Shown here in pieces: positions 1 to 64,000 of a stretch of DNA of 64,000 bases (positions are counted from its first letter, which is position 1; the number at the start of each line of letters is the position of its first letter). Made by a program: the position numbers and the translations under genes. The stretch covers positions 2,883,501 through 2,947,500 of the forward strand of contig NZ_JAQOUE010000001.1 in the NCBI RefSeq assembly GCF_032191465.1, given 5' to 3'. The DNA is from Candidatus Nitronereus thalassa (lineage in GTDB: Bacteria > Nitrospirota > Nitrospiria > Nitrospirales > UBA8639). A model generated the notes under the pieces. That model had not been told where the DNA came from. It saw only the letters and a list, made by a program, of their open reading frames with translations, and did no database searches.

Positions 1-612
1 TTTTTTCTCCATACCGTCGAGTTCGCCGGGGGGAGCGCTCCCTGAATCGATGAATCCTGGAGAGATGGCATTAACCGTAATTCCCTCTGGTGCCAGCATT
101 TTGGCCAGCGTTCGCGTCAGAATCAGAATGCCCGCCTTGGCGATGTAGTGAGCCGTCACCATAGGCTGGGCCTCCATTTTGTCGGCGTTGGCCATGCTGA
201 ATGAAATAATGCGACCATATTTTCTAGTCTTCATCCCTGGTGTTACGACTTTTGCCAAATAAAATATCGGATGCAGATTGTTAGTAAACATTTCATTCCA
301 ACCCTCCGGGGTTTCATCGAATAAATTGATTCGGTGATAGGGGCCCGCGCCGTTGATCAGAGCATCAATCCTTCCCCATTGCGCTTCAACTTGCTGGACC
401 AGAGCTTGGCAATTGTTGGGATCTGAGACATCGCTACGGATAGGAAGCGCCTGTCCGCCAAGAGCTTGTATTGCCTGACAGGTTTTTTCTGCATCCTGTT
501 GACTGGTCCGATAGCAGAGGGCAATCGCCCATCCCTGTGCAGCCAGAGTCAGGGCAATGCCCTTGCCAATGCCACGGGCGCCCCCGGTAATCAATGCTAC
601 CTTTGATTTCAT
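1..612 (-). CDS. SDR family NAD(P)-dependent oxidoreductase, 3' end outside window
   Basis: The protein starts MKSKVALITGGARGIGKG, with the glycine-rich TGGxRGIG dinucleotide-binding motif of classical short-chain dehydrogenases. An NAG-like INGAG segment follows. The catalytic Ser/Tyr/Lys set appears as ISFSMAN and YIAK, and ISPG follows as in the family. The reading frame runs off the left edge of the window, so the C-terminal substrate loop and C-terminus are missing. The ATG at 612 is preceded by a good ribosome binding site (GGAGGA). Substrate cannot be assigned; 3-oxoacyl-ACP reductase-like or pteridine reductase-like roles are both possible. It lies 58 bp downstream of the glycosyltransferase pair on the same strand and could be cotranscribed with it. 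Confidence 0.85.
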   Translation of the reverse strand, partial: MKSKVALITGGARGIGKGIALTLAAQGWAIALCYRTSQQDAEKTCQAIQALGGQALPIRSDVSDPNNCQALVQQVEAQWGRIDALINGAGPYHRINLFDETPEGWNEMFTNNLHPIFYLAKVVTPGMKTRKYGRIISFSMANADKMEAQPMVTAHYIAKAGILILTRTLAKMLAPEGITVNAISPGFIDSGSAPPGELDGMEKK

Positions 613-670
613 CAGGTTTCCTCCTGTCACCAATAATGGGACCTATCAATGCAAATTAAATTCGGTAACT

Positions 671-1423
671 CTATGATAGTTGCCCATGACGTTGAAGAAG
701 TGTTTGTAACACGGTCGTCGTCCGGGTCGACATTTTTCTCCTTGGGGTTTCTGTCATGATCCCGTGAAGGTCTGAAAAGGTATCTAGATCGCGTTCGGTG
801 GGGAGTTGTCCAACGGTCAACCCAAGGGTGGCTGCCTTGGACTGAGTAAGGGCACAAACTGTCTCTGTAGACCATGGCACTTCCTGAAAGAGCTGAGGTG
901 ACGGCTGTTTCAAACCAATGAGGTAATATCCTCCGTCATGTGTTGGCCCAATAACTACATCGTGTTTGTTCAACAGAAAGAGGGCGTCTTTGTATGTTTT
1001 AGGGGAGAGCGTTGGAATATCGGTGCCTATGACCAACGCATAGCGATAGCCCTTGCTTAAAACTTCTGCCAATGCGTTGTGCATGCGTTGGCCCAAGTCA
1101 TTTCCGACTTGTTCACAAAGTACCACGCCATATCGAGCTGCCAATGTTTGGAAGAACCCATGTTCTGATGAAGGTGTGCAGGCGAGGAAGCGGTCCAGAT
1201 TTCGGATGTCGCGTGTATGCTCGGCAACATCCATGACCATGCTGCCATGCAGGCTGGCGGCTTCGTCTGGAGTGAGGGGGGGACACAAACGAGTTTTGAC
1301 CTGCCCAGGGAGAGGTGCCTTGGCAAAAATTATGAGAGCGTCTTCCGCGGGGCCTGAGGGTGCGTCGGTTCGTTTGTTGTAACCGCGTCGTCGAGATTGG
1401 GAGAGTTTACCGGATCGTGGCAT
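671..1423 (-). CDS. TIGR04282-type (DUF2064) glycosyltransferase
   Basis: About 250 residues with the opening ALIIFAKAPLPGQVKTRL and later GTDIPTL and GPTHDGGYYLIGL. These are hallmarks of the DUF2064/TIGR04282 nucleotide-sugar transferase-like family, often named arsenosugar biosynthesis glycosyltransferase. The frame is open further upstream, but the first sensible ATG is at 1423. It overlaps the end of the next gene upstream by 17 bp, so the two are translated from one message. The family name comes from association with arsenosugar genes. No ArsM or ArsS homologue is in this window, so the acceptor is unknown. Confidence 0.85.
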   Translation of the reverse strand: MPRSGKLSQSRRRGYNKRTDAPSGPAEDALIIFAKAPLPGQVKTRLCPPLTPDEAASLHGSMVMDVAEHTRDIRNLDRFLACTPSSEHGFFQTLAARYGVVLCEQVGNDLGQRMHNALAEVLSKGYRYALVIGTDIPTLSPKTYKDALFLLNKHDVVIGPTHDGGYYLIGLKQPSPQLFQEVPWSTETVCALTQSKAATLGLTVGQLPTERDLDTFSDLHGIMTETPRRKMSTRTTTVLQTLLQRHGQLS

Positions 1424-2111
1424 AAAATTGTTGCAAGGTGTGTGGATTGAATCCCATCCAGTAAAGCAATCGAAGGGTCCACATATGGATGATGGTGGGG
1501 AGGGCCCCGCGTTGTTCCCATCGTCGAAAGGATGTGGTGACTTTCGCATGGAGCGTAGCCACATGTCCGAACTGTTTCAGTCGTTTGGTGAATTCGATAT
1601 CTTCCATGAGGGGAATGTTGGCGTACCCATCCATGTAATTGAAGATTTCCCGCCGAACAAATATGGCTTGATCTCCGGTGGCAATACCTGACCATCGAGA
1701 ACGAAGATTCATCATCCGACTGATGAGCCAGGCCCAACCGCGATCTTTTTCAAACTGCACGTCGAAGCGGCCCCCCACACATGCTGGATTACTCATAACT
1801 CGTTCTATGTCTGATCGACAGCCATCAGGCAATTGCGTATCCGCATGAAGAAAGAGCAAGATGTCTGATCGTGCGGCAGCAGCGCCTGCGTTCATTTGTT
1901 TCGCTCTCCCGCGATCCGTCTCTATTACTTGTATCTCGACCATGTTGAGTTCGGTCAAATGGTGTGTCAATACGGACATCGTTCGGTCCAGACTTCCTCC
2001 ATCGACAACAATCACTTCATTGAACTGGTGAGGTACAAGGTGCTGAAGGGTCCGAGGTAAGACACGTTCTTCATTTAAGGTCGGGATGATAATGGCAATG
2101 GATGCAGCCAT
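1407..2111 (-). CDS. TIGR04283-type family 2 glycosyltransferase
   Basis: GT-A fold glycosyltransferase of about 234 residues starting MAASIAIIIPTLNEE. It has the family-2 signatures IPTLNEE, VVDGGSLDRT and LFLHADTQLP (DxD-like HAD), and the acceptor-side MEDIEFTKRL. This is the TIGR04283 partner of TIGR04282, and the two genes overlap by 17 bp. The frame remains open upstream towards 2246, but the homology begins at the ATG at 2111. The extension would run into the preceding gene, so 2111 is preferred. Probable role: cytoplasmic transfer of sugar to a small acceptor or lipid; substrate not visible. Confidence 0.87.
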   Translation of the reverse strand: MAASIAIIIPTLNEERVLPRTLQHLVPHQFNEVIVVDGGSLDRTMSVLTHHLTELNMVEIQVIETDRGRAKQMNAGAAAARSDILLFLHADTQLPDGCRSDIERVMSNPACVGGRFDVQFEKDRGWAWLISRMMNLRSRWSGIATGDQAIFVRREIFNYMDGYANIPLMEDIEFTKRLKQFGHVATLHAKVTTSFRRWEQRGALPTIIHMWTLRLLYWMGFNPHTLQQFYATIR

Positions 2112-2176
2112 GGAGAAGCGGTGATGGATGAAGCGTGGTTTGTTGTTCTCTCTCTTATCGAGATACGAACCATGAT

Positions 2177-2638
2177 TTATTTTGACTTGGCCGGTTTCTT
2201 TGGTGTTTGAAACATAAAGAAGACGACCATGGCGATAGTTCCCCAATATATGACGTATTTATGCCAAAAGAGTACTTCTCCCAAATGTAAAAACCCTAGG
2301 GCGCAGACTGTGGAAAAGCCGATGACGAGATAGCGAACAGTGGGGATTTTCACAGATGAATGTGCCCACAAAGCCAGTCCGGCAAAATACAAAATCATGG
2401 GGAAGATGGTGATCTCGGCACCGGTGCTTGCCGAGAGAAACACTTGAATAAATCCGATAAACACCATGGCCGAACCCACCATTTTCATGGCCACGGTCAT
2501 TTGAAGCGCCTCGTGGGTTTCGGTATCCAATTCCCCTCCAGGAGTGGGTGGTCCAATGTGCACACCGGGCACTTGCCGCGTACGAGGAGCTTCGGGAGGA
2601 CTTTCTGTTTCGGCCTTCTGTTTAGGATCTTCAGTCAT
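2177..2638 (-). CDS. Small membrane protein, unknown function
   Basis: About 153 residues. The first 50 are hydrophilic and Pro/Glu-rich (KQKAETESPPEAPRTRQVP). Four hydrophobic stretches consistent with membrane helices follow, ending in a basic tail (TPKKPAKSK). Start is uncertain: ATG at 2638 follows a GGTG-like site, while an ATG at 2647 would overlap the deaminase stop codon. Gene order and 2 bp spacing place it in the same operon as the dCTP deaminase and lysine aminomutase upstream. I do not recognise the family. Confidence 0.7.
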   Translation of the reverse strand: MTEDPKQKAETESPPEAPRTRQVPGVHIGPPTPGGELDTETHEALQMTVAMKMVGSAMVFIGFIQVFLSASTGAEITIFPMILYFAGLALWAHSSVKIPTVRYLVIGFSTVCALGFLHLGEVLFWHKYVIYWGTIAMVVFFMFQTPKKPAKSK

Positions 2639-2640
2639 AA

Positions 2641-3798
2641 TCACCATTTAAAATGTTTGCTAAGCGTGAGACCCTGTTGGTGGTAATTCGATCCGATGGT
2701 TGAGCCGTAGATTTCATCAGGGGTGTCCAGCATTTTTTCATACAGCACTTTAAAAAAGGTTTGTCCATCATGAATGAGAAATGGAACATCATGGGGACGG
2801 ACCTCCAGCACCACTTGAGTACCTTTTCTCGGCCCCGCTCCTGCTCCAAAGCCGGGATCGAAAAATCCCGCGTAATGGGTCCGAAGTTCTCCACATGCGG
2901 CTTCGTAGGCCACCATTTCGGCAGCATACCCAGCCGGGACATTAATTCGTTCTTTAGAAGCCAAAATATAAAACTCTTCCGGTTCCAGCAGCAACGTATG
3001 GTTGGAATGGCGATACAGAGGTTCCCAATAGTCCAAAGCGGAGTAATAGCCAATCTTTGTCAGGTCAATGATATGACTATTTTTTTTGGCTCGGTATCCA
3101 ACAATATTTTGTTGATCGTCTGTTCCCTTGAGATCAATTCGTAAAAACAGGCCTTGGTCGACTCGCATGTCTCGTGCGGCCAGTGACTGATCACCCTCGG
3201 CGTTGTCTTCATTATGATGCAACAACCGGGCAGACCGATGCAGGGCTTTGAGTTGCGAATCGGAAACCGACGGTCGTCCAGCCACTAAACGCAGCTGGTT
3301 CAAGGCTAATCCTGTTTGAACGCGAATGGTAAATGATCGTGGGACAATTTCTAGGTACAGTGGCCCTTTATAGCCTGGTCGAATTTCATCAAATCCAACA
3401 TTCAAATCGGTGATCACGCGGGTAAAGACATCGAGTCGTCCGGTTGAACTTTTGGGATTGGCGCGTCCACGAATCGTGGGTGGGAGGGCCAGGCTTTCCT
3501 GCAGAGGAACGAGATAGACATGGCCTTTTTCAAGAATCGCTCCCTGAGTAAGGTCCATTTCATACATGACCAAGTCAGACTGATAAAGATCCGGCACGCT
3601 TAACCGTGCGCTGATTTCTGAACGCTCCGGCAGAAAGCTGCTGAGTAGCCGATATGCCTTGGTGCCTAGGCGCAGGTCAAGGCTGGCAGGCTGAATTTGA
3701 TTTTGGCCAATAGGGGAATCAGCATTAATCGCGCCATCCTGAATCAGCTGCTTCAGGTGTTTGTCAGGCAGGATGCCGTGCTTGGGGGTAGCCGCCAT
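2641..3798 (-). CDS. dcd: 2'-deoxycytidine 5'-triphosphate deaminase, long two-domain form
   Basis: About 385 residues, roughly twice the classical 190-residue Dcd. The first half has the substrate-binding signatures QIQPASLDLRLG and RGRANPKSSTGRLD. A second dUTPase/Dcd-like unit contains AGYAAEMVAYE and FFDPGFG. This matches the long tandem-domain deaminases described in alphaproteobacteria and others. Predicted reaction: dCTP to dUTP plus ammonia for dTTP synthesis. The start ATG at 3798 overlaps the stop of kamA (TAATG), indicating translational coupling. An upstream in-frame ATG at 3825 lies inside kamA and is rejected. Which half retains activity would need an alignment. Confidence 0.85.
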   Translation of the reverse strand: MAATPKHGILPDKHLKQLIQDGAINADSPIGQNQIQPASLDLRLGTKAYRLLSSFLPERSEISARLSVPDLYQSDLVMYEMDLTQGAILEKGHVYLVPLQESLALPPTIRGRANPKSSTGRLDVFTRVITDLNVGFDEIRPGYKGPLYLEIVPRSFTIRVQTGLALNQLRLVAGRPSVSDSQLKALHRSARLLHHNEDNAEGDQSLAARDMRVDQGLFLRIDLKGTDDQQNIVGYRAKKNSHIIDLTKIGYYSALDYWEPLYRHSNHTLLLEPEEFYILASKERINVPAGYAAEMVAYEAACGELRTHYAGFFDPGFGAGAGPRKGTQVVLEVRPHDVPFLIHDGQTFFKVLYEKMLDTPDEIYGSTIGSNYHQQGLTLSKHFKW

Positions 3799-4919
3799 TA
3801 ATCGTCCATGGCTCCTTGGCTGCAAAGTCCTCCCATCGAGGAGGCCCCCACCATTGGAAGTTCCCGCGACCGGCTTTGGTCGGGTTGGGGGTAATGGTAC
3901 GTTTTATTCTCGTAATTTTTCAGGACTGCGCCTTTTTCATCCAAATCCAACAAATATTCGTTGGGGAGAATAGGAATTTTTCCGCCTCCGCCAGGGGCAT
4001 CGATTACAAAGTGCGGGACGGCCATGCCGCTCGTGTGCCCTTGTAACGACTGAATGATTTTAAGCCCTGTTTCGATAGTGGTGCGGAAATGGTTCGTACC
4101 TTTCGTGAGATCGGCCATATACAAATAATATGGCTTCACTCGCGCAAGGAGGAGCTGGTGCATGAGACGCTTCATAATTTCCGGATCGTCGTTCACATCT
4201 TTTAACAAAACGGTTTGTGCGCCCAAAGGCACGCCGGCGTCCGCAAGGCGCCAGCAGGCTTCCTTGACCTCTGGGGTCAGTTCGTCGGGGTGATTAAAAT
4301 GTAAGTTCATATAAATGGGATGATATTGTTTGACGATGGCACAAAGTTCCGGAGTAATACGTTGCGGCAACGTGCCGGGGACGCGGGTGCCGAAACGAAT
4401 GAGTTCCAAATGAGGAATGGTGCGGAGGGCTTTGAGAATGCGTTCGATCAAATGATCCGGCAATAAGAGGGGATCGCCCCCGGAAAGAATAATATCTCGC
4501 ACTTCCGTATGTTCCCGAAGATATGCGATAGCTTGATCTAATTCACCCTTTTTCAAAAATCCGGGTTTCCCGACAAGACGCTTACGTGTGCAAAATCGGC
4601 AGTAGATAGGACATTGATTGGTCACCATAAGAAGAACACGATCTGGATACCGATGCACCAGGTGTGGTACTGGGCTATCCGTATCTTCTTCCAGGGGATC
4701 ATCCGGCGCATCGAAATCATCCATTTCAATAGCTTCAGGGACGACCTGCTTCCAAATGGCATCTCCTGGTGATTTGATCGTCGAAAGAACCGTGGGGGTG
4801 ATACGCATGGGATAGGCCCCTACCACGTCTTCGATTTCCTTCGGATCCACGCCCAAATGTTTGGCGAGATCTTTTGGTTTGGTGACACTCTCTGCTAGGA
4901 CTTTTTTCCAATCATCCAT
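3798..4919 (-). CDS. kamA: Lysine 2,3-aminomutase (KamA/YodO family radical SAM)
   Basis: 373 residues from the ATG at 4919, which follows an AAGGAATT ribosome binding site. The radical SAM cluster motif is CPIYCRFC (Cys103, Cys107, Cys110), followed by TRKR. SGGDPLLLPD and the PLP-lysine motif PGGGGKIP (Lys about 314) are present. The family interconverts L-lysine and L-beta-lysine with SAM, a 4Fe-4S cluster and PLP. Related proteins include EF-P-modifying EpmB and glutamate 2,3-aminomutase. The length and C-terminal tail favour KamA, possibly making N-acetyl-beta-lysine osmolyte, but no acetyltransferase partner is adjacent. It is coupled to dcd downstream. Confidence 0.88.
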   Translation of the reverse strand: MDDWKKVLAESVTKPKDLAKHLGVDPKEIEDVVGAYPMRITPTVLSTIKSPGDAIWKQVVPEAIEMDDFDAPDDPLEEDTDSPVPHLVHRYPDRVLLMVTNQCPIYCRFCTRKRLVGKPGFLKKGELDQAIAYLREHTEVRDIILSGGDPLLLPDHLIERILKALRTIPHLELIRFGTRVPGTLPQRITPELCAIVKQYHPIYMNLHFNHPDELTPEVKEACWRLADAGVPLGAQTVLLKDVNDDPEIMKRLMHQLLLARVKPYYLYMADLTKGTNHFRTTIETGLKIIQSLQGHTSGMAVPHFVIDAPGGGGKIPILPNEYLLDLDEKGAVLKNYENKTYHYPQPDQSRSRELPMVGASSMGGLCSQGAMDD

Positions 4920-5036
4920 AAGTAATTCCTTATAGGTAAAAAATGGTAGTGAATGGATAATGGCCCCATGAGTCGCCAATGGGATCGATTGTGAGTTGTA
5001 TCATACGCGAGACAAAAAATCCTCTTGTGGATGTGT

Positions 5037-5270
5037 TCAAGTGTTAGGCGCATAGGTATCAAGGTGCTGCAATATATCGTCGGTCTCCGTAAGGATGGTG
5101 TCGCCGTCTACCAGGACCGGGACGTAATATTGCCCGGATACCTCAAACACTTGTTTCCGAAAGGGTTTCATGTCAGGGACAATCACACTTTCGTATTCTA
5201 ACGCGAACTCGGAAAGCTTGTCTCGAATCACGGCGCATTCAGGGCACCATTCTGTGTGGTATAGCGTCAT
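5037..5270 (-). CDS. Glutaredoxin/GST N-terminal-like thioredoxin-fold protein
   Basis: A 77-residue single-domain protein starting MTLYHTEWCPECAVIRDKL. It has a CPEC redox motif at residues 9-12, a cis-Pro segment (YYVPVLVDGD) and a terminal helix (DDILQHLDTYAP). The fold and spacing match glutaredoxin or the N-terminal domain of glutathione S-transferase. It probably carries out thiol-disulfide exchange in the cytoplasm. It lies about 120 bp upstream of kamA and 48 bp downstream of the ATP-grasp-like gene, all on the same strand. Confidence 0.82.
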   Translation of the reverse strand: MTLYHTEWCPECAVIRDKLSEFALEYESVIVPDMKPFRKQVFEVSGQYYVPVLVDGDTILTETDDILQHLDTYAPNT

Positions 5271-5318
5271 GTTCCTAACTATTCCCTAATGTTAAGAGTC
5301 ACATTGGCGGGTCGTTTG

Positions 5319-6800
5319 CTACACCGAAGTGGTGCAGGGGACTAAAATCGCATCCCGCATCCCATGAATAATCTTTTTATCTTTTGGACATACCGTGGCA
5401 AGGATCCCGCCTAATGGGGCTTTGTCACCGGCCACGAAATAATATGGAGAAAGGCGAGCCCGACCTGACATGGACACCATCGTTTGGGATTCCTCCTGAT
5501 AATAGGTCATGTTAAATTGGCGGCCTTTATGAAATTCTTGAAGAATATAAGGGCTGGTTTTAAATGCCCTAAGCCCTTGCTCCAATGCCGAAGCCCATTC
5601 TGTTTGGGGGATATCATGGCCAATGACGACCCCACGGCTGCCCCAGGCGAGTTCTGAAAATCCTGATGGTTTGATGACAAACTGTCGCTGTTTCTGTGTG
5701 GCCTGGTCCAATTGCCGCCAATCCGATACGGCGGAATCATCCATTCTTAAACCGGGAATGATCCCTGAAGGTGGCAAAGGTCGCGGATCTAAAATCCATG
5801 TGCTTGGCATGAGCTGGTGGAGAACATCGAAGGTGTCGGAGCCCAAAGATTTAGCCCAAAAGGATTCCAGTATGGGATGGTGCAATAAGGCAAAGGCAAG
5901 TTTTTCTTCCATCCAGGGCTTGTACGGAGGGGTGATCTCGACCCGGCCCTTCTTGGCGCTATACATGAAGAGTTCGGATTTCGGAATATTTTTAAGGTCG
6001 AACAATTCATAGAATCGATAAATCAGCGAAACAGGCTTCTCTCCAGAGGGTGTTACGATGGACAAGGCTTCTTCCGTGAACCGCACGTCACGAGGATGCA
6101 CGCAAAATACGTCCATTCCTTCGTCCTGTAAAAGGGACGCCAGCCATGCCATTTCTTTTCGATAATCTTCGGCCTCGTCCGAAACCACGATTGCCACGCA
6201 GCCTGAACCTGACGATTTTCCCAACCGGCCCCGTAACATTGAAATAAAACCTTCGGGGATGCCCTGGGTTCCTCCAACAATGGAATCTCCCAACTCCCCA
6301 TAGACCCTGGACAAAACAGTCGTGGTACCAATGCCTCCCGGTACGGAATCCAGCTCGGTGATGGCCATGCCGCCTTCCGTGGGAATCACATCAGGGCGAA
6401 TGACATCCGGCAAGACATCTCGAAACCGTTTCATTCGTCCAAATTCTAATAACGCGGGCGGTTTTCCTTGATCCAAATATTCATGAACCCAAGCTGGTTG
6501 AGTGCCTTTGACGCTTTCCAGATAAAGCCGATTTAATGAGCGATAAAACCGTAATAAATGAGTACCCAGGGAATCGAAGAAGGCCACCTCCTTGGCACTA
6601 AGAAGAAAGGGAGTTGGAGAGACCCGCCACTGGAGGGGCTGGTCATTTTCAATAAAGCCTGACTTGCTTAAGAGGTCCGATACGGAAGCGCACTTGGATT
6701 CTGGTTTCGGTTTTGCTCGTAAGGATGGAGGGGTTGTCACCTGCTGGTCTGAGGAAATTGTCCCGTGAACCATAGAGCCTTCGGCTGTTGGGTGTGCCAT
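5319..6800 (-). CDS. Circularly permuted ATP-grasp-like protein, function unknown
   Basis: About 493 residues. The central part has ITELDSVPGGIGTT. The C-terminal part has ATP-grasp features: a lysine in QFVIKPSGFSE, a hinge-like YILQEFHKG and an acidic/arginine strand in SGRARLSPYYFV. The arrangement resembles circularly permuted ATP-grasp ligases of the glutathionylspermidine-synthase/DUF404 type. It would form an amide bond with ATP, but no substrate can be named. A redox thioredoxin-fold gene follows it, compatible with a thiol or peptide ligase but not proof. Start: ATG at 6800 or, with a better GAAGG site, ATG at 6773; the first 45 residues are low complexity. Confidence 0.68.
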   Translation of the reverse strand: MAHPTAEGSMVHGTISSDQQVTTPPSLRAKPKPESKCASVSDLLSKSGFIENDQPLQWRVSPTPFLLSAKEVAFFDSLGTHLLRFYRSLNRLYLESVKGTQPAWVHEYLDQGKPPALLEFGRMKRFRDVLPDVIRPDVIPTEGGMAITELDSVPGGIGTTTVLSRVYGELGDSIVGGTQGIPEGFISMLRGRLGKSSGSGCVAIVVSDEAEDYRKEMAWLASLLQDEGMDVFCVHPRDVRFTEEALSIVTPSGEKPVSLIYRFYELFDLKNIPKSELFMYSAKKGRVEITPPYKPWMEEKLAFALLHHPILESFWAKSLGSDTFDVLHQLMPSTWILDPRPLPPSGIIPGLRMDDSAVSDWRQLDQATQKQRQFVIKPSGFSELAWGSRGVVIGHDIPQTEWASALEQGLRAFKTSPYILQEFHKGRQFNMTYYQEESQTMVSMSGRARLSPYYFVAGDKAPLGGILATVCPKDKKIIHGMRDAILVPCTTSV

Positions 6801-7229
6801 GATGGATTCGGTGAGGAGTTGGTCCTATGGGGTCAAGGGGAGTCAGTGATCATCAAAGGTTATAAAATCGTGCTCTTGTTCAATTGTTTTTACCATCTGC
6901 TTTGACTAATGATGAAGTCAAACCCACAAAAGAGAATCGTACCATGTGCCCTTTGGGAGAGACAAGGAAAGCAGGTGCGCGACATCTTTGGCGAAGAGGG
7001 GGCTCACTGAGGGGACAGGTTCGACCAACCCGGTGGATTGAGTTTCTAAACGGTAACCACTCCGATTGGTTTTGTAGTTGCCAGTCTTCGTTTTTCTGGT
7101 CACCTAGAGGCGTCGGAGAGGGGTGGGAAATTATCTGCGGAGAAACATTTTTTATGGGAATTTTGATTGGCAAATGAAGACTTACAAGGTCTCGGAAAAA
7201 AGAATTGTGATGAAATATTCTTTTCTCTG
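6801..7229. other. Intergenic region, no feature recognised
   Basis: About 430 bp between the ATP-grasp-like gene and the stop of the EAL-HDOD gene, both on the minus strand. Short open frames here have no family resemblance, no convincing ribosome binding site and biased composition, so I treat them as chance. A GC-richer middle (about 6960-7130) can form local stems, but no known riboswitch or RNA motif was recognised. Confidence 0.4.
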
Positions 7230-8447
7230 CTACCTTAATAACGACCATAGGTTGGAGGTTATTCTGAGAGCCTCGAAGTAGGATTCTTGGATGACGTTAG
7301 CATCCAGATAGAGGGTGTTCACTCCTTCCCAATGTCCTCGTTCGTACGACAACACGCATTTGAGTGTGGCTCCCATCATGCCCTCATGAAACACTAAGGC
7401 GTCTTGGCTTTCTTCAGACAGGGGAATGTTCTGGATGATAGTTGCCATGGGTAGATCAAATAGAGCATCCAAAACAGAAAAGAGGCCAACTGTAAAATAA
7501 GGCTCAGAGTCAGGTACTTTCATGGTCACTGCCAAATGTTCAGCCATAATGGCGCGTACAATCGATGTAACGATAAGTTCAAACGGTTTATTGGGTACGC
7601 CTACCATTGAGAGTAATATCGTCCACGTTTTTATCTGATTGAGGCCCACCAAACGAGCGGCCAGTGGAATAGAGTCGATTTTTTGGGGCAAACTGAAATG
7701 TGCTGAATTGACATAGTCCAGCAATTTGAAACTTAGGGACATGTCTTGTTTGATAATCTGATCAACATCTTCAATTTCGATGTCTGGATCTTGGAGCTTT
7801 GAAAGTAATGTCAGTGTGGTCATTTGATTGGAAGGCAGTGTAGTGCTTTCAACCCTCCCTGGCTGAAAGAAAAAATAGCCTTGGAATAAATCGAATCCCC
7901 ACAGTTTTGCCGAATCATACAGATCGTAGGATTCCACACGTTCCGCTAGAAGTTTGGTTTTGAAAGGGGCCACCAAATCCCTTTGCTGTTTTATGTAGTC
8001 AGGATGTTTATCCAAGACATCAATTTTGACGATATCCGCGAGTTCAAGAAAGGGCACTTTATCCTCATGAAACACGAAATCATCAAGTGCGATCGTATAG
8101 CCTTTATCATGAAGTCGTTCAAGGGCAGATATGACTTCTTGTTTAGGTGGAACATGTTCTAGTACTTCCAACACGATTCGATCTTTGGGTAACGAATGGC
8201 ATTCCTCGCTGAGGACCCACTTTTCAGTAAGATTGATAAATGCTCGATTCGGACCCACCAAGGTATCCAGCCCGATTTCGTCAAAGGCTTTTTTCATGAC
8301 AGTGTCGGTTGCCGCCTCACCGTCAAAGGCCGTCTGGGGATCGGTCTCTATTTGGCGGGACAACAGTTCGTATCCGAAGAGGGAGAGTTGATGGTCGTGG
8401 ATTGGCTGTCGAGCCAGAATTGTGCTCATGTGATTAAAGATATCCAA
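7230..8447 (-). CDS. EAL-HDOD (YuxH-type) signalling protein
   Basis: 405 residues. The N-terminal EAL-like domain opens with ILARQPI and FGYELLSR, the usual degenerate start of YuxH-type proteins. LDDFVFHEDK and KIDVLD follow, then VESYDLYD and FDLFQGYFFFQPG. The second half is an HDOD domain (DMSLSFKLLDYVNSAHFSL, LGLNQIKTWTILLSM-like). The first segment lacks the ExL motif, so c-di-GMP hydrolysis is unlikely and a regulatory or scaffold role is more plausible. Start could be the ATG at 8447 or 8429; neither has a strong ribosome binding site. It diverges from the NorQ/CbbQ gene across a 320 bp intergenic region. Confidence 0.87.
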   Translation of the reverse strand: MDIFNHMSTILARQPIHDHQLSLFGYELLSRQIETDPQTAFDGEAATDTVMKKAFDEIGLDTLVGPNRAFINLTEKWVLSEECHSLPKDRIVLEVLEHVPPKQEVISALERLHDKGYTIALDDFVFHEDKVPFLELADIVKIDVLDKHPDYIKQQRDLVAPFKTKLLAERVESYDLYDSAKLWGFDLFQGYFFFQPGRVESTTLPSNQMTTLTLLSKLQDPDIEIEDVDQIIKQDMSLSFKLLDYVNSAHFSLPQKIDSIPLAARLVGLNQIKTWTILLSMVGVPNKPFELIVTSIVRAIMAEHLAVTMKVPDSEPYFTVGLFSVLDALFDLPMATIIQNIPLSEESQDALVFHEGMMGATLKCVLSYERGHWEGVNTLYLDANVIQESYFEALRITSNLWSLLR

Positions 8448-8687
8448 TAAGGAGAAATATAATGCTGTATCGTAATATTTTGGTACGAACTTTAACGAAT
8501 CAAAATTGGAATCGCGGATAGCTCAATTTCATTTTGGGAATTGTTAAATGGACGGGGAATGTTTGGTTTGAGCGATGCATTCATCTAGACGATGAATGAT
8601 TTCGGTCTTTCCAGTATGGCGTTTTGCAATCGGGCCCACCATACATGTCAAAGGTGCTAAAATTCATCGCCACCATGGGGTCATCAC

Positions 8688-8716
8688 TTGTCCATGAGGG
8701 GAGCCCCCAGTATAAT
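8688..8716 (+). promoter_or_regulatory. Predicted sigma70 promoter upstream of the NorQ/CbbQ gene
   Basis: TTGTCC at 8688-8693 and a perfect TATAAT at 8711-8716 are separated by 17 bp, about 50 bp upstream of the ATG at 8767. The rest of the 320 bp intergenic region shows no other recognisable element. Confidence 0.6.
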
Positions 8717-8766
8717 GCCCTTCGTAATTATTTTATATAGGATATAAATTATTCGGTGAGAAAAAA

Positions 8767-9579
8767 ATGAAGGGGCAAGAACTTGACATCGAACAATATC
8801 GGTTAACCGAGGAGCCATTTTATGAAGAGGTGAATGGCGAAATCGGGTTGGTGACGATTGCTTCCAAAAGCAAGATGCCGGTCATGCTTAAGGGGCCGAC
8901 TGGGTGTGGTAAAACGCGGTTCGTGCAACACATGGCTTATAAACTTGGGCGTCCGTTGATCACCGTGGCATGCCACGAGGATTTAACCGCTTCGGATTTG
9001 GTGGGGCGTTACCTGCTCAAAGGCGAAGAAACCGTCTGGGTGGATGGCCCTCTTACTTTAGGCGTAAAGCATGGCGCCATCGTCTATTTAGATGAAATCG
9101 TAGAGGCCAGAAAAGACACCACGGTGATCGTGCATCCGTTGAGCGATGATCGACGATTTCTTCCCATCGAGAAACGCGGACAGATGATCGAAGCCGTCGA
9201 TGACTTCATGCTCGTCATTTCCTACAATCCAGGCTATCAAAGCGTCTTGAAGGAATTGAAACAGAGTACCAAACAGCGATTCATGGCCATTGAGTTCACG
9301 TATCCGCCTGCTGACATTGAAATGCGAATTATTGAGAAAGAAGCCAAAGTTACGAAGGAAATCGCGCAAAAACTCGTCAAGCTTGGGGACAAGGTTCGTA
9401 ATCTACGCAACCATGGCCTGGAGGAAGGGGTGAGTACGCGATTGTTGATCTATGCGGGAACATTGATTCAGCAAGGTGTTCCGTCGGAGAAAGCCTGCGA
9501 AGCGGCGGTGATTCGGCCTATTACCGATGACCCAGATATGCATCGAAGTATTCAAGAGCTGGTCAAGGCCATATTCTGA
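8767..9579 (+). CDS. MoxR-type AAA ATPase, CbbQ/NirQ/NorQ family
   Basis: 270 residues. The Walker A motif is GPTGCGKT (residues 43-50) and Walker B is AIVYLDE (104-110). Sensor-type SYNPGY and QRF segments and a C-terminal lid with STRLLIYAG are present. Length and motifs match CbbQ/NirQ/NorQ chaperone ATPases, which activate RuBisCO or nitric oxide and related reductases together with a VWA-domain partner (CbbO/NorD). No VWA protein, RuBisCO or reductase gene is nearby, so the client is unknown. A good promoter precedes it, and the start codon follows GGTGAG. Confidence 0.85.
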
Positions 9580-9663
9580 ACCGTCCCCTTCTATCCCATT
9601 GATGTCCTGGGTGGTGTGAATTCTCACATTTCCTTTCTCAACATGTTCTGTTAATCCGCATCT

Positions 9664-10542
9664 ATGCCTGAACCCCAAAACATTCTCGCGATTGTCTACG
9701 ATTTTGATCATACATTGAGTCCGCATTACATGCAGGATCACACGATCCTGCGTCATGCGGGTATTGACCCTGCCGAGTTTTGGCCGAGTTGCACTGCGTT
9801 GATTAAGGAGCGTGGGTATGATCAAGAGCTCGCCTATATGAAACGGATGTTGGACTATGATTCGATCCGCGCGCTGTCTAACAACGACTTGCAAGCCATG
9901 GGGCCGGATCTTACGTTTTTCCCAGGCGTGCCGGATTTTTTTGAAGAACTAAATACTATAGTCCACCAACCTCGCTACGCCGAATGGGATATTCACCTCG
10001 AACATTATGTCGTGACCTCAGGCCTCAAGGCCATTTTAGAGGGCAGTCAAATTGCCAAGCATGTCAAAGCCATGTTTGGGTGTGAGTTTGACGAAGACCA
10101 AGGACATATTCATTTCCCTAAACGGACGATAAGTCATACCCAAAAAACGCAGTTTCTGTTTCGTGTAAATAAGGGGCTGCTCAATCTGGAGCAGGATGTG
10201 AACGATCATATGCCGGAAGAAGCTCGACGTGTGCCGTTTCGACATATGATATATGTAGGGGATGGTCCCACCGATGTGCCATGTTTCACTGTCATCAAAA
10301 AAAATGGAGGGTTGGCGGTGGCGGTGTACAATCCACACGATACGACGCGTAAGTCGTTTAAAAAATGTTATGATTTGGCACATCATGCCGATCGGGTGCA
10401 TTTCATGGCGCCTGCAGATTATCAAACCGGCAGCCAGCTTCGATTAATTCTCGAGCAGCATATCATGGAAATGGCTGATAGTATGGTGGAACGACGACGC
10501 CAAGCCATTGAGGGAACTCGCGTTCCTGCCCCGCCGCCGTGA
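9664..10542 (+). CDS. HAD superfamily phosphatase
   Basis: 292 residues. HAD motif I is VYDFDHTLS (nucleophile Asp13, acid/base Asp15). Motif II is the Thr/Ser in VVTSGLK. Motif IV is YVGDGPTDVP, with Lys-containing segments between. The cap between motifs I and II is about 100 residues and alpha-helical, as in phosphoserine-phosphatase-like HADs. Predicted role is hydrolysis of a small phosphate ester; substrate unknown. It follows the AAA ATPase by 84 bp on the same strand and may be cotranscribed. Confidence 0.85.
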   Translation: MPEPQNILAIVYDFDHTLSPHYMQDHTILRHAGIDPAEFWPSCTALIKERGYDQELAYMKRMLDYDSIRALSNNDLQAMGPDLTFFPGVPDFFEELNTIVHQPRYAEWDIHLEHYVVTSGLKAILEGSQIAKHVKAMFGCEFDEDQGHIHFPKRTISHTQKTQFLFRVNKGLLNLEQDVNDHMPEEARRVPFRHMIYVGDGPTDVPCFTVIKKNGGLAVAVYNPHDTTRKSFKKCYDLAHHADRVHFMAPADYQTGSQLRLILEQHIMEMADSMVERRRQAIEGTRVPAPPP

Positions 10543-10677
10543 AACGTGATGGGTGAAAAGACCTGTTCATTCATATTACGTGTTATGTAGCGGCTTTATC
10601 CCCGTTGCAGGACGATCTTTCAGAGAGTTAAGCTGATATGTAGGAAGGCATTCTTCTGGCCGGGAGGAGGTATTCTT

Positions 10678-11337
10678 ATGATGATGCACAAAAAAATATG
10701 GAAAACGAGAAATACAGAAAAACTTTTTTGGTGGATAGCACCTCATGTGGTGGTTCTTTTCATGGTGTTTGGTATGGGTGCCCAAGTCTATGGCAAGACC
10801 AAGCCCACCATGGCTCCTAAAGAAGCTACTTCTGGAATTACGGAAAACCCAGGTTCTGGAAATCGGGTCTTGGCGCTAGATCAAAAAAATTGGAAACAAC
10901 CGCAGTCATCCTTTAATTGGGTGGCTATGGCGCGTGATATTAAAATCCCATGGGACTCCCATGGTCGACAAGGCTGGTTGACCGATGATGCCTATGTCGA
11001 ACCCGTTGATCCTGGTGCCTCCGAATTTTCCTTAAATACGGATGTGTTTTATATTGTGTTTTCGGTTCCAGGTATGGATGCTCCTTTCCAATTCCGAGCG
11101 GCGTGGTATTTTATGCCGGATGGAAAAACGCCTGAGTCTGAATATTCCGGGACGGATGCTCTCTTTTTAGAAATGAACCAAAAGGCAGGGTACCTGGAAA
11201 TTTTCCGTCCTGAGGAGGGCTGGAAAAAAGGGAAATATCTTTTAAGACTGTTTTATGAAAGTCCCGGCCAAGAACTCTACGATGGCAATATCGTTGGTAC
11301 CATGGTATTCACCATTACCGACCAGCCTGTTTCTTAA
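10678..11337 (+). CDS. Exported or membrane-anchored protein, unknown function
   Basis: 219 residues with a basic N-terminus (MMMHKKIWKTRNTEK), a hydrophobic segment at about 17-38 and a GKTK cleavage-like region, suggesting a signal peptide or anchor. The mature part is rich in aromatic residues and predicted beta strands (FYIVFSVPGMDAPFQFRAAW, then GKYLLRLFYESPG). It may be an Ig-like periplasmic domain. A GGGAGGAGG ribosome binding site precedes the ATG at 10678. No family recognised. Confidence 0.75.
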   Translation: MMMHKKIWKTRNTEKLFWWIAPHVVVLFMVFGMGAQVYGKTKPTMAPKEATSGITENPGSGNRVLALDQKNWKQPQSSFNWVAMARDIKIPWDSHGRQGWLTDDAYVEPVDPGASEFSLNTDVFYIVFSVPGMDAPFQFRAAWYFMPDGKTPESEYSGTDALFLEMNQKAGYLEIFRPEEGWKKGKYLLRLFYESPGQELYDGNIVGTMVFTITDQPVS

Positions 11338-11640
11338 TATTTTGAAGGAACTAAATATTGGGCACAGGTGTTTTTTCTTGGTCTCACCATCCGTCTTTCT
11401 GTCAAAATTGGTTTAAGAAAGTATCACTCCGCAAAATCTCGACTTGTTAGACTTCTTGTCCCTTGTACAGAAAGAAGAATTTTCGGCGTACTCAGAATAA
11501 CAGAGGTTAAGCTCAGCAGGGCTGTTAGATGAGGTTTGGCGGTCAAGGAATGATCCCCTCAAAAGAAGTACGTCATTTTGCCTATAGCCCGAAATCTGGT
11601 CTCAGGAGATAGTAACCCCATGGCGCATCCTCCTTAAGTG

Positions 11641-11679
11641 GGCGGCCCATTCGGAATCCTCCGGATGGGCCGTTTTTTT
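11641..11679 (+). terminator. Rho-independent terminator
   Basis: CGGCCCAT at 11643-11650 pairs with ATGGGCCG at 11665-11672, extended by an inner CGG/CCG pairing, and is followed by seven T. It lies about 300 bp downstream of the exported-protein gene. The 11338-11640 interval holds no recognisable gene, so the stem may end a long 3' UTR or an unannotated small transcript. Confidence 0.8.
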
Positions 11680-11752
11680 GCTGCTTCAGGGCATGAAGAA
11701 AAAGCAGCCCGCTTCTTTATTCTCCCTCGTGTTGTCGTTCTTCCCCCAAAAC

Positions 11753-11866
11753 CTTGTCATCCTGGACGAAGCAAAGGGGTTCCCCCTCAACAATTAAATC
11801 TGTCACAGAGTCCATACCTGATACGGGAAATCAGATTCTTTGTTCCACTCCGGATGACAAAGGAAA
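11753..11866. repeat. REP-like inverted repeat in intergenic region
   Basis: CTTGTCATCC at 11753-11762 is mirrored by GGATGACAAAG near 11853-11863, with GACGAAGCAAAGG and AGATTCTTTG inside. This wording resembles the widespread intergenic repeat containing GATTCTTCGC and CTCAGGATGAC, and another fragment lies at about 27180. Open frames that cross it are treated as artefacts. Confidence 0.5.
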
Positions 11867-11910
11867 GTCAGAGGTTGGATTGGATGTCGGTGATGCGGGC
11901 GAGAGAACGT

Positions 11911-13539
11911 CTAGGAATTCGTTGGCGTCGCTGCTGCCGTACTTGTTGCGTTGGCGTGAGGCTTTCTTGATCGAAGAATTTCCTCGAGGGTGAGCAGTGC
12001 GTCGCGTCCTGAGTTGGTTTCAAAACCTTTGGAGAGGCTTTGGTCAGCGTATTCATGGCCGTGGTCTTGTGTTGCGCTTTGACTGAGGCTCCCGGACCAT
12101 TTTCGAGGGTCGCGGCTTCCATGTTTGCGATCCCATGCCGTGAGGCAGGCTTTGGCAATCAGTTTGTTCAAGGGAGCGGGATTGTATAGCATTTTTTTAA
12201 TATTCCAAGGCGTGAGGCTGAGCGGATTATACCCAGCTGAGAGGTACCCTTCAGAAAGTAAGCGTTGCTCCAAATCCGTGTTCGGCTGCACGCCCAAAAA
12301 GAACATCAAGGGAAACACTTTGTTCTCGCCTAAAATCGACGCCACGACTTTATACGATTCAATACTCTGCAACAGCGTTTCCTCAGTTTCATCCGGTGAG
12401 TTGAGCGAATAGTTGAGGATTACTCGCCCATTGAAACCTGCATCTTTCAGATGCCGACACCCGTCATACAAATGCTCCAGCTTAAAACCCATGTGCATGC
12501 TGTTGAGCACTTTCTGAGATCCAGCGGTAATAGCGACTTCTAAATCCCCCACTCCTGATTTGACCATGAGTTTGCCGAGGTCTGCAGTAATCATCGAGGT
12601 CCGGACGTACCCCGACCATTCTATGTCTAACCCTTCTTTAATTATTCGCTCTAAAATTTCCGTGCATTGGGGATAGGCATCTTTACCGGGAATAAACTGC
12701 GCATCGGTAAACCAGAACCGTCGTGCACTCCACTGGTGGTAATACTGGGCAATATCTTTCACGACGTTTTCCGCCGGGCGATACCGCACCCGTTTTCCTT
12801 CGATATAAGGATAGAGGCAAAACGAGCAATCGTAGGGACATCCGCGTTTGCTTTGCACGCCGATACATTCGCCGACATACTCTTTGTACTGTGGGAAGAT
12901 TGAGGTGAGGTAGGGAATATCGACGGTGAGAGAATCTAACATGGCTGGAGCATGCTTGGTGCCTTTCTGCACGACTCCCTTTTCTTTGACAATGAATCGT
13001 TCGTCCGTCAGCGGCTCTCCATTTAGTACCTTGAGAATCGCATCTTCCCCTTCCCCTAATATCCCAAGGGTCCCTTGGGGAAGTTTCTCGATGAGCTGAT
13101 CGGCAAAGGCTGTAAACGCTCCACCCCCGATCATGATTCGAGAGCGATGAAATTCTTTATGGACCAGCCATGGGTAGGATAAGTTTGAGCGAATGTCTTG
13201 GTAATAGCGATATAGGTTATGTAATCCCTGGAATGAGGCGGCAACACGTTTCAATGGGTTGCTGGAATAGTAGAAGTTGAATGCATGCTCCAAAGAGGCG
13301 TCGCCCTCATGCGGAGAAAATATTTGAATGTCGCGCCAAGAGAAGCACACGAGTTCTGGTTTGAATTCAGTTGCGACCTCACGGAGTGCCTGTTGGCGTT
13401 CCGACCGTGGAAACAAGGAGAGATCCAAAATTCGTTGTCGAACGTCAGGACGGCGGCGATGAATGAAGTCGGCCAGGTAGGTAATTCCCGTGGGATACAC
13501 TTTTTTACACGGGAGAAAGACGTAAAGGACGGAGTCCAT
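11911..13539 (-). CDS. Radical SAM protein with N-terminal B12-binding-like domain
   Basis: 542 residues. The N-terminal 200 residues resemble the Rossmann-like cobalamin-binding region of B12-radical SAM proteins (MIGGGAFTAFADQL, LGEGEDAILKVL). The cobalamin-ligating DxHxxG motif is not visible. The radical SAM cluster is RGCPYDCSFC (Cys234, Cys238, Cys241), followed by FTDAQFIPGKD and VAITAGSQKVLNSM, typical of this fold. The C-terminal 70 residues are low complexity, rich in Ser, Ala and Thr. It begins 5 bp after ubiE on the same strand, so the two are almost certainly cotranscribed. A role in quinone or lipid modification is an inference from that context. Confidence 0.83.
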   Translation of the reverse strand: MDSVLYVFLPCKKVYPTGITYLADFIHRRRPDVRQRILDLSLFPRSERQQALREVATEFKPELVCFSWRDIQIFSPHEGDASLEHAFNFYYSSNPLKRVAASFQGLHNLYRYYQDIRSNLSYPWLVHKEFHRSRIMIGGGAFTAFADQLIEKLPQGTLGILGEGEDAILKVLNGEPLTDERFIVKEKGVVQKGTKHAPAMLDSLTVDIPYLTSIFPQYKEYVGECIGVQSKRGCPYDCSFCLYPYIEGKRVRYRPAENVVKDIAQYYHQWSARRFWFTDAQFIPGKDAYPQCTEILERIIKEGLDIEWSGYVRTSMITADLGKLMVKSGVGDLEVAITAGSQKVLNSMHMGFKLEHLYDGCRHLKDAGFNGRVILNYSLNSPDETEETLLQSIESYKVVASILGENKVFPLMFFLGVQPNTDLEQRLLSEGYLSAGYNPLSLTPWNIKKMLYNPAPLNKLIAKACLTAWDRKHGSRDPRKWSGSLSQSATQDHGHEYADQSLSKGFETNSGRDALLTLEEILRSRKPHANATSTAAATPTNS

Positions 13540-13544
13540 GATGG

Positions 13545-14312
13545 TTATTTAACCGCGATGTGAATCGCGACAATCCCGCCGCTGAGATTGCGGAAATCGA
13601 CATGTGAAAAGCCCGCTTGCTGCAACATGGAGGCTAAGCCTTTCTGGTCGGGGAATGTGCGAATAGATTCAGGTAAGTAGTTGTAGACGTCGGTATGGTC
13701 CTTGGCAACCCATTGCCCAATTTTGGGGAGCATATGAAAAGAATACCAATCGTAGAGGGTGCGCAGCCAGGCATATACGGGTCGGGAAAATTCTAAACAC
13801 ACGAACCGTCCGCCAGGCTTCAGCACGCGATGGATTTCCGTAAATGCTTTTTGGCGGTTTCCCACGTTTCGTATACAAAAACCAGCGGTGATTGCATCGA
13901 AGGCATTGTCGGGAAACACGAGCGTTTCCGCATTACCACGGAGGCATTGAATGCGCGATGCTAATCCCTTCGCCAAAATTTTTTTTGCGCCTTCCTTCAG
14001 CATTTCAAAATTCAAATCCATGGCCGTAACCTTGCCGTGGGCACCCATGCGTTCGTCGAGCAGAATGGCCAAATCGCCCGTCCCGGCACCGATGTCGAGG
14101 GCTCGTCCTCCCGATACCTCCGGCACATAACTGGCCGTAAGACGTTTCCAGCGATGATGAAGGCCAAAGCTGAGCAGGGAATTATTAAGATCATATGAAG
14201 GGGCGATGGCGCTGAACATTCGCTGCACCGCTTGTTCTCGCGGGGCCCCAGACCATTGGGAAACGGTCTTTCCTTCGGGCGTTCCCACGGTTTTTTCGAC
14301 GGATTGCAGCAT
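13545..14312 (-). CDS. ubiE: Demethylmenaquinone/ubiquinone methyltransferase
   Basis: About 255 residues. It has the UbiE/MenG signatures RMFSAIAPSYDLNNSLLSFG near the N-terminus, ALDIGAGTGDLA (SAM motif I), FCIRNVGN and RVLKPGGRFVCLEFSRP. It performs the C-methylation of demethylmenaquinone (or the ubiquinone precursor) in the cytoplasm at the membrane. The frame extends upstream to 14426, but that extension is not conserved-looking. The ATG at 14312 (MLQSVEKTVG) is the likely start even though no strong ribosome binding site is seen. The radical SAM gene follows after 5 bp. Confidence 0.9.
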   Translation of the reverse strand: MLQSVEKTVGTPEGKTVSQWSGAPREQAVQRMFSAIAPSYDLNNSLLSFGLHHRWKRLTASYVPEVSGGRALDIGAGTGDLAILLDERMGAHGKVTAMDLNFEMLKEGAKKILAKGLASRIQCLRGNAETLVFPDNAFDAITAGFCIRNVGNRQKAFTEIHRVLKPGGRFVCLEFSRPVYAWLRTLYDWYSFHMLPKIGQWVAKDHTDVYNYLPESIRTFPDQKGLASMLQQAGFSHVDFRNLSGGIVAIHIAVK

Positions 14313-14675
14313 GTCGAGGAGGTAGCACCGGCTCGCTTTGTTTGTCAAGGAAACGAGTAGGGTAACGGGGTAGGGAAAAGGAAAGAACGAGTAGGAAACC
14401 TTTGCCCAGTGCAGGGAATTCCCCACGGAAGAACTTGATTAGAGAAAAGCGTGAAGAAAATTAAAACAGTTGCAAAATCAGGGGGATGATGGGTGACGAG
14501 ATTCTCTCAGTATTTGGCACAACTGTTGAATGTAATTTGGCAGGCATTTTCTGCGAACTAGTCTCGGATTCTTTTCCGATGTTTCCGTAGCTGCTGGAGT
14601 ACTAGTTGTTAATACGTAATATAATAGCCGAAACCACATTCGTCCGCATTCACTTAACGAAAGGTTCTGTGGCAT

Positions 14676-17054
14676 ATGACCATCTACGAGAAAAACGTTG
14701 AAGCATTGAAGACGTATCACCCGGAGTTGGTGGTCCTGACGACGCAGACCATCTCAACCGACCATATTCAAGTCGATCTCACCGGGACCGGGACTCCACG
14801 GTTGGTGGTCCGTAACGCAAGTGGGGATATTGTCGAACTTCATGATCCTCAGGATCCGTTAAGCGTAGCAGAAGGCACAGTCGAGCAAATGGCACATTCG
14901 CTTCAGGGAGTCACGGTGTCGTTAGGCTTGGAGTTAGGCTATTTTGCGTTGGCGGTGGTACGCCGGTTGGATACCCTTTCCCGGTTGATTGTATATGAAG
15001 CCGATCCTGCAATTTTTCTGACTGCGCTTCGAGAAGTGGATCTCACAGAAATTCTGACATCCTCCCGAGTGAAATTAGTGGTGGGCCGTGAGGGAAAACT
15101 CCGTCACTGGTGCACCAAGTTTGTGGAACAGACGAACGGGACGCTGCGGGTTATTAGCTACGAGCCCGCATTTCGATTAGATCCGGATGCGTATGGCGAA
15201 ACAGCCGAGCAAGAATTAGAACGAATTCCCAGTATTGTGAAGGCGGCCCGCAATGCCCTGGTGCGACGTGGCCCCATGTTCATCGACAGCGTGTTGCAGA
15301 ATACGCCGGAAATATTGTTGGCAGGGGGAGTGTCAACTTTGAAAAACCGTTTTCCCGGAATGCCGGCTATACTTGTGGCGGCTGGACCGTCACTGGAGAA
15401 AAACGTGCATCAGTTACGCGGCGCCAAAGGACGGGCGGTCATCATTGCCGCGGACACGGCCCTTGGGTATTTATTGCTTCGGGGAATCGTTCCGGACTTT
15501 GTGGTGAGTGTCGATCCTCAAAAAGAAACCTTCAGAAAGTTCCAGGGGGTAGAAATTCCTGATGAAGTGGCCTTGGTATTTCATCCGGCGGTGAGTCCGC
15601 ATATCCCCAAACATTTCCCCGGGCCTAAATTCACATTGGATGCGGCCATGCCCGTGTATCAATGGCTTCAGGAGTATTGGGCGCCGAAAGGAGCCATCGA
15701 TACCGAGTGCATGTGCCAAGTGCATGTCGGGTTTAATCTCGCACAATGGATGGGGTGTGAGACGATCATTTTGGCAGGCCAAGATTACTGTTATTCTGAT
15801 GAGGGCATGCACGTAAAAAATGGTGGGTATTTGAATGTCGAGGAAGATGCCGCCAATGTGGCAAATGGGCAACCGGCTCAGGATATTTTTGGGAAACCTG
15901 TCAAAACCAATCCGACGTTCTTGAACTATAAGGCCATACTCGAAAAAAAGATTCGTCAGTTTTCAGGGAAGGTGGTGCATGCCACGGAAGGTGGACTCTC
16001 TCTTGAGGGAGCGGAATTGTATTTACTCGGGGATGCAGTGGCTGAATTTTGCCAAAGTCCAAGCATTAGCGTGGCAAATCAATTAAGTGAGACTTGTGGA
16101 CAATCCTCAGGCATTGATTGGATGCCTTTTCTTCACGAACTGCGTACGCGGTCCCGCGACGTCTTTCGCGTACAGCGAACCAGTCACCATGTGTCCGTGT
16201 TGTTGACGAAGATGAAGGAACGCTGGCAGCGAGTCCAGATACCCGATAAAGAGTTTCAGCAATTAGGGAAAAAGGTGGAGCGCTTGACGGCCCTCATTCC
16301 GCGATATACCAGGGTGAGAGAACTCTTACATTGGATGAATATCGAACTTGAGCGACAACTTGCTGAGGACACCCAAACGCTTGAAACGTTGACTGATCCC
16401 AAGGATAAACATGCCCTGCAGATCGAACGTGGCCTCCGGTATTACGGTGGACTGTCAAAAACGGCGCCGCCCTTGGGTGAAAAACTGAAAGAATTTTTAT
16501 GTCGAATGGAACAGTGGCGAGAGCTGGACATGAGGCTTCCACAGCCGGAGGGCTCCTCGACGTGGTTGGATATCGCTGAAGGGTTCATGCGTCTGCACAT
16601 GTATGACAAGGCCAGCCAGTGTCTGGCCAGTTATGCGCAAAAAAAGTCTGAGGCAAGACTTGGACTTACCGAAGCCGTGTTGTCTATTCGTCTATATTTG
16701 GAACTGTTCCAATTTTCTCAAGCGGTGGAACAAGCTGAAAAGGCACGAGAGGTTTTCCCTGACAATCCTGAAGTCAAATCACTTTGGAGCCATGCGAAAT
16801 GGGAGTATCGTCAATGGCTAGGCAAAGTCAAAGCTGCGCTCGCCGAAGCACCGATCACGGTTGATACGCATCTCAAGGCTGGCGACTTCTATCATCGCAT
16901 CGGCGATTATGTCCGCGCCAAACAACATTACCGCTTGGCGGTAGAGGAAGAACGCCGATTGCCCATTCCCGATGATGCCTGGGATTTTTTCTCGAAAAAA
17001 GATCGAGAGCAATCCGTGGGTGAAGAAGATCAAACGACAGTGGCCGGGAGCTGA
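14676..17054 (+). CDS. DUF115/MptE-like (Maf-type) glycosyltransferase with C-terminal TPR-like region
   Basis: 792 residues. The core resembles the 6-hydroxymethylpterin-pyrophosphokinase MptE-like/DUF115 fold of motility accessory factors: RLIVYEADPAIFLTAL, VAAGPSLEKN, AADTALGYLLLRGIVPDF, VSVDPQ and LAGQDYCYSDEGMHV. After about residue 600 the sequence is helical with TPR-like repeats (FMRLHMYDKASQCLASYA, HLKAGDFYHRIGDYVRAK). The family transfers nonulosonic acids to flagellin; no flagellin or pseudaminic/legionaminic acid genes are in this window. A perfect TATAAT lies at 14620-14625 without a clear -35 element. AAAGG precedes the start. Confidence 0.83.
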   Translation: MTIYEKNVEALKTYHPELVVLTTQTISTDHIQVDLTGTGTPRLVVRNASGDIVELHDPQDPLSVAEGTVEQMAHSLQGVTVSLGLELGYFALAVVRRLDTLSRLIVYEADPAIFLTALREVDLTEILTSSRVKLVVGREGKLRHWCTKFVEQTNGTLRVISYEPAFRLDPDAYGETAEQELERIPSIVKAARNALVRRGPMFIDSVLQNTPEILLAGGVSTLKNRFPGMPAILVAAGPSLEKNVHQLRGAKGRAVIIAADTALGYLLLRGIVPDFVVSVDPQKETFRKFQGVEIPDEVALVFHPAVSPHIPKHFPGPKFTLDAAMPVYQWLQEYWAPKGAIDTECMCQVHVGFNLAQWMGCETIILAGQDYCYSDEGMHVKNGGYLNVEEDAANVANGQPAQDIFGKPVKTNPTFLNYKAILEKKIRQFSGKVVHATEGGLSLEGAELYLLGDAVAEFCQSPSISVANQLSETCGQSSGIDWMPFLHELRTRSRDVFRVQRTSHHVSVLLTKMKERWQRVQIPDKEFQQLGKKVERLTALIPRYTRVRELLHWMNIELERQLAEDTQTLETLTDPKDKHALQIERGLRYYGGLSKTAPPLGEKLKEFLCRMEQWRELDMRLPQPEGSSTWLDIAEGFMRLHMYDKASQCLASYAQKKSEARLGLTEAVLSIRLYLELFQFSQAVEQAEKAREVFPDNPEVKSLWSHAKWEYRQWLGKVKAALAEAPITVDTHLKAGDFYHRIGDYVRAKQHYRLAVEEERRLPIPDDAWDFFSKKDREQSVGEEDQTTVAGS

Positions 17055-17210
17055 TTCTATACTGCTTCCTGATTTTATTTAGGGGCTGTTTTGCCCGTTC
17101 ATGAAGAGGTACACCTCCATCACCCCTCTTCCCAAATCAAGACCTTTTCAACCTGAACCGAGAAGGCTTAGGAGTATCGCAAGGCGGTTTTAATTACCAA
17201 ATGGCCATTC

Positions 17211-17251
17211 CTCAAGATTTTTTGTGGATTCTCAGATTTTGAAATCTTGAG
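17211..17251. promoter_or_regulatory. Stem-loop in leader upstream of collagen-like gene
   Basis: CTCAAGATTT at 17211-17220 is perfectly complementary to AAATCTTGAG at 17242-17251. A competing inner stem (CTCAGATTT at 17231-17239) can use the same right arm. It lies 99 bp before the ATG at 17350 in a 295 bp intergenic stretch. It could be a terminator remnant of the upstream gene or a leader structure; nothing else is recognised in the interval. Confidence 0.35.
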
Positions 17252-17349
17252 AGCAACCTAAAATCCTCAGGCCTGCCAAAGTTCATACCCACATTTCGTT
17301 ATTCGGGGTCAGTGGACAATCATTTAACTTCAATTTTAGGAGGAACTTC

Positions 17350-18171
17350 ATGACTAGGTCATCATGTCGGAAAGCAGCTTGCATTCGAGGTGGATTGCTC
17401 GCAGGAGTCATCCTGTTGTGCTTGGCTACATTATCATGGGCTGCTCAACCCGACCCAAGTTTGCCGGGAAACCATCTTGTGATCAAGGAGGTGGATGTTA
17501 ATGTTGGAACCACGGAAACCACATTCACCATTAGGGGAGAATATTTTAGTTTTGTGAATCTTTCCGATTTGGTGGTCACCCTTGGTGAATTCGGTCCATT
17601 GACCATTGACGGTGTGCCAACTGATGCCAATATCGTTGCGAAATATCCTGCGGTGATCCAACCGGGTGACTATTTGCTATCTGTCTTTACCGGAAACGGT
17701 CAGAGCAAGCATGACGAATATGATTTAACGATTGGTGCGGTTGGCCCGCAAGGTCCACAGGGTGAACCAGGCCCAACTGGCCCCCAAGGGCCGGCAGGTG
17801 CTGATGGAGCTCAAGGGCCACAGGGAGACTTAGGACCGATTGGACCGACAGGTCCCATTGGCCCCCAAGGGCCGGTAGGGCCAGCTGGGCCGCAAGGACC
17901 TCCTGGACCGTCGGGAGGTGGACAGGTATTAGATTTCGTTCGAGTATCTCAAGATTTCACTCCCCCACTCGGCAATTTCAGTGGCCAAGTGACTTGTCCG
18001 ACCGGTTATTTTGTTATGAGTCCGGGGTATACCCTTTCCTCATCACAGATTACCGTGTTCGATGTGAGGGTAGATGTGACCTCACGAACGGCCATTGTCG
18101 GCGTACAAAACCAAGACGAACTCGGTGGAGGGGGCTTCACCGTGTATGCGGCTTGCCTTCGTCTTCAATAA
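17350..18171 (+). CDS. Exported collagen-like repeat protein
   Basis: 273 residues. A signal peptide (basic start, hydrophobic 13-29, cleavage near SWAAQP) is followed by a beta-rich IPT/TIG-like region at about 40-130. Nineteen uninterrupted Gly-X-Y triplets (residues 132-188, many GPQ, GPA and GPI) come next, then an 80-residue C-terminal globular domain. Collagen-like triplets are known to form trimeric stalks in bacterial surface proteins. A membrane or cell-wall anchor is not visible, so it may be secreted. AGGAGGA precedes the ATG, and a strong hairpin follows the stop. Confidence 0.85.
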
Positions 18172-18192
18172 CATTATCCCATCCTCACTTAT

Positions 18193-18231
18193 GAGAAAAT
18201 TGGCTTGAGATATTCTCAAGCCAATTTTCTC
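18193..18231. terminator. Perfect 18 bp hairpin, probable terminator
   Basis: GAGAAAATTGGCTTGAGA at 18193-18210 is exactly complementary to 18214-18231 with a 3-base TAT loop, 22 bp after the collagen-like gene. The arms carry A4/T4 runs, so it could terminate transcription from both directions, although no long T tract follows. The remaining intergenic sequence to 18460 shows nothing recognisable. Confidence 0.7.
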
Positions 18232-18459
18232 TGGGGTAATATATTCCTTCATTATTCTTTTTGCCCTTCCCTTGTTAATAGCTTAATTCCTTATTGCAAA
18301 ATCTGGCGCTACATTTCTAGGCCTTGCCGGGAAGGTGATTCAGGACGATAGAGGTACTGCGTCCAAGGCATAGGATAAAATAGAGCCTCAAACCCTAAAA
18401 GAACGGGGAGTATTTTAGTGGGTTTCCCGATATGACCCTTCGACAATGAAAGGGAAATA

Positions 18460-18831
18460 CTATTGCCGAGGATTTTCAGAAGCTCGGAAACAGTGGAAGG
18501 AGATAGATGTCACATGGTCGACTCGACCAATGCGTTCACTTGTTACGTACAGAGTTTCTTCATGATTAATAGAAAGTTTCATGCCACGCGTATTGTGGGA
18601 TTTTTGATTTTCTATGGAGACCAACGCCTCTTTAAAGGCTGCAAATCTGGCTTCAGTACATGTCTGGAGCGTGTCATAGGTTCCATGAATGTGCCACGCT
18701 TCTTTAATCAAGGTTGAAGATCCTTTCACCCATAACACAAAACCTGAATCACCAAGCGAAATCAAAGGACTGAGGAATAGAAATAGCGTGAATAGGAGGA
18801 GCACGCGAACGGATCTTTGAATAAGAACCAT
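18460..18831 (-). CDS. Small exported protein, unknown function
   Basis: About 123 residues from the ATG at 18831. A clear signal peptide (IQRSVRVLLLFTLFLFLSP, ISLGDS) is followed by a small domain with two cysteines (TCTEARFAAF, SFHCFR) that might pair in the periplasm. No ribosome binding site stands out. An upstream in-frame ATG at 18894 would add 21 residues and is less likely. Family not recognised; support is mainly the signal peptide and balanced composition. Confidence 0.6.
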   Translation of the reverse strand: MVLIQRSVRVLLLFTLFLFLSPLISLGDSGFVLWVKGSSTLIKEAWHIHGTYDTLQTCTEARFAAFKEALVSIENQKSHNTRGMKLSINHEETLYVTSERIGRVDHVTSISFHCFRASENPRQ

Positions 18832-18954
18832 GTGAAAAGTGTAGAACAATGGAATGGATAAACGGAAAGACCAGTTACAGATAGTATACCACAACCCACG
18901 GTAGGGGGGAGTTAGGTTGATTCTATTTATTTAGCGTTTTAAGCTGGAATTATA

Positions 18955-19135
18955 TTTATGCGGGGTTTTGCCCCTGCAGACGAGATCTTCTTCGACTCCG
19001 CTCAAGACAGGCTTTTGTTTTGGCAAAAGGACCCAAAACCATTTCCGCCCGTGTGCGCCTTTCCACCTCTGTGCCGAAAAAAATGGCTCAGCCTTTTCCC
19101 ACCTGCTGACAGAACTGGTGCCGGCAAATAAATCT
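18955..19135 (-). repeat. Dispersed multi-hairpin repeat, copy A
   Basis: Divergent copy in reverse orientation. TGCGGGG and CCCCTGCA form the first stem at 18959-18977. CTTTTGTTTTGGCAAAAGG at 19012-19030 corresponds to the central hairpin, next to CCCAAAACCATTTCCGCC. GTGCCGAAAAAAATGGCTCA further right matches the outer part of the element. About 25 bp (near 18988-19012) are inserted between the two hairpins relative to other copies. The short frame here (near 18931-19167) is a repeat artefact. Confidence 0.75.
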
Positions 19136-19166
19136 GTCCACTTTCCCACGTCGGGAAAAAGCTTCA

Positions 19167-20069
19167 TTATCTTGAAGGCCCTAGATTAGGCAAGTCGTAA
19201 TAAGTAATTGTTCGTTCCATGATTGTTGTTTTATCGAAAGGCTTTCCTTCTTTAAGGAGCCATTTGGAAATCCTCTTTACCCAATTCTTTTTTGCGTCGT
19301 ACTCGTAAGTAAATGTAGTGCGTGAGGTCAGATTCCCCTTGGAGTCTATGGTTCGACTTCCTAAATCATTCCCATAGACGTCATAGTCATATTCAGTTTT
19401 CCCGCTAAACTGACCATCGGCAGAGTAGGCGAGAGTTTTTATGACTTGCCCCTTCTCATTGTACTGGTGAATGTCCTTGGTCTCGTCGTCCCTCCAAATC
19501 ATTTTCTTCAATGTCTGCCCCTGTGCATCGTATTGGTATTCCACACGTTCTACGGAAACATTCATAGGCCCATCGGCTTTGTATTCGTAGGCTTGTATGC
19601 AGTTTCCCTGTTTGTCAAACTCTCTGAAATTCAGATAGATAAATGAACCATCAGCACCATATTCTGCCTCGACACTTTGATTTCCTTGGTCGTCGAAACC
19701 GTACAATGTTTCCTGATCGTATTGAACAGGTGGATCTTTATCCCAACTGCGTGTTTGGCGGATTTTCCGACCCTGGTCATCAAAAAAGTTCATAGCCGTT
19801 ATAGACGAAATAAGGACACCCTCATGTTCACCCCCAGACCTCACCTGCATCTCTTTCCCCATTTGATCATATTCCCAGATAGCTACCAATGCCCAAGAAG
19901 AAGAATTGTCATATTGTCTTTCTTTAAGAGTTTTCACTTTCCCTCGGAGGTCATTCTTGGCCTGAAAACAGGTAGCTCCAAATGCAACCCCTGTAGCCAG
20001 GAGTAGAAGGATGAAGCAAATTCCACCAACAAGGGGGGGTAGTAGTCGATTTTGATGTGAAAAATTCAT
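19167..20069 (-). CDS. Exported protein with RHS/YD-like repeats
   Basis: 300 residues. A signal peptide (PPLVGGICFILLLLATGVAFGA) is followed by about seven tandem beta-hairpin units of the type YxxDxxGxxxxxxxYxxDG (for example VEYQYDAQGQTLKKMIW and YNEKGQVIKTLAYSADG). These resemble the YD repeats of RHS/wall-associated proteins. It is much shorter than an RHS toxin and has no core or toxin domain. It is probably a periplasmic or surface protein of unknown role. Copies A and B of the dispersed repeat flank the gene on both sides. Confidence 0.75.
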   Translation of the reverse strand: MNFSHQNRLLPPLVGGICFILLLLATGVAFGATCFQAKNDLRGKVKTLKERQYDNSSSWALVAIWEYDQMGKEMQVRSGGEHEGVLISSITAMNFFDDQGRKIRQTRSWDKDPPVQYDQETLYGFDDQGNQSVEAEYGADGSFIYLNFREFDKQGNCIQAYEYKADGPMNVSVERVEYQYDAQGQTLKKMIWRDDETKDIHQYNEKGQVIKTLAYSADGQFSGKTEYDYDVYGNDLGSRTIDSKGNLTSRTTFTYEYDAKKNWVKRISKWLLKEGKPFDKTTIMERTITYYDLPNLGPSR

Positions 20070-20239
20070 TGACCGCTAAAACCTTTGATTAAATCGTCCT
20101 TCAGGACGACCTTCCAACGGATCTTGTTTATTATGAGCAAATTTTGATCCCGTTTACATATTCAGATGGTAAACGAGCGCATTTGGGGTCAGTTCCCACA
20201 TTTCTACACACTTCCTAGTTTGGAGATTGAATCCGTCTT

Positions 20240-20440
20240 ATGCGTTGGGCGCGGCTGGGCTGCTGCCCCGAATCCTACCTCTCGGCGAGGACTGTCTGAG
20301 CGAAGCGAGTTTCCGAGCCATCTTGATTCGGGGTGGCAGAACAGGGACCCCTTGGGGCCGCGCACAGGCATGAATGGTTTTGGGTCCTTTTGCCGAAACA
20401 AAAGGACCTCGTCGGCGGGGCCGAAACCCCGCATATAAAA
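20240..20440 (+). repeat. Dispersed multi-hairpin repeat, copy B
   Basis: Full-length copy of about 200 bp. CCCCGAATC at 20266-20274 and GATTCGGGG near 20325-20333 make an outer stem. CCCC/GGGG near 20348-20357 form a short hairpin. GGTCCTTTTG at 20383-20392 and CAAAAGGACC at 20399-20408 form a perfect 10 bp stem with loop CCGAAA. GCGGGG at 20415-20420 and CCCCGC at 20427-20432 form a second stem with the same CCGAAA loop. The copy ends in GCATATAAA just before the ruvB stop codon. Confidence 0.88.
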
Positions 20441-20443
20441 AAC

Positions 20444-21448
20444 TTATCCAAACAAATCTTTGGTCTTCCCAAAATGCTGGAAGGCCTTAGTCGTCACCTG
20501 CCTACCTCTGGCCGTGCGGTCGAGGTAGCCGGATTGAAGGAGGAAGGGTTCGTACACGTCTTCAAGTGTCGCTTTTTCTTCTTGCACTGCAGCGGCGAGC
20601 GCTTCGACACCCACAGGGCCGCCGTTGAATTTATCGAGAATCGTAAGCAAGATCTTTCGATCCATTTCATCAAAGCCAGCGCCATCCACACCTAGCCATT
20701 GGAGCGCATCGTTTGCGACTTTCTGAGTGATCACACCTTCGGCTTTGACTTCTGCAAAATCTCTCACGCGTTTGATCAGTCGATTGGCAATCCGTGGTGT
20801 GCCGCGGGCGCGGCGACCGATCTCGGTAGACCCACCTGGTTCGATGGCAATATTCAACAGCCCTGCGGAACGATTGACAATAATGTCCAATTCTTCGGGT
20901 GTATAAAAATCTAAACGATAGACGAGCCCGAATCGTTCTCGAAGCGGTGAGGTGAGGGACCCCGCTTTCGTGGTGGCGCCGACGAGGGTAAAGGGCGGCA
21001 AGTCGAGTTTCATCGTGCGCGTGGCGGGTCCTTGCCCAATCACCAGATCGATTTGAAAATCTTCCATGGCGGGATAGAGCGCTTCTTCAACTCCTGCAGG
21101 TAGCCGATGGATCTCATCGATGAAGAGGACATCGTGACTTTGTAAGTTGGTGAGAATGGCCGCGAGGTCGCCGGCGTGGTTGAGTACTAATCCCGAGGTC
21201 GATCTGATGGTCCCGCCCATTTCCTTGGCGATGATATGTGCGATGGTTGTTTTGCCAAGACCAGGGGGGCCATAAAAAATTGCATGGTCTAAAGGCTCGC
21301 TTCGGCGCTTGGCGGCTTCGATGCAGACGCGGAGGGACTCTTTCATCCGCTCCTGGCCAATGTATTCATCGAGGGTTTGTGGACGAAGGGAGCCTTCGTG
21401 GGGTTGCTCGTCGTCTAAAAGGTGGTTGGCGACTAAGCGGTCTTCCAT
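20444..21448 (-). CDS. ruvB: Holliday junction branch migration helicase RuvB
   Basis: 334 residues with the canonical RuvB order. It opens with [19 protein letters not shown], then Walker [10 protein letters not shown] and Walker [45 protein letters not shown] (arginine-sensor region) and the winged-helix end [10 protein letters not shown] complete it. It drives branch migration with RuvA and RuvC, neither of which is adjacent. The stop lies within a few bases of repeat copy B, so the repeat forms its immediate 3' UTR. Confidence 0.97.
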
Positions 21449-21552
21449 AGTTTGGACGACGAGAGGAGGCTGGCTGATGATCGCAAAATGCTGATAATGC
21501 GGCTATCCACCATGAAGGGGAAGAGATAGCCGATATCTGTTGGCCTGGCCAT

Positions 21553-22110
21553 TTAGAAGGTATAGCATTCTTGGGAAATTCCTGCGGGCTTTGTGAAGAT
21601 CACGTTGATGTCTCGCCCAAGATGGCTGACAATAAATCCCTTTTTTTCATAACACAGCCGGGCACCCATAAGGTTTTCATCCCCGTATTCTTCAGGACCT
21701 ATAAGATCGCGTATTTCTTTTACGGTTTCAGCCGTGAGGACTCGACGAAACAGTCCCCGCGTTTTGTGTGAGAAACGGTTGTTGATGAAGATCAAGTCGA
21801 CTTTCCCATCGGTAATTTGCACTCCCGCCATGGGAGCGGTGGGATTGGATTGATCCCATATCGTGACAAATTGGCCAACTTGCTCTACTCGGACCCCAGG
21901 AATTTTTTCGTTGACGAGCATCTCGATCGCATCGATTTCAGAATCCCCCAATTTGACCCGGTACAAGGAGATTTCTTTACTATCGACTTCTTCAGGGTTG
22001 TCCACGCTATTGCGAGTCAATTCGTATTTTTTGGCCATGGCATCGGTGATCCCAAGGGATAGGATCATTGCCAGGGTTACACTCAATGCCATGAGGGCCT
22101 TACTGTACAT
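21553..22110 (-). CDS. Exported protein, unknown function
   Basis: 185 residues from the ATG at 22110, which follows an excellent GGAGGT ribosome binding site; an upstream ATG at 22137 is rejected for that reason. A signal peptide (ALMALSVTLAMILSLG, cleavage near AMAKK) is followed by a basic/acidic periplasmic domain (KLGDSEIDAIEMLVNEKIPG, VTIWDQSNPTAPMAG). The repeated K(V/G)xLGxSxxxAxxM-like wording recalls small beta-barrel-assembly-type periplasmic domains, but I cannot assign a family. Confidence 0.8.
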   Translation of the reverse strand: MYSKALMALSVTLAMILSLGITDAMAKKYELTRNSVDNPEEVDSKEISLYRVKLGDSEIDAIEMLVNEKIPGVRVEQVGQFVTIWDQSNPTAPMAGVQITDGKVDLIFINNRFSHKTRGLFRRVLTAETVKEIRDLIGPEEYGDENLMGARLCYEKKGFIVSHLGRDINVIFTKPAGISQECYTF

Positions 22111-22286
22111 GAAAACCTCCTTCACCAGGTCTCTCAATACGGGTGATCGTTGCCGGGGGGACTGACCATGATAAATAAAACGCTTCTGGCCAGATTGTAA
22201 CCGACGGTATTTTCATAATCAAATTGCGGGTGGGTTATCGACTCCTATATTCTCCCTCCACAAACCGGAGGAGGACGTAACCAGGG

Positions 22287-24794
22287 ATGAACCACGAAAT
22301 TCATATTAAAGGGGCGCGAGAGCATAATCTTAAGAATTTGGATGTGATTATCCCCCGAGACCAATTGGTGGTCATTACCGGGCTCAGTGGGTCCGGCAAA
22401 TCCTCTTTGGCCTTTGACACGATTTATGCCGAGGGCCAGCGACGGTATGTCGAATCGCTGTCTGCCTATGCGCGGCAATTTCTCGAACAAATGGGGAAGC
22501 CCGATGTGGACTCCATCGAGGGCCTGTCTCCTGCCATTTCTATCGAACAAAAAAGTACAAGCCATAATCCTCGATCGACGGTGGGGACCGTCACGGAAAT
22601 TTACGATTATCTCCGGCTGCTGTTTGCCCGAGTCGGACGCCCCTATTGTGTAAATTGTGGCGATCCCATCACCGCCCAAACCGTTCAGCAAATGGTGGAT
22701 ACCATTCAAGCCTTGCCAGTCGGGGCCAAGTGTCAAGTCTTGGCGCCCATCGTGCGCGGGCGAAAAGGAGAATACAAAAAAGAACTTTTGGCGGCGCGCC
22801 GCGCTGGGTTTGTCCGGGCTCGGATCGATGGAAAGATCCTGGATCTTGGCGAGACGATCTCCCTGGAAAAACAGCGCAAGCATACCATTGAAATTATCGT
22901 GGATCGGCTGGTTATGAAGGATGAAGAATCCTTGCGGCGTCGATTAGCGGATTCTGTGGAAACGGCGTTAAAACTCACGCAGGGGTTAGTCGGCATTTTG
23001 ACCGATGACGATGCCGTGACGCTCTATAGCGAAAACCTGGCCTGTATCAATTGCGGGGTGAGTTATCCGGAAATCACCCCACGTGTGTTTTCCTTCAATA
23101 GCCCACACGGGGCTTGTCCAGCCTGCGATGGTATTGGGTTTGTCGTGTCAGGTTGTCCCGATGGTCAGAGCTACGAAGAAGACGATGTTTGTCCGGTCTG
23201 CCAGGGCGCTCGTCTGAAAGCCGAGAGTCTGGCAGTGAAGGTGGGAGCCAAGTCTATAGCCGAACTCACGAAGTTTTCCATTCGCGATGCTGCGGGGTTT
23301 TTTGAATTGCTGGAATTGACGGAACGGGAACGATTTATTGGCCAACGCATCCTTAAGGAAATTCGCGAACGTTTGGAATTTTTGTTGAATGTGGGATTGG
23401 ACTATCTCACTCTGGATCGGGCTGCGGCCACCTTGTCGGGGGGGGAAGGGCAACGCATCCGGTTGGCCACGCAAATTGGGTCAGGTCTTGTGGGCGTGTT
23501 GTATATTTTGGACGAACCGAGCATCGGGTTGCATCAACGAGACAATCGGCGATTGCTTCAAACCTTATTGCGTCTGCGCGACATGGGAAATACCGTGGTC
23601 GTCGTCGAACATGATGCCGAAACCATGTTGGCGGCAGATCACCTCGTGGATATGGGACCTGGCGCCGGCGTTCATGGTGGCTATATCGTGGCTCAGGGTA
23701 CCCCAAACGAGGTCATGCACCATCCGGATTCCTTAACCGGCAAGTATCTTCAGGGTGCGCATGCTGTTTCCTTGCCATCCCGCACCAGAAAGCCCAAAGG
23801 CTTTTTATCCATTGAGAAAGCTCATAAGCACAATTTGAAAAGGATTACCGCAAACATCCCTCTTGGAACATTGACTTGCGTGACTGGAGTGTCGGGATCA
23901 GGAAAAAGTACATTGATTCTAGAAGTGTTATTTCATTCCTTGTCCCAACTGTTATATCAGAAGAAACCCAAGATTGACGGATGTAAGGCTATCAAGGGCG
24001 CGGAGGCCTTGGATAAGGTGATTGATATTGACCAATCGCCGATTGGCCGAACCCCGCGGTCGAATCCCGCGACCTACACTGGCCTGTTCACCTTTATTCG
24101 TGACTTGTTTGCGGGATTACCTGAATCGCGTGTGCGGGGCTATAAAGCCGGTCGCTATAGTTTCAATGTCAAAGGGGGCCGATGCGAGGCCTGTCAGGGG
24201 GATGGTCTCATCAAAATCGAAATGCATTTTCTTCCCGATGTCTATGTGACGTGCGAGGTGTGTAAGGGGCAGCGATATAATCGAGAGACTCTTGATGTGC
24301 GACATAAGGGAAAAAATATCGCCGAGGTGTTGGATATGACGGTCGCCGAGGCCGTGGAGTTTTTCGAGCACATTCCCCCGATTAAGACCAAACTGCAAAC
24401 GTTAGCCGATGTTGGGCTGCACTATGTCAAACTCGGGCAGTCCGCAACTACATTGTCAGGTGGTGAAGCTCAGCGTGTGAAGCTCTCTCGGGAATTATCC
24501 AAGCGAGCGACAGGTCGGACTCTGTATATTTTGGATGAGCCCACCACGGGGTTGCATTTTGCTGATGTCCAGCGGTTGTTAGATGTCTTGAATCGGTTAG
24601 TAGAGGGCGGCAATACGGTCTTAGTCATTGAGCATAATTTAGATGTGATTCGCAACGCGGATTGGATTCTTGATTTAGGGCCGGATGGTGGAGATCGTGG
24701 CGGCGAGTTGGTCGAAATGGGATCGCCCGTCGATCTCATTAGGACCGGAACATCATGGACGGCACAAGTCTTGAGGGAAAGTGTAGAGGCGTAG
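22287..24794 (+). CDS. uvrA: Excinuclease ABC subunit A, lacking the insertion domain
   Basis: 835 residues against about 940 for typical UvrA. Both ABC modules are intact: Walker [11 protein letters not shown] at 31-40, signature [12 protein letters not shown], Walker [13 protein letters not shown]; second Walker [10 protein letters not shown], signature [11 protein letters not shown], Walker [13 protein letters not shown]. The UvrB-binding region (about 121-245) and zinc finger 1 (Cys253, Cys256, Cys277, Cys280) are present, as is the CEACQGDG zinc finger 2. Between zinc finger 1 and CPVCQGARL (Cys302) there are only about 21 residues where other UvrAs have about 110-130, so the insertion domain is missing. 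The frame is continuous, arguing against a sequencing error. Confidence 0.95.
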
Positions 24795-24801
24795 TGAGGC
24801 G

Positions 24802-24978
24802 TTACTTTTTCTTATAGATATTGAGCCCGATCTTTTCTTCTCGGTCGGGGATTGTCACATTTCCCTCTGTGGAGGCGATAATTGTGGTCTTTCCGGAGGA
24901 AGAGGGGCCAAAATCCTGAGACAGATCAACTTTGATGGTCAGCATGTTGCCGTCCACCGACAAAGCTACGTTTTTCAT
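24802..24978 (-). CDS. Small conserved-looking protein, unknown function
   Basis: 58 residues (MKNVALSVDGNMLTIKVDL, then FGPSSSGKTTIIASTEGNV). The ATG at 24978 follows a strong GGAGAGG site at correct spacing. The alternating hydrophobic pattern suggests a small beta sheet, and the SSSGKT stretch is too short to be a P-loop domain. It converges with uvrA, the two stops being 7 bp apart. I recognise no family beyond similarity to short hypothetical proteins. Confidence 0.75.
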   Translation of the reverse strand: MKNVALSVDGNMLTIKVDLSQDFGPSSSGKTTIIASTEGNVTIPDREEKIGLNIYKKK

Positions 24979-25028
24979 CGTCAACCTCTCCTTTAATAAC
25001 GGTTTGAGTCAAAAATTAGGTGAAGGCA

Positions 25029-25364
25029 TCAACTCAAGTAGACCAACATCACGAGCCCTAGAATTCCGACCATATAGGGAATCACACAAGAATACAACAC
25101 GACTTTTAGGGCAGGAATGCCGGTCATTGGGGCATAGCGCGTGAGGTGTTCTTTATAAATGAACTCATAGGAAAGAATAATTACGGCTAAGGTGAGCGTG
25201 ATACCGCGACTCATGCGGGGAAAGGTATAGATGCCGCTGAGAATAAAATCCATCGTGAAAAATCCACTCCAGGTTAGGAGTGGTACCGCAAGGAGGAGAT
25301 GGATAATGGCGGACAGGGGCCATCGTGGGCTTTTTTCGGGAATCAATGGCTCTGTGGCATTCAT
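25029..25364 (-). CDS. Small membrane protein, unknown function
   Basis: About 111 residues with three hydrophobic segments (SAIIHLLLAVPLLTWSGFF, ITLTLAVIILSYEFI, VVLYSCVIPYMVGILGLVML), indicating an integral membrane protein. The start is uncertain: ATG at 25364, or a TTG at 25397 that would overlap the upstream zinc-finger gene. No motif identified. It is probably cotranscribed with the zinc-finger gene, 29 bp away. Confidence 0.65.
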   Translation of the reverse strand: MNATEPLIPEKSPRWPLSAIIHLLLAVPLLTWSGFFTMDFILSGIYTFPRMSRGITLTLAVIILSYEFIYKEHLTRYAPMTGIPALKVVLYSCVIPYMVGILGLVMLVYLS

Positions 25365-25393
25365 GACACGACCGGGCGTCTTGGTTGAAGTGG

Positions 25394-25642
25394 TCAATTG
25401 ATGGATGGTTTTGGGGATTCATTACAGTGGAGACAGACGCGCGGGCGGCGCTTAAGGAATTTCACTTTCCCACTCGCAAGGCAAGCGTAATGTACGAAAT
25501 GGCCGCAGACCGAACACCGCTGCCATCCCCCTTTGAACATGGTGGTGTTCCGATACAGTTCTTGATCACACACCCCACAATGCTCGGCTTGGATGCCTAG
25601 CAATAGTGGTTCCCATTCTCCTGCACCTTGTCGAATGCTCAT
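25394..25642 (-). CDS. 82-residue C4HC3 (PHD/RING-variant-like) zinc-finger protein
   Basis: From the ATG at 25642 the protein has Cys22-x2-Cys25-x17-Cys43-x2-Cys46-x4-His51-x2-Cys54-x15-Cys70-x2-Cys73. This matches the C4HC3 spacing of PHD fingers and RING variants. It ends in a basic segment (KFLKRRPR) and a short tail. The frame stays open upstream to 25969, but that part is translated dispersed repeat (copy C) and is not counted as coding. Zinc binding is likely from the spacing; whether it acts in protein-protein binding or modification is unknown. Confidence 0.75.
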   Translation of the reverse strand: MSIRQGAGEWEPLLLGIQAEHCGVCDQELYRNTTMFKGGWQRCSVCGHFVHYACLASGKVKFLKRRPRVCLHCNESPKPSIN

Positions 25643-25689
25643 GGAGCTGAAGTATATCCGGTGATTCAGGAAAAATACAAATGAGGGCT

Positions 25690-25830
25690 TGTAGTGCCGG
25701 GTTTCAGCCCGACAGCCGAGGCACTTTTGTTTCGGCAAATGTGCCCAAAGCCAACCTGGCCAGTGCACGGCCCTGCGGGTTCCTCTGCCTCCGTCCCGAA
25801 TAAGATGGCTCGGAAACTCGCTCCAAGGTA
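25690..25830 (-). repeat. Dispersed multi-hairpin repeat, copy C
   Basis: Reverse-oriented copy. GGCACTTTTG at 25720-25729 pairs with CAAATGTGCC at 25736-25745 across loop TTTCGG (the complement of CCGAAA). Two base pairs in the outer stem differ from copy B in a compensating way. CCGGG and CCCGA near 25698-25711 form the end stem. CCCGAATAAGATGGCTCGG near 25795-25813 matches the outer part of the element. The rest of 25830-26025 shows no feature. Confidence 0.8.
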
Positions 25831-26024
25831 AAAACCCATCTTTCAGCTCAAACAGTCCTCCCCGAAAAGTCAATTCGGGACTCCAGCTCCGCGGCGTCCA
25901 ACGCGGGAAACGGTGAAAACTTTTTAACTGACGAAAGTATGGAGGGGTATTCATTAAGGTGCGGTCCATTCATTTACGTCCCATCATTTCTGCGGTTGTC
26001 AGAGGGAATCCAGGTTTTATTTAA

Positions 26025-26110
26025 AGCGGGTTTTCGTGCCCGCGCGACGAGTCACTTTTTCCGAAACAAAAGGGACTCGCCATGCATGGGCGAAACCCTG
26101 CATATAAATA
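26025..26110 (+). repeat. Dispersed multi-hairpin repeat, short palindromic copy D
   Basis: Only about 85 bp. GCGGG/CCCGC at 26026-26043 form the left stem. GAGTC and GACTC (26049-26078) hold a central hairpin with CTTTT/AAAAG and loop CCGAAA. ATGCA-T-GGG pairs with CCC-TGCAT near 26082-26104 around a CGAAA loop. The left side resembles the reverse orientation and the right side the forward orientation of the other copies, so this copy is nearly symmetric. It ends in GCATATAAA like copy B. Confidence 0.75.
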
Positions 26111-26162
26111 AATAGTTCCTTTTCCACTAAATCTGAACTCGAACACTCGGCATGTACTTTGT

Positions 26163-26191
26163 TTGACACCCCCCCACCCCTTTGTTAGCCT
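26163..26191 (+). promoter_or_regulatory. Predicted sigma70 promoter for prenyl synthase
   Basis: A consensus TTGACA at 26163-26168 is followed after 17 bp by TAGCCT at 26186-26191, 35 bp before the ATG at 26226. The -10 match is weak but keeps the important T, A and final T. Confidence 0.45.
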
Positions 26192-26225
26192 CTCGATCCG
26201 CGAAAACAATCTTAGGAACACCTGC

Positions 26226-27122
26226 ATGTCCGTCGATATCAAGAAATATCTAGAAGAAAAACAACAGCTGGTCGATGGATATTTGGAAGCGAATCTTCCG
26301 CCAATTGGCACGCCTCCAACGGTACTGCATGAATCGATTCGCTATAGCTTATTGGCTGGTGGAAAACGCATTCGTCCAATCTTAACGGTAGCCGCGGCTG
26401 AGTCGATTGGCCCTCCGCCTAAGGCTTTGTTGCCGGTGGCGTGCGCGTTTGAATTCATTCACACGTATTCGTTGATTCATGATGATTTGCCCGCCATGGA
26501 TAACGACGATTTTCGTCGCGGCAAACCCACCAACCATAAAGTCTATGGCGATGGCATGGCGATTTTGGCGGGCGATGGATTGCAAACTATGGCCTTCGAG
26601 TGGTGTAGCCGGGTGGATTTGGTCAATGACATTGAACCGTATGTGCAAGTGCAGATTATCGCTGAACTCGCTCATGGCTCGGGCAATCAAGGTATGGTGG
26701 GCGGGCAGGTGTTGGATATACAGGCAGAGAATACCAAGGTGGACTTCGCTGAAATACAAAATATTCACGCTCATAAAACCGGGAAACTCATTCGCGCGGC
26801 CGTTCGGGCAGGTGCCTTGTTATCTGGGGCGAATCTCACGCAATTCGATCAATTGACGGCCTATGCCGAGGATATAGGTCTGGCTTTTCAAATTGCCGAT
26901 GATGTGCTGAATGTCACAGGGACACGCGAAGAACTTGGAAAGGATGCCAATACCGACGCAGAGCGTGGCAAGCAAACATATCCATCGTTTTATGGTCTTA
27001 AGGGTGCAAAGAAGCTGGCGCAAGAATGTGCCGATCGAGCCATTAGCCGGTTAAGCAGTTTCGATGAAAAGGCAGATCCATTACGTGGAATTGCCCAATA
27101 TATTGTGAGCCGCCGGAATTAG
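26226..27122 (+). CDS. ispA: Short-chain polyprenyl diphosphate synthase (FPP/GGPP type)
   Basis: 298 residues. The first aspartate-rich motif is DDLPAMDNDD and the second is DDVLNVTG. LLAGGKRIRP near the N-terminus and FQIADD complete the trans-prenyltransferase signature. The two residues between the first Asp pairs are of the bacterial farnesyl/geranylgeranyl type. It condenses IPP with allylic diphosphates in the cytoplasm, feeding the hopanoid and carotenoid genes that follow. The ATG at 26226 follows AGGAACA. Product chain length cannot be decided from sequence alone, so ispA is a family-level symbol. Confidence 0.9.
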   Translation: MSVDIKKYLEEKQQLVDGYLEANLPPIGTPPTVLHESIRYSLLAGGKRIRPILTVAAAESIGPPPKALLPVACAFEFIHTYSLIHDDLPAMDNDDFRRGKPTNHKVYGDGMAILAGDGLQTMAFEWCSRVDLVNDIEPYVQVQIIAELAHGSGNQGMVGGQVLDIQAENTKVDFAEIQNIHAHKTGKLIRAAVRAGALLSGANLTQFDQLTAYAEDIGLAFQIADDVLNVTGTREELGKDANTDAERGKQTYPSFYGLKGAKKLAQECADRAISRLSSFDEKADPLRGIAQYIVSRRN

Positions 27123-27179
27123 AAGTCTGAAATTCTCTAATGTCGTTTTGTGTGCCAGCGAAAAATTTACGCCAAATAA

Positions 27180-27212
27180 GAAGATTCTTCGCCGCTGGCT
27201 CAGGATGACCAA
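27180..27212 (+). repeat. REP-like fragment
   Basis: AGATTCTTCGCCGCTGGCTC followed by AGGATGAC. This is the same wording as the intergenic repeat at 11753-11866 and resembles a repeat widespread in bacterial intergenic regions. Confidence 0.5.
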
Positions 27213-27266
27213 CACCTGGGTTTACTTGTCTTTCCTTTCCTTTCGCATTTCCTTAAAGTTCATTTT

Positions 27267-28253
27267 ATGAAAGCGTTAGTCACAGGTGCCACAGGGTTTA
27301 TCGGTTCTGCCGTGGCTCGTGCTTTGCTTGCCACTGGGACCGAAGTCCGGGCCCTTGTGCGTCAAGGGACGGATGTGCGGGCCTTGGACGGGCTGGCGGT
27401 TGAAACCGTCCATGGCGATTTATGTGATGCGGCTTCATTGCGATCGGCTTTGTGCGGCTGCCAGCAGTTGTATCATGTGGCCGCGCATTATGCGTTATGG
27501 GCCAGGGATCCGTCGGTGTTTTATCGCGTCAATGTCGATGGCACCAAGGCCTTAATGGAAGCTGCTCGGGATGCGGGGATCGAACGAATTGTCTACACAA
27601 GCTCTGTCGCGGCTCTTGGTGTTCCAAAGGCAGGCGGCGTGGCGAATGAAGAGACCCAATCTTCTCTGGAACACATGATAGGGGATTACAAACGGTCGAA
27701 ATATTTAGCTGAACAGGAAGTGCTCACCTTCGCAAAGGCCGGGTTGCCCGTGGTGATTGTGAATCCTTCGGCCCCTATTGGTGTGTTTGATGTCAAACCC
27801 ACGCCAACCGGACAAATCGTGGTGGACTTTATGAAGGGAAAGATTCCTGCCTATATGGAAACGGGCATGAATCTTACCGATGTCGAGGATGTGGCGGTCG
27901 GGCATTTACAAGCGATGGAGCGCGGGCGAATCGGCGAGCGGTATATTCTTGGTAATCGAAACCTCATGCTTCGCGAAATTTTTGAGATGTTGGGTGTCAT
28001 TACAGGTGTGAAGGCGCCGACTATGAGGTTGCCTCGTGGGTTAGTGCTCCCGCTCGCGCATATTAATCAGTGGATCGCGGACTACGTGACGCATCAGACC
28101 CCACGTATTCCTCTTGAAGGAGTACGGATGGCGAAGTACCTGATGCATTATGATTGTTCCAAGGCGATTCGGGAATTGGATTTGCCGCAAACTCCAATTG
28201 AAGTCGCGCTGGAAAAAGCCGTGAAGTGGTTTCGGGATCATCATTATGCATGA
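27267..28253 (+). CDS. hpnA: Hopanoid-associated sugar epimerase HpnA
   Basis: 328 residues, extended SDR fold. It has VTGATGFIGSAVARAL at the N-terminus, YHVAAHYALWARDP, the active-site Ser pair in VYTSSVAALG, the YKRSK catalytic Tyr/Lys and VNPSAPIG. The wording YxVAADYRLWARDP and VTPSxPVG is characteristic of HpnA. The exact reaction of HpnA is not settled; it occurs in hopanoid gene clusters. It sits between a prenyl diphosphate synthase and a carotenoid gene, consistent with isoprenoid lipid metabolism, but no squalene-hopene cyclase is in the window. Confidence 0.9.
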   Translation: MKALVTGATGFIGSAVARALLATGTEVRALVRQGTDVRALDGLAVETVHGDLCDAASLRSALCGCQQLYHVAAHYALWARDPSVFYRVNVDGTKALMEAARDAGIERIVYTSSVAALGVPKAGGVANEETQSSLEHMIGDYKRSKYLAEQEVLTFAKAGLPVVIVNPSAPIGVFDVKPTPTGQIVVDFMKGKIPAYMETGMNLTDVEDVAVGHLQAMERGRIGERYILGNRNLMLREIFEMLGVITGVKAPTMRLPRGLVLPLAHINQWIADYVTHQTPRIPLEGVRMAKYLMHYDCSKAIRELDLPQTPIEVALEKAVKWFRDHHYA

Positions 28254-28345
28254 AGTGTCAATTGGTCAACTTCTCCATATTTTTTACGCGTACCCCATCA
28301 CGGTTCACCCATTACGATATGTTTCTCTATCACTAATAAAATAAC

Positions 28346-29179
28346 TTGGCCGTGGATATTCCTCTTCTCTTCCTGAAAACTGTTCTATTGCGTCCGTACG
28401 TCTTTTTCTTTTTGGGGCTGTCATTGTTTGCGGCATCACGCTTTCTTGGGTGGAAGCGTACGAGCGTGATGTTTGGAATCACGTGGCTTACGGCGTTTGT
28501 GTGCGAGTTTTTATCTACGCGGATAGGGTTTCCCTTTGGCGATTATTTTTATACGGGGTCGACGGTGGGCGAGGAATTGTATATTTCAAATATCCCGTTT
28601 ATGGATTCTTTGTCGTTTACCTTTCTGCTGTATGCCAGTTATTGTCTCGCGTTATGGTTTATCCTGCCGATTCACTATTCCCCTCAATCTAAGGGAAAGC
28701 ATCTTCTATTGCGCGGAATGCTGTCCTGGCCGGTGATCGGACTGACCTGTCTGTTCTTTATGTTTATCGATATTGTGATTGACCCTGTGGCTCTTCAAGG
28801 AGGGCGTTGGTTTTTGGGCCAAATCTATGGCTATCCAGATCCTGGGGTGTACTTTGGCGTGCCGTTAGCGAATTTCATTGGCTGGTTTATTGTGGGGCTG
28901 ATCGCCATGGTAGGGTATCGGGCAGTCGATCAATGTCCTGGGATTCTGCCGCCGCTTGCGGAGACTATGCCTGTTCGTGAAATTTTGTGGGGATGTGGTT
29001 TGTACTATAGCGTGCTCCTATTTAATTTATTTGTCACGTTTTGGATTGGTGAGGATTTGATGGGGATGGCCGGGTGTTTGATCTATCTGCCGATCACCGT
29101 GTTGGCAAGTCTGAAATTAGCGGGCAGACTTCCTGTTTCTGATCTCATGCCCCGGGAGCGGGGTGCAGGACTTCATTAG
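28346..29179 (+). CDS. CruF-like carotenoid biosynthesis membrane protein (DUF422)
   Basis: 277 residues with seven or so hydrophobic helices. It contains CEFLSTRIGFPFGDYFYTG, FMFIDIVIDPVAL and YPDPGVYFGVPLANFIGW, the conserved segments of the DUF422/CruF carotenoid 1',2'-hydratase family. It probably adds water to the psi end of an acyclic or monocyclic carotene in the inner membrane. Start is TTG at 28346 or GTG at 28352; no strong ribosome binding site. Same strand and isoprenoid theme as hpnA, 92 bp upstream. Confidence 0.82.
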   Translation: MAVDIPLLFLKTVLLRPYVFFFLGLSLFAASRFLGWKRTSVMFGITWLTAFVCEFLSTRIGFPFGDYFYTGSTVGEELYISNIPFMDSLSFTFLLYASYCLALWFILPIHYSPQSKGKHLLLRGMLSWPVIGLTCLFFMFIDIVIDPVALQGGRWFLGQIYGYPDPGVYFGVPLANFIGWFIVGLIAMVGYRAVDQCPGILPPLAETMPVREILWGCGLYYSVLLFNLFVTFWIGEDLMGMAGCLIYLPITVLASLKLAGRLPVSDLMPRERGAGLH

Positions 29180-29316
29180 ATTAGCCGTGTGGGGGATTTC
29201 GTGCTTGTCGGAAGGTACGGCGCTAGGTAAGATGATGGTAGTTATGGAAGAATCATTGTTCTGGATTCGTCGGTGTTGCGCGAAATGATTCTTGACATAA
29301 AAGTGAGGTAACTACG

Positions 29317-29718
29317 TTGAAAGGATTTCTTCTCCGATTCATGGTGACGGGACTCGCGGTATTGGTGGCGAGTAAAATAATCTCTGGCATACATATTGAT
29401 TCCGTGGCGTCAGGTATTGTCGCCGTATTGGTTTTGGCCATTTTAAATGCCTTGGTTCGTCCCATTCTCTATTTGCTTTCGGCCCCATTTATCGTGGTCA
29501 CCTTAGGATTGTTTATGCTGGTGATCAATGGATTTCTCCTCGGTGTGGTGTCCTATTTAGTTGAAGGATTTCAGGTGGATGGATTTTGGCCGGCCGTGGG
29601 GGGGGCGGTCATTATTAGCCTTGTGAGTGGATTCATGAATATGTTTATCGCTGAACGGGGACAAGTCGAAGTGGCGATGTCCCACTCTCATGGCAGAAAA
29701 ATTCGTCATATCAATTGA
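29317..29718 (+). CDS. Phage-holin-4_2/YvlD family membrane protein
   Basis: 133 residues with four hydrophobic segments and the family wording LVASKIISGIHI, ILNALVRPILYLLSAPFIV and VSGFMNM. The family name comes from Pfam and does not imply a prophage; none is seen here. The start is TTG at 29317, placed at good spacing after a GAGGT site. Function unknown, inner membrane. Confidence 0.85.
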   Translation: MKGFLLRFMVTGLAVLVASKIISGIHIDSVASGIVAVLVLAILNALVRPILYLLSAPFIVVTLGLFMLVINGFLLGVVSYLVEGFQVDGFWPAVGGAVIISLVSGFMNMFIAERGQVEVAMSHSHGRKIRHIN

Positions 29719-29771
29719 AATAACCCTCCTACGTTATTAGAATCCGCTGATAGCCATTTCCTGAAAAAATC

Positions 29772-31598
29772 ATGCGAAAAACTCCTCCTCCAAAGCCTCC
29801 GGCATTAGTTTCCAAACAAACGACACTTCAGCGGATTTTGACCACCGCAGTAAATGATTTGGGGTTGGATACGACCGTCGCCATTTTGAATCATGCCGAG
29901 GGGCCGTTTGCTCCTCAGGTGACCCGAGGATTTTCCGACCGGGAGGTTCAGGCGGTGCTGCGAGCGTTATCCGGCAATTTTGGGAATAGCGAAACGGGAA
30001 CCAATGGCGGCAATGGATTTGAGCTCAAGGGGGCCATTGGTCTTCGGGTGGTGGCTCCGACCAGCAAAAATTTGTTGGCGGTTCCGCTGAAGGATGGAGC
30101 GCAAACGTATGGTGTGGTGGTCTTAGGAAAACGGGAAGGAAGTGCGTTTTCCAAAAGGGAACGAACGTCGATTGATTCGGTGGGAGATAGTATTACCAAG
30201 CAATTGCGGGACGCTGAACTTTTTGATGGAACGGTTATCCTTCATCAACCCAAAGTCAGTCAAGAACCGGTTGCCAAGGGAGAGATGGCGTCAGAGGTTC
30301 AAGGTGCCCAAATTCGAAGTTATACCTCCCCACAGGTTCAGGCCAAGATTACTGAGCTTTTGACCGAGGCTCAAGCCACGATCCCCTTCGATCGAGGCTG
30401 GGTCACTCTTTATGACCCCTTGGCGGCTTCCCTGGAGGTGTTAGGAGGGGTGGCAGGACATAAAAAAGAACTCCTTCCAGGTCAAATCTTGCCTTTGAAT
30501 GAATCAGCATCTGGGTGGGCCGTTCGCCATCGGAAACCTCGGATTGATCATAACCTGGCCTCAACCCAAGGACGGTTCCAGGATTACAAGCAACTCTATC
30601 GTGAAAAATTTCGATGTACGCTTGTATTCCCGTTTTTTGTCAGAGGCCGGGTGGGAGGAACGGTGACGTTTTCATCAAAAACCCCAAATCAATACGAAGC
30701 GACAGAGGCCGAATCCAAGAAACTGGGACCGATTACGACACAATTGGCTCAACTTTTTGAAGATCCTGAGTGCAAACTTTCGGTTTTTTCGGCTCCCCCT
30801 GTACCTGAAAATACCTCGCCTGATTCCTCGGCGCCTGCGATTTCCAAAGAGCCAGATATTCGTCGTCAGGAGCGACAATCTGCGTTAAATGAGGTCAGTT
30901 CATTTTTGGCAGCGGAAATTCGTGAGCCCATGGGGTTTATCCGTGCGCAATTAGAGGAGGTGACTGGGGAGGGATCTCTGGATTTCGACTCTCAGACTCG
31001 AGTGGAAGCTGCCATGCGGGATATGATCCGGATGGAAAGCCTTCTTCATGAAATTCTGGATTTTGCCAAACCATTGGAATTGGACCGTCGTCCTTGTCGA
31101 ATCCCCCAGCTCATTGAAGATGCCCTTTCGCTGATTGCGACGGATTTGAAGGCCAATCGAATTGAAGTGACTAAGGAGTTTCCGCCTCGGTTGGCCCAGG
31201 TGCGGTGGGATATTGAGAAAATGCAACATGTTTTTTTAAGTATATTTAAGAATGCCCTAGAGGCTATGTCCCCGGGAGGCCGAATTCTTCTATCTGCCAC
31301 ACAGCAACGAGGCCGGCAACCAGAAGTCATTGTTCGGATTAATAATAACGGGGCCCCTATTCCGCCTGAGATTCTCGAAAAGGTGTTTGAGCCATATTTC
31401 ACCACAAAATGGTCGGGAACCGGCCTTGGGTTGGCCATGGTGAAAAAAATTGTTGAAGAGCACCAGGGGCAAATTGCCATTGAGAGCCACCCCGAAGAGG
31501 GAACGACAGTGGAATTGAGGCTGCCCACTCTTCGACCAAAAGTCCCCTACCGACGGCGAGGTGGGCCTCCTAGAAGGTCACGGAGAAAGACAGAATAA
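29772..31598 (+). CDS. GAF-domain histidine-kinase-like protein lacking the phosphoacceptor His
   Basis: 608 residues. Two GAF-like regions (about 15-150 and 190-335) precede a linker and a dimerisation-like helix. In the H-box, AAEIREPM stands where SHELRTPL is expected, so Ala381 replaces the phosphoacceptor His. The ATPase part has an N-box (FKNALEAM), a variant G1 box (NNNGAPIPPE), the F-box (EPYFTTK) and G2 (GTGLGLAMVKKIV). It should bind ATP but cannot autophosphorylate at the normal site. It may act as a regulatory or cross-talking partner. No response regulator is adjacent. No transmembrane segment is seen. Confidence 0.85.
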   Translation: MRKTPPPKPPALVSKQTTLQRILTTAVNDLGLDTTVAILNHAEGPFAPQVTRGFSDREVQAVLRALSGNFGNSETGTNGGNGFELKGAIGLRVVAPTSKNLLAVPLKDGAQTYGVVVLGKREGSAFSKRERTSIDSVGDSITKQLRDAELFDGTVILHQPKVSQEPVAKGEMASEVQGAQIRSYTSPQVQAKITELLTEAQATIPFDRGWVTLYDPLAASLEVLGGVAGHKKELLPGQILPLNESASGWAVRHRKPRIDHNLASTQGRFQDYKQLYREKFRCTLVFPFFVRGRVGGTVTFSSKTPNQYEATEAESKKLGPITTQLAQLFEDPECKLSVFSAPPVPENTSPDSSAPAISKEPDIRRQERQSALNEVSSFLAAEIREPMGFIRAQLEEVTGEGSLDFDSQTRVEAAMRDMIRMESLLHEILDFAKPLELDRRPCRIPQLIEDALSLIATDLKANRIEVTKEFPPRLAQVRWDIEKMQHVFLSIFKNALEAMSPGGRILLSATQQRGRQPEVIVRINNNGAPIPPEILEKVFEPYFTTKWSGTGLGLAMVKKIVEEHQGQIAIESHPEEGTTVELRLPTLRPKVPYRRRGGPPRRSRRKTE

Positions 31599-31644
31599 TT
31601 GGGGAATCCTTGTATGCCTCCTTTTGGACAATTCAAGACAGCGC

Positions 31645-31674
31645 TTGACACATCTTGGGGAAAATGAATAAGAT
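31645..31674 (+). promoter_or_regulatory. Predicted sigma70 promoter
   Basis: TTGACA at 31645-31650 and TAAGAT at 31669-31674 with an 18 bp spacer, 78 bp upstream of the small exported-protein gene at 31753. With the terminator at 32141 this defines a compact single-gene transcript. Confidence 0.65.
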
Positions 31675-31752
31675 TCACCCCTATTTTCCAGGTGAGATCG
31701 GATCTTTCACGTCTTTATCGGCTATAAACATTTTTAACAAAGGAGCGGACTC

Positions 31753-32109
31753 ATGAAAGGTATTCGCCTTCTTCTTGTTGCCTTAGCGGGTACGGCCTTT
31801 ATGGCTACAGTTGCTTTTGCTAATCCGGCCTTGCTTTCGCCAAAGCCTGGGTACCCCATTGGAGCAACAAAATCTCCAGTGGACGGAACACGGACAAGTC
31901 ATGATGCAGGCCAAACTAATGCCGTCGGTGCGGCAACCTTAGAAAAAAGTGCCAGTTTTCATGATTCTGAGGCACTGAATGAAGTTGAAGACCCTAACCG
32001 GATGCGTATTAAAGCATCAAAGGGCGCGGGTCGGTTGCCGGAAGTTGAAGGTCCTCTGAATCAGGTCAATCCCAATCCTGCTGGGGCAACTTCGACTGTC
32101 ATTAACTAA
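31753..32109 (+). CDS. Small exported protein
   Basis: 118 residues. A textbook signal peptide (MKGIRLLLVALAGTAFMA, cleavage near AFA-NP) is followed by a hydrophilic mature part rich in Asn, Ala, Pro and Gly with no cysteine. Low predicted structure; perhaps an intrinsically disordered periplasmic protein. AAAGGAG precedes the start. A dedicated promoter and terminator suggest it is expressed on its own and possibly strongly. Family not recognised. Confidence 0.8.
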   Translation: MKGIRLLLVALAGTAFMATVAFANPALLSPKPGYPIGATKSPVDGTRTSHDAGQTNAVGAATLEKSASFHDSEALNEVEDPNRMRIKASKGAGRLPEVEGPLNQVNPNPAGATSTVIN

Positions 32110-32140
32110 CGAAGATTTTCATTAGTAAAAAAAGTGTAAA

Positions 32141-32178
32141 AAGGAGGCTACTATTACAGTAGCCTCCTTTTTTTTTTA
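32141..32178 (+). terminator. Rho-independent terminator
   Basis: AAGGAGGCTACT at 32141-32152 pairs with AGTAGCCTCCTT at 32158-32169 and is followed by a run of T, just after the small exported-protein gene. One of the clearest terminators in the window. Confidence 0.92.
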
Positions 32179-32245
32179 TTTCAGTGACCCACCAAACTTC
32201 TTTATCTATGCCTATTTCTTGAGGGGCGAGAGGACCCATTGGACG

Positions 32246-33307
32246 ATGGTGCATCGAGTTGAGACTCCTTTAGGGAAAATTCTTCGCGAACGAATACTCG
32301 GGGAAGGCCCAATGACCTTTCGAGATTTCATGGATCAGGCGTTGTTTCATCCGGAGTTAGGTTTTTATTCCAAAGGTCCTGAGATTGGTTCTCGGGATGG
32401 AACCTTCAATACGAATGCCATGTTTCCAGCCTTTGCCTTTTGTTTAGCCCGCGCCGTGGAACAAGCCGAGTCGATAATCGGCGAGCCCCTCCGTATTGTA
32501 GAACTTGGTGCGGGGACTGGCGAGTTAGGCACCGGAATTCTTTCTTTTCTCCCTACTGCCCGCGAGTATGTCGCAGTGGAACCAAGTTCTGGCCTTCAGC
32601 ATAAGCAAAAAGCTCGTGGATTAGCAGCCGTGAAGACTGTTGAAGATTTGTCCCCTCGTCCGTCATTTGTATTTGGGAATGAGGTCCTTGATGCGCTGCC
32701 TGTTCACCGTGTGATGAATGATGGCCAAGGAAATTTAATGGAATTCTATGTTTCGATTAATCCACAGGGTGGATTCGAGGAGATACTAGGAGAGCCTTCG
32801 ACTTCCGCACTTTCTTCAAGGTTACAATCTGAGGGTGTAACGCTCGGACGGGGTCAGATGGCAGAAGTCTGTTTAGAACTTGATCCTTTCATTCAGAGCA
32901 TAGCGTCAATCATTTCAAAGGGGTACCTCATTTTTCTCGATTATGGGGATGAGGCGTTGGCTTTGTATCATTACACGCGTCGAAATGGTTCACTGCGATG
33001 CTATTTTCGACAACAGCAGGTGCATGATCCGTTTAACCATATAGGAGAACAGGACATCACCGCGGATGTGGATTTTACGGCCCTTGATAAGGCTGCGTGT
33101 TGTAGTGGCTTAGGAACGGCAGGTCAGGCCTGGCAGGGAACATGGTTAAAGAATCTAGGGATTCACCAATTTCAGCCAAAGGGCGTTGATCCAAAAGAGC
33201 TGCAAAATCAAATTGAGCAATTGACGAATCCTGCGAGACTGGGAAGTACCTTTGATGTGTGGGCCTGGAGAACGCCAAACATTCCCCTGCCCCCTGGCTT
33301 TTCATGA
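32246..33307 (+). CDS. MidA/NDUFAF7-family SAM-dependent methyltransferase (DUF185)
   Basis: About 353 residues. It has GPMTFRDFMDQALFHPELGFYSK near the N-terminus, the SAM motif IVELGAGTGELG, FGNEVLDALPVHRV and LIFLDYGDE. These are the DUF185/COG1565 hallmarks; the mitochondrial homologue NDUFAF7 dimethylates an arginine in complex I. In this bacterium a respiratory complex I or other protein target is possible but unproven. Start ATG at 32246 is preferred to the TTG at 32219. Confidence 0.87.
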   Translation: MVHRVETPLGKILRERILGEGPMTFRDFMDQALFHPELGFYSKGPEIGSRDGTFNTNAMFPAFAFCLARAVEQAESIIGEPLRIVELGAGTGELGTGILSFLPTAREYVAVEPSSGLQHKQKARGLAAVKTVEDLSPRPSFVFGNEVLDALPVHRVMNDGQGNLMEFYVSINPQGGFEEILGEPSTSALSSRLQSEGVTLGRGQMAEVCLELDPFIQSIASIISKGYLIFLDYGDEALALYHYTRRNGSLRCYFRQQQVHDPFNHIGEQDITADVDFTALDKAACCSGLGTAGQAWQGTWLKNLGIHQFQPKGVDPKELQNQIEQLTNPARLGSTFDVWAWRTPNIPLPPGFS

Positions 33308-33659
33308 GTGATTCAAAATAGCGCTTTCCTCATCCCTAAATTTTTGACTTCTTACAGCCGACTTAGCTGCCTGCCTGTCAAATATTCCGACATACTGTTG
33401 AGAAATCAGACAAAGAAACCGTTCGTCAATCCGAGGGAGATCGCCTGTTCTCCCATTCAACTTATCGAGTGGATGTTACGCATTGGTCGAAAAAATAAGG
33501 GAAATCCAGTTAAAATCGCATTCTCGCTAGGCTAGGAAATTGTCCATCCATGACATTCATTTTCGAAAATTATTCAGGACTTTGACTGGCACATTTGATG
33601 CAAAACCCTCTGAAGAGAGCGCGTTGGCAGTGAAATAAACTCTTTTCAGGAGGTGAGAG
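33308..33659. other. Intergenic region, no gene recognised
   Basis: About 350 bp between the MidA-type gene and the zinc-ribbon gene. The open frame starting at 33308 has no homology features. A TTGACT at 33581-33586 lacks a partner -10 at correct spacing. Only the AGGAGGTGA ribosome binding site at the right end is convincing. Confidence 0.4.
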
Positions 33660-33887
33660 ATGCGGTGCACAAGATGTGAAGGGTTAATGGTGGTTGAGGA
33701 TTGTTTGGATTATAAGGGGAACAAAGATGAGTTCTGGATTAAAGCCATGCGGTGTATTGCATGTGGCAATATTTTAGATCCCATGATTGCGCAGCATCGC
33801 ACTCATGGACCAGCAGAAATTGTGTCCATTAACAGAAAGCCAAATCGACGAGCCCCACGAACTCCAGTGGCTCGGTTAAGCGCCTAG
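33660..33887 (+). CDS. Small zinc-ribbon protein (paralogue of 61201-61425)
   Basis: 75 residues starting MRCTRCEGLMVVEDCL. CxxC at residues 3-6 and CIACG at about 32-36 form a four-cysteine zinc ribbon, followed by NILDPMIAQHR and a basic Pro/Arg tail. An excellent AGGAGGTGAGAG site precedes the ATG. The gene at 61201 encodes a clear paralogue (MHCTRCKGTMVADYF, CLACGEVVDPLIMKHR). Probable nucleic acid- or protein-binding accessory; function unknown. It stands alone between long intergenic stretches. Confidence 0.88.
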   Translation: MRCTRCEGLMVVEDCLDYKGNKDEFWIKAMRCIACGNILDPMIAQHRTHGPAEIVSINRKPNRRAPRTPVARLSA

Positions 33888-34075
33888 AAATCAAGAGCGG
33901 GGTTGGAAGCTACCAAAGATGGATATTCTTTACAGGTAAGTAGTGGCGTTGTGCGGGACCATGATGAAAACGTCATGAGAGAAAGTCGAGGTTGTTGTGG
34001 AACAGCCAGCAGGATATGAAAAGAATGAAAATTTGGCACGAAGGTTTAATCGATACTATTAATATACATTAGAAG

Positions 34076-34849
34076 TTAAGCAGATTCTTTTCGTGCTTGT
34101 AAGTCTAACAACGCCAAGAGGGCAAAAGGGTCGCCAAGCTTTGAGGCCTGTTGAAATAATGTGCGCGCCTTTGTAAGGTTTGGCCCACCTTCGGTCACTC
34201 CTTCGGTGTAGGCATATCCCAAATGCACCAAGGCTGCTGCATAGTCTGGTTGAATTTTGATGGCTTCTTCATAGGCGGATATGGCCTTTTGCCGATTGCC
34301 TTGTAGACTCAACGCCATCCCAAGCCCTAAATAGGCTTCCGCAGAATTTGCATTCTGTCGAAGAGCTTGCCGATACGCGGATTCAGCTCCACGATAATTT
34401 CCATCCAAGACTAATTTCCATCCGACTGTTGTATGCCAATTGGCGCTGAGCTGGGGGCCAGATCCTCTAGCAGATGTGTGACTTCCCGTCTTCTGAAATG
34501 GGTGAATTGGGAGATTATCGGTCGGTGGCGCTGATATGTTCGTGAACATCGAAGAAGGAGAAGACTGTAACGGCTGAATATGCTGAAAGCTTTCGAATAT
34601 CGCTGCATCCGAATAATTTCCCTGCATCAACATCTGCTGATACAACGCCGATTGTTTGTGGTTTAGGAGAACAGAGGCTGAATGACTTTGATTTTCATGT
34701 GGTCTCACTGGAGCTACTTGCGTATTCACATGTCTGTCAGTCGATATCGCACATCCAGATAGCGTCGCTAATCCTGTAGAAATTCCGAGAAGAGCTAAAG
34801 CCCAAATCTTCAATAGAAACGACTGGTGTGTTTTTGTCAGAGTTTTCAC
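34076..34849 (-). CDS. TPR-repeat lipoprotein
   Basis: 257 residues from a GTG at 34849 that follows GAGGT at 7 bp. From there a lipoprotein signal peptide is formed (LLKIWALALLGISTG, lipobox LSGC). About 90 disordered residues precede TPR repeats (NYRGAESAYRQALRQNANSA, AYLGLGMALSLQGNRQKAI, YAAALVHLGYAYTEG) at the C-terminal half. An ATG at 35023 would bury the signal peptide and is rejected. Likely an outer- or inner-membrane-anchored protein-binding scaffold. The region 34850-35143 upstream shows nothing else. Confidence 0.83.
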   Translation of the reverse strand: MKTLTKTHQSFLLKIWALALLGISTGLATLSGCAISTDRHVNTQVAPVRPHENQSHSASVLLNHKQSALYQQMLMQGNYSDAAIFESFQHIQPLQSSPSSMFTNISAPPTDNLPIHPFQKTGSHTSARGSGPQLSANWHTTVGWKLVLDGNYRGAESAYRQALRQNANSAEAYLGLGMALSLQGNRQKAISAYEEAIKIQPDYAAALVHLGYAYTEGVTEGGPNLTKARTLFQQASKLGDPFALLALLDLQARKESA

Positions 34850-35143
34850 TATATTTACCTCATTTACCTCATCTTGATCAGACACAAAAAAACAAGTCCT
34901 TCTTGAGTATATCGGGACAAAGAGACCTTCCTTGAGCCGGTTTTTCATCCCAACGCAATAACGTCTCAAGACATGGAAAAACAGGCAACCGATTCCTGGC
35001 TTCTGGGGATAATGGGGCATCACACCGCAAATTTATAAGCAGAGTGGTACTATTTTTTGCCAAATTTCGAAGGGAACCAGGAAGGAAAAAACCCTTGGTG
35101 GGTTGGGCTTTCTGAAGAGCCTTAAGGAGAACACGAGAGAGGA

Positions 35144-35186
35144 AAAGGAAAGGGCCTTGATTAATTCAATCGAGGCCCTTTCCTTT
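35144..35186 (-). terminator. Terminator of the glutaredoxin-bolA operon
   Basis: AAAGGAAAGGGCCT at 35144-35157 is perfectly complementary to AGGCCCTTTCCTTT at 35173-35186 (14 bp stem, 15 b loop), 17 bp beyond the grxD stop. The minus-strand 3' side continues TTTCC, a modest T tract. Confidence 0.8.
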
Positions 35187-35202
35187 AATAAGTGAGGGAA
35201 TT

Positions 35203-35535
35203 TTAAGAAGAGGGGCTGGAAAATGCTTGATCGAGCAAGGGTTTGAGCTCCCCCTTTGTTTCCATGGGCCCTAAGACGTCAGTATCGCCATAAAATTGGC
35301 CATTGATGAATACTTTAGGCAGGGTTGGCCAATTCGTCATGCGGGAGAGTGTTTCTCGCTTGGCGGGATTTTCCAATACATTAATGAGTTCATAAGGAAA
35401 ACCAAATTTGTCAAAAAATTCCATGGTTTCTACAGTAAACCCACATTGTGGGGCGGTCTTGGTTCCTTTTCCGTAAATTAAAATTTTGTGTTTTTTAATT
35501 TCTTGTTGAATTTCCTCTTCAATGGGTTCAGCCAT
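35203..35535 (-). CDS. grxD: Monothiol glutaredoxin, Grx4 family
   Basis: 110 residues from the ATG at 35535, which follows GGAAGGAG. KILIYGKGTKTAPQCGFT, NWPTLPKVFINGQFYGDTDV and the C-terminal GELKPLLDQA are canonical Grx4/GrxD segments. The monothiol motif reads CGFT rather than the usual CGFS. The family carries a 2Fe-2S cluster with glutathione and partners BolA, whose gene starts the same operon 13 bp upstream. It lies next to a terminator. Confidence 0.93.
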   Translation of the reverse strand: MAEPIEEEIQQEIKKHKILIYGKGTKTAPQCGFTVETMEFFDKFGFPYELINVLENPAKRETLSRMTNWPTLPKVFINGQFYGDTDVLGPMETKGELKPLLDQAFSSPSS

Positions 35536-35548
35536 GTGGGGCTCCTTC

Positions 35549-35788
35549 CTATAATCCATCAATGGTTTCAGCCTGTAGTTCGAGCGCATGAATACGCCCA
35601 TCTTTCATGGGTTCATCTAAGGCCTGATAAATCAGGCGATGACGGTCGAGTAAATTTTTATCCTTAAACGCATCCGATTGAACTCGGACATTCAGATGGT
35701 CCATCGTCCCCGTACGATCGGTGACAGAGACTTTAGCATCGGGCATGACGCGAAGGATGTATTCTGTAAGGACTTTGTTGGTGATCAT
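35549..35788 (-). CDS. bolA: BolA family protein
   Basis: 79 residues from the ATG at 35788. It has the BolA class II-KH fold signatures VSVTDRTGTMDHLNVRVQSDAF, LLDRHRLIYQALDEPMKDGRIHALEL. An upstream in-frame ATG at 35878 adds an unlikely 30-residue extension. BolA-Grx4 pairs share a 2Fe-2S cluster and act in iron sensing or Fe-S delivery. The adjacent Grx4 gene 13 bp downstream supports this here. Confidence 0.93.
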   Translation of the reverse strand: MITNKVLTEYILRVMPDAKVSVTDRTGTMDHLNVRVQSDAFKDKNLLDRHRLIYQALDEPMKDGRIHALELQAETIDGL

Positions 35789-35916
35789 GGCCTCCGGTAC
35801 CTTTTTATGGGTCGATGTGGTGAAAATGCAACAGCTTTTTAACCCTCCTATCATACCCAACGCAACAGGCTTACGCAATTACGCCGGGATTGCTTTGTTA
35901 ATCATGGGGAGAGGGA

Positions 35917-36636
35917 TTAAGGCGAAATTTTAAGATGAGACCTAAGAAAAAGGCCCAATCGTTCGAGAATGTCAAATGGGATTTCATGTCCACCACGAAA
36001 TTCGTGCCACTCGACGGATAGTCCATGCTCCACCATCAGATCTCGAAGAGATTTGGCAATGCCACAGGAAAGTAAAGGATCGTCGGTCCCGTGACTTTGA
36101 AAGACGGAAAGACCTGTTCGTTTCGCCATGGCCGGTACCCAGTCATTCTTGGCGATCAGACTTCCTGACAAAAGAGCGAGTCCCCCAAAGGGACGCTTGG
36201 TTCGAAGCACCGTGTCACAGGCTAACATGGCGCCTTGTGAGAAACCTCCAAGAATAATGTGCTCTGAGGGGATGTGCCAGTTCCGCTCTAAGTCATCAAG
36301 GAGTGCAATTATGGATTCTCTGGCTTCCGAAAGGCCCTCAGGAATGGCATGTACGTCTCGTCCTCGGCCACTGGCCATATCTCGAGCAATCTGTTCCATA
36401 TCGAGCATCCACCAGGCCCTTCCACCCTGCAGTCCTCCGTTTAACGACAATGGGGCCACAGGAAACACAAACTTGACTTCGTCAGGAACTCGAATCATTT
36501 TCCATAGTGGAACAAGATCATCTCCGGGGGCACCAAATCCGTGGAGGAGCACGACCATTGGCCCTTTTCCAGCACCGTCACGATTTTGGCCGCCCACGAT
36601 TTGCGCAGCCAGTCCACCTAAAGATTCAATGTACAT
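35917..36636 (-). CDS. Carboxylesterase/phospholipase family alpha/beta hydrolase
   Basis: 239 residues. VVLLHGFGAPGDDLVPLW forms the oxyanion region. LGGFSQGAMLACD carries the nucleophile Ser elbow, SHGTDDPLLS the acid and FRGGHEIP the catalytic His. RAWWMLD is typical of the COG0400 carboxylesterase family. It hydrolyses short acyl esters, cytoplasmic, with no signal peptide. It lies upstream of bolA on the same strand with a 128 bp gap, so cotranscription is not certain. Confidence 0.88.
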   Translation of the reverse strand: MYIESLGGLAAQIVGGQNRDGAGKGPMVVLLHGFGAPGDDLVPLWKMIRVPDEVKFVFPVAPLSLNGGLQGGRAWWMLDMEQIARDMASGRGRDVHAIPEGLSEARESIIALLDDLERNWHIPSEHIILGGFSQGAMLACDTVLRTKRPFGGLALLSGSLIAKNDWVPAMAKRTGLSVFQSHGTDDPLLSCGIAKSLRDLMVEHGLSVEWHEFRGGHEIPFDILERLGLFLRSHLKISP

Positions 36637-36662
36637 AGATTTCGATTCGAAGGAGGAATCCC

Positions 36663-36842
36663 TTAATGTCCCATCTTAGGTGCGCCGGCATTGGCACCTT
36701 GGGTGATAAGAGGAATTCGAAGGACTTGTTGGCAGTGTTGGCAGGTCACACGCCAAGTATTGTCGTCGGAATACACGATGTCCTGTTCCTTAGTCCAAAA
36801 CAACTTTTGGCATTTGGGACATTTTCTCACAAGTGTTGGCAT
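36663..36842 (-). CDS. Small zinc-ribbon protein
   Basis: 59 residues from the ATG at 36842, which follows an AGAGGAGG ribosome binding site. CPKCQKLFW and CQHCQQVLR give a four-cysteine zinc ribbon, and the tail is Gly/Ala-rich. The longer frame starting at 36983 lacks support. The gene begins 26 bp upstream of the esterase gene, so the two may be cotranscribed. Function unknown. Confidence 0.82.
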   Translation of the reverse strand: MPTLVRKCPKCQKLFWTKEQDIVYSDDNTWRVTCQHCQQVLRIPLITQGANAGAPKMGH

Positions 36843-36956
36843 ATGCCTCCTCTTGGTTGCTGGTATTTGTAGAAGGTTTAGTGTAATACAGATACCCATC
36901 AAATCTCTAGGTAGGGCATTAAAAATATAGCGTTTTTGGATATTGTTTCGATTTTC

Positions 36957-37373
36957 ATGATCACCTACTCCGACGGAAAACAATTCGATAGTTCTCTTCT
37001 TTTGCCCCTGTTTGAGCAGTCTACCTGGGCCAGTGGCCGAACTCTAGAAGATACTCGGGATCTCGTCCAGCATACCCATTTGTTTCTTACGGCTTGGGAT
37101 GAGGGGAGGCTTGTGGGATGTGGACGGGTGCTGACGGATTATATCTATCGAGCCTCTATCTGGGATGTTATTGTGGATAGAGAGTACCAAGGCCGGGATA
37201 TTGGAACAGGGATTATCCATCGGATTTTATCGCATTCAACACTGCAGCGGGTGGAATTGTTTTGGCTGTGCACTCGTGATAAACAGCGGTTCTATGAAAC
37301 TCTCGGTTTTAGTGCCAAAGAGCAAATTGGGATGGTATGGGACCGAAAGAAACAACCATCTCCAAAATTCTGA
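36957..37373 (+). CDS. GNAT family N-acetyltransferase
   Basis: 139 residues. It has the GNAT fold order: LVGCGRVLTDYIYRASIWDV, then the acetyl-CoA loop VDREYQGRDIGTGIIHRI (R/Q-x-x-G-x-G/A), and the C-terminal FWLCTRDKQRFYETLGF. Substrate unknown. The ATG at 36957 has no clear ribosome binding site; a TTG at 36936 is less likely. It diverges from the zinc-ribbon gene. Confidence 0.87.
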   Translation: MITYSDGKQFDSSLLLPLFEQSTWASGRTLEDTRDLVQHTHLFLTAWDEGRLVGCGRVLTDYIYRASIWDVIVDREYQGRDIGTGIIHRILSHSTLQRVELFWLCTRDKQRFYETLGFSAKEQIGMVWDRKKQPSPKF

Positions 37374-37514
37374 GTAAATGGTTTTTACCATCAATGTGCA
37401 AGTTAATGGGGAATATCCACATGGGCCTCCTCATTTACAACACAGCTACTGACAATGATTGGTAGCGTCTTCCAATCTGGATTTTCGAACATACTTACTA
37501 GGACAACCTGAAAT

Positions 37515-38684
37515 ATGAAATGTTTGGGGTTAATGTCAGGCACCTCGGCCGATGGTGTTGACTGTGCCATCGTCGAAATCACTCCAACAAAGAAACGACC
37601 GAAGATCACCCTGCTTTCCTCACAAACTAGACCCTATCCTCCTAGCTTAAGAAAGCAAGTGCTATTAGCTCCGACTCATGGCAAGGTGGCCGAGTTGTGT
37701 CATTTGAATGCGGCAGTTGGAGAAGTGTTTGCCCAGACGGCCCTGCAGACGATTAAGCAGGCAAACCTCACACCTAAGGATATACGGTTGATCGGTTCCC
37801 ATGGACAAACCGTGTACCATCAACCTAATCCCATTCGGGAGTCCAAGGTTGGATTGGTTCGGTCGACCCTTCAAATTGGTGATCCTGCCATTATCGCGGA
37901 ACGAACCGGCATTACAACCGTCGCCGATTTTAGAACCCGCGATATGGCGGCCGGAGGTGAAGGGGCACCCTTGGCCCCTTATGTCCATCACCTCTTGTTC
38001 CAGTCAAAGCGTCAGTCACGTTTGGTCGTGAATTTGGGGGGGATTGGCAATGTGACTTTTCTGTCGGCCAAGGGCGGTCTTGAGGATGTTCGAGCCTTTG
38101 ATACGGGTCCATGCAATATGTTGTTGGATGGATTAGTTCTAAAATGGACATCTGGAAAACATCAGATGGATCGAAACGGTCGCTTGGGGCGAAGAGGTCA
38201 GTGTCATGACTCGCTCCTCAAAACTTTATTGTCCCATCCCTACCTTGAAAAACGTCCTCCCAAATCAACTGGTCGTGAGGAGTTTGGTGACTCATATATT
38301 AAAGGTGTTTTGCGGCAAGCAAAAGCTAAACGTTTATCGTTGGAAGATATCCTAGCGACCTGTTGCGCATTTGTGGCCAGAACCATTCTCGACGCCTGTG
38401 AGGTCTTTCACGGAAATGTCGAGGAGGTCATCTGTGGCGGCGGGGGAGTGAAAAATTTTGCCCTTATGGAGGCGCTGAGAAAGGAATTGGAGCCCCGTGT
38501 GGTAGGGACCATGGATCAACTCGGGGTTGACAGTAAGGCCTTTGAGGCCTTGGCCTTTGCGGTGATGGCTTATCAAACCATTCAGGGCATTCCTGCGAAT
38601 GTCCCGTCTGTCAGCGGCGCTCGACATGCCGTCGTGTTGGGAGCGGTGGTTCCTGGGAAAACAAAAATATCCATTCGTCTCTAG
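37515..38684 (+). CDS. anmK: Anhydro-N-acetylmuramic acid kinase
   Basis: 389 residues. GLMSGTSADGVDCAIVE at the N-terminus, GSHGQTVYHQP, TVADFRTRDMAAGGEGAPLAP, LNLGGIGNVTFL-like (VVNLGGIGNVTF) and FDTGPCNMLLD are exact AnmK signatures. It phosphorylates and opens 1,6-anhydro-MurNAc for cell-wall recycling. The following DUF2726 gene starts 29 bp later. No murein-recycling partner (murQ, ampD) is adjacent. Confidence 0.95.
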   Translation: MKCLGLMSGTSADGVDCAIVEITPTKKRPKITLLSSQTRPYPPSLRKQVLLAPTHGKVAELCHLNAAVGEVFAQTALQTIKQANLTPKDIRLIGSHGQTVYHQPNPIRESKVGLVRSTLQIGDPAIIAERTGITTVADFRTRDMAAGGEGAPLAPYVHHLLFQSKRQSRLVVNLGGIGNVTFLSAKGGLEDVRAFDTGPCNMLLDGLVLKWTSGKHQMDRNGRLGRRGQCHDSLLKTLLSHPYLEKRPPKSTGREEFGDSYIKGVLRQAKAKRLSLEDILATCCAFVARTILDACEVFHGNVEEVICGGGGVKNFALMEALRKELEPRVVGTMDQLGVDSKAFEALAFAVMAYQTIQGIPANVPSVSGARHAVVLGAVVPGKTKISIRL

Positions 38685-38712
38685 TGTTCCCTTTAGGTAA
38701 AGGTTTTCTGTA

Positions 38713-39285
38713 GTGGCTGCCTCTGAATCCCTTCGAGCCTTATCGATTGAGTCACTCCCGCTTTTGTCTCAAGTTCTCATGTTGGGATTGACCATTGTAA
38801 CATTCGTTCTTGTTTATTATCTGCTACAGCCATGGTGGAGTCGGCGGCGTGAGACGCAAGGAGGGAATGAGACCACAGGGCCAGGCGCGATGACCGCCAG
38901 GGCACGGCCTCTTTTCTCCCAATCAGAAATGGAATTCTTTAACCTGCTCCATTTAGTATCCCGTGATATTTTGTTGGTCTTTGCCAAAATACCCATGCGG
39001 ACGTTGGTGCAGGTGAATGCGGAGGATGAAGATGCCCGTCGAGAGTTTGTCAAATCTATCCGGGCACTCACCGCGGATTTCGTGTTGGTTCATCCCGGCA
39101 CGATGCGTCCGAATAAAATCATAATGTTTGGCGTAGAAAATGAGAGCGGTCATTTGTCATCCTTGACCAGCTTAATGAAAGGGCTTTGTCAGGAAGCAGA
39201 GATTGATTTCATTCGAGTGGAGGCGAACAAAAATTACAGTGCCGCGGAATTAACGGAGCTCCTTGGATTGAGAGAAGACGATTAA
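38713..39285 (+). CDS. DUF2726-domain membrane-anchored protein
   Basis: 190 residues. A single transmembrane helix (VLMLGLTIVTFVLVYYLLQPW) precedes a DUF2726-like domain starting FSQSEMEFFNLLHLV, with VQVNAEDEDARREF and FVLVHPGTMRPNKIIMFG. The domain is related to nuclease-like folds, but catalytic residues were not checked. The start is GTG at 38713. It follows anmK by 29 bp and meets the convergent gene at 39289 almost stop to stop. Confidence 0.75.
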   Translation: MAASESLRALSIESLPLLSQVLMLGLTIVTFVLVYYLLQPWWSRRRETQGGNETTGPGAMTARARPLFSQSEMEFFNLLHLVSRDILLVFAKIPMRTLVQVNAEDEDARREFVKSIRALTADFVLVHPGTMRPNKIIMFGVENESGHLSSLTSLMKGLCQEAEIDFIRVEANKNYSAAELTELLGLREDD

Positions 39286-39288
39286 GGT

Positions 39289-39897
39289 TTACTGGGAAAT
39301 GACGGGAAGCATGGCACGAAGGGCGTGTTGTGCTGTGTGGTCGAGGTCGCCAGAGGTAATGGTCGGATCATCGAATGGTACGAAGAGCGCGAGTTTAAAA
39401 AATGGTCGATTAGCCAGTACGGCGGCTACTTCTGGCTTTCGTTCCTTGGTCAGTTCCAAGGTATACCCCGGTCCCTGTTTCCACTCCCACAAGGAATGGT
39501 CTAGGCAAAGACAGACACCGCGCTCAGCGATATCTGAAAACCGGTTGACCAAGTTTTCTTTATAGCGTCGAATGTGACCTCCCTCGAGGATTAGGGCAAA
39601 AATAATGTGATGGCCCCACCAAAAAAGTGTGCGAAACGCAAACTTGACCTCTCGTGTGTAATACCGTGGGTAATCCAGGTATTGATAGGGAAAGCTTTCT
39701 AAATGTTCCCCTTTGACTAGTTGGAAGGAATCGGGCCCATATTGATCCGGCACGATAAGGGCTTGGGTGGTGAGTTCCCGTCGATAGGTCTGATGGAATT
39801 GTTCTAACTGGCGGCGAATTTTTTTTGAAATGGAGGCCTTATCCAGAAAAAACTCAGTATCTGTCAGACGGAAGATTTCCTGAGGCGTAAACAGCAT
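39289..39897 (-). CDS. Conserved-looking protein, unknown function
   Basis: 202 residues, rich in aromatics and charged residues (FPYQYLDYPRYYTREVKFAF, WWGHHIIFALILEGGHIRRY, NLVNRFSDIAERGVCLCLDH). No recognised domain and no transmembrane segment long enough to be certain. It diverges from the exonuclease III gene with an 83 bp gap. Size and composition indicate a real gene. Confidence 0.75.
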   Translation of the reverse strand: MLFTPQEIFRLTDTEFFLDKASISKKIRRQLEQFHQTYRRELTTQALIVPDQYGPDSFQLVKGEHLESFPYQYLDYPRYYTREVKFAFRTLFWWGHHIIFALILEGGHIRRYKENLVNRFSDIAERGVCLCLDHSLWEWKQGPGYTLELTKERKPEVAAVLANRPFFKLALFVPFDDPTITSGDLDHTAQHALRAMLPVISQ

Positions 39898-39980
39898 GGT
39901 CAGTTTCGTTGTACAAAATCTAATGGTTGCACATTCCCGATCAAAAAATTCATTCCTTAAACATTCAAGAAAGTCAAAAA

Positions 39981-40754
39981 ATGAAAATAGCTACCTTTAA
40001 TGTGAACTCAGTGAGGAAACGATTGCCAACGGTCACGCGTTGGTTAAAAACCCATGCTCCCGATGTGTTGTGTTTACAGGAAACCAAGGTCCAAGATTCC
40101 GAATTCCCCGTGGCTGCCCTCGAATCCTCCGGATATGTGGCCACATTTCGTGGAATGAAAGGGTACAACGGAGTGGCAGTGCTGACCAAATCCGCACCGG
40201 ATTTTGTCTCGGAGGGGTTGGATAAAGGTCCCAATGGCGACGGGCCGCGACTGCTTCATGTTGTTGTCCAAGGGGTCGTGATTGTGAACACGTACATTCC
40301 TCAGGGGTTTAAAATCGATCATCCTAAATATCAATACAAACTTCAGTGGTTTAGCCGGTTGCGTCGATATTTTTCACGGCACTTCGACCCTCACCAGCCT
40401 ATCATATGGTGTGGAGATATGAATGTGGCCCCTTTGCCTATGGATGTCCACCATCCTGAAAAACATCTCACGCATGTTTGTTATCATCAGGAGGCACGCG
40501 ATGCCTATCACAAGACGTTAAATTGGGGATTTGAGGATGTGTTTCGCCGTCTGTATCCAGACACGCCTCAATACACGTTTTGGGATTATCGCCAGCCTGA
40601 TGCCCTAAAGGCCAATCGTGGTTGGAGAATCGACCATATTCTGGCCACAACACCCCTGGCTCAAAAATGTACAGCTGTCGAAGTCGATGTCCAGCCAAGG
40701 AAAGGCAAGATGCCCTCAGATCACACGGTTCTTTGGGCGAAGTTTGCCATTTAG
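39981..40754 (+). CDS. xthA: Exodeoxyribonuclease III
   Basis: 257 residues from the ATG at 39981 (KIATFNVNSVRKRLP). Catalytic segments are LCLQETKVQD (metal-binding Glu), WCGDMNVAP (Asp/Asn), WRIDHIL and PSDHTVLWA (Asp/His). It is the AP endonuclease/3'-5' exonuclease of base excision repair. An upstream in-frame start at 39927 is not supported. Confidence 0.95.
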   Translation: MKIATFNVNSVRKRLPTVTRWLKTHAPDVLCLQETKVQDSEFPVAALESSGYVATFRGMKGYNGVAVLTKSAPDFVSEGLDKGPNGDGPRLLHVVVQGVVIVNTYIPQGFKIDHPKYQYKLQWFSRLRRYFSRHFDPHQPIIWCGDMNVAPLPMDVHHPEKHLTHVCYHQEARDAYHKTLNWGFEDVFRRLYPDTPQYTFWDYRQPDALKANRGWRIDHILATTPLAQKCTAVEVDVQPRKGKMPSDHTVLWAKFAI

Positions 40755-40796
40755 CGGAATTTCCTTTTTGAGGGGTCCGTGTGGTTTGGTCAGAAA

Positions 40797-41384
40797 TTAC
40801 TTTTTCTTCCTTGGGGACCGGTCTGGGTTCGGAATGTTTTCGAGAGGGATGAAGACCGCCAAGGCTACCACGGTAGTCCACAAATTTGATTTGCCGATGG
40901 CTGACTGCGTGATATTCTGGGTGCGCACAATCTTCCCGCCCATTTTAAAGACTTGTTCCCGTTCCTTCCACGCCACATCGGGATCGAATTTTATGCCGAG
41001 GGTCGTGGCCAACATTTGCGCGGCGAGATCTTCTGTATATTCTCCAGCTTCTTCGTCGGTTTCGCCATAGGCATGATGTTCTGAAAGATAGCCGTAGGCT
41101 TTGTGTCGGCCTTCGGGAATGGCGACGCCAATGGAGGAAGAGACTAACCGGTTGTGTTCATTGGTTTCGCATCGGGCCATGACGCAATATGTAATTTCTC
41201 CGGGATTCAAGAGCTCTTCCCCTCGTTTTCGAGGAATAATTTTACAGTTGGGGGGCAATATCGAGGAGACGCAGACGAGATTACAATATGCCACACCAGC
41301 ACTGCGTAGGGCTTCCTCGAAGGAAGCAAGTTTTTCTCGATGGACACCGACCCCACGGGTCAGAAACATGTGAGTAGGAACCAC
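40797..41384 (-). CDS. pdaD: Pyruvoyl-dependent arginine decarboxylase
   Basis: 195 residues. The self-cleavage site is SS in [11 protein letters not shown] (Ser40-Ser41), and [22 protein letters not shown] and [17 protein letters not shown] follow the PdaD family. The enzyme self-processes to a beta and a pyruvoyl alpha chain and makes agmatine from arginine. With the deoxyhypusine-synthase-like gene at 44273 it suggests a polyamine route. The next gene upstream is 280 bp away. Confidence 0.92.
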
Positions 41385-41571
41385 GTCTCCTCCATTTTCC
41401 TCGTGTAATAGATCACACGGCAGTCTAAAGATGATTGGTGAATCTGGCTATCCCGAGGTGCCCAATTAGCAAAGAAGGACGCATTCCCTTTTTGTGACTG
41501 CGCTATATTATGAACTTCTTATCCTGCCTTGAGGTTGGGAAAAACACGCGGGCAGCATATTGGCAAATTTG

Positions 41572-41615
41572 TGAGGAATTCTGCAAGGAATTTATTAAGA
41601 TTTCATAATTCCTCA
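41572..41615. other. Intergenic inverted repeat
   Basis: TGAGGAATT at 41572-41580 pairs with AATTCCTCA at 41607-41615 across a 26 b AT-rich loop, between the ALDH stop and pdaD. It may act as a weak terminator or a leader structure; not resolved. Confidence 0.3.
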
Positions 41616-41667
41616 AGGAAGAACAGTGAGGAAATCAAACGTTTTGGTGCAATGGGTTGGTCGGGGG

Positions 41668-43101
41668 TTATTGAGGCAAACTTAACACCAAGAGTTTGGG
41701 TTCGGTGAGTTCTTGCATGGCATATCGAACACCCTCTCGGCCTAATCCGGAGTCTTTCACTCCGCCATAGGGCATATGATCGGCACGCCAGGTAGGGATT
41801 TCATTCGCCAAAACCGCGCCAACTTCGAGTTCGCGATAGGCTTGAAAGATACGATTGATATCTTGAGTATAAATGCCAGCTTGAAGTCCATAGGGGGAAT
41901 CGTTTACCCGGCGAAGGACCTCAGAAAAGTCCTGGTATCGAGACACCGTGACCACGGGACCAAAGATTTCCTCGCAAGATACTTTCATGGTGGGACTGAC
42001 ATTGGCCAAAACCGTCGGGGCCACAATGGCATTCTGTCGAGTTCCGCCGAGCAGACATTCCGCCCCTTGTTTGATCGCCTCTTGAATCCAAGATTCCACC
42101 CGGATGGCCGTTTGTTGATTGATAAGGGGACCTACGACCGTAGATTCTTGAAGAGGGTCGCCACAGGGCAAGGCGCGGATCTGATCCAAGAGAAGTTTAA
42201 GGAAGGGATCATAGATATCCTGGTGAAGATATATCCGTTGCACCGAAATGCAGGTCTGGCCCGCGTAGGAAAATCCACCAGTCGCGCAACGCTGAGCCGC
42301 CAGTGAGAGGTTGGCATCAGGTTCAATAATGACGGCGGCATTCCCGCCTAATTCCAGAGCCACTCGTTTTTTCCCAGCCTTCTCTTTGAGGCGCCATCCT
42401 ACGGAAGCGCTTCCAGTAAAGCTGAGTGCTTGGATTCGTGGGTCACGCACCATGGATTCGGCAAGGTCGTTTTCACAAGGCAAGACACTAAACGTTCCGG
42501 GAGGGAGTCCCAGACCGCAAATAATTTCTCCCAACAGTAATGCCGTGAATGGGGTTTGCGGGGCAGGTTTCAGAAGAATGGGATTTCCCACGGCCAAGCA
42601 AGGGGCGACTTTGTGGGCGACCAAGTTCAAAGGAAAATTAAAGGGCGTAATGCCGAGAACGGGTCCAATCGATACTCGTCGGAGTATACCCAGGTAAGGT
42701 TCCATGCCGGGGCTTATATCCATCGGAATGGTTTCGCCAGGAAGGCGCTTGGCCTCTTCACTGGCGATAGTGAATGTCTGAATGGCTCGCTGGACCTCCC
42801 GTCTGGCATCAGTGATGGGCTTCCCGGATTCCAAGCTCATGACATGGGCGAATTCTTTGAGGCGAGAGGTCAGTTGTTGCGCGATGGTGGAAAGAGCTGT
42901 GGCTCGCGCATGAGAAGGCAGCTCGGAAAGAGTTGAAAATGCGGAAACACTCAATTGAATGGCGTCTTCAATGTCCTGCGCTTGAGCCTGACAGACTTCA
43001 GCCACGAGACTACCTGTGTAAGGATTGAGAACGGATTGGCGAGTCGATATCTCACGCCATTCTGTGCCAATTAGAAAACCTGGTCCTGGTAGTGGTTTCA
43101 C
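41668..43101 (-). CDS. NAD(P)-dependent aldehyde dehydrogenase
   Basis: 477 residues. Asn155 in ITPFNFPLN, Glu250 in ALELGGNAA and catalytic Cys284 in YAGQTCIS are present, as is LLKPAPQTP at the cofactor loop. It belongs to the lactaldehyde/phosphonoacetaldehyde/non-phosphorylating glyceraldehyde-3-phosphate dehydrogenase branch; the substrate cannot be decided. It may connect to amine catabolism (neighbouring pdaD), but that is inference. Full length, no gap. Confidence 0.92.
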   Translation of the reverse strand: MKPLPGPGFLIGTEWREISTRQSVLNPYTGSLVAEVCQAQAQDIEDAIQLSVSAFSTLSELPSHARATALSTIAQQLTSRLKEFAHVMSLESGKPITDARREVQRAIQTFTIASEEAKRLPGETIPMDISPGMEPYLGILRRVSIGPVLGITPFNFPLNLVAHKVAPCLAVGNPILLKPAPQTPFTALLLGEIICGLGLPPGTFSVLPCENDLAESMVRDPRIQALSFTGSASVGWRLKEKAGKKRVALELGGNAAVIIEPDANLSLAAQRCATGGFSYAGQTCISVQRIYLHQDIYDPFLKLLLDQIRALPCGDPLQESTVVGPLINQQTAIRVESWIQEAIKQGAECLLGGTRQNAIVAPTVLANVSPTMKVSCEEIFGPVVTVSRYQDFSEVLRRVNDSPYGLQAGIYTQDINRIFQAYRELEVGAVLANEIPTWRADHMPYGGVKDSGLGREGVRYAMQELTEPKLLVLSLPQ

Positions 43102-43181
43102 AGGGGCTTATGTCGAGGAAGATTGCGGTGGCCATGGCGCACCCAGCTTTTGGGAAGTCAGCCTGGATACGGTATGATTGT

Positions 43182-43400
43182 TCATGAAGAAGCGTTTTGC
43201 GCCTTGGATATAAGTTCTTCGGTACCCCAATCTTTAATCGAATCGAGGGTGAATGGTTCGAAGGCGGAAATGGCACCGCAACTGGAGCATTCCGTTGGAA
43301 CCTTTCTTCGATACACGTCGTTGAGGCAGTCCATGCATACAAAAAAATCTGGTTCCCCTTCCGCACAATCTACAGTCCAAAATGTTTGAGTGTCTGACAT
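43182..43400 (-). CDS. Small zinc-ribbon protein
   Basis: 72 residues from the ATG at 43400, which follows AGGTGG. CMDC and CSSC at residues 22-25 and 38-41 form a four-Cys zinc site. The rest is acidic (SIKDWGTEELISKA). Function unknown. It lies 80 bp upstream of the aldehyde dehydrogenase on the same strand. Confidence 0.8.
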   Translation of the reverse strand: MSDTQTFWTVDCAEGEPDFFVCMDCLNDVYRRKVPTECSSCGAISAFEPFTLDSIKDWGTEELISKAQNASS

Positions 43401-43533
43401 GAAATACCACCTACTAAAAGATTTGCCTCAGATTTGTAAATGTTAACGGTCGTAAAAACAAAAGTAAAGAATAAGGAAGACCCTTGGATTTTTCAAAAAC
43501 GAAAGTGTTCAAACAGGTACTCTTCGAACCAAC

Positions 43534-44196
43534 TTATAAAGGGTCTGACCTTTTCTGGGTTTTAGCCTGGGCCAAGAGTTTTTCAATGTTTTCTTGAAAG
43601 ACATCAAATGGAAATGCCCCTGGAATTACTAAGAAAGGCCCCTCCTTCGGGTTATGGGTGAGAAACAAAATAAAATGCGGCGTCCCACGAACTCCGATGC
43701 TGCCTCCTTCCATTCGGTCCCGATAAATGGAATCCATATATCGTTCGGCCTGAACGCATTCACTGAATTGTCGGACGTTGAGCCGCAAATCTTCAGCTTG
43801 CTGCTGAATTTGCTCTGAGGAAAATTTTCGATTACTGGAAAATAATTGATCATGCATGGACCAATATTGCCCCTGCTCTCCCGCACAACGGGCAGCCATG
43901 GCTGTATCGATGCTCGGGCCGCTGGTGGATCTCGGGAAATCTCGATAAATCAGCCGGAGTTTGCCTGTTTGGATGTACTCCGAAAACAGCAATGGCCAGG
44001 TTTCCTCAAAAAACTTCTCACAATATCCGCAAGTGAAATCGGAATATTCCAAGAGGGTCACGGGGGCCTGTTGATTACCTCGGACGCGATCATCTTTGCG
44101 AAGCAAAAAGGTGTCTTCCTGACTACTTGCCGGAAGGACAGTCAGGAAAATGATAGCTACTATGACAAGCATGTGGAGGGAACGATTGGGAAGCAT
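43534..44196 (-). CDS. DsbA-like periplasmic thioredoxin-fold protein
   Basis: 220 residues. A signal peptide (MLVIVAIIFLTVLPASSQ) is followed by APVTLLEYSDFTCGYCEKFF with CGYC and the cis-Pro loop RGTPHFILF. MAARCAGEQGQYWSMHDQLF is typical of the DsbA/DsbG-like family. Probably oxidises or isomerises disulfides in the periplasm. No DsbB partner is nearby. It lies 77 bp from the deoxyhypusine-synthase-like gene on the same strand. Confidence 0.88.
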   Translation of the reverse strand: MLPNRSLHMLVIVAIIFLTVLPASSQEDTFLLRKDDRVRGNQQAPVTLLEYSDFTCGYCEKFFEETWPLLFSEYIQTGKLRLIYRDFPRSTSGPSIDTAMAARCAGEQGQYWSMHDQLFSSNRKFSSEQIQQQAEDLRLNVRQFSECVQAERYMDSIYRDRMEGGSIGVRGTPHFILFLTHNPKEGPFLVIPGAFPFDVFQENIEKLLAQAKTQKRSDPL

Positions 44197-44272
44197 GTTG
44201 GTTCCTATGTTTAAGGCCTATGTCATTTCATTATGCCATAATGGTGGGGAAGAGGTGAAATCTGTTATCCGG

Positions 44273-45376
44273 TCACAATGTGGCCTTGGCCTTTGAACCG
44301 TCCTCATCCAACAAGCCCATAAGCAATAATGGCCAAACCACGGTGGCGTCACTCAGCACTTCAGCAAAACGACCTCCTTCTGCAGGGGGCACGAATTTTC
44401 CCCAAGACATACCTTCCTGGTAGGTACACCCGCTCAATCCTCCCCAATAATCCGGTTCGGGGCAGATCCGGACTCCGTATTGAAATCGTGGGGGATTAAT
44501 GTGGGTATCAAGCCGTAAGTTAAGAATTTCAATATACGGGGGAATCTGTTGCGCCCAGTTTCGTGGCACACCCCCGCCAATGGTGAAAATACCAAGCCGT
44601 TTGGCTCCCAGTAATTGGGAGGTGTAGCTATTCAGGTCCAAGAAAGAATTAAAGGCTGGAAGATTTTTCTGCAAAGAATTCCAGAGTTCTTGACCATTGG
44701 CCCCTTCTTCTGATGGGTTAGCTCCTGTTTGGCGATGTTTACTCATAGCCCAAATGGACACATCTAGTCCCAGTTCGGAGTCGGTAAACGCCGGAATATA
44801 CACCGGGACCTTTTTAAGGAAGGCACTCTTGAGAATGCCTGGCCCTTCAAATTCATCCGCCAGAGTTTTGCCCAGTTCACGCGTGAGTAATTCGGAGGAA
44901 AGTGGCTGTGCGGGATCGAGACGGTTTAAGGTTTTCCTCGCCACCTGTTCGACATGATTCAGGTTTAATTCCATCTCCAAGGTGTCATAGACGCGGTTGT
45001 ACCCTTTGTTAAACAAATCGACGTCGTTCATGGACGGTTGATATTTATAATGGGTTTGCCCTACCGCCTCGCTCATGCCATGTGCAATGAGGGCACCAGT
45101 AGAAATCACGGCTTGAACCATTCCCCGATCGATCATGGTACAAATGATTTTCCCCATTTTGGCAATGGTCATGGCCCCGGACAGGGTCAGGACCACAAAG
45201 CAATCTGGATCGTGGATCATGGCCTTGAGAATATCGAAGGCTTCACCAAGCCGACGTCCGCCGAAGGCGGTTTTTTTCATGGCAAGTAATAGATCGGAGA
45301 AGGATTTAATCGTTGACGGATCTAACGCTTCCAGCGCTTCGAGTCCGTCTTTAGCTCCATCATGAAACGATCTCAT
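44273..45376 (-). CDS. Deoxyhypusine-synthase-like enzyme
   Basis: 367 residues. VVLTLSGAMTIAKMGKIICTMID, VISTGALIAHGMSEAVG and PAFTDSELGLD are DHS family segments. EGMSWGKF carries Lys327, equivalent to the enzyme-imine lysine of DHS. Bacteria lack eIF5A, and bacterial members are thought to make homospermidine or other polyamine derivatives. With pdaD at 40797 this supports an unusual polyamine pathway. Full length for the family. Confidence 0.88.
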   Translation of the reverse strand: MRSFHDGAKDGLEALEALDPSTIKSFSDLLLAMKKTAFGGRRLGEAFDILKAMIHDPDCFVVLTLSGAMTIAKMGKIICTMIDRGMVQAVISTGALIAHGMSEAVGQTHYKYQPSMNDVDLFNKGYNRVYDTLEMELNLNHVEQVARKTLNRLDPAQPLSSELLTRELGKTLADEFEGPGILKSAFLKKVPVYIPAFTDSELGLDVSIWAMSKHRQTGANPSEEGANGQELWNSLQKNLPAFNSFLDLNSYTSQLLGAKRLGIFTIGGGVPRNWAQQIPPYIEILNLRLDTHINPPRFQYGVRICPEPDYWGGLSGCTYQEGMSWGKFVPPAEGGRFAEVLSDATVVWPLLLMGLLDEDGSKAKATL

Positions 45377-45626
45377 GGTGTCTTTTCCTTTTGAAAAATC
45401 CGTGAGTGATTAAACCGTTTGACTTGACTATGAATGGTTATAGTTAATGTAGTGCTAACCTATAAATTCGAGGGGTAAGTAAAGCCAATTGGGTTTTGTC
45501 ATACCGAAAGATGTAAGAAGGAATGGTGGAGAGTATTTGAACCAGTCCACCTTGGATAAAGCCTCGGTGGATAGCCTCTGTTTCAAGTTCTCGCGGATTG
45601 CCAGCCGAAGCTCAAGGAGCGGAGGC

Positions 45627-45704
45627 TGGTGGTCCCAACGGGATTTGAACCCGTGTCTGCACCTTGAGAGGGTGCCGTCCTAGGCCAAGCTAGACGATGG
45701 GACC
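45627..45704 (-). tRNA. tRNA-Glu (anticodon CTC)
   Basis: On the minus strand, GGTCCCA pairs with TGGGACC as the acceptor stem. The D arm starts CGTCTAG and ends CTAGGACG. The anticodon stem GCACC/GGTGC holds loop CTCTCAA with CTC at 34-36. The T arm is CGGGTTCAAATCCCG. The 3' CCA is encoded. CTC reads the GAG codon. A short frame that crosses it (45489-45683) is a tRNA artefact. Confidence 0.97.
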
Positions 45705-45890
45705 TTTTCATTGTCTTGAATACTCAGAGGAGCCCGTTACACATTCGTGTCGACCATTCCGCTTTATTCCAAGGAACGGACTCTATCACTCCTCAAAAGG
45801 GAAGTGCAATGAAGGTTTGGGTGGAGGTGGTAAGGTTTGGCTGTCCTATTGGCACTCAGATCTTCAAGGAGTTGGCCTACACTGATGGAA

Positions 45891-47417
45891 TTATGGATTG
45901 GGTTTTATCGATAAATAGATGGTGCCATTGCCGCGCTTCAGCAAGACGAGCACTGGGGCTTGAGCTTCAAGGTGATCGGAGATTTCGTAAAAATCATCAA
46001 CATTGTGAATTGGGCTTCGATTCATTTCCAAGATAATATCGCCTCGCCGAAGTCCGGCGCGATTGGCTGCGCTATCCGGTTGGACATGGCTAATCATAAC
46101 CCCTTCCTCGTTGGAGTCCCGATCAGGTGGCAGGGGTTCCACCCTGATCCCGGACAACACATGGGATTTCATCGGATCTTCGGCGGGTTTGCGATTAGCG
46201 GTAAGGTTTTTGGGTAATTCTTCAATGGATACCAAAAGTTCCTTGGTCGCGTTATTTCTGAGAACTGTCACAGAGGCGCGGGCGCCGGGTGTTGTTTCGG
46301 CAACCAGAGAACGGAGATGGGTGGGGTCTTTGACGGCTCGGCCATCGTACTTTCGAATGATGTCCCCCCGTTGAACCCCGGCCCCGTCCGCCGGACTTCC
46401 TTTAATCACATCTCCGACCAAAGCCCCAGCGGTATCTGGTGACCCAAATTGTTCCGCCAGCTCGGGATTCAGTTCTTGAATGGAAACCCCGAGCCATCCG
46501 CGAATCACCTTTCCATGGTTGACAAGATTATTCATGATGTTCTTGACCATATTGCTCGGAATCGCAAAGCCGATCCCCATATACCCACCGGTTCGAGAAA
46601 AGATCGCGGTATTTATTCCGATTAAGTGGCCTTGAAGATTGACGAGTGCCCCTCCGGAATTTCCCGGATTGATCGCGGCATCGGTTTGAATAAAATCTTC
46701 GTAGTCCACAATTCCCATATTCGCGCGGCCAATGGCGCTGATAATTCCCATGGTGACCGTCTGGTTGAGACCAAAGGGATTACCCACGGCCAAGACAAGT
46801 TCGCCCACTTGAAGATTGCGGGAGTCTCCCCATTGCAAGGTGGGCAGCCCCTTTTCCGCTATTTTGATGACCGCGAGGTCAGTCTTGGGATCGGTTCCAA
46901 TGAGCTTCGCTGGAAATTTTCGTTTGTCTCCGAGTAGGACCATTAATTCATCGGCTTGTTCTACGACGTGATTGTTGGTGATGATATAGCCGTCCTGAGA
47001 AACGATGACCCCGGAACCTAAACCCTGTTCCTGTCTTCTGGGTTCCTGCTGTCGAAATCGATGTTCAAATTCTTCACCAAAGAATCGCCGAAATAAAGGA
47101 TCATCAAAAAATGGGGAGGGACTGCGTTGGCTGGTTTCTTCTTTTTTTCGGGTTGAGGATATATTCACCACGGAGGCCATGGCGGCTTTGGATACGCGGA
47201 TAAAGGTTTCGTTCGCTGGAAACGGAACACCCACCGGTTGGGCCGTGGGCATAGGATCTTGAGTTGAGGTTGGCAGAACAGTCGGGATGGTAGAGCTGGA
47301 AATTTGCGGCGTATCCTGAGGAGTTTCAGAGCATTGTACGGTTACGGCCAATAGGAAACAGGCCAACAAACCTCTAAACCAGATGGGCATTGAAATACTT
47401 TCAGGAAATGGTTTCAT
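45891..47417 (-). CDS. degP: DegP/HtrA-type (Do family) serine endopeptidase
   Basis: 508 residues. An N-terminal hydrophobic segment (FRGLLACFLLAVTVQC) precedes a chymotrypsin-like domain: TNNHVVE (His), KTDLAVI (Asp) and NPGNSGGALVN (Ser). Two PDZ domains follow (VKDPTHLRSLVAETTPGA region and RRGDIILEMNRSPIHN). It is a periplasmic protease/chaperone. The N-terminal cysteine after VQ is not a good lipobox, so it is read as a signal anchor or Sec signal. Start ATG at 47417 or 47390. Confidence 0.93.
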   Translation of the reverse strand: MKPFPESISMPIWFRGLLACFLLAVTVQCSETPQDTPQISSSTIPTVLPTSTQDPMPTAQPVGVPFPANETFIRVSKAAMASVVNISSTRKKEETSQRSPSPFFDDPLFRRFFGEEFEHRFRQQEPRRQEQGLGSGVIVSQDGYIITNNHVVEQADELMVLLGDKRKFPAKLIGTDPKTDLAVIKIAEKGLPTLQWGDSRNLQVGELVLAVGNPFGLNQTVTMGIISAIGRANMGIVDYEDFIQTDAAINPGNSGGALVNLQGHLIGINTAIFSRTGGYMGIGFAIPSNMVKNIMNNLVNHGKVIRGWLGVSIQELNPELAEQFGSPDTAGALVGDVIKGSPADGAGVQRGDIIRKYDGRAVKDPTHLRSLVAETTPGARASVTVLRNNATKELLVSIEELPKNLTANRKPAEDPMKSHVLSGIRVEPLPPDRDSNEEGVMISHVQPDSAANRAGLRRGDIILEMNRSPIHNVDDFYEISDHLEAQAPVLVLLKRGNGTIYLSIKPNP

Positions 47418-47618
47418 TGAAAATCCAGTAAGTAGCGAAACTCATCCTTTCCAGTTCTCAAAGGGGCCGGTGGGCGATTGTTCGTGGACCTGAGGAGCCT
47501 GAAACAAAAGAAATCTTCTTACCCCATGGATGATATTGTAGCATTCATTATTTCCTGTATGAAGCCAAAGTTCCGGCTCCCACGTTGGGATGGTTGTGGA
47601 TGAGTAAGAATAGTAACC

Positions 47619-48311
47619 CTAGAAGGTTGGACATTTTTTGATTTGCACCCCTTGGGTGCCACCGATAACGACCAGGGAAGTTCGATTGACAAACAATCCA
47701 TTCTCCACCACTCCGGGAATTCCATTGAGCTGGGCTTCTACCGTGCCGGCATCTTCAATCCGATCGATTTCCACATCTAAAATTACATTTCCCTCATCCG
47801 TTTTGAAGACCGCGTTGTTTTTCTTTCTGAGATGGGAGGGCCATCCTAACGCACGAATTTGGCGTTGGGCATTTGGCCACCCAAACGGGATGACTTCAAC
47901 CGGGACTGGCATGGGCATCCCCAATACGGGAACCCATTTGGCTTCGTCCACAATGACGATGAATTGACGTGCGGCCGCCGCAACGATTTTTTCGCGTAAT
48001 AAGGCGCCTCCACCGCCTTTGATCAGTTGAAATTGAGGGTCGACTTGATCGGCGCCGTCCACCGCCACATCGAGTTCCCAATTGCTTTCATAGGGCAGCA
48101 GGGGAATGTTCAATTCATTCGCGAGGCGAGCGGTATCTTGAGACGTGGGAATTCCTTGAATACGAAACCCAGATTTGACCTTTTCTCCGAGTGCCAACAG
48201 GAAATATTTCACCGTGGAACCCGTGCCAAGGCCAACGAGCGCGCCATCTTGGACATATTGGAGAGCCGCTTCTCCGGCGGCCCGTTTTCCATCTTCTTGG
48301 TTTGGAGTCAC
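47619..48311 (-). CDS. rpiA: Ribose 5-phosphate isomerase A
   Basis: 230 residues. VGLGTGSTVKYFLLALG, DGADQVDPQFQLIKGGGGALLREKI and VPVEVIPFGWPNA are RpiA signatures. It interconverts ribose 5-phosphate and ribulose 5-phosphate for the pentose phosphate pathway and, in an autotroph, the Calvin cycle. It starts 18 bp downstream of the glucokinase gene and is probably cotranscribed. Confidence 0.95.
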   Translation of the reverse strand: MTPNQEDGKRAAGEAALQYVQDGALVGLGTGSTVKYFLLALGEKVKSGFRIQGIPTSQDTARLANELNIPLLPYESNWELDVAVDGADQVDPQFQLIKGGGGALLREKIVAAAARQFIVIVDEAKWVPVLGMPMPVPVEVIPFGWPNAQRQIRALGWPSHLRKKNNAVFKTDEGNVILDVEIDRIEDAGTVEAQLNGIPGVVENGLFVNRTSLVVIGGTQGVQIKKCPTF

Positions 48312-48329
48312 GGGAATTTCCTGAATAGG

Positions 48330-49382
48330 TTACGATGCGCGGGCCAGTTGCGCGGCAACCGAAGCGGACCCAAGTAGGCCTGCTTGATCATTGAGAATAA
48401 CATGGACCGGAAGGGCTTCCAGTAACCGTTTAAACCGCCCTTTCGCAATGAAGGATTGAGTAAACCGTTTGTCTTTTAACAAGGGCACAATGCGTGGAAC
48501 AATTCCCCCTCCCAAATAGATCCCACCGCGGGAGAGAGCCTTCAAGGCCAAATTGCCAGCTTCGCTTCCCAGGATAGCCACGAAGAGCTCCATTGCTTGA
48601 ACGCAAATTTCTGGCTTTCCCTTCAATGCGGCTTCTGAAATTAGAGCTGGTGGGTTCCCGGTGGGAAGCTGTTCTGCAAACCAAGTGGGTTCATTTTTTT
48701 TTGTGTCGCGAAGAAACTGATAAATCAAATACAGTCCCTCTCCAGAAAGGACTCGCTCGACGCTGACATGGAGGAAATTCGTGCGAATATAGCGCAATAA
48801 ATCGATTTCTAAATCGCTAGTTGGAGCGAAACTGGCATGGCCTCCTTCGGAGGCCATTGGATGATAACGGTCTCCATCCCAATACAGAATACTTTCCCCC
48901 AATCCGGTGCCAGGAGCAATTAGCACTTTGGTTCCGGTTGGCGTGGCTTGGCCATTGACCAGTTCCGTCTCGTCGGGTCTGAGGACGAGAATGCCATGAG
49001 CCATGGCTTCTACATCATTCAGCAGTTGAACCTTCGGAATTCTCAGGTGCGAGGCGAGGGCGTTCCCATCAATGACCCAGGGTAAATTCGTTGCGCGGCA
49101 ACGATTGTCGGTAATAGGCCCAGCGACGCCAAAACAGGCAGCTTCAATGGGTTCATCGGGGAGGCCAGAGGCCTGTTCTGAATCAGGATCATCCTCGAAC
49201 TCATCCGAATCTATGGGTTCTTCAGGAGGATTGAGGAATTCACTGAGGATTTCCTCAAAGGATTCGAAATCGGCATTATAAAATTTTTCTTCACGGACGG
49301 AATCGACGCGGTCCTGCTTCCATTGATAGAGGGCAAGATACGTTTTTGTTCCGCCAATGTCTCCTGCCAGAATCATAGACAA
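48330..49382 (-). CDS. glk: Glucokinase with acidic insertion
   Basis: 350 residues of the Glk (ROK-unrelated bacterial) family: LAGDIGGTKTYLAL (phosphate loop), NLPWVIDGNAL, LNDVEAMAHG, IAPGTGLGES and SEGGHASFAPTS. An acidic, probably disordered insertion of about 25 residues (SDEFEDDPDSEQ core, near 58-70) separates the first strands. ATP-dependent phosphorylation of glucose in the cytoplasm. The RpiA gene follows after 18 bp. Confidence 0.92.
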   Translation of the reverse strand: MSMILAGDIGGTKTYLALYQWKQDRVDSVREEKFYNADFESFEEILSEFLNPPEEPIDSDEFEDDPDSEQASGLPDEPIEAACFGVAGPITDNRCRATNLPWVIDGNALASHLRIPKVQLLNDVEAMAHGILVLRPDETELVNGQATPTGTKVLIAPGTGLGESILYWDGDRYHPMASEGGHASFAPTSDLEIDLLRYIRTNFLHVSVERVLSGEGLYLIYQFLRDTKKNEPTWFAEQLPTGNPPALISEAALKGKPEICVQAMELFVAILGSEAGNLALKALSRGGIYLGGGIVPRIVPLLKDKRFTQSFIAKGRFKRLLEALPVHVILNDQAGLLGSASVAAQLARAS

Positions 49383-49549
49383 CCTTTCATGGAACCCGGA
49401 GAAGGAAAAAAGCTCGCAGGGGGGAACTTAATCTGAGCCAAATGAGCACAATAGCTGATTTTCACATTAAAAGAACGGAGTCAGAGTTTGCAACGATGGG
49501 AGGCTCAGAGTCGTTTTTCAAGCGACTAGGGTTGAGCAGGTAGCCCACT

Positions 49550-50044
49550 TTAACCTGTTGACATTGTGGTCCACTTTGAAAAGGTGGCGGCTTGTCCTAC
49601 TTTGTGTTGATGGAGATCAATCACATTCCAGACGGTTGCCTGTTCAACGAGAAACCGCCTTCCGGTTTTGGATATACGTACTCCTTGGTAATTGTGGATA
49701 ACTCCATGGGTGCCGGCTTCCTGAAGCATCCGGCTTCGTTCCACTCGATTCATCGGTTCTGCGGTGAGGCGTGAGGGGGTGGCCACGAATTCTGGCCAGT
49801 CCATTTCCCAAAGCTTGAGAGCTTGGGCATTTCCATAGTTCAAAATGGGATCGAATTCATTCCCATGGGAAGCTACGACAAAGGGGGCATCAAATAGGCG
49901 ATGGGCTTGATCGAGGAGGGTGCCCTGTCGGTCCAGTAATTCCTTCCCGGTCCAATGGACATAACTATCAAGAAGTAGGCCTATCCAGGGAAGAATGTCG
50001 TTTCCCAGCCATGGCGGGGCAATATTGTCGGTGTTCAATTTCAT
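49550..50044 (-). CDS. MEKHLA domain protein
   Basis: 164 residues. The PAS-like MEKHLA domain is clear: SHGNEFDPILNYGNAQALKLW, EMDWPEFVATPSRLTAEP and NRVERSRMLQEA. The domain was named from plant HD-ZIP III proteins and occurs as a stand-alone protein in bacteria. Ligand unknown. No partner gene is adjacent; the STAS gene diverges from it. Confidence 0.9.
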   Translation of the reverse strand: MKLNTDNIAPPWLGNDILPWIGLLLDSYVHWTGKELLDRQGTLLDQAHRLFDAPFVVASHGNEFDPILNYGNAQALKLWEMDWPEFVATPSRLTAEPMNRVERSRMLQEAGTHGVIHNYQGVRISKTGRRFLVEQATVWNVIDLHQHKVGQAATFSKWTTMSTG

Positions 50045-50174
50045 TGCCTCATCTCAAGAAACAAAACATTGTGGATAATAACGGTTAAAGAATTGCCATC
50101 GAATCTCCGAAGAGTTCTAGTAGGCAGGCCATTCATGATGAATGGTGTTGCGCACAAAGGGGAGGGCGATTTCC

Positions 50175-50507
50175 ATGAATATTGTTGAACGTCAAATGGA
50201 AGATGCATTGATCTTTGATTTATCCGGCCGGTTTGAGTTCCAAGCCACTCCGAAATTTTTTGTGGCGTTGGAACGAGTCCAAGACCTGAGAGGGCAGCAC
50301 CTCATTTTAAATCTTGAGCAAGTTTCCTTTTTGGATAGCGCTGGCTTGGGGGCGATCCATCTGGCTCATCAAAAATTGATGGCTGTGGACGGTGCCCTCA
50401 GCATTGTGAATCCATTGCCCCATGTGCAGAATTTGTTGGAACGGGCGAATTTGACCAGTATCATTCCTATCCACACCGTCGAAGAAGAGGCGTTGCTGGT
50501 AGGATAG
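50175..50507 (+). CDS. STAS-domain anti-sigma-factor antagonist
   Basis: 110 residues from the ATG at 50175, which follows GGAGGG. The STAS fold order includes LIFDLSGRFEF, LILNLEQVSFLDSAGLGAIHLA and NLLERANLTSII. The phosphorylatable serine of RsbV/SpoIIAA lies in LDSAGLG. No cognate kinase (RsbW type) or sigma factor is adjacent, so the partner must lie elsewhere. It converges with aroK. Confidence 0.9.
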   Translation: MNIVERQMEDALIFDLSGRFEFQATPKFFVALERVQDLRGQHLILNLEQVSFLDSAGLGAIHLAHQKLMAVDGALSIVNPLPHVQNLLERANLTSIIPIHTVEEEALLVG

Positions 50508-50518
50508 TCTTTGCGACC

Positions 50519-51034
50519 TTATCCCTGTCGACGTCGAAATTCGGCTAGTATTTGATCGGCGATCTGTTCAGCCGACCTTCTGTCGGTCTCCACGATAAAA
50601 TCGGCTGCGGCCTCATATTTCGGCGTGCGTTTCGCTAACACTTCTTCGATTTCCTCAATGAAGGTCTTTCCGCTTGTTAATGATGGGCGTTGAGCATTCC
50701 CGGCAATCCGTTGGCTAATAGTTTCGATGGAGGCAGTTAACCAGCACATCATACCCCCGGGCTTTAACGCTTCTACATTGGCCTCCCTCAAAATAGCGCC
50801 TCCTCCGGTATCAATGATCAGGTGATCTTTTCCTTTCAGTTCCTGGCACACTGTGGTTTCCAAGTCACGGAAGTGATCCCATCCGAATTGGGCGACAATA
50901 TCGGGGATGTAAAGCTGTGCGCGTTCCACAATACGGGCGTCAGTGGATACGGTTTGCCAACCTAGTCGTGAGGCGAGCAATCGTGCCACGGTGCTTTTCC
51001 CAGTGCCTCGGTATCCAATGAGGATGAGGTTCAT
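50519..51034 (-). CDS. aroK: Shikimate kinase
   Basis: 171 residues. The P-loop is GYRGTGKSTVARLLAS; STDARIVERA, FRDLETTVC and DTGGGAILREAN complete the shikimate kinase signature. The start ATG at 51034 overlaps the aroE stop by 4 bp (ATGA), so it is translationally coupled. Phosphorylates shikimate in the chorismate pathway. Confidence 0.95.
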   Translation of the reverse strand: MNLILIGYRGTGKSTVARLLASRLGWQTVSTDARIVERAQLYIPDIVAQFGWDHFRDLETTVCQELKGKDHLIIDTGGGAILREANVEALKPGGMMCWLTASIETISQRIAGNAQRPSLTSGKTFIEEIEEVLAKRTPKYEAAADFIVETDRRSAEQIADQILAEFRRRQG

Positions 51035-51891
51035 GAAAACTGAGCCTCTAAAATCTTTCGCATGACATTGATGGGTGCTGATTGTTTGGTCCAAAGTTCA
51101 AATTGAGCTACTGCTTGATGGAGAAACATTTCCAGCCCAGGAATGGTCGAGCATCCAATTTCTCGAGCCTCACGCAAAAGACGAGTTTCACGGGGATTAT
51201 AGACAATATCCATGACGGTTAGATGGGGTTTGAGGAGAACCTTTTGGATACAGGTTCCATCAACTTTGGGGTGCATGCCCAATGGGGTGCAATGTATGAG
51301 CACCTGCGACTGTTCAATAGCGGATACTAAGGTTTCTTGGTTAATTGGAGCATCGGTAATCGGAACTGAGCTCCCCTTACGAAGGTCTGCCGCAAGAGCA
51401 GTTCGTTCTTCATCAAGAATTCCCAAGAGCGTCATGCTTGTAATGGGCTCATGAAGAGCAAGGCCAAAGGCAATAGCTCGGGCGGCGCCGCCAGTGCCGA
51501 TGATGAGCACATGCTTTCCGGCCAATGTCACGTGAGCTTGGCGAAGGGCTTGTAACGCTCCTGAAGCGTCGGTGTTATACCCGGTTAAGGTCTGATCCGT
51601 TTTCACGATGGTGTTAATCGCGCCAATATGTTTGGCTGTGTCGTCAATTTCATCAAGAACACTCATCGCCGAGACTTTATGGGGAATTGTGACACTGAAC
51701 CCCCGAAGATTTCCCAAGGCACGGATGCCCTGAATGGCTTCCTTTACCTGTTCTGGCTTTACCGGAAAAGCGAGATACACATAGTTCAGCCCAAGGTGTT
51801 GAAAGGCAGCATTGTGAATGGCGGGTGACAAAGAATGTTCAACGGGATTTCCAAGAACTCCACACAGTTGGGTTTGCGTATTGATGGTCAT
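51031..51891 (-). CDS. aroE: Shikimate 5-dehydrogenase
   Basis: 286 residues. GVLGNPVEHSLSPAIHNAAF, VTIPHKVSAMSVLDEID (catalytic Lys), TGYNTDASGALQAL (Asp) and IIGTGGAARAIAFGLA (NADP loop) are present. Reduces 3-dehydroshikimate. The ATG at 51891 follows GGAAGGGGA. Paired with aroK by a 4 bp overlap. Confidence 0.95.
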   Translation of the reverse strand: MTINTQTQLCGVLGNPVEHSLSPAIHNAAFQHLGLNYVYLAFPVKPEQVKEAIQGIRALGNLRGFSVTIPHKVSAMSVLDEIDDTAKHIGAINTIVKTDQTLTGYNTDASGALQALRQAHVTLAGKHVLIIGTGGAARAIAFGLALHEPITSMTLLGILDEERTALAADLRKGSSVPITDAPINQETLVSAIEQSQVLIHCTPLGMHPKVDGTCIQKVLLKPHLTVMDIVYNPRETRLLREAREIGCSTIPGLEMFLHQAVAQFELWTKQSAPINVMRKILEAQFS

Positions 51892-52112
51892 GCGAATTAC
51901 ATCCCCTTCCAGAGATCCCAATTGGCCCGCAGAGGCCGATAGGCTGCTCCGGCATTTATCACATACCTAAGGAATGAAACTCAACGGGTGGGGTGGGTTC
52001 TGGTGTTTTGTCACTCTTACGGCTTGGGCACGCAAGGCGGAATTCGTGTGGTTACCTTGGTAAGCCAAGGAGGAAAAAATTTAAGGATGTGAAAGCACAT
52101 GTCGGGTAGGAT

Positions 52113-52151
52113 AAAAAAATGGCCGGGGAAGGTATGCACCATTCCCCGGCC
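52113..52151 (-). terminator. Rho-independent terminator of the small basic protein
   Basis: GGCCGGGGAA at 52121-52130 is complementary to TTCCCCGGCC at 52142-52151. On the minus strand the stem is followed by a run of seven T (52113-52119). It is placed 33 bp after the 30-residue gene. Confidence 0.9.
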
Positions 52152-52183
52152 TGAGTCATAAGGTAATTCTACCTCATGAGAGT

Positions 52184-52276
52184 TTAGCGACGCTTAGCCC
52201 GAGAAGCTGGTTTGCGGGCCGGAGCTTTTTTCGCACGCGCTGTGGCTTTCTTTGCTGGTTTCTTTGCTGCTGGCAT
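52184..52276 (-). CDS. 30-residue histone-H1-like Lys/Arg/Ala/Pro protein
   Basis: The minus strand encodes MPAAKKPAKKATARAKKAPA then RKPASRAKRR: 12 basic residues, mostly Lys and Arg, with Ala and Pro and no acidic residue. It looks like the C-terminal tails of bacterial histone H1-like and HU-fusion proteins. An ideal GGGAGGTGA ribosome binding site ends 5 bases before the ATG, and a strong terminator lies downstream, so it is an independent transcription unit. Predicted to bind nucleic acid or other polyanions; no experimental family assigned. Confidence 0.85.
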   Translation of the reverse strand: MPAAKKPAKKATARAKKAPARKPASRAKRR

Positions 52277-52484
52277 GAAATCACCTCCCTTCATGAAATA
52301 AATGACCTGTACTACTTTCCCCGGCTTATCGGCATGTACGGCGATCTACTTAATAGAAGGTGAGGAATTTTTCCTTGCATGTGTTGTCACTCACAGGTCA
52401 ACAAAAAATACGAGAGCGTCGCAAAAAATGCTGGTACTGAATTTGTGGCTCATGATGAAATGGAAGACGGACGGCGAAAGAATT

Positions 52485-54818
52485 TCAGGTGTGCCTGGAA
52501 GATGGCTGGCAAGGAAATAGCACGTGAAACGTGGCGCCATGAGGTTGATGGTTTTCCGCATGAATGGATCCATCGTGTAGACTCACCAAGTGTTGCACGA
52601 TGGCCAATCCGAGCCCTAACCCTTTCGTGCCCATTTCACGATCGCGGTGAGCCTGGAAAAATGGATCGAACAATTTTGATAACGCCTCTTCCGGAATCCC
52701 TGGTCCCGAATCAGAAATGGAGACTTCGGCTTGATTCGAGGATGACTGTTCGGTGGTGATCAAAATGGAGCCGCTCTCTGGCGTAAACTTACTCGCATTG
52801 TGCAGAAGGTTGAGCAAAATCTGCATGATTCGGTCTGAATCGGCAAAAATGTTGACCGGTTGGTTTGGCCCCTGAACGTCAATTTGCTGATTCTTGGCCT
52901 TGGCCAGGGGGAAGTAATGGTCGACGACCTCTCGGGCGAGGGCCGTGAGATCACATTCACTCAGGTTTAGTTGTAGCTTTCCAGCTTCGATTTGTGACAA
53001 GTCGAGGAGATTGGCGATCATGCGGGCTAAACGGTCAGCATTGGCCTGGATACGTTTTAGGGAGGTTTCTTGTTTGATGGTCAAGGGACCACCAAATCCG
53101 GATAATAAATTTTCCGAAAATCCCTTGATCGAGGCCAGTGGCGTTCGCAGTTCATGCGAGCAATGTGCGACAAAACGGGACTTTGTTTCGTTTAATTCCG
53201 AGAGACGTTCGTTAATGTTTTCGAGGTGGCGATTGGCTTGTTCAAGATCAAATGTCCGTTCTTGGACCTTGGCCTCGAGTTGTTGATTCAAGGTTTGGAG
53301 GTCAGCATAGGCCAGCGCATTTTGAAGGGCGAGCGCGATGTGGTTCCCGACCGTCATAACAATGGACATATCGTCTTGGGTCAGCGGGTTGGTACTGGTC
53401 CGAGCGGCGGCTAAACCCCCGATGATCGTACCCTGAAATCGCAAAGGCACGAGAATTAATCGTTGGGTTTGTTTGGCCGTGACCAATTGTTGAGTCAAGG
53501 GGTGGAGCGAGTGCCACAGTGTGGGCACATCATTGACTAAGGTGGGTTCTCCGTGAAGAAATATCTTTCCTTCTAGGCTATCAGGGTCGGAAATCGGCAT
53601 GTCCATAGAAAGGACCTCCTCGACAAGTTCCTCGGAAACCCCTTGACCCTGTGCATGAGAAATGATCTGTCGAGTGGAATCAAACCGCATAATCATGGCC
53701 CGATCGTAGAGTAAATCCTGAGTAAGGCTATTGAGCCCAATGTGAACCACGCCCTGTTGATCGAGTGTGGCGCTCAGCCGGGAGGCGATATCCCGAAACA
53801 TCGTCTGTTCGCGGATCTTTCGTTGGAGGTCGATGTTGGTCTGTTCTTGTTCGAGATACGCTTCCCGCAGGGCTTCGTGCTGGGATTCCACCGATGCCAA
53901 TTGTTCCTGAATCACATGCCGCTGTTCCGTGATAGCCTGCCGGTCTCTTTGCGCCAGACCAGCTACCCAAAATAGCACCGTAGGAATTGAGGCCAACAAT
54001 ATGGCGGCAGTGACGGACAAATTGGTCGCGCTGAGCGAGAACCAACTAAACACCCCGAGGCTGACCATGAGGCCGGCTAGTGGCCAAAGCCAATAGCTTG
54101 ATGGCTGGGGTTTCCAGCTCAAATGCCATTCGCAATAATCAGCCCCATCAGCCATACAGCAAGGTTCGATGATGGTGGCTGGTTGGAGCCCGAACATTTG
54201 GGAGGGGATTTGCGCGAGGGCATGCTTGGCGGATTGGCAGATTCGCTCCGCGCTCCCATTTCGATAGGGCCCAAATTGTTGGGCGGTTTTTTCGCTCAGG
54301 TGCAATCGCAAAATGGCAGAGCCGTTTTTGGACGAGACAGCTTCCGGTTTAAGTGCCCCACGGCCAAACTTTTCTGCAAAATGGGGAAACATGGCATAGA
54401 TTTGGGAAATCGAAAATGGGCGACCCAGCACTTGTACCAGAGGCGAAAGTAACTTTTCTTGCCCGAGCTTGATTTGAAAATCGTCCTGTCCACTTAACAG
54501 CACGCAAAATTCAGCAAGAAAAATGACAAACTCGTATGAGTAGCTATTCCAAGGGTTGCGCAGAAAATCTTGGGTGACATGATATGTGGGATCGGGGATG
54601 CAGGCATTCAATCGGCGGATAAGCTCCTCTACAGCTTGGGAACCGGCAGGTGGGCTTTGGGTCCGATTGACCAGCTCTTCTAAAAATTCGACGTTGGCTC
54701 GTACGGTTACACCGCTGACATCCCGAATATGATGGCCGTCTGGCTGTTTGCCAAAGGGTTGAAACGCCATCGATCCACGGTCCAAGATGCGATGAGATTT
54801 GGGATACAGCGAATCCAT
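52485..54818 (-). CDS. GAF-containing sensor histidine kinase, membrane-associated
   Basis: 777 residues. An N-terminal region of about 230 residues (with FVIFLAEFCVLLSGQD and EPCCMADGADYCEWHLSW) resembles V4R/haem-NO-like sensor domains. Two membrane helices (SYWLWPLAGLMVSLGVF, VTAAILLASIPTVLFWVAG) follow. A coiled coil, a GAF domain (YDRAMIMRFDSTRQIISHAQ region), HisKA (CSHELRTPLASIKGF) and HATPase (NLLHNASKFTP, SDSGPGIPEE, GLGLGLAIV) complete it. No response regulator is adjacent. Start is ATG at 54818 or TTG at 54842. Confidence 0.9.
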   Translation of the reverse strand: MDSLYPKSHRILDRGSMAFQPFGKQPDGHHIRDVSGVTVRANVEFLEELVNRTQSPPAGSQAVEELIRRLNACIPDPTYHVTQDFLRNPWNSYSYEFVIFLAEFCVLLSGQDDFQIKLGQEKLLSPLVQVLGRPFSISQIYAMFPHFAEKFGRGALKPEAVSSKNGSAILRLHLSEKTAQQFGPYRNGSAERICQSAKHALAQIPSQMFGLQPATIIEPCCMADGADYCEWHLSWKPQPSSYWLWPLAGLMVSLGVFSWFSLSATNLSVTAAILLASIPTVLFWVAGLAQRDRQAITEQRHVIQEQLASVESQHEALREAYLEQEQTNIDLQRKIREQTMFRDIASRLSATLDQQGVVHIGLNSLTQDLLYDRAMIMRFDSTRQIISHAQGQGVSEELVEEVLSMDMPISDPDSLEGKIFLHGEPTLVNDVPTLWHSLHPLTQQLVTAKQTQRLILVPLRFQGTIIGGLAAARTSTNPLTQDDMSIVMTVGNHIALALQNALAYADLQTLNQQLEAKVQERTFDLEQANRHLENINERLSELNETKSRFVAHCSHELRTPLASIKGFSENLLSGFGGPLTIKQETSLKRIQANADRLARMIANLLDLSQIEAGKLQLNLSECDLTALAREVVDHYFPLAKAKNQQIDVQGPNQPVNIFADSDRIMQILLNLLHNASKFTPESGSILITTEQSSSNQAEVSISDSGPGIPEEALSKLFDPFFQAHRDREMGTKGLGLGLAIVQHLVSLHDGSIHAENHQPHGATFHVLFPCQPSSRHT

Positions 54819-54898
54819 GCTACATGATTCGGACTGGAGCAAGCGCCCCTGAAGATGGTGGCGAAAAAGGAGGGAAAACGAAGAGAAAAAAGCTAGAG

Positions 54899-56323
54899 TT
54901 ACCGGGCGAGATCGAAATTAGTTCGGAGGTTGAGGGCACCCACGTGAATAATCGTATCCCACGTCCCATTAACTCTGGAATCGTCATTGTTGCTAATGCC
55001 GCGTTGTTGATACACGATGGCCTGATAGGCAAGATCAATCCCAATGGCTGTCGTGCCGAGAAATGTTGTCCCATCATTCCCACAACGAATGAATCCCAGA
55101 AACATGCCGCGTCCAGAGCACAAGACTCCGAAGCCTATGGAATAGGCGTGATAGTTGGAATCCGGGACATCCGGCTTAAAGGTGGTTTCGGGGACTGGGC
55201 TATCGGAGAATACGTAGCCCGTTCGGAAAGCCACGTCCCAGTGGGGAAGTTGGACTGGATTAAAAAGCTTATATTCAGTCCCAAGCATAAAAATATGGGC
55301 CGGTTTCCAATTTCTGGGTTTGGGAAGGACAATGCCATTAGAGAGGGTAATATCCAGGTTATGAAATGAAGTCCAATCCACGTAATCAAAATCAAACTCG
55401 ACTTTCCATTCCCGCTGAGCATTGCGAATGGGCCACACCGCCAAAGCTGCGGTCATGACTTGGGGGAGGTTCAAGGTGGCTTTGGCATCCAATGTTGAAC
55501 CTCTTGTGTGATTAATAAATTGTCCTTCTAAATCTAGCCCAGCCTGACTTCGATACACCACCCCAAAATTCAGGAGAGGCTTTCCTTGATCATTACGGTA
55601 TGGCGTGAGAAGGAAGCTAAAATTATACCCGAGTGTTGTATCGATTCCATTCAATTCGATTCGTTCTCCTGGTGAAGCCAATGCGCTTAATACTCCCGTG
55701 AATTCCGGTCCTGCGGTTTGCTGAAACTCCACATGTCCTTCGCCCACCAAATCAGAAAATGTATAAATGTCCACCCCGAAGCCAACAGACAGAAATTCAT
55801 TCAGTTCGATAGCCACCGTTGGTTTGAAATCAATCAGCGGAGAAGCTGAGGAGGTCAGCACTTGGCCAAGTGGGCCTCCCGTCGGATAGTCGGTGAGATT
55901 TCCGAATGGCGAGTTGATTCCAAACCCGAGCGTGATGTGCTGGAGTGATGCAAATCCAAGATCACCAAGATTCGCAGTTACAAAAAAATTCGAGGGAGGC
56001 GGATTTGCAATAGCCGATCCAAAGTCTCCTTCAACCATGGTCCCCGTGGGGGAGATATAATCAATCGTGCCTCCGACTAATAATGTCCCTACCGTCAGTT
56101 GGATGCCTGGAAGCTGGGACATGGCTGCAGGATTGAAATATACCGCTGAAGGTTCGTCTGCCTGCGCCGCAAATGCGGTGCCCTGTCCCATAGCGGCCGC
56201 ACTTTGGTCAAGAATACGAAAGGCTTCCGCCTGTACAGTGGAGTTCGTCCCCATCAACAAAAAGGCCAGAACCAAACCTGGTATAAATAAGGAACCGGAG
56301 GGTACATTTAAAGGCGTCATCAT
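54899..56323 (-). CDS. FadL/OmpP1-type outer membrane transport protein
   Basis: 474 residues. A signal peptide (IPGLVLAFLLMGTNSTVQA) precedes AFRILDQSAAAMGQGTAFAA and EPSAVYFNPAAMSQLPG, the FadL N-terminal hatch motif. The rest is a beta-barrel pattern. It imports hydrophobic molecules across the outer membrane; its presence shows a two-membrane envelope. The C-terminus is a normal beta-strand end (LRTNFDLAR). Tail-to-head with the sensor kinase, 80 bp apart. Confidence 0.9.
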   Translation of the reverse strand: MMTPLNVPSGSLFIPGLVLAFLLMGTNSTVQAEAFRILDQSAAAMGQGTAFAAQADEPSAVYFNPAAMSQLPGIQLTVGTLLVGGTIDYISPTGTMVEGDFGSAIANPPPSNFFVTANLGDLGFASLQHITLGFGINSPFGNLTDYPTGGPLGQVLTSSASPLIDFKPTVAIELNEFLSVGFGVDIYTFSDLVGEGHVEFQQTAGPEFTGVLSALASPGERIELNGIDTTLGYNFSFLLTPYRNDQGKPLLNFGVVYRSQAGLDLEGQFINHTRGSTLDAKATLNLPQVMTAALAVWPIRNAQREWKVEFDFDYVDWTSFHNLDITLSNGIVLPKPRNWKPAHIFMLGTEYKLFNPVQLPHWDVAFRTGYVFSDSPVPETTFKPDVPDSNYHAYSIGFGVLCSGRGMFLGFIRCGNDGTTFLGTTAIGIDLAYQAIVYQQRGISNNDDSRVNGTWDTIIHVGALNLRTNFDLAR

Positions 56324-56584
56324 GACTCTACTTTTCAGCAGTCTTCCTGATTGCTCGTGGGGCAGAGGTGGTAGAACGTTATTGATCTATGATAATTCCA
56401 CTAAGTAAGCGCACCAGTCTACGCGAACTCGAAAGGCCACGCAATACATGCGTAGGTCAATTCCAACAGAAAGTCGAGGGGATGAGTATTTCTTGTTGAG
56501 AGGGAAATCCTCCAGTACAATAAAATTTTTTCTGAGTCATTTGTCAGGTGCATCGGCGCGTTTATCGAGGAAGGACCCGACCGT

Positions 56585-56983
56585 ATGAAAGTGAAAAAAT
56601 TACTTCATACCCGAATGCGGGTAAGCGATATGGATGAAACCATTGTGTTTTATCAAAATGTCTTGGGACTTGAAGTGCTTGAACGCAAAGTGTCTCCCCG
56701 CGGATCGCACTTAGCGTTTATGGCGGTTCCCAATAGTGAGGAGCTGATCGAACTGTGTAGCTTCCCGGCGAGTGGGCCGGTGTCGGTGCAAGAAGATCTT
56801 GTGCACTTGGCGTTTGAAGTCGACAACCTCGACCAAACCATTGCCGATCTTCAAAAGAAAAATGTGCCGATTACCGATGGCCCAACCCAAAGTTCATCTG
56901 GCAGCCGTTTCATTTTTATCGACGCGCCGGATGGGTATGAAGTGGAGTTGATTGAGCGACCGCCCGGCACGGCCATCGTCTAA
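56585..56983 (+). CDS. gloA: VOC/glyoxalase-I-like protein
   Basis: 132 residues. HTRMRVSDMDETIVFYQNVLGLEVLERK, EDLVHLAFEVDNLDQTIADL and FIDAPDGYEVELIER are lactoylglutathione lyase-like segments, with His and Glu metal ligands in each half. Detoxification of methylglyoxal is the family role. Symbol is family-level. It follows a GGAAGGACC site. Confidence 0.85.
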   Translation: MKVKKLLHTRMRVSDMDETIVFYQNVLGLEVLERKVSPRGSHLAFMAVPNSEELIELCSFPASGPVSVQEDLVHLAFEVDNLDQTIADLQKKNVPITDGPTQSSSGSRFIFIDAPDGYEVELIERPPGTAIV

Positions 56984-56995
56984 AAACCGTGAAAC

Positions 56996-57052
56996 GTATT
57001 TCGCATCTCGTATTTCGTTTTTTTCGAGATCCGAAATACAAAATACGAGCTG
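56996..57052. repeat. CGTATTTCG direct/inverted repeat cluster
   Basis: CGTATTTCG occurs twice (about 57001 and 57013), followed by a run of T, and its complement (CGAAATAC and AAATACGAG) lies at about 57033-57050. CTCGTATTT pairs with AAATACGAG. It lies between the glyoxalase and uvrC genes and may act as a terminator or a small repeat. Confidence 0.5.
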
Positions 57053-57079
57053 CGATTCATTCTCTACCCATCAATCCTA

Positions 57080-58822
57080 ATGAAACATAGACAAATGTCC
57101 GAACTGGCTACCTCGCTTCAGTCCACCTTAGACCATCTTCCAAAGAAGCCTGGGGTGTACCTCATGAAAGGGAAGAAGGGCGAAATCTTATACATCGGCA
57201 AGGCACGAGTGTTAACCGATCGCGTGCGATCCTACTTTCAGAAAGGAGCCGACCAAAGTCCCAAGACGCGCGTGCTGGTTGGGCTCGTACAGGACATCGA
57301 AACCATCGTCACCAAATCGGAATTAGAGGCCCTCTTGCTCGAAAGCAATATGGTGAAGCGTCATCGCCCACGGTTTAATGTCGTGCTGCGAGACGATAAA
57401 CATTACCCCTATCTCCGACTTCCGGTGAAAGACAATTTTCCTCGGTTGTCCATTGTGCGTCGCGTGAAGCACGACGGCGCAATGTATTTTGGTCCCTATG
57501 TGCCGACCGGGGCATTGCGGGACACGTTAAAAATCATCAAAAAAGTTTTTCCCTTGGCAACCTGCAAAATCGATATTGATGGCACGGCCGACCGAGCCTG
57601 CATCGAATTTGAAATCAAACGCTGCATGGCCCCATGCACCGGCCACCAATCCCAGGAAGACTATCATCGGATTGTTCAACAGGTTCGCTATTTCTTAGAG
57701 GGACGGGATAAGGAATTATTGGATGGGTTGCGGGCGGAGATGGAGGCGGCGTCGAATCGAGAAGAGTTTGAAGAAGCCGCACGCTTACGGGATCGCATGG
57801 CGAATATTGCCAAAACGCTGGAAAAACAACGCATCGCGCAAATTGGTCCGGTGGATCAAGACGTAATGGGCCTGGCCCGCATGGGGCCGGCGGCGGACTT
57901 GCAGTTGCTGTTTGTTCGCGGCGGGCAGCTGATTGGCCGCAAGGATTTTTATTGGGCGGATACGAAGGAATCATCGGACGAAGAGCTCATACGGTCGGCC
58001 ATAGAACAGTTTTATAATAAGGATCTGGTCCCGCCGAAGGAAGTGCTGATCCCGACGAGGTTGGGAGATCGTGAGGTGATGCAGCAATGGTTGTCCGTCA
58101 AGAAGGAACAATCCGTGCGAATCCTCACCCCCGAGCGGGGGGTGAAACATCAGCTCTTACAACTTGCGACGGAAAACGCCGTCGCGGCAATTGCCGAACA
58201 CTTACGCAAAGGAGTCGTTGAAGAGCAAGAAGCCAAGGCGTTGCAACAACTGCTACATCTCCCGAATCCTTTAGGCCGTATTGAAGGGTTTGATATTTCC
58301 AATACCATGGGCACGAATTCAGTGGCCTCCATGGTGGTGTGGGAAGATGGAAAAATGAAAAAAGCCGACTACCGGCGCTTCAAAGTCAAAACCGTCGAAG
58401 GGGCCAATGATTTTGCCAGCATGCACGAAGTTGTGAAACGGCGGTATGGCGGATCACTCAGCGTGAACGAAGAAAAAGGTCTGCCCTTTCCAGATTTAAT
58501 CTTAATCGACGGGGGGATAGGGCAACTTGGCGCAGCCATGGATGCGCTCAGGGACTTGGGCCTGAAACATGTGCCCATTGTCGGGTTAGCCAAAGCCAAA
58601 GGCGAAAAAGAAGAACGCATTTATACTCCTGGTGTTCGTGAACCACTGATTCTCTCTCCCACATCATTGGCCTCTCACCTCGTCCAACGTATCCGCGACG
58701 AAGCCCACCGCTTCGCCATCACCTACCACCGCAAACTCCGAGGACAGGCATTGGTAATGCCATCAAAAACGAATAGCCAAAAACGAACAAGAGAAACAAG
58801 ACCGTCCACTGCGCCGACATGA
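57080..58822 (+). CDS. uvrC: Excinuclease ABC subunit C lacking the C-terminal HhH domain
   Basis: 580 residues. The GIY-YIG endonuclease is intact (KKPGVYLMKGKKG, ILYIGKARV). The UvrB-binding UVR region is present near 200-235 (NREEFEEAARLRDRMANIAK). The RNase H-like second nuclease has EGFDISNTMG, LILIDGGIGQL and DEAHRFAITYHRK. After YHRKLRG, typical UvrCs continue with SxLDxIPGIGxKR and a helix-hairpin-helix domain of about 60 residues. Here only about 27 low-complexity basic residues follow, and no remnant is visible in the other frames after 58822. Start ATG at 57080 or 57095. Confidence 0.95.
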   Translation: MKHRQMSELATSLQSTLDHLPKKPGVYLMKGKKGEILYIGKARVLTDRVRSYFQKGADQSPKTRVLVGLVQDIETIVTKSELEALLLESNMVKRHRPRFNVVLRDDKHYPYLRLPVKDNFPRLSIVRRVKHDGAMYFGPYVPTGALRDTLKIIKKVFPLATCKIDIDGTADRACIEFEIKRCMAPCTGHQSQEDYHRIVQQVRYFLEGRDKELLDGLRAEMEAASNREEFEEAARLRDRMANIAKTLEKQRIAQIGPVDQDVMGLARMGPAADLQLLFVRGGQLIGRKDFYWADTKESSDEELIRSAIEQFYNKDLVPPKEVLIPTRLGDREVMQQWLSVKKEQSVRILTPERGVKHQLLQLATENAVAAIAEHLRKGVVEEQEAKALQQLLHLPNPLGRIEGFDISNTMGTNSVASMVVWEDGKMKKADYRRFKVKTVEGANDFASMHEVVKRRYGGSLSVNEEKGLPFPDLILIDGGIGQLGAAMDALRDLGLKHVPIVGLAKAKGEKEERIYTPGVREPLILSPTSLASHLVQRIRDEAHRFAITYHRKLRGQALVMPSKTNSQKRTRETRPSTAPT

Positions 58823-59041
58823 TCAAAGATTATCGACAAGATAATCTCCTTTCTCATAGATTTTTGTTACTTTCCAGGTATATGGTGAGGCAAGACTTGA
58901 ACCTTCGTTGCTTGGCTTTTGGGCAAGAGGTTGGGGCGATGTGGAATATAAAAGTCAATACTCATACCTGACCTCTTATCTCCTCATTTTTTTATCTACG
59001 TTTATATCTGATATAGCTGAATAAAAATAACGAGTTTGGTA

Positions 59042-59914
59042 ATGCCATTAATTTCTTTTCCTCGCCAATGCCAAAATGACATTAATATTTACAGAACGAC
59101 TGTGGAGTTATATTACGAAACCAAGAAAAACCCCGGAGATAGAATAATCTTTGAGTGCGGGGATGTTGGGTTTTTTAGGCCTTTTGGGCTAAATTTGTTG
59201 GCTAGTTTTATTTATGAATTCTTAAGGGAAAATCCAGAGAATGTCTATTTAACCCTGCCCAAGAACCCAAAGGTCGTAGAATATATGAAAAACCAAGGGT
59301 TTTTTGACTATTTTAGAGTCCCTCATCTAGGCGCTAATGTTACCTATGAACCTTTAAGTACAAGTGTGGCTATTAAAAGGTTAGAGTATTTGGACTATTC
59401 TTATTTTGAAAAATTAGGAGATTGGCTTTACTCGAATTGTCCTATTGACCTTGAAATTGCAAGGGCGATAGTGAATACACCATTTGTAGAAGTAATCAAT
59501 AACGTCTTTGACCACAGTAAATCCCCAATTGGTTGTTTTAGTTGTGCTCAAGCCTATCCACGTGAAAAACGATTGATAATTTCGGTACTTGATTTGGGGG
59601 TCGGATTTCTTAGCACTTTAAAGCCAGCTTTTCCACATCTGGAATCCGAAGTTGATGCAATAGAACATGCTGTTGGGGAAGGAGTAACAAGTAAAACAGA
59701 AAGACACGGAGGATCCGGATTATGGATTCTAAGCGGATTTCTAGAAACCTGTGGTGGCAAACTTGAAATTACTTCAGGTAACGGTTTCTGGAGTCAAAAT
59801 ATGGATGGAGTTCTTGCGAAAACCAAAATTCCGTTTGACTTACCTGGAAGTTGTATTAACATAAGCATTGATAACCTTGGAGTACTTTCAAGTATTTTTT
59901 CAGATGATCATTAA
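59042..59914 (+). CDS. STAS-like/GHKL ATPase fusion protein
   Basis: 290 residues from the ATG at 59042. The N-terminal 100 residues look like a STAS-type fold (RIIFECGDVGFFRPFGLNL, VVEYMKNQGFFDYFRV). The C-terminal part is a GHKL ATPase: N-box FVEVINNVFDHS (Glu150, Asn153, His158), G1 VLDLGVGF, and G2 HGGSGLWILSGF. It resembles RsbW-type anti-sigma kinases joined to an antagonist domain. Visibly AT-richer than its neighbours. Stop overlaps the next gene by 11 bp. Function unknown. Confidence 0.78.
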   Translation: MPLISFPRQCQNDINIYRTTVELYYETKKNPGDRIIFECGDVGFFRPFGLNLLASFIYEFLRENPENVYLTLPKNPKVVEYMKNQGFFDYFRVPHLGANVTYEPLSTSVAIKRLEYLDYSYFEKLGDWLYSNCPIDLEIARAIVNTPFVEVINNVFDHSKSPIGCFSCAQAYPREKRLIISVLDLGVGFLSTLKPAFPHLESEVDAIEHAVGEGVTSKTERHGGSGLWILSGFLETCGGKLEITSGNGFWSQNMDGVLAKTKIPFDLPGSCINISIDNLGVLSSIFSDDH

Positions 59915-60206
59915 TGTTAAAGAAATAACGGGTCCATACTGTGGCCAGTATGATGAAGGTGAATTACTTTACAATGTAGTATGCCCTCTTCTTTTAGAGA
60001 AGCAGTCAATAGTCTTAGACTTTAGTGGCGTTGCTTTACTATCCTCCTCATTCTTAAACGCAGCTATTTCCAAACTCTTCCATAAATTCGGTGCCGATTT
60101 CCTCATTAGTCACCTTTTTATAACAGGCATGAAAAAAGTTGATCGCTTTGTTTTGAATCGGATGATCAAAGAGGCCAAAGAAATCCGAGACTATCAACCA
60201 ATCTAA
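59904..60206 (+). CDS. STAS-like DUF4325 protein
   Basis: 100 residues from the ATG at 59904, overlapping the ATPase gene by 11 bp. SIVLDFSGVALLSSSFLNAAI matches the DUF4325 STAS-like core, with a short N-terminal strand region and an amphipathic C-terminal helix (NRMIKEAKEIRDYQP). Serines in LLSSSFLN stand where STAS antagonists carry the phosphorylated serine. It is therefore the likely partner of the upstream GHKL ATPase. AT-rich like that gene. Confidence 0.8.
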   Translation: MIINVKEITGPYCGQYDEGELLYNVVCPLLLEKQSIVLDFSGVALLSSSFLNAAISKLFHKFGADFLISHLFITGMKKVDRFVLNRMIKEAKEIRDYQPI

Positions 60207-60374
60207 AAATTTCTACTATCATTCCTGCAGGCCTAATTTTCTTTTTTTATATCCTATCAGATGGTTCGCGGTTATTGGGTGCTGACCACTATTGCGACCC
60301 TTGATCATCGCCTGCTAGATGGGGAAGCCTACACTTCCTCCCAGGTTGAAAACTTGACTTTTATCTGAGTGTCT

Positions 60375-60585
60375 CCCTGCGTTGTGCGCGGCGGAGCCGC
60401 AGCCCCGAATCGGCTTCTTTGGCGAAGGCTGTCTGAGCAGAGCGAGTTCCTGAGCGATCTTATTCGGGCTGTGGCGGAGGCACCCCGTAGGGGCCGCGCA
60501 CAGGCGGAAATGGTTTTGGGTCCTTTTGCCGAAACAAAAGGACCTCGTCGTGCGGGGACGACACCCCGCATTAATAAAGGACGCT
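60375..60585 (+). repeat. Dispersed multi-hairpin repeat, copy E
   Basis: Full-length copy. GCCGCAGC followed by CCCGAAT near 60395-60411 pairs with ATTCGGGC and TGTGGC near 60462-60476. CCCC/GGGG lie near 60482-60494. GGTCCTTTTG at 60519-60528 and CAAAAGGACC at 60535-60544 form the 10 bp stem with loop CCGAAA. TGCGGGG at 60551-60557 pairs with CCCCGCA at 60564-60570. It ends in GCATTAATAAAG. The upstream 60207-60374 shows nothing else; 60586-60708 holds only an AAAAAAGGAG leader for the next gene. Confidence 0.88.
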
Positions 60586-60708
60586 ACCCCCTTTTCATTA
60601 ATCCAACCAAACTCAAAGATAACCAGATAATTACTCTCGGTTAACCAGTTCGTCATCCTCTTCTTGTAGTATGTGGACAATACAAACTACTAAAAAAGGA
60701 GAAGCGGT

Positions 60709-61023
60709 ATGAACGGTATCTCAACAATTTCATGCATTGTTCAAGATGTCATCCCTGAAAGCCAAGGGCTTCGGATTGAATGGGCTGATGAGGAAGTGAG
60801 CTTTTTTGACTACAGGTGGCTGGCAGAGAATGCGCCTGAGCTTCGAACGCACCAACGCCTTAGGGGGCACCAAGCCCCACAAACCCTCCGTCCACGGTAT
60901 ATCCACTTGCATCCGAATAATGTTTTGGAGATGGGGTGGAATGGGCTTTCGCATACGACCTGTTTTTCTACCGTGTGGTTGCGTCAACACGGTTCTCCCA
61001 TGCGAGAGCTACAGTTGATCTGA
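60709..61023 (+). CDS. DUF971/GBBH-like N-terminal domain protein
   Basis: 104 residues. GLRIEWADEEVSFFDYRWLAENAPE resembles the DUF971/gamma-butyrobetaine hydroxylase N-terminal fold, which sits in Fe-S and iron-linked proteins. A strong AAAGGAGAAGC site precedes the ATG. It is short and has no catalytic motif. Function unknown. Confidence 0.72.
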   Translation: MNGISTISCIVQDVIPESQGLRIEWADEEVSFFDYRWLAENAPELRTHQRLRGHQAPQTLRPRYIHLHPNNVLEMGWNGLSHTTCFSTVWLRQHGSPMRELQLI

Positions 61024-61200
61024 ACCGCTTCTTCACCCCTCACCCCATTCATCTGATGAACTCTCGCCTAGCCTGTTTCCCATTAAGCAGGGTTCGTTGT
61101 CCTTCTCTTTCGTTTGTCTTTTTCACTCCCATGATGCACCTCAAGATCTCCTTTCCCGGACCGAAAACAGGGACAACGGGAATTTTTCAAGGAGGTCGTT

Positions 61201-61425
61201 ATGCATTGCACACGATGTAAAGGAACCATGGTCGCCGACTATTTTATTGACATGGAAAATAGCGGGGAACTCTGGATGCCCGGTTGGCGGTGTTTGGCGT
61301 GCGGAGAGGTCGTGGATCCGTTAATTATGAAGCACCGGCTCGCCCAAGAAAAAACGCCAGAAATTGCCGAAGCGGCCACTCGCAAAAAACGAAAAGCCTT
61401 GCCGGTTGGGGGTGTGAAGGACTGA
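61201..61425 (+). CDS. Small zinc-ribbon protein (paralogue of 33660-33887)
   Basis: 74 residues. MHCTRCKGTMVADYF and CLACGEVVDPLIMKHR give the same Cys spacing as the 33660 gene, followed by a Lys/Arg-rich tail (RKKRKALP). An excellent AAGGAGG site precedes the ATG. The intergenic regions on both sides show no other features. Role unknown; two paralogues 27 kb apart in one genome suggest a maintained family. Confidence 0.87.
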   Translation: MHCTRCKGTMVADYFIDMENSGELWMPGWRCLACGEVVDPLIMKHRLAQEKTPEIAEAATRKKRKALPVGGVKD

Positions 61426-61656
61426 CTGGATGTCGCCAATTTTTTAGCCTCCTGAGCTAACGGAAGGCCCCTGCCTTCGAACCCTTCTCAATCATCACGA
61501 TCTTCGCAAAATTCCTCTATAGTTCTGGGATCTTATCTTCAACTGAAAGGCACTGATCGGCCACGTTCGCCTTGTCGTGCCATCGGGTCTATGATAGATT
61601 TTCTTTCCGTTGAAGGCCCGTTGATCTAAATCTACAAATTATCCGTATTCCCTTTC

Positions 61657-64000
61657 ATGGCAAAATCCTACGATCCTCAAGCCATTGAACAAAAATGGCA
61701 GCGCTACTGGCGTGAACATGCCACCTTTTCTTCGACCATAGATCCGAATAAGCCCAAATTTTACGTGTTAGATATGTTTCCCTATCCCTCGGGGGCTGGG
61801 CTGCATGTGGGGCATCCCAAAGGATACATCGCCACGGATATTATCTCGCGGTATAGGCGAATGCGTGGGTTCAACGTCCTCCATCCGATGGGGTGGGATG
61901 CCTTTGGGCTGCCTGCTGAGCAATACGCCATCGAGACCGGGACTCATCCCCGGGAAACCACGAAAAAGAACATCCAAAATTTCAAGCGCCAGTTTCAGGC
62001 GTTGGGCATGGACTATGACTGGTCCCGGGAGATCGACACTACCGATCCGAAGTACATTCGTTGGACACAATGGATCTTTTCCAAGCTGTATGAAAAGAAC
62101 CTGGCCTACTTGGCGGAGGTGCCCGTGAATTGGTGCCCGGCATTAGGAACGGTGCTCGCGAACGAAGAAATCATCGACGGCAAGAGCGAACGCGGCGGTC
62201 ATCCGGTGGTACGTGTGCCCATGCGACAATGGGTGTTGCGCATTACGGCCTATGCCGATCGATTAATTGAAGATTTGGATTCCGTGGACTGGCCTGAATC
62301 CATCAAACGCATGCAGCGGGATTGGGTAGGCCGGTCGGAGGGCGCACGAATTAACTTTGAACTCGTGGGGCATCCTGGTCAGACGCTTGAAGTGTTTACG
62401 ACTCGCCCGGATACCTTGTTCGGCGCCACATATATGGTCCTCGCTCCAGAACATGTGTTAGTGCCAACCATTACCACTGTGGAGCAACGTCCCACAGTGG
62501 AAGTCTATGTCGAGGAAGTCTCGCGCCGCAGTGACCGGGCGCGAATGGCGGATGCCGGAGAAAAAACTGGCGTCTTCACAGGAGCCTATGCCATTCACCC
62601 GGTGACAGGCAGCCGGGTGCCGATCTGGATTGCCGACTATGTGTTGGCAACCTATGGCACAGGGGCGATCATGGCGGTTCCGGCGCATGATACTCGAGAT
62701 TATGCCTTTGCCAAACAATTCAACTTGCCCATTTTGGAAGTGATTGCCGGTGGCGATATTTCTACTGAAGCGTTCACTGGAGATGGGAAGAATGTGAATT
62801 CTGATTTTCTCAATGGATTAACCACGCCACAGGCCAAACAGCGGATGAATGACTGGCTGGTCGAACATGGAAAAGGCGAGAAGACCGTCAATTATAAATT
62901 GCGAGATTGGCTGTTCAGTCGTCAGCGCTATTGGGGAGAACCCTTCCCGGTCATTCATTTGGAAGACGGGACCACCAAGCTGGTGCCGGCGTCCGACCTG
63001 CCGGTCTTGTTGCCGGAGCTGGATGACTTTCGCCCAAGCGGAGAATTCGAACCGCCGTTGGCCCGAGTGCGCGATTGGGTCGAAGTCACTGATCCGGAGA
63101 CCAAAGCCAAAGCCTTGCGGGATACCAACACCATGCCGCAATGGGCGGGAAGTTGTTGGTACTATCTGCGGTTTTGTGATCCGTCCAATGACCGTGAGGC
63201 TTGGTCGAAGGCGGCAGAGCAATATTGGATGCCGGTGGATCTCTATGTGGGTGGCGCCGAGCATGCCGTGCTTCATCTTCTTTATTCTCGTTTTTGGCAT
63301 AAAGTCTTGTTTGATCTTGGTCTGGTCCATACCAAGGAACCGTTTCAAAAATTGCTCAACCCTGGAATGATTCTTGGGTATAGCTATCGTTACTTCGATA
63401 ATAATTTGTCCGATGATCCCCGCGTGACGGCAAAAGCCTATCCTGCCTTTGAAGTACGGTTTGATAATGAAACACCGCTCCATAAACAGTCAGGAGAAGA
63501 GTTAAAAACGCGATGGGTGGCCGCCAAAGATGTGCGATGGTCTGAAGAAGAACAGCCACTGCATCCTACGATCGAAGGTTTGCAGTTGGAAGAAGTCACC
63601 GAGAAAATGTCCAAGAGCCGTGGCAATGTCGTGAACCCCGATGACATTATTACAGAATACGGCACCGATGCCTTGCGGCTGTACGAGATGTTCATGGGGC
63701 CATTGGATAAAGGCGCGCCTTGGTCCACGGATTCCATTCCTGGCGTCTCACGATTTCTGCAACGCGCCTATCGATTGTTTATGGGGGATCGGGAGGATGA
63801 AACAATCTCACTCGTGGAAGGGACAGGAACGCCAGAGCAAGCGCGACTGACGGCTGAAACCATTCAGGGGGTTTCGCTAGATCTAGAAAGCATGGGATTC
63901 AATACGGCTATTTCGAAATTAATGGTCTTTGTACGAGATATTTGTAAAGATGCGCCCCTGCCACGTGCCTCAGGCGAGACCTTCTTAATGCTTCTCTCGC
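61657..64000 (+). CDS. leuS: Leucyl-tRNA synthetase, 5' part
   Basis: More than 780 residues are visible and the gene runs off the right edge. [17 protein letters not shown] contains the HIGH-type motif (HVGH), followed by [17 protein letters not shown]. The editing domain has [14 protein letters not shown] and [16 protein letters not shown], and [10 protein letters not shown] is the KMSKS loop. Charges tRNA-Leu in the cytoplasm. The start ATG at 61657 has no strong ribosome binding site. The window ends inside the anticodon-binding region. Confidence 0.97.

Follow-up and report, generated by a model that had tools for sequence, protein, structure and literature searches.

The locus lies in the 4.0-Mb genome (2 contigs) of Candidatus Nitronereus thalassa, within a stretch of 64,000 nucleotides (positions 2883501-2947500) that was analysed as a whole and is called the window here; L and G numbers denote the loci and genomes compared. 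Between uvrC and leuS, two overlapping genes are found on the forward strand, one encoding a fused STAS-like/GHKL ATPase and the other a DUF4325 protein, and both open reading frames lie where an earlier sequence-only reading had placed them. The features of the locus, in window coordinates, are:

57080-58822, uvrC, flank of the pair
59042..59914, + strand, gene for a VapK/CapK-like STAS-GHKL protein kinase (ATG at 59042, 290 aa, stop included)
59042..59377, + strand, N-terminal STAS-like domain of the kinase (about residues 1-112)
59357..59884, + strand, GHKL kinase domain with SpoIIAB-like fold (about residues 106-281)
59489..59503, + strand, N-box E150xxxN154 (catalytic Glu and Mg-binding Asn by homology), invariant in 40/40 homologues
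59904..60206, + strand, gene for a DUF4325 (VapS-like) STAS protein (ATG at 59904, 100 aa, stop included)
60042..60050, + strand, Ser47-Ser48-Ser49 preceding Phe50; Ser48 aligns with the phospho-Ser48 of VapS, and Ser49 is the serine conserved in pairs lacking a PIN gene
60371..60582, + strand, 212-bp repeat rich in hairpins, bordering the AT-rich insert on its right
from 61657, leuS, flank of the pair

The DUF4325 gene starts inside the kinase gene, with an overlap of 11 nt. The GC content of the pair is 0.35-0.39, compared with about 0.48-0.54 in the uvrC and leuS flanks, and the contrast in base composition claimed from the sequence alone is therefore real. No sigma factor gene adjoins the pair at this locus, again as claimed, and regulation through an adjacent sigma gene was rejected for that reason. 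No integrase, phage or plasmid genes were found near the pair and no defence gene beside it; a promoter and terminator scan gave nothing above chance, and Rfam gave no match. Assignment to DISARM was considered because of a match to DrmA (PADLOC PDLC02567, 7.6e-12), which arises from a GHKL and DUF4325 segment contained in the 1750-residue DrmA profile; it was rejected, as there is no helicase at the window locus.

The kinase scores below the Pfam cut-off for HATPase_c (E 0.11). In an alignment of 40 homologues, residues E150, N154, H158, D184, G186, G188, G224 and G226, which form the motifs E150xxxN154, H158, D184xGxG and G224xG226, are invariant, indicating that the ATP/Mg site is intact. 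These ATPase motifs also hold up in a structural model (AlphaFold2, 5-row alignment, pLDDT 71, pTM 0.74), the top match of which is SpoIIAB (1til; Z 10.2, rmsd 2.6, 133 aligned; VIA-align), followed by UsfX (Z 8.2) and SiaB (Z 8.0), with gyrases and topoisomerases at 7.9 and lower. The matches to anti-sigma kinases mostly cover residues 106-281. For the first ~100 residues, the family profile matches the STAS domains of prestin and pendrin (E 0.0015-0.0035), and the order of strands and helices is consistent with STAS; direct profile comparison of this domain with DUF4325 is weak (probability 33%).

The second protein belongs to DUF4325 (PF14213, E 1.1e-12, 47.9 bits vs a curated cut-off of 23), and its model (pLDDT 87) matches SLC26 STAS domains and RsbV at Z 8.2-8.0 (VIA-align). 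With Foldseek alone, neither the kinase nor the DUF4325 model had a match with E at or below 0.001. Among solved structures, only Escherichia VapS (PDB 9z7o, E 3.8e-10; E 3.4e-32 with the DUF4325 family profile) is significantly related in sequence to the DUF4325 protein, while the CapS-like chain reaches only E 0.5 against the DUF4325 profile; CapS is inferred, from length and name, to be PDB 9z72/9z73. The sequence-only reading had described the pair as a compact anti-sigma kinase/antagonist switch: the structural matches support this build, but the closest kin are the immune switches CapK/CapS and VapK/VapS and not sigma regulators. DUF4325 is linked or fused to the kinase in nearly all homologues, and its presence in this form in every close homologue argues that the pairing is not due to chance. 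Fused STAS-GHKL-DUF4325 single proteins of about 390-440 aa (L053, L055, L056, L130, L131, L188 and L058) come from Nitrospirota, a gut phage contig and a Nostoc plasmid.

The VapKSC and CapKS systems were described together in June 2026 (Chambers et al., EMBO J 2026, PMC13373217). Both combine a kinase with a STAS substrate, and a PIN toxin or a repressor is released upon DNA damage (PMC13373217). VapKSC consists of the STAS-GHKL kinase VapK, the STAS antitoxin VapS and a VapC-like PIN toxin, which is blocked by the C-terminal tail of VapS (residues 94-116); a phosphomimic at VapS Ser48 abolishes this block, and the three-gene operon protected E. coli against phage Bas42 (PMC13373217). In CapK/CapS, an HTH-STAS-GHKL kinase is paired with a STAS-wHTH repressor; once ssDNA has activated it, CapK places a phosphate on a conserved CapS serine, and the immune operon is thereby freed (PMC13373217). 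The loci collected in that study contained vapK, vapS and vapC, or were followed by capS, and effector-less pairs were left aside (PMC13373217). Since the sole publication on VapKSC that was found retained vapC loci only, the PIN-less kinase-STAS lineage to which the window pair belongs appears to be absent from published descriptions. The F44 column in the N-terminal STAS domain of the kinase is occupied by Phe or Trp in 29 of 34 filled homologues (Phe in the window, Gln in L045 and Leu in L043) and is not universal; judging by column conservation only, F44 is a candidate counterpart of the ssDNA-contacting residues CapK W68 and VapK F54.

A PIN toxin encoded in trans was considered and rejected: a PIN profile detected no VapKSC-type PIN in the window genome or in seven other pair-only genomes, whereas it found the one in the control genome at 4e-72. 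In the kinase tree, PIN-linked loci form one clade (support 100/99), originating from Nitrospirota, a Deinococcus plasmid, a Streptococcus phage and a gut phage, and the window kinase falls among nine Nitrospirota loci that make up a PIN-less clade, also supported at 100/99. Because the window copy is too divergent for dN/dS and dS is mostly saturated, values were taken from relatives: the sister pairs give a dN/dS of 0.15-0.25 for the kinase and of 0.29-0.32 for its DUF4325 partner. Such low values indicate that both genes are kept by selection in these pairs.

The two lineages also differ around the putative phosphosite. Ser directly precedes the conserved Phe in 23 of 24 PIN-less partners and in 0 of 21 PIN-linked ones (Fisher p 6e-12, although relatedness leaves far fewer independent events); PIN-linked partners have Ala, Pro or Leu at this position, which is residue 49. 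The column of VapS Ser48 holds Ser or Thr in 20 of 21 PIN-linked and 15 of 24 PIN-less partners. The window protein carries both Ser48 and Ser49, and the phosphosite may thus be shifted by one residue, from Ser48 to Ser49, in its lineage. After the conserved Phe, all PIN-linked partners (21/21) have 60-67 further residues; PIN-less partners have 41-55 in 18 cases and 60-73 in six (50 in the window), so that tail length by itself is no clean marker. The match of the window DUF4325 protein to VapS stops at VapS residue 95, where the inhibitory tail begins (a numbering that assumes an 18-residue tag, inferred from chain lengths of 134 vs 116).

In the congener G001, the gap between uvrC and leuS contains a TIGR04255 gene and its partner (GC 0.38-0.41), followed by the same repeat (78%), the same conserved small gene and leuS. 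At this congener site (L157 3742-4970), the TIGR04255 gene overlaps an unnamed gene of 164 aa, the two forming a sporadic two-gene element. In a genome of another genus (G005) the gap contains HipB/HipA, and in a third relative (G010) it contains no cassette. The small gene that separates the window repeat from leuS is conserved, and GBBH-like_N scores just below the cut-off. Small accessory cassettes are exchanged at this gap, and the proposal of an acquired module in a variable region stands, as relatives carry one of three cassettes or nothing at this position. The repeat reported directly after the pair was also recovered: it is ~210 bp long, rich in hairpins (fold z -3.7) and present in at least 44 copies in the genome, including further window sites at 20241-20442 and 25692-26108. 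Neighbouring copies less than 3 kb apart form 16 pairs, compared with a random expectation of 1.5 and a maximum of 7 over 2000 simulations, with the orientation '-,+' in 11 of the 16 and '+,-' in none. AT-rich accessory genes (GC 0.36-0.48), usually one or two, occupy the space between such close copies, suggesting that the repeat brackets exchangeable cassettes. One repeat-bracketed segment (L165 1303-1985) holds what looks from its sequence like an MNT nucleotidyltransferase and HEPN-like pair, resembling a toxin-antitoxin system.

Scanning genome contigs with the window kinase yielded one further locus only, and scans of viral contigs with the window protein, the L051 VapK, the Hymenobacter kinase and a VapS fragment yielded no relatives. 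The neighbourhoods of homologues, which the sequence-only reading had singled out for inspection, vary among genomes and are not always housekeeping contexts: relatives occur in prophages, plasmids and defence islands. Nitrospirota VapKSC loci often lie within or beside restriction or defence systems, namely type I RM (L051, L118), Hma (L052, L093), type III RM (L049) and Avs2 (L050). PIN-less pairs have a wider range of settings: they stand alone amid housekeeping genes in the window, L041, L100 (behind clpP-clpX) and L040 (between ispG and a trmN-like methyltransferase gene), and rpsT is another such neighbour of sister pairs; the names clpX, ispG and rpsT, like HsdM/HsdS at L051, were read off protein sequences and not obtained from family searches. 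At one PIN-less locus (L108 2445-4948), the pair is followed 427 bp downstream on the same strand by a gene for a patatin-like phospholipase, which matches PADLOC phospholipase effectors (1.9e-73) and is a possible alternative output of that pair. On the mobile-element side, the prophage region of Marinitoga phage MPV1 (L133 4150-7354) has a gene for a DUF4041-MUG113 protein, PD-Lambda-1 of PADLOC (2e-117), directly upstream of a PIN-less pair on the same strand, with a serine integrase gene after the pair. On a Hymenobacter plasmid, PD-Lambda-1 again lies directly upstream of a PIN-less kinase-STAS pair, on the opposite strand; like the phospholipase, it is a possible effector. In Streptococcus phage Javan172 (L185 4828-5358), a VapKSC-like operon located between the integrase and the region of the lysogeny regulator is completed by a PIN gene missing from the annotation.

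Altogether, the module is real, well delimited and acquired, a kinase-STAS switch of CapKS/VapKSC type from which the output is missing. Its substrate lacks both the toxin-inhibiting tail and any DNA-binding domain, and no PIN of VapKSC type occurs in the genome, which points to a target encoded elsewhere. It is probably an acquired, DNA-damage-responsive partner switch acting in trans. The pair would have entered the uvrC-leuS exchange site in cassette form; the STAS-GHKL serine kinase would be stimulated, most likely by ssDNA from damage or phage replication, as CapK is, and would phosphorylate the DUF4325 protein where helix 2 begins, on Ser48 or Ser49. Phosphorylation would change what this protein binds, and the STAS protein, in its phosphorylated or unphosphorylated form, would act directly on the target, probably a host protein. 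Phosphorylation of the partner by the kinase is very likely, and ssDNA or DNA damage has about an even chance of being the signal. Location of the target in the host genome seems rather likely, and a part in defence or in conflict between mobile elements can be expected with about the same moderate confidence. A defence or stress role of the window pair, which had been put forward as speculation, is likely. The reading favoured here, and held with slightly more than that moderate confidence, is that of an acquired partner-switch pair with its output in trans, maintained under selection as an accessory module that serves in stress or against phages.

Three other explanations were weighed. The pair matches VapKSC in its two genes and in their order, with no toxin left, and could be taken as a decayed operon that has lost its PIN toxin and persists as a functionless or addiction-free remnant. 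However, the well-supported position of the window lineage outside the PIN-bearing clade implies no recent loss, both genes are intact, sister pairs evolve under purifying selection, and most PIN-less substrates lack the tail and show a different serine pattern. The remnant reading is thus largely refuted and is considered very improbable. It is scarcely more probable that the function belongs to mobile elements, in the timing of prophage induction or the exclusion of rivals, with the pair merely stranded in the window genome. The kinase does align along almost its entire length with phrog_3364 (2.5e-34) and its partner matches phrog_9989 over most of its length, the pair in Streptococcus prophages lies between the lysin gene and the attachment end, and the MPV1 pair sits directly behind the PD-Lambda-1 gene and ahead of a serine integrase; yet the window copy has no such mobile-element genes nearby, and sister pairs are mostly solitary chromosomal insertions.

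A pure regulator of stress or transcription, in which the DUF4325 protein would act like an anti-anti-sigma factor on a host sigma factor or another regulator, with no part in phage defence, is unlikely, though less so than the two preceding explanations. The nearest folds are indeed those of anti-sigma kinase/antagonist pairs, and since several sister pairs adjoin housekeeping genes, a stress regulator would fit these sites too. By sequence, however, the substrate is a relative of VapS, no sigma factor adjoins the pair, and the wider family resides in prophages, plasmids and restriction or defence loci. More tentatively, and with somewhat less than an even chance, the favoured partner switch would represent a separate class of two-gene immune or stress switches that has yet to be described, in which a damage-activated kinase toggles a bare STAS protein against a host target and no dedicated effector is needed; the fused GHKL-DUF4325 proteins would then be its one-gene forms.

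Pairs of the effector-less kind set aside in the published survey (PMC13373217) form a supported lineage of their own here; they are under selection, occupy varied chromosomal sites and have kin on plasmids and in phages from other phyla. A switch that works with no dedicated toxin would have to act on a host protein, and identifying this protein would uncover either a defence effector or a damage-responsive control point, new in either case. The uvrC-leuS site, where the alternative contents are toxin-antitoxin-like genes, adjoins a member of the repeat family that brackets AT-rich accessory genes elsewhere in the genome.

Among known families and systems, PHROG 3364 and 9989 are matched by sequence to the window pair, but they are phage-encoded and of unknown function. 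With SpoIIAB/SpoIIAA and RsbW/RsbV, the pair shares the folds of kinase and substrate and the logic of partner switching; it differs in the additional N-terminal STAS domain of the kinase and in having no adjacent sigma gene, and sequence similarity to these proteins is not significant. CapKS likewise has a STAS-GHKL kinase and a STAS substrate in tandem, but the window kinase starts at its STAS domain, with no HTH, its partner is a single 100-aa STAS domain with no winged HTH, and downstream of the pair the repeat, the small conserved gene and leuS take the place of an immune operon. From VapKSC, the pair is distinguished by the lack of a PIN gene at the locus and in the genome, by a DUF4325 protein that lacks the toxin-inhibiting VapS tail (residues 94-116) and carries an extra Ser at position 49, and by a kinase that groups in a PIN-less sister lineage and not with the PIN-linked kinases. 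With VapKSC it nevertheless has in common a kinase without an N-terminal HTH, a DUF4325 STAS partner encoded directly downstream, a Ser at the position of VapS Ser48 and, in F44 of the kinase, a candidate ssDNA-binding aromatic residue.
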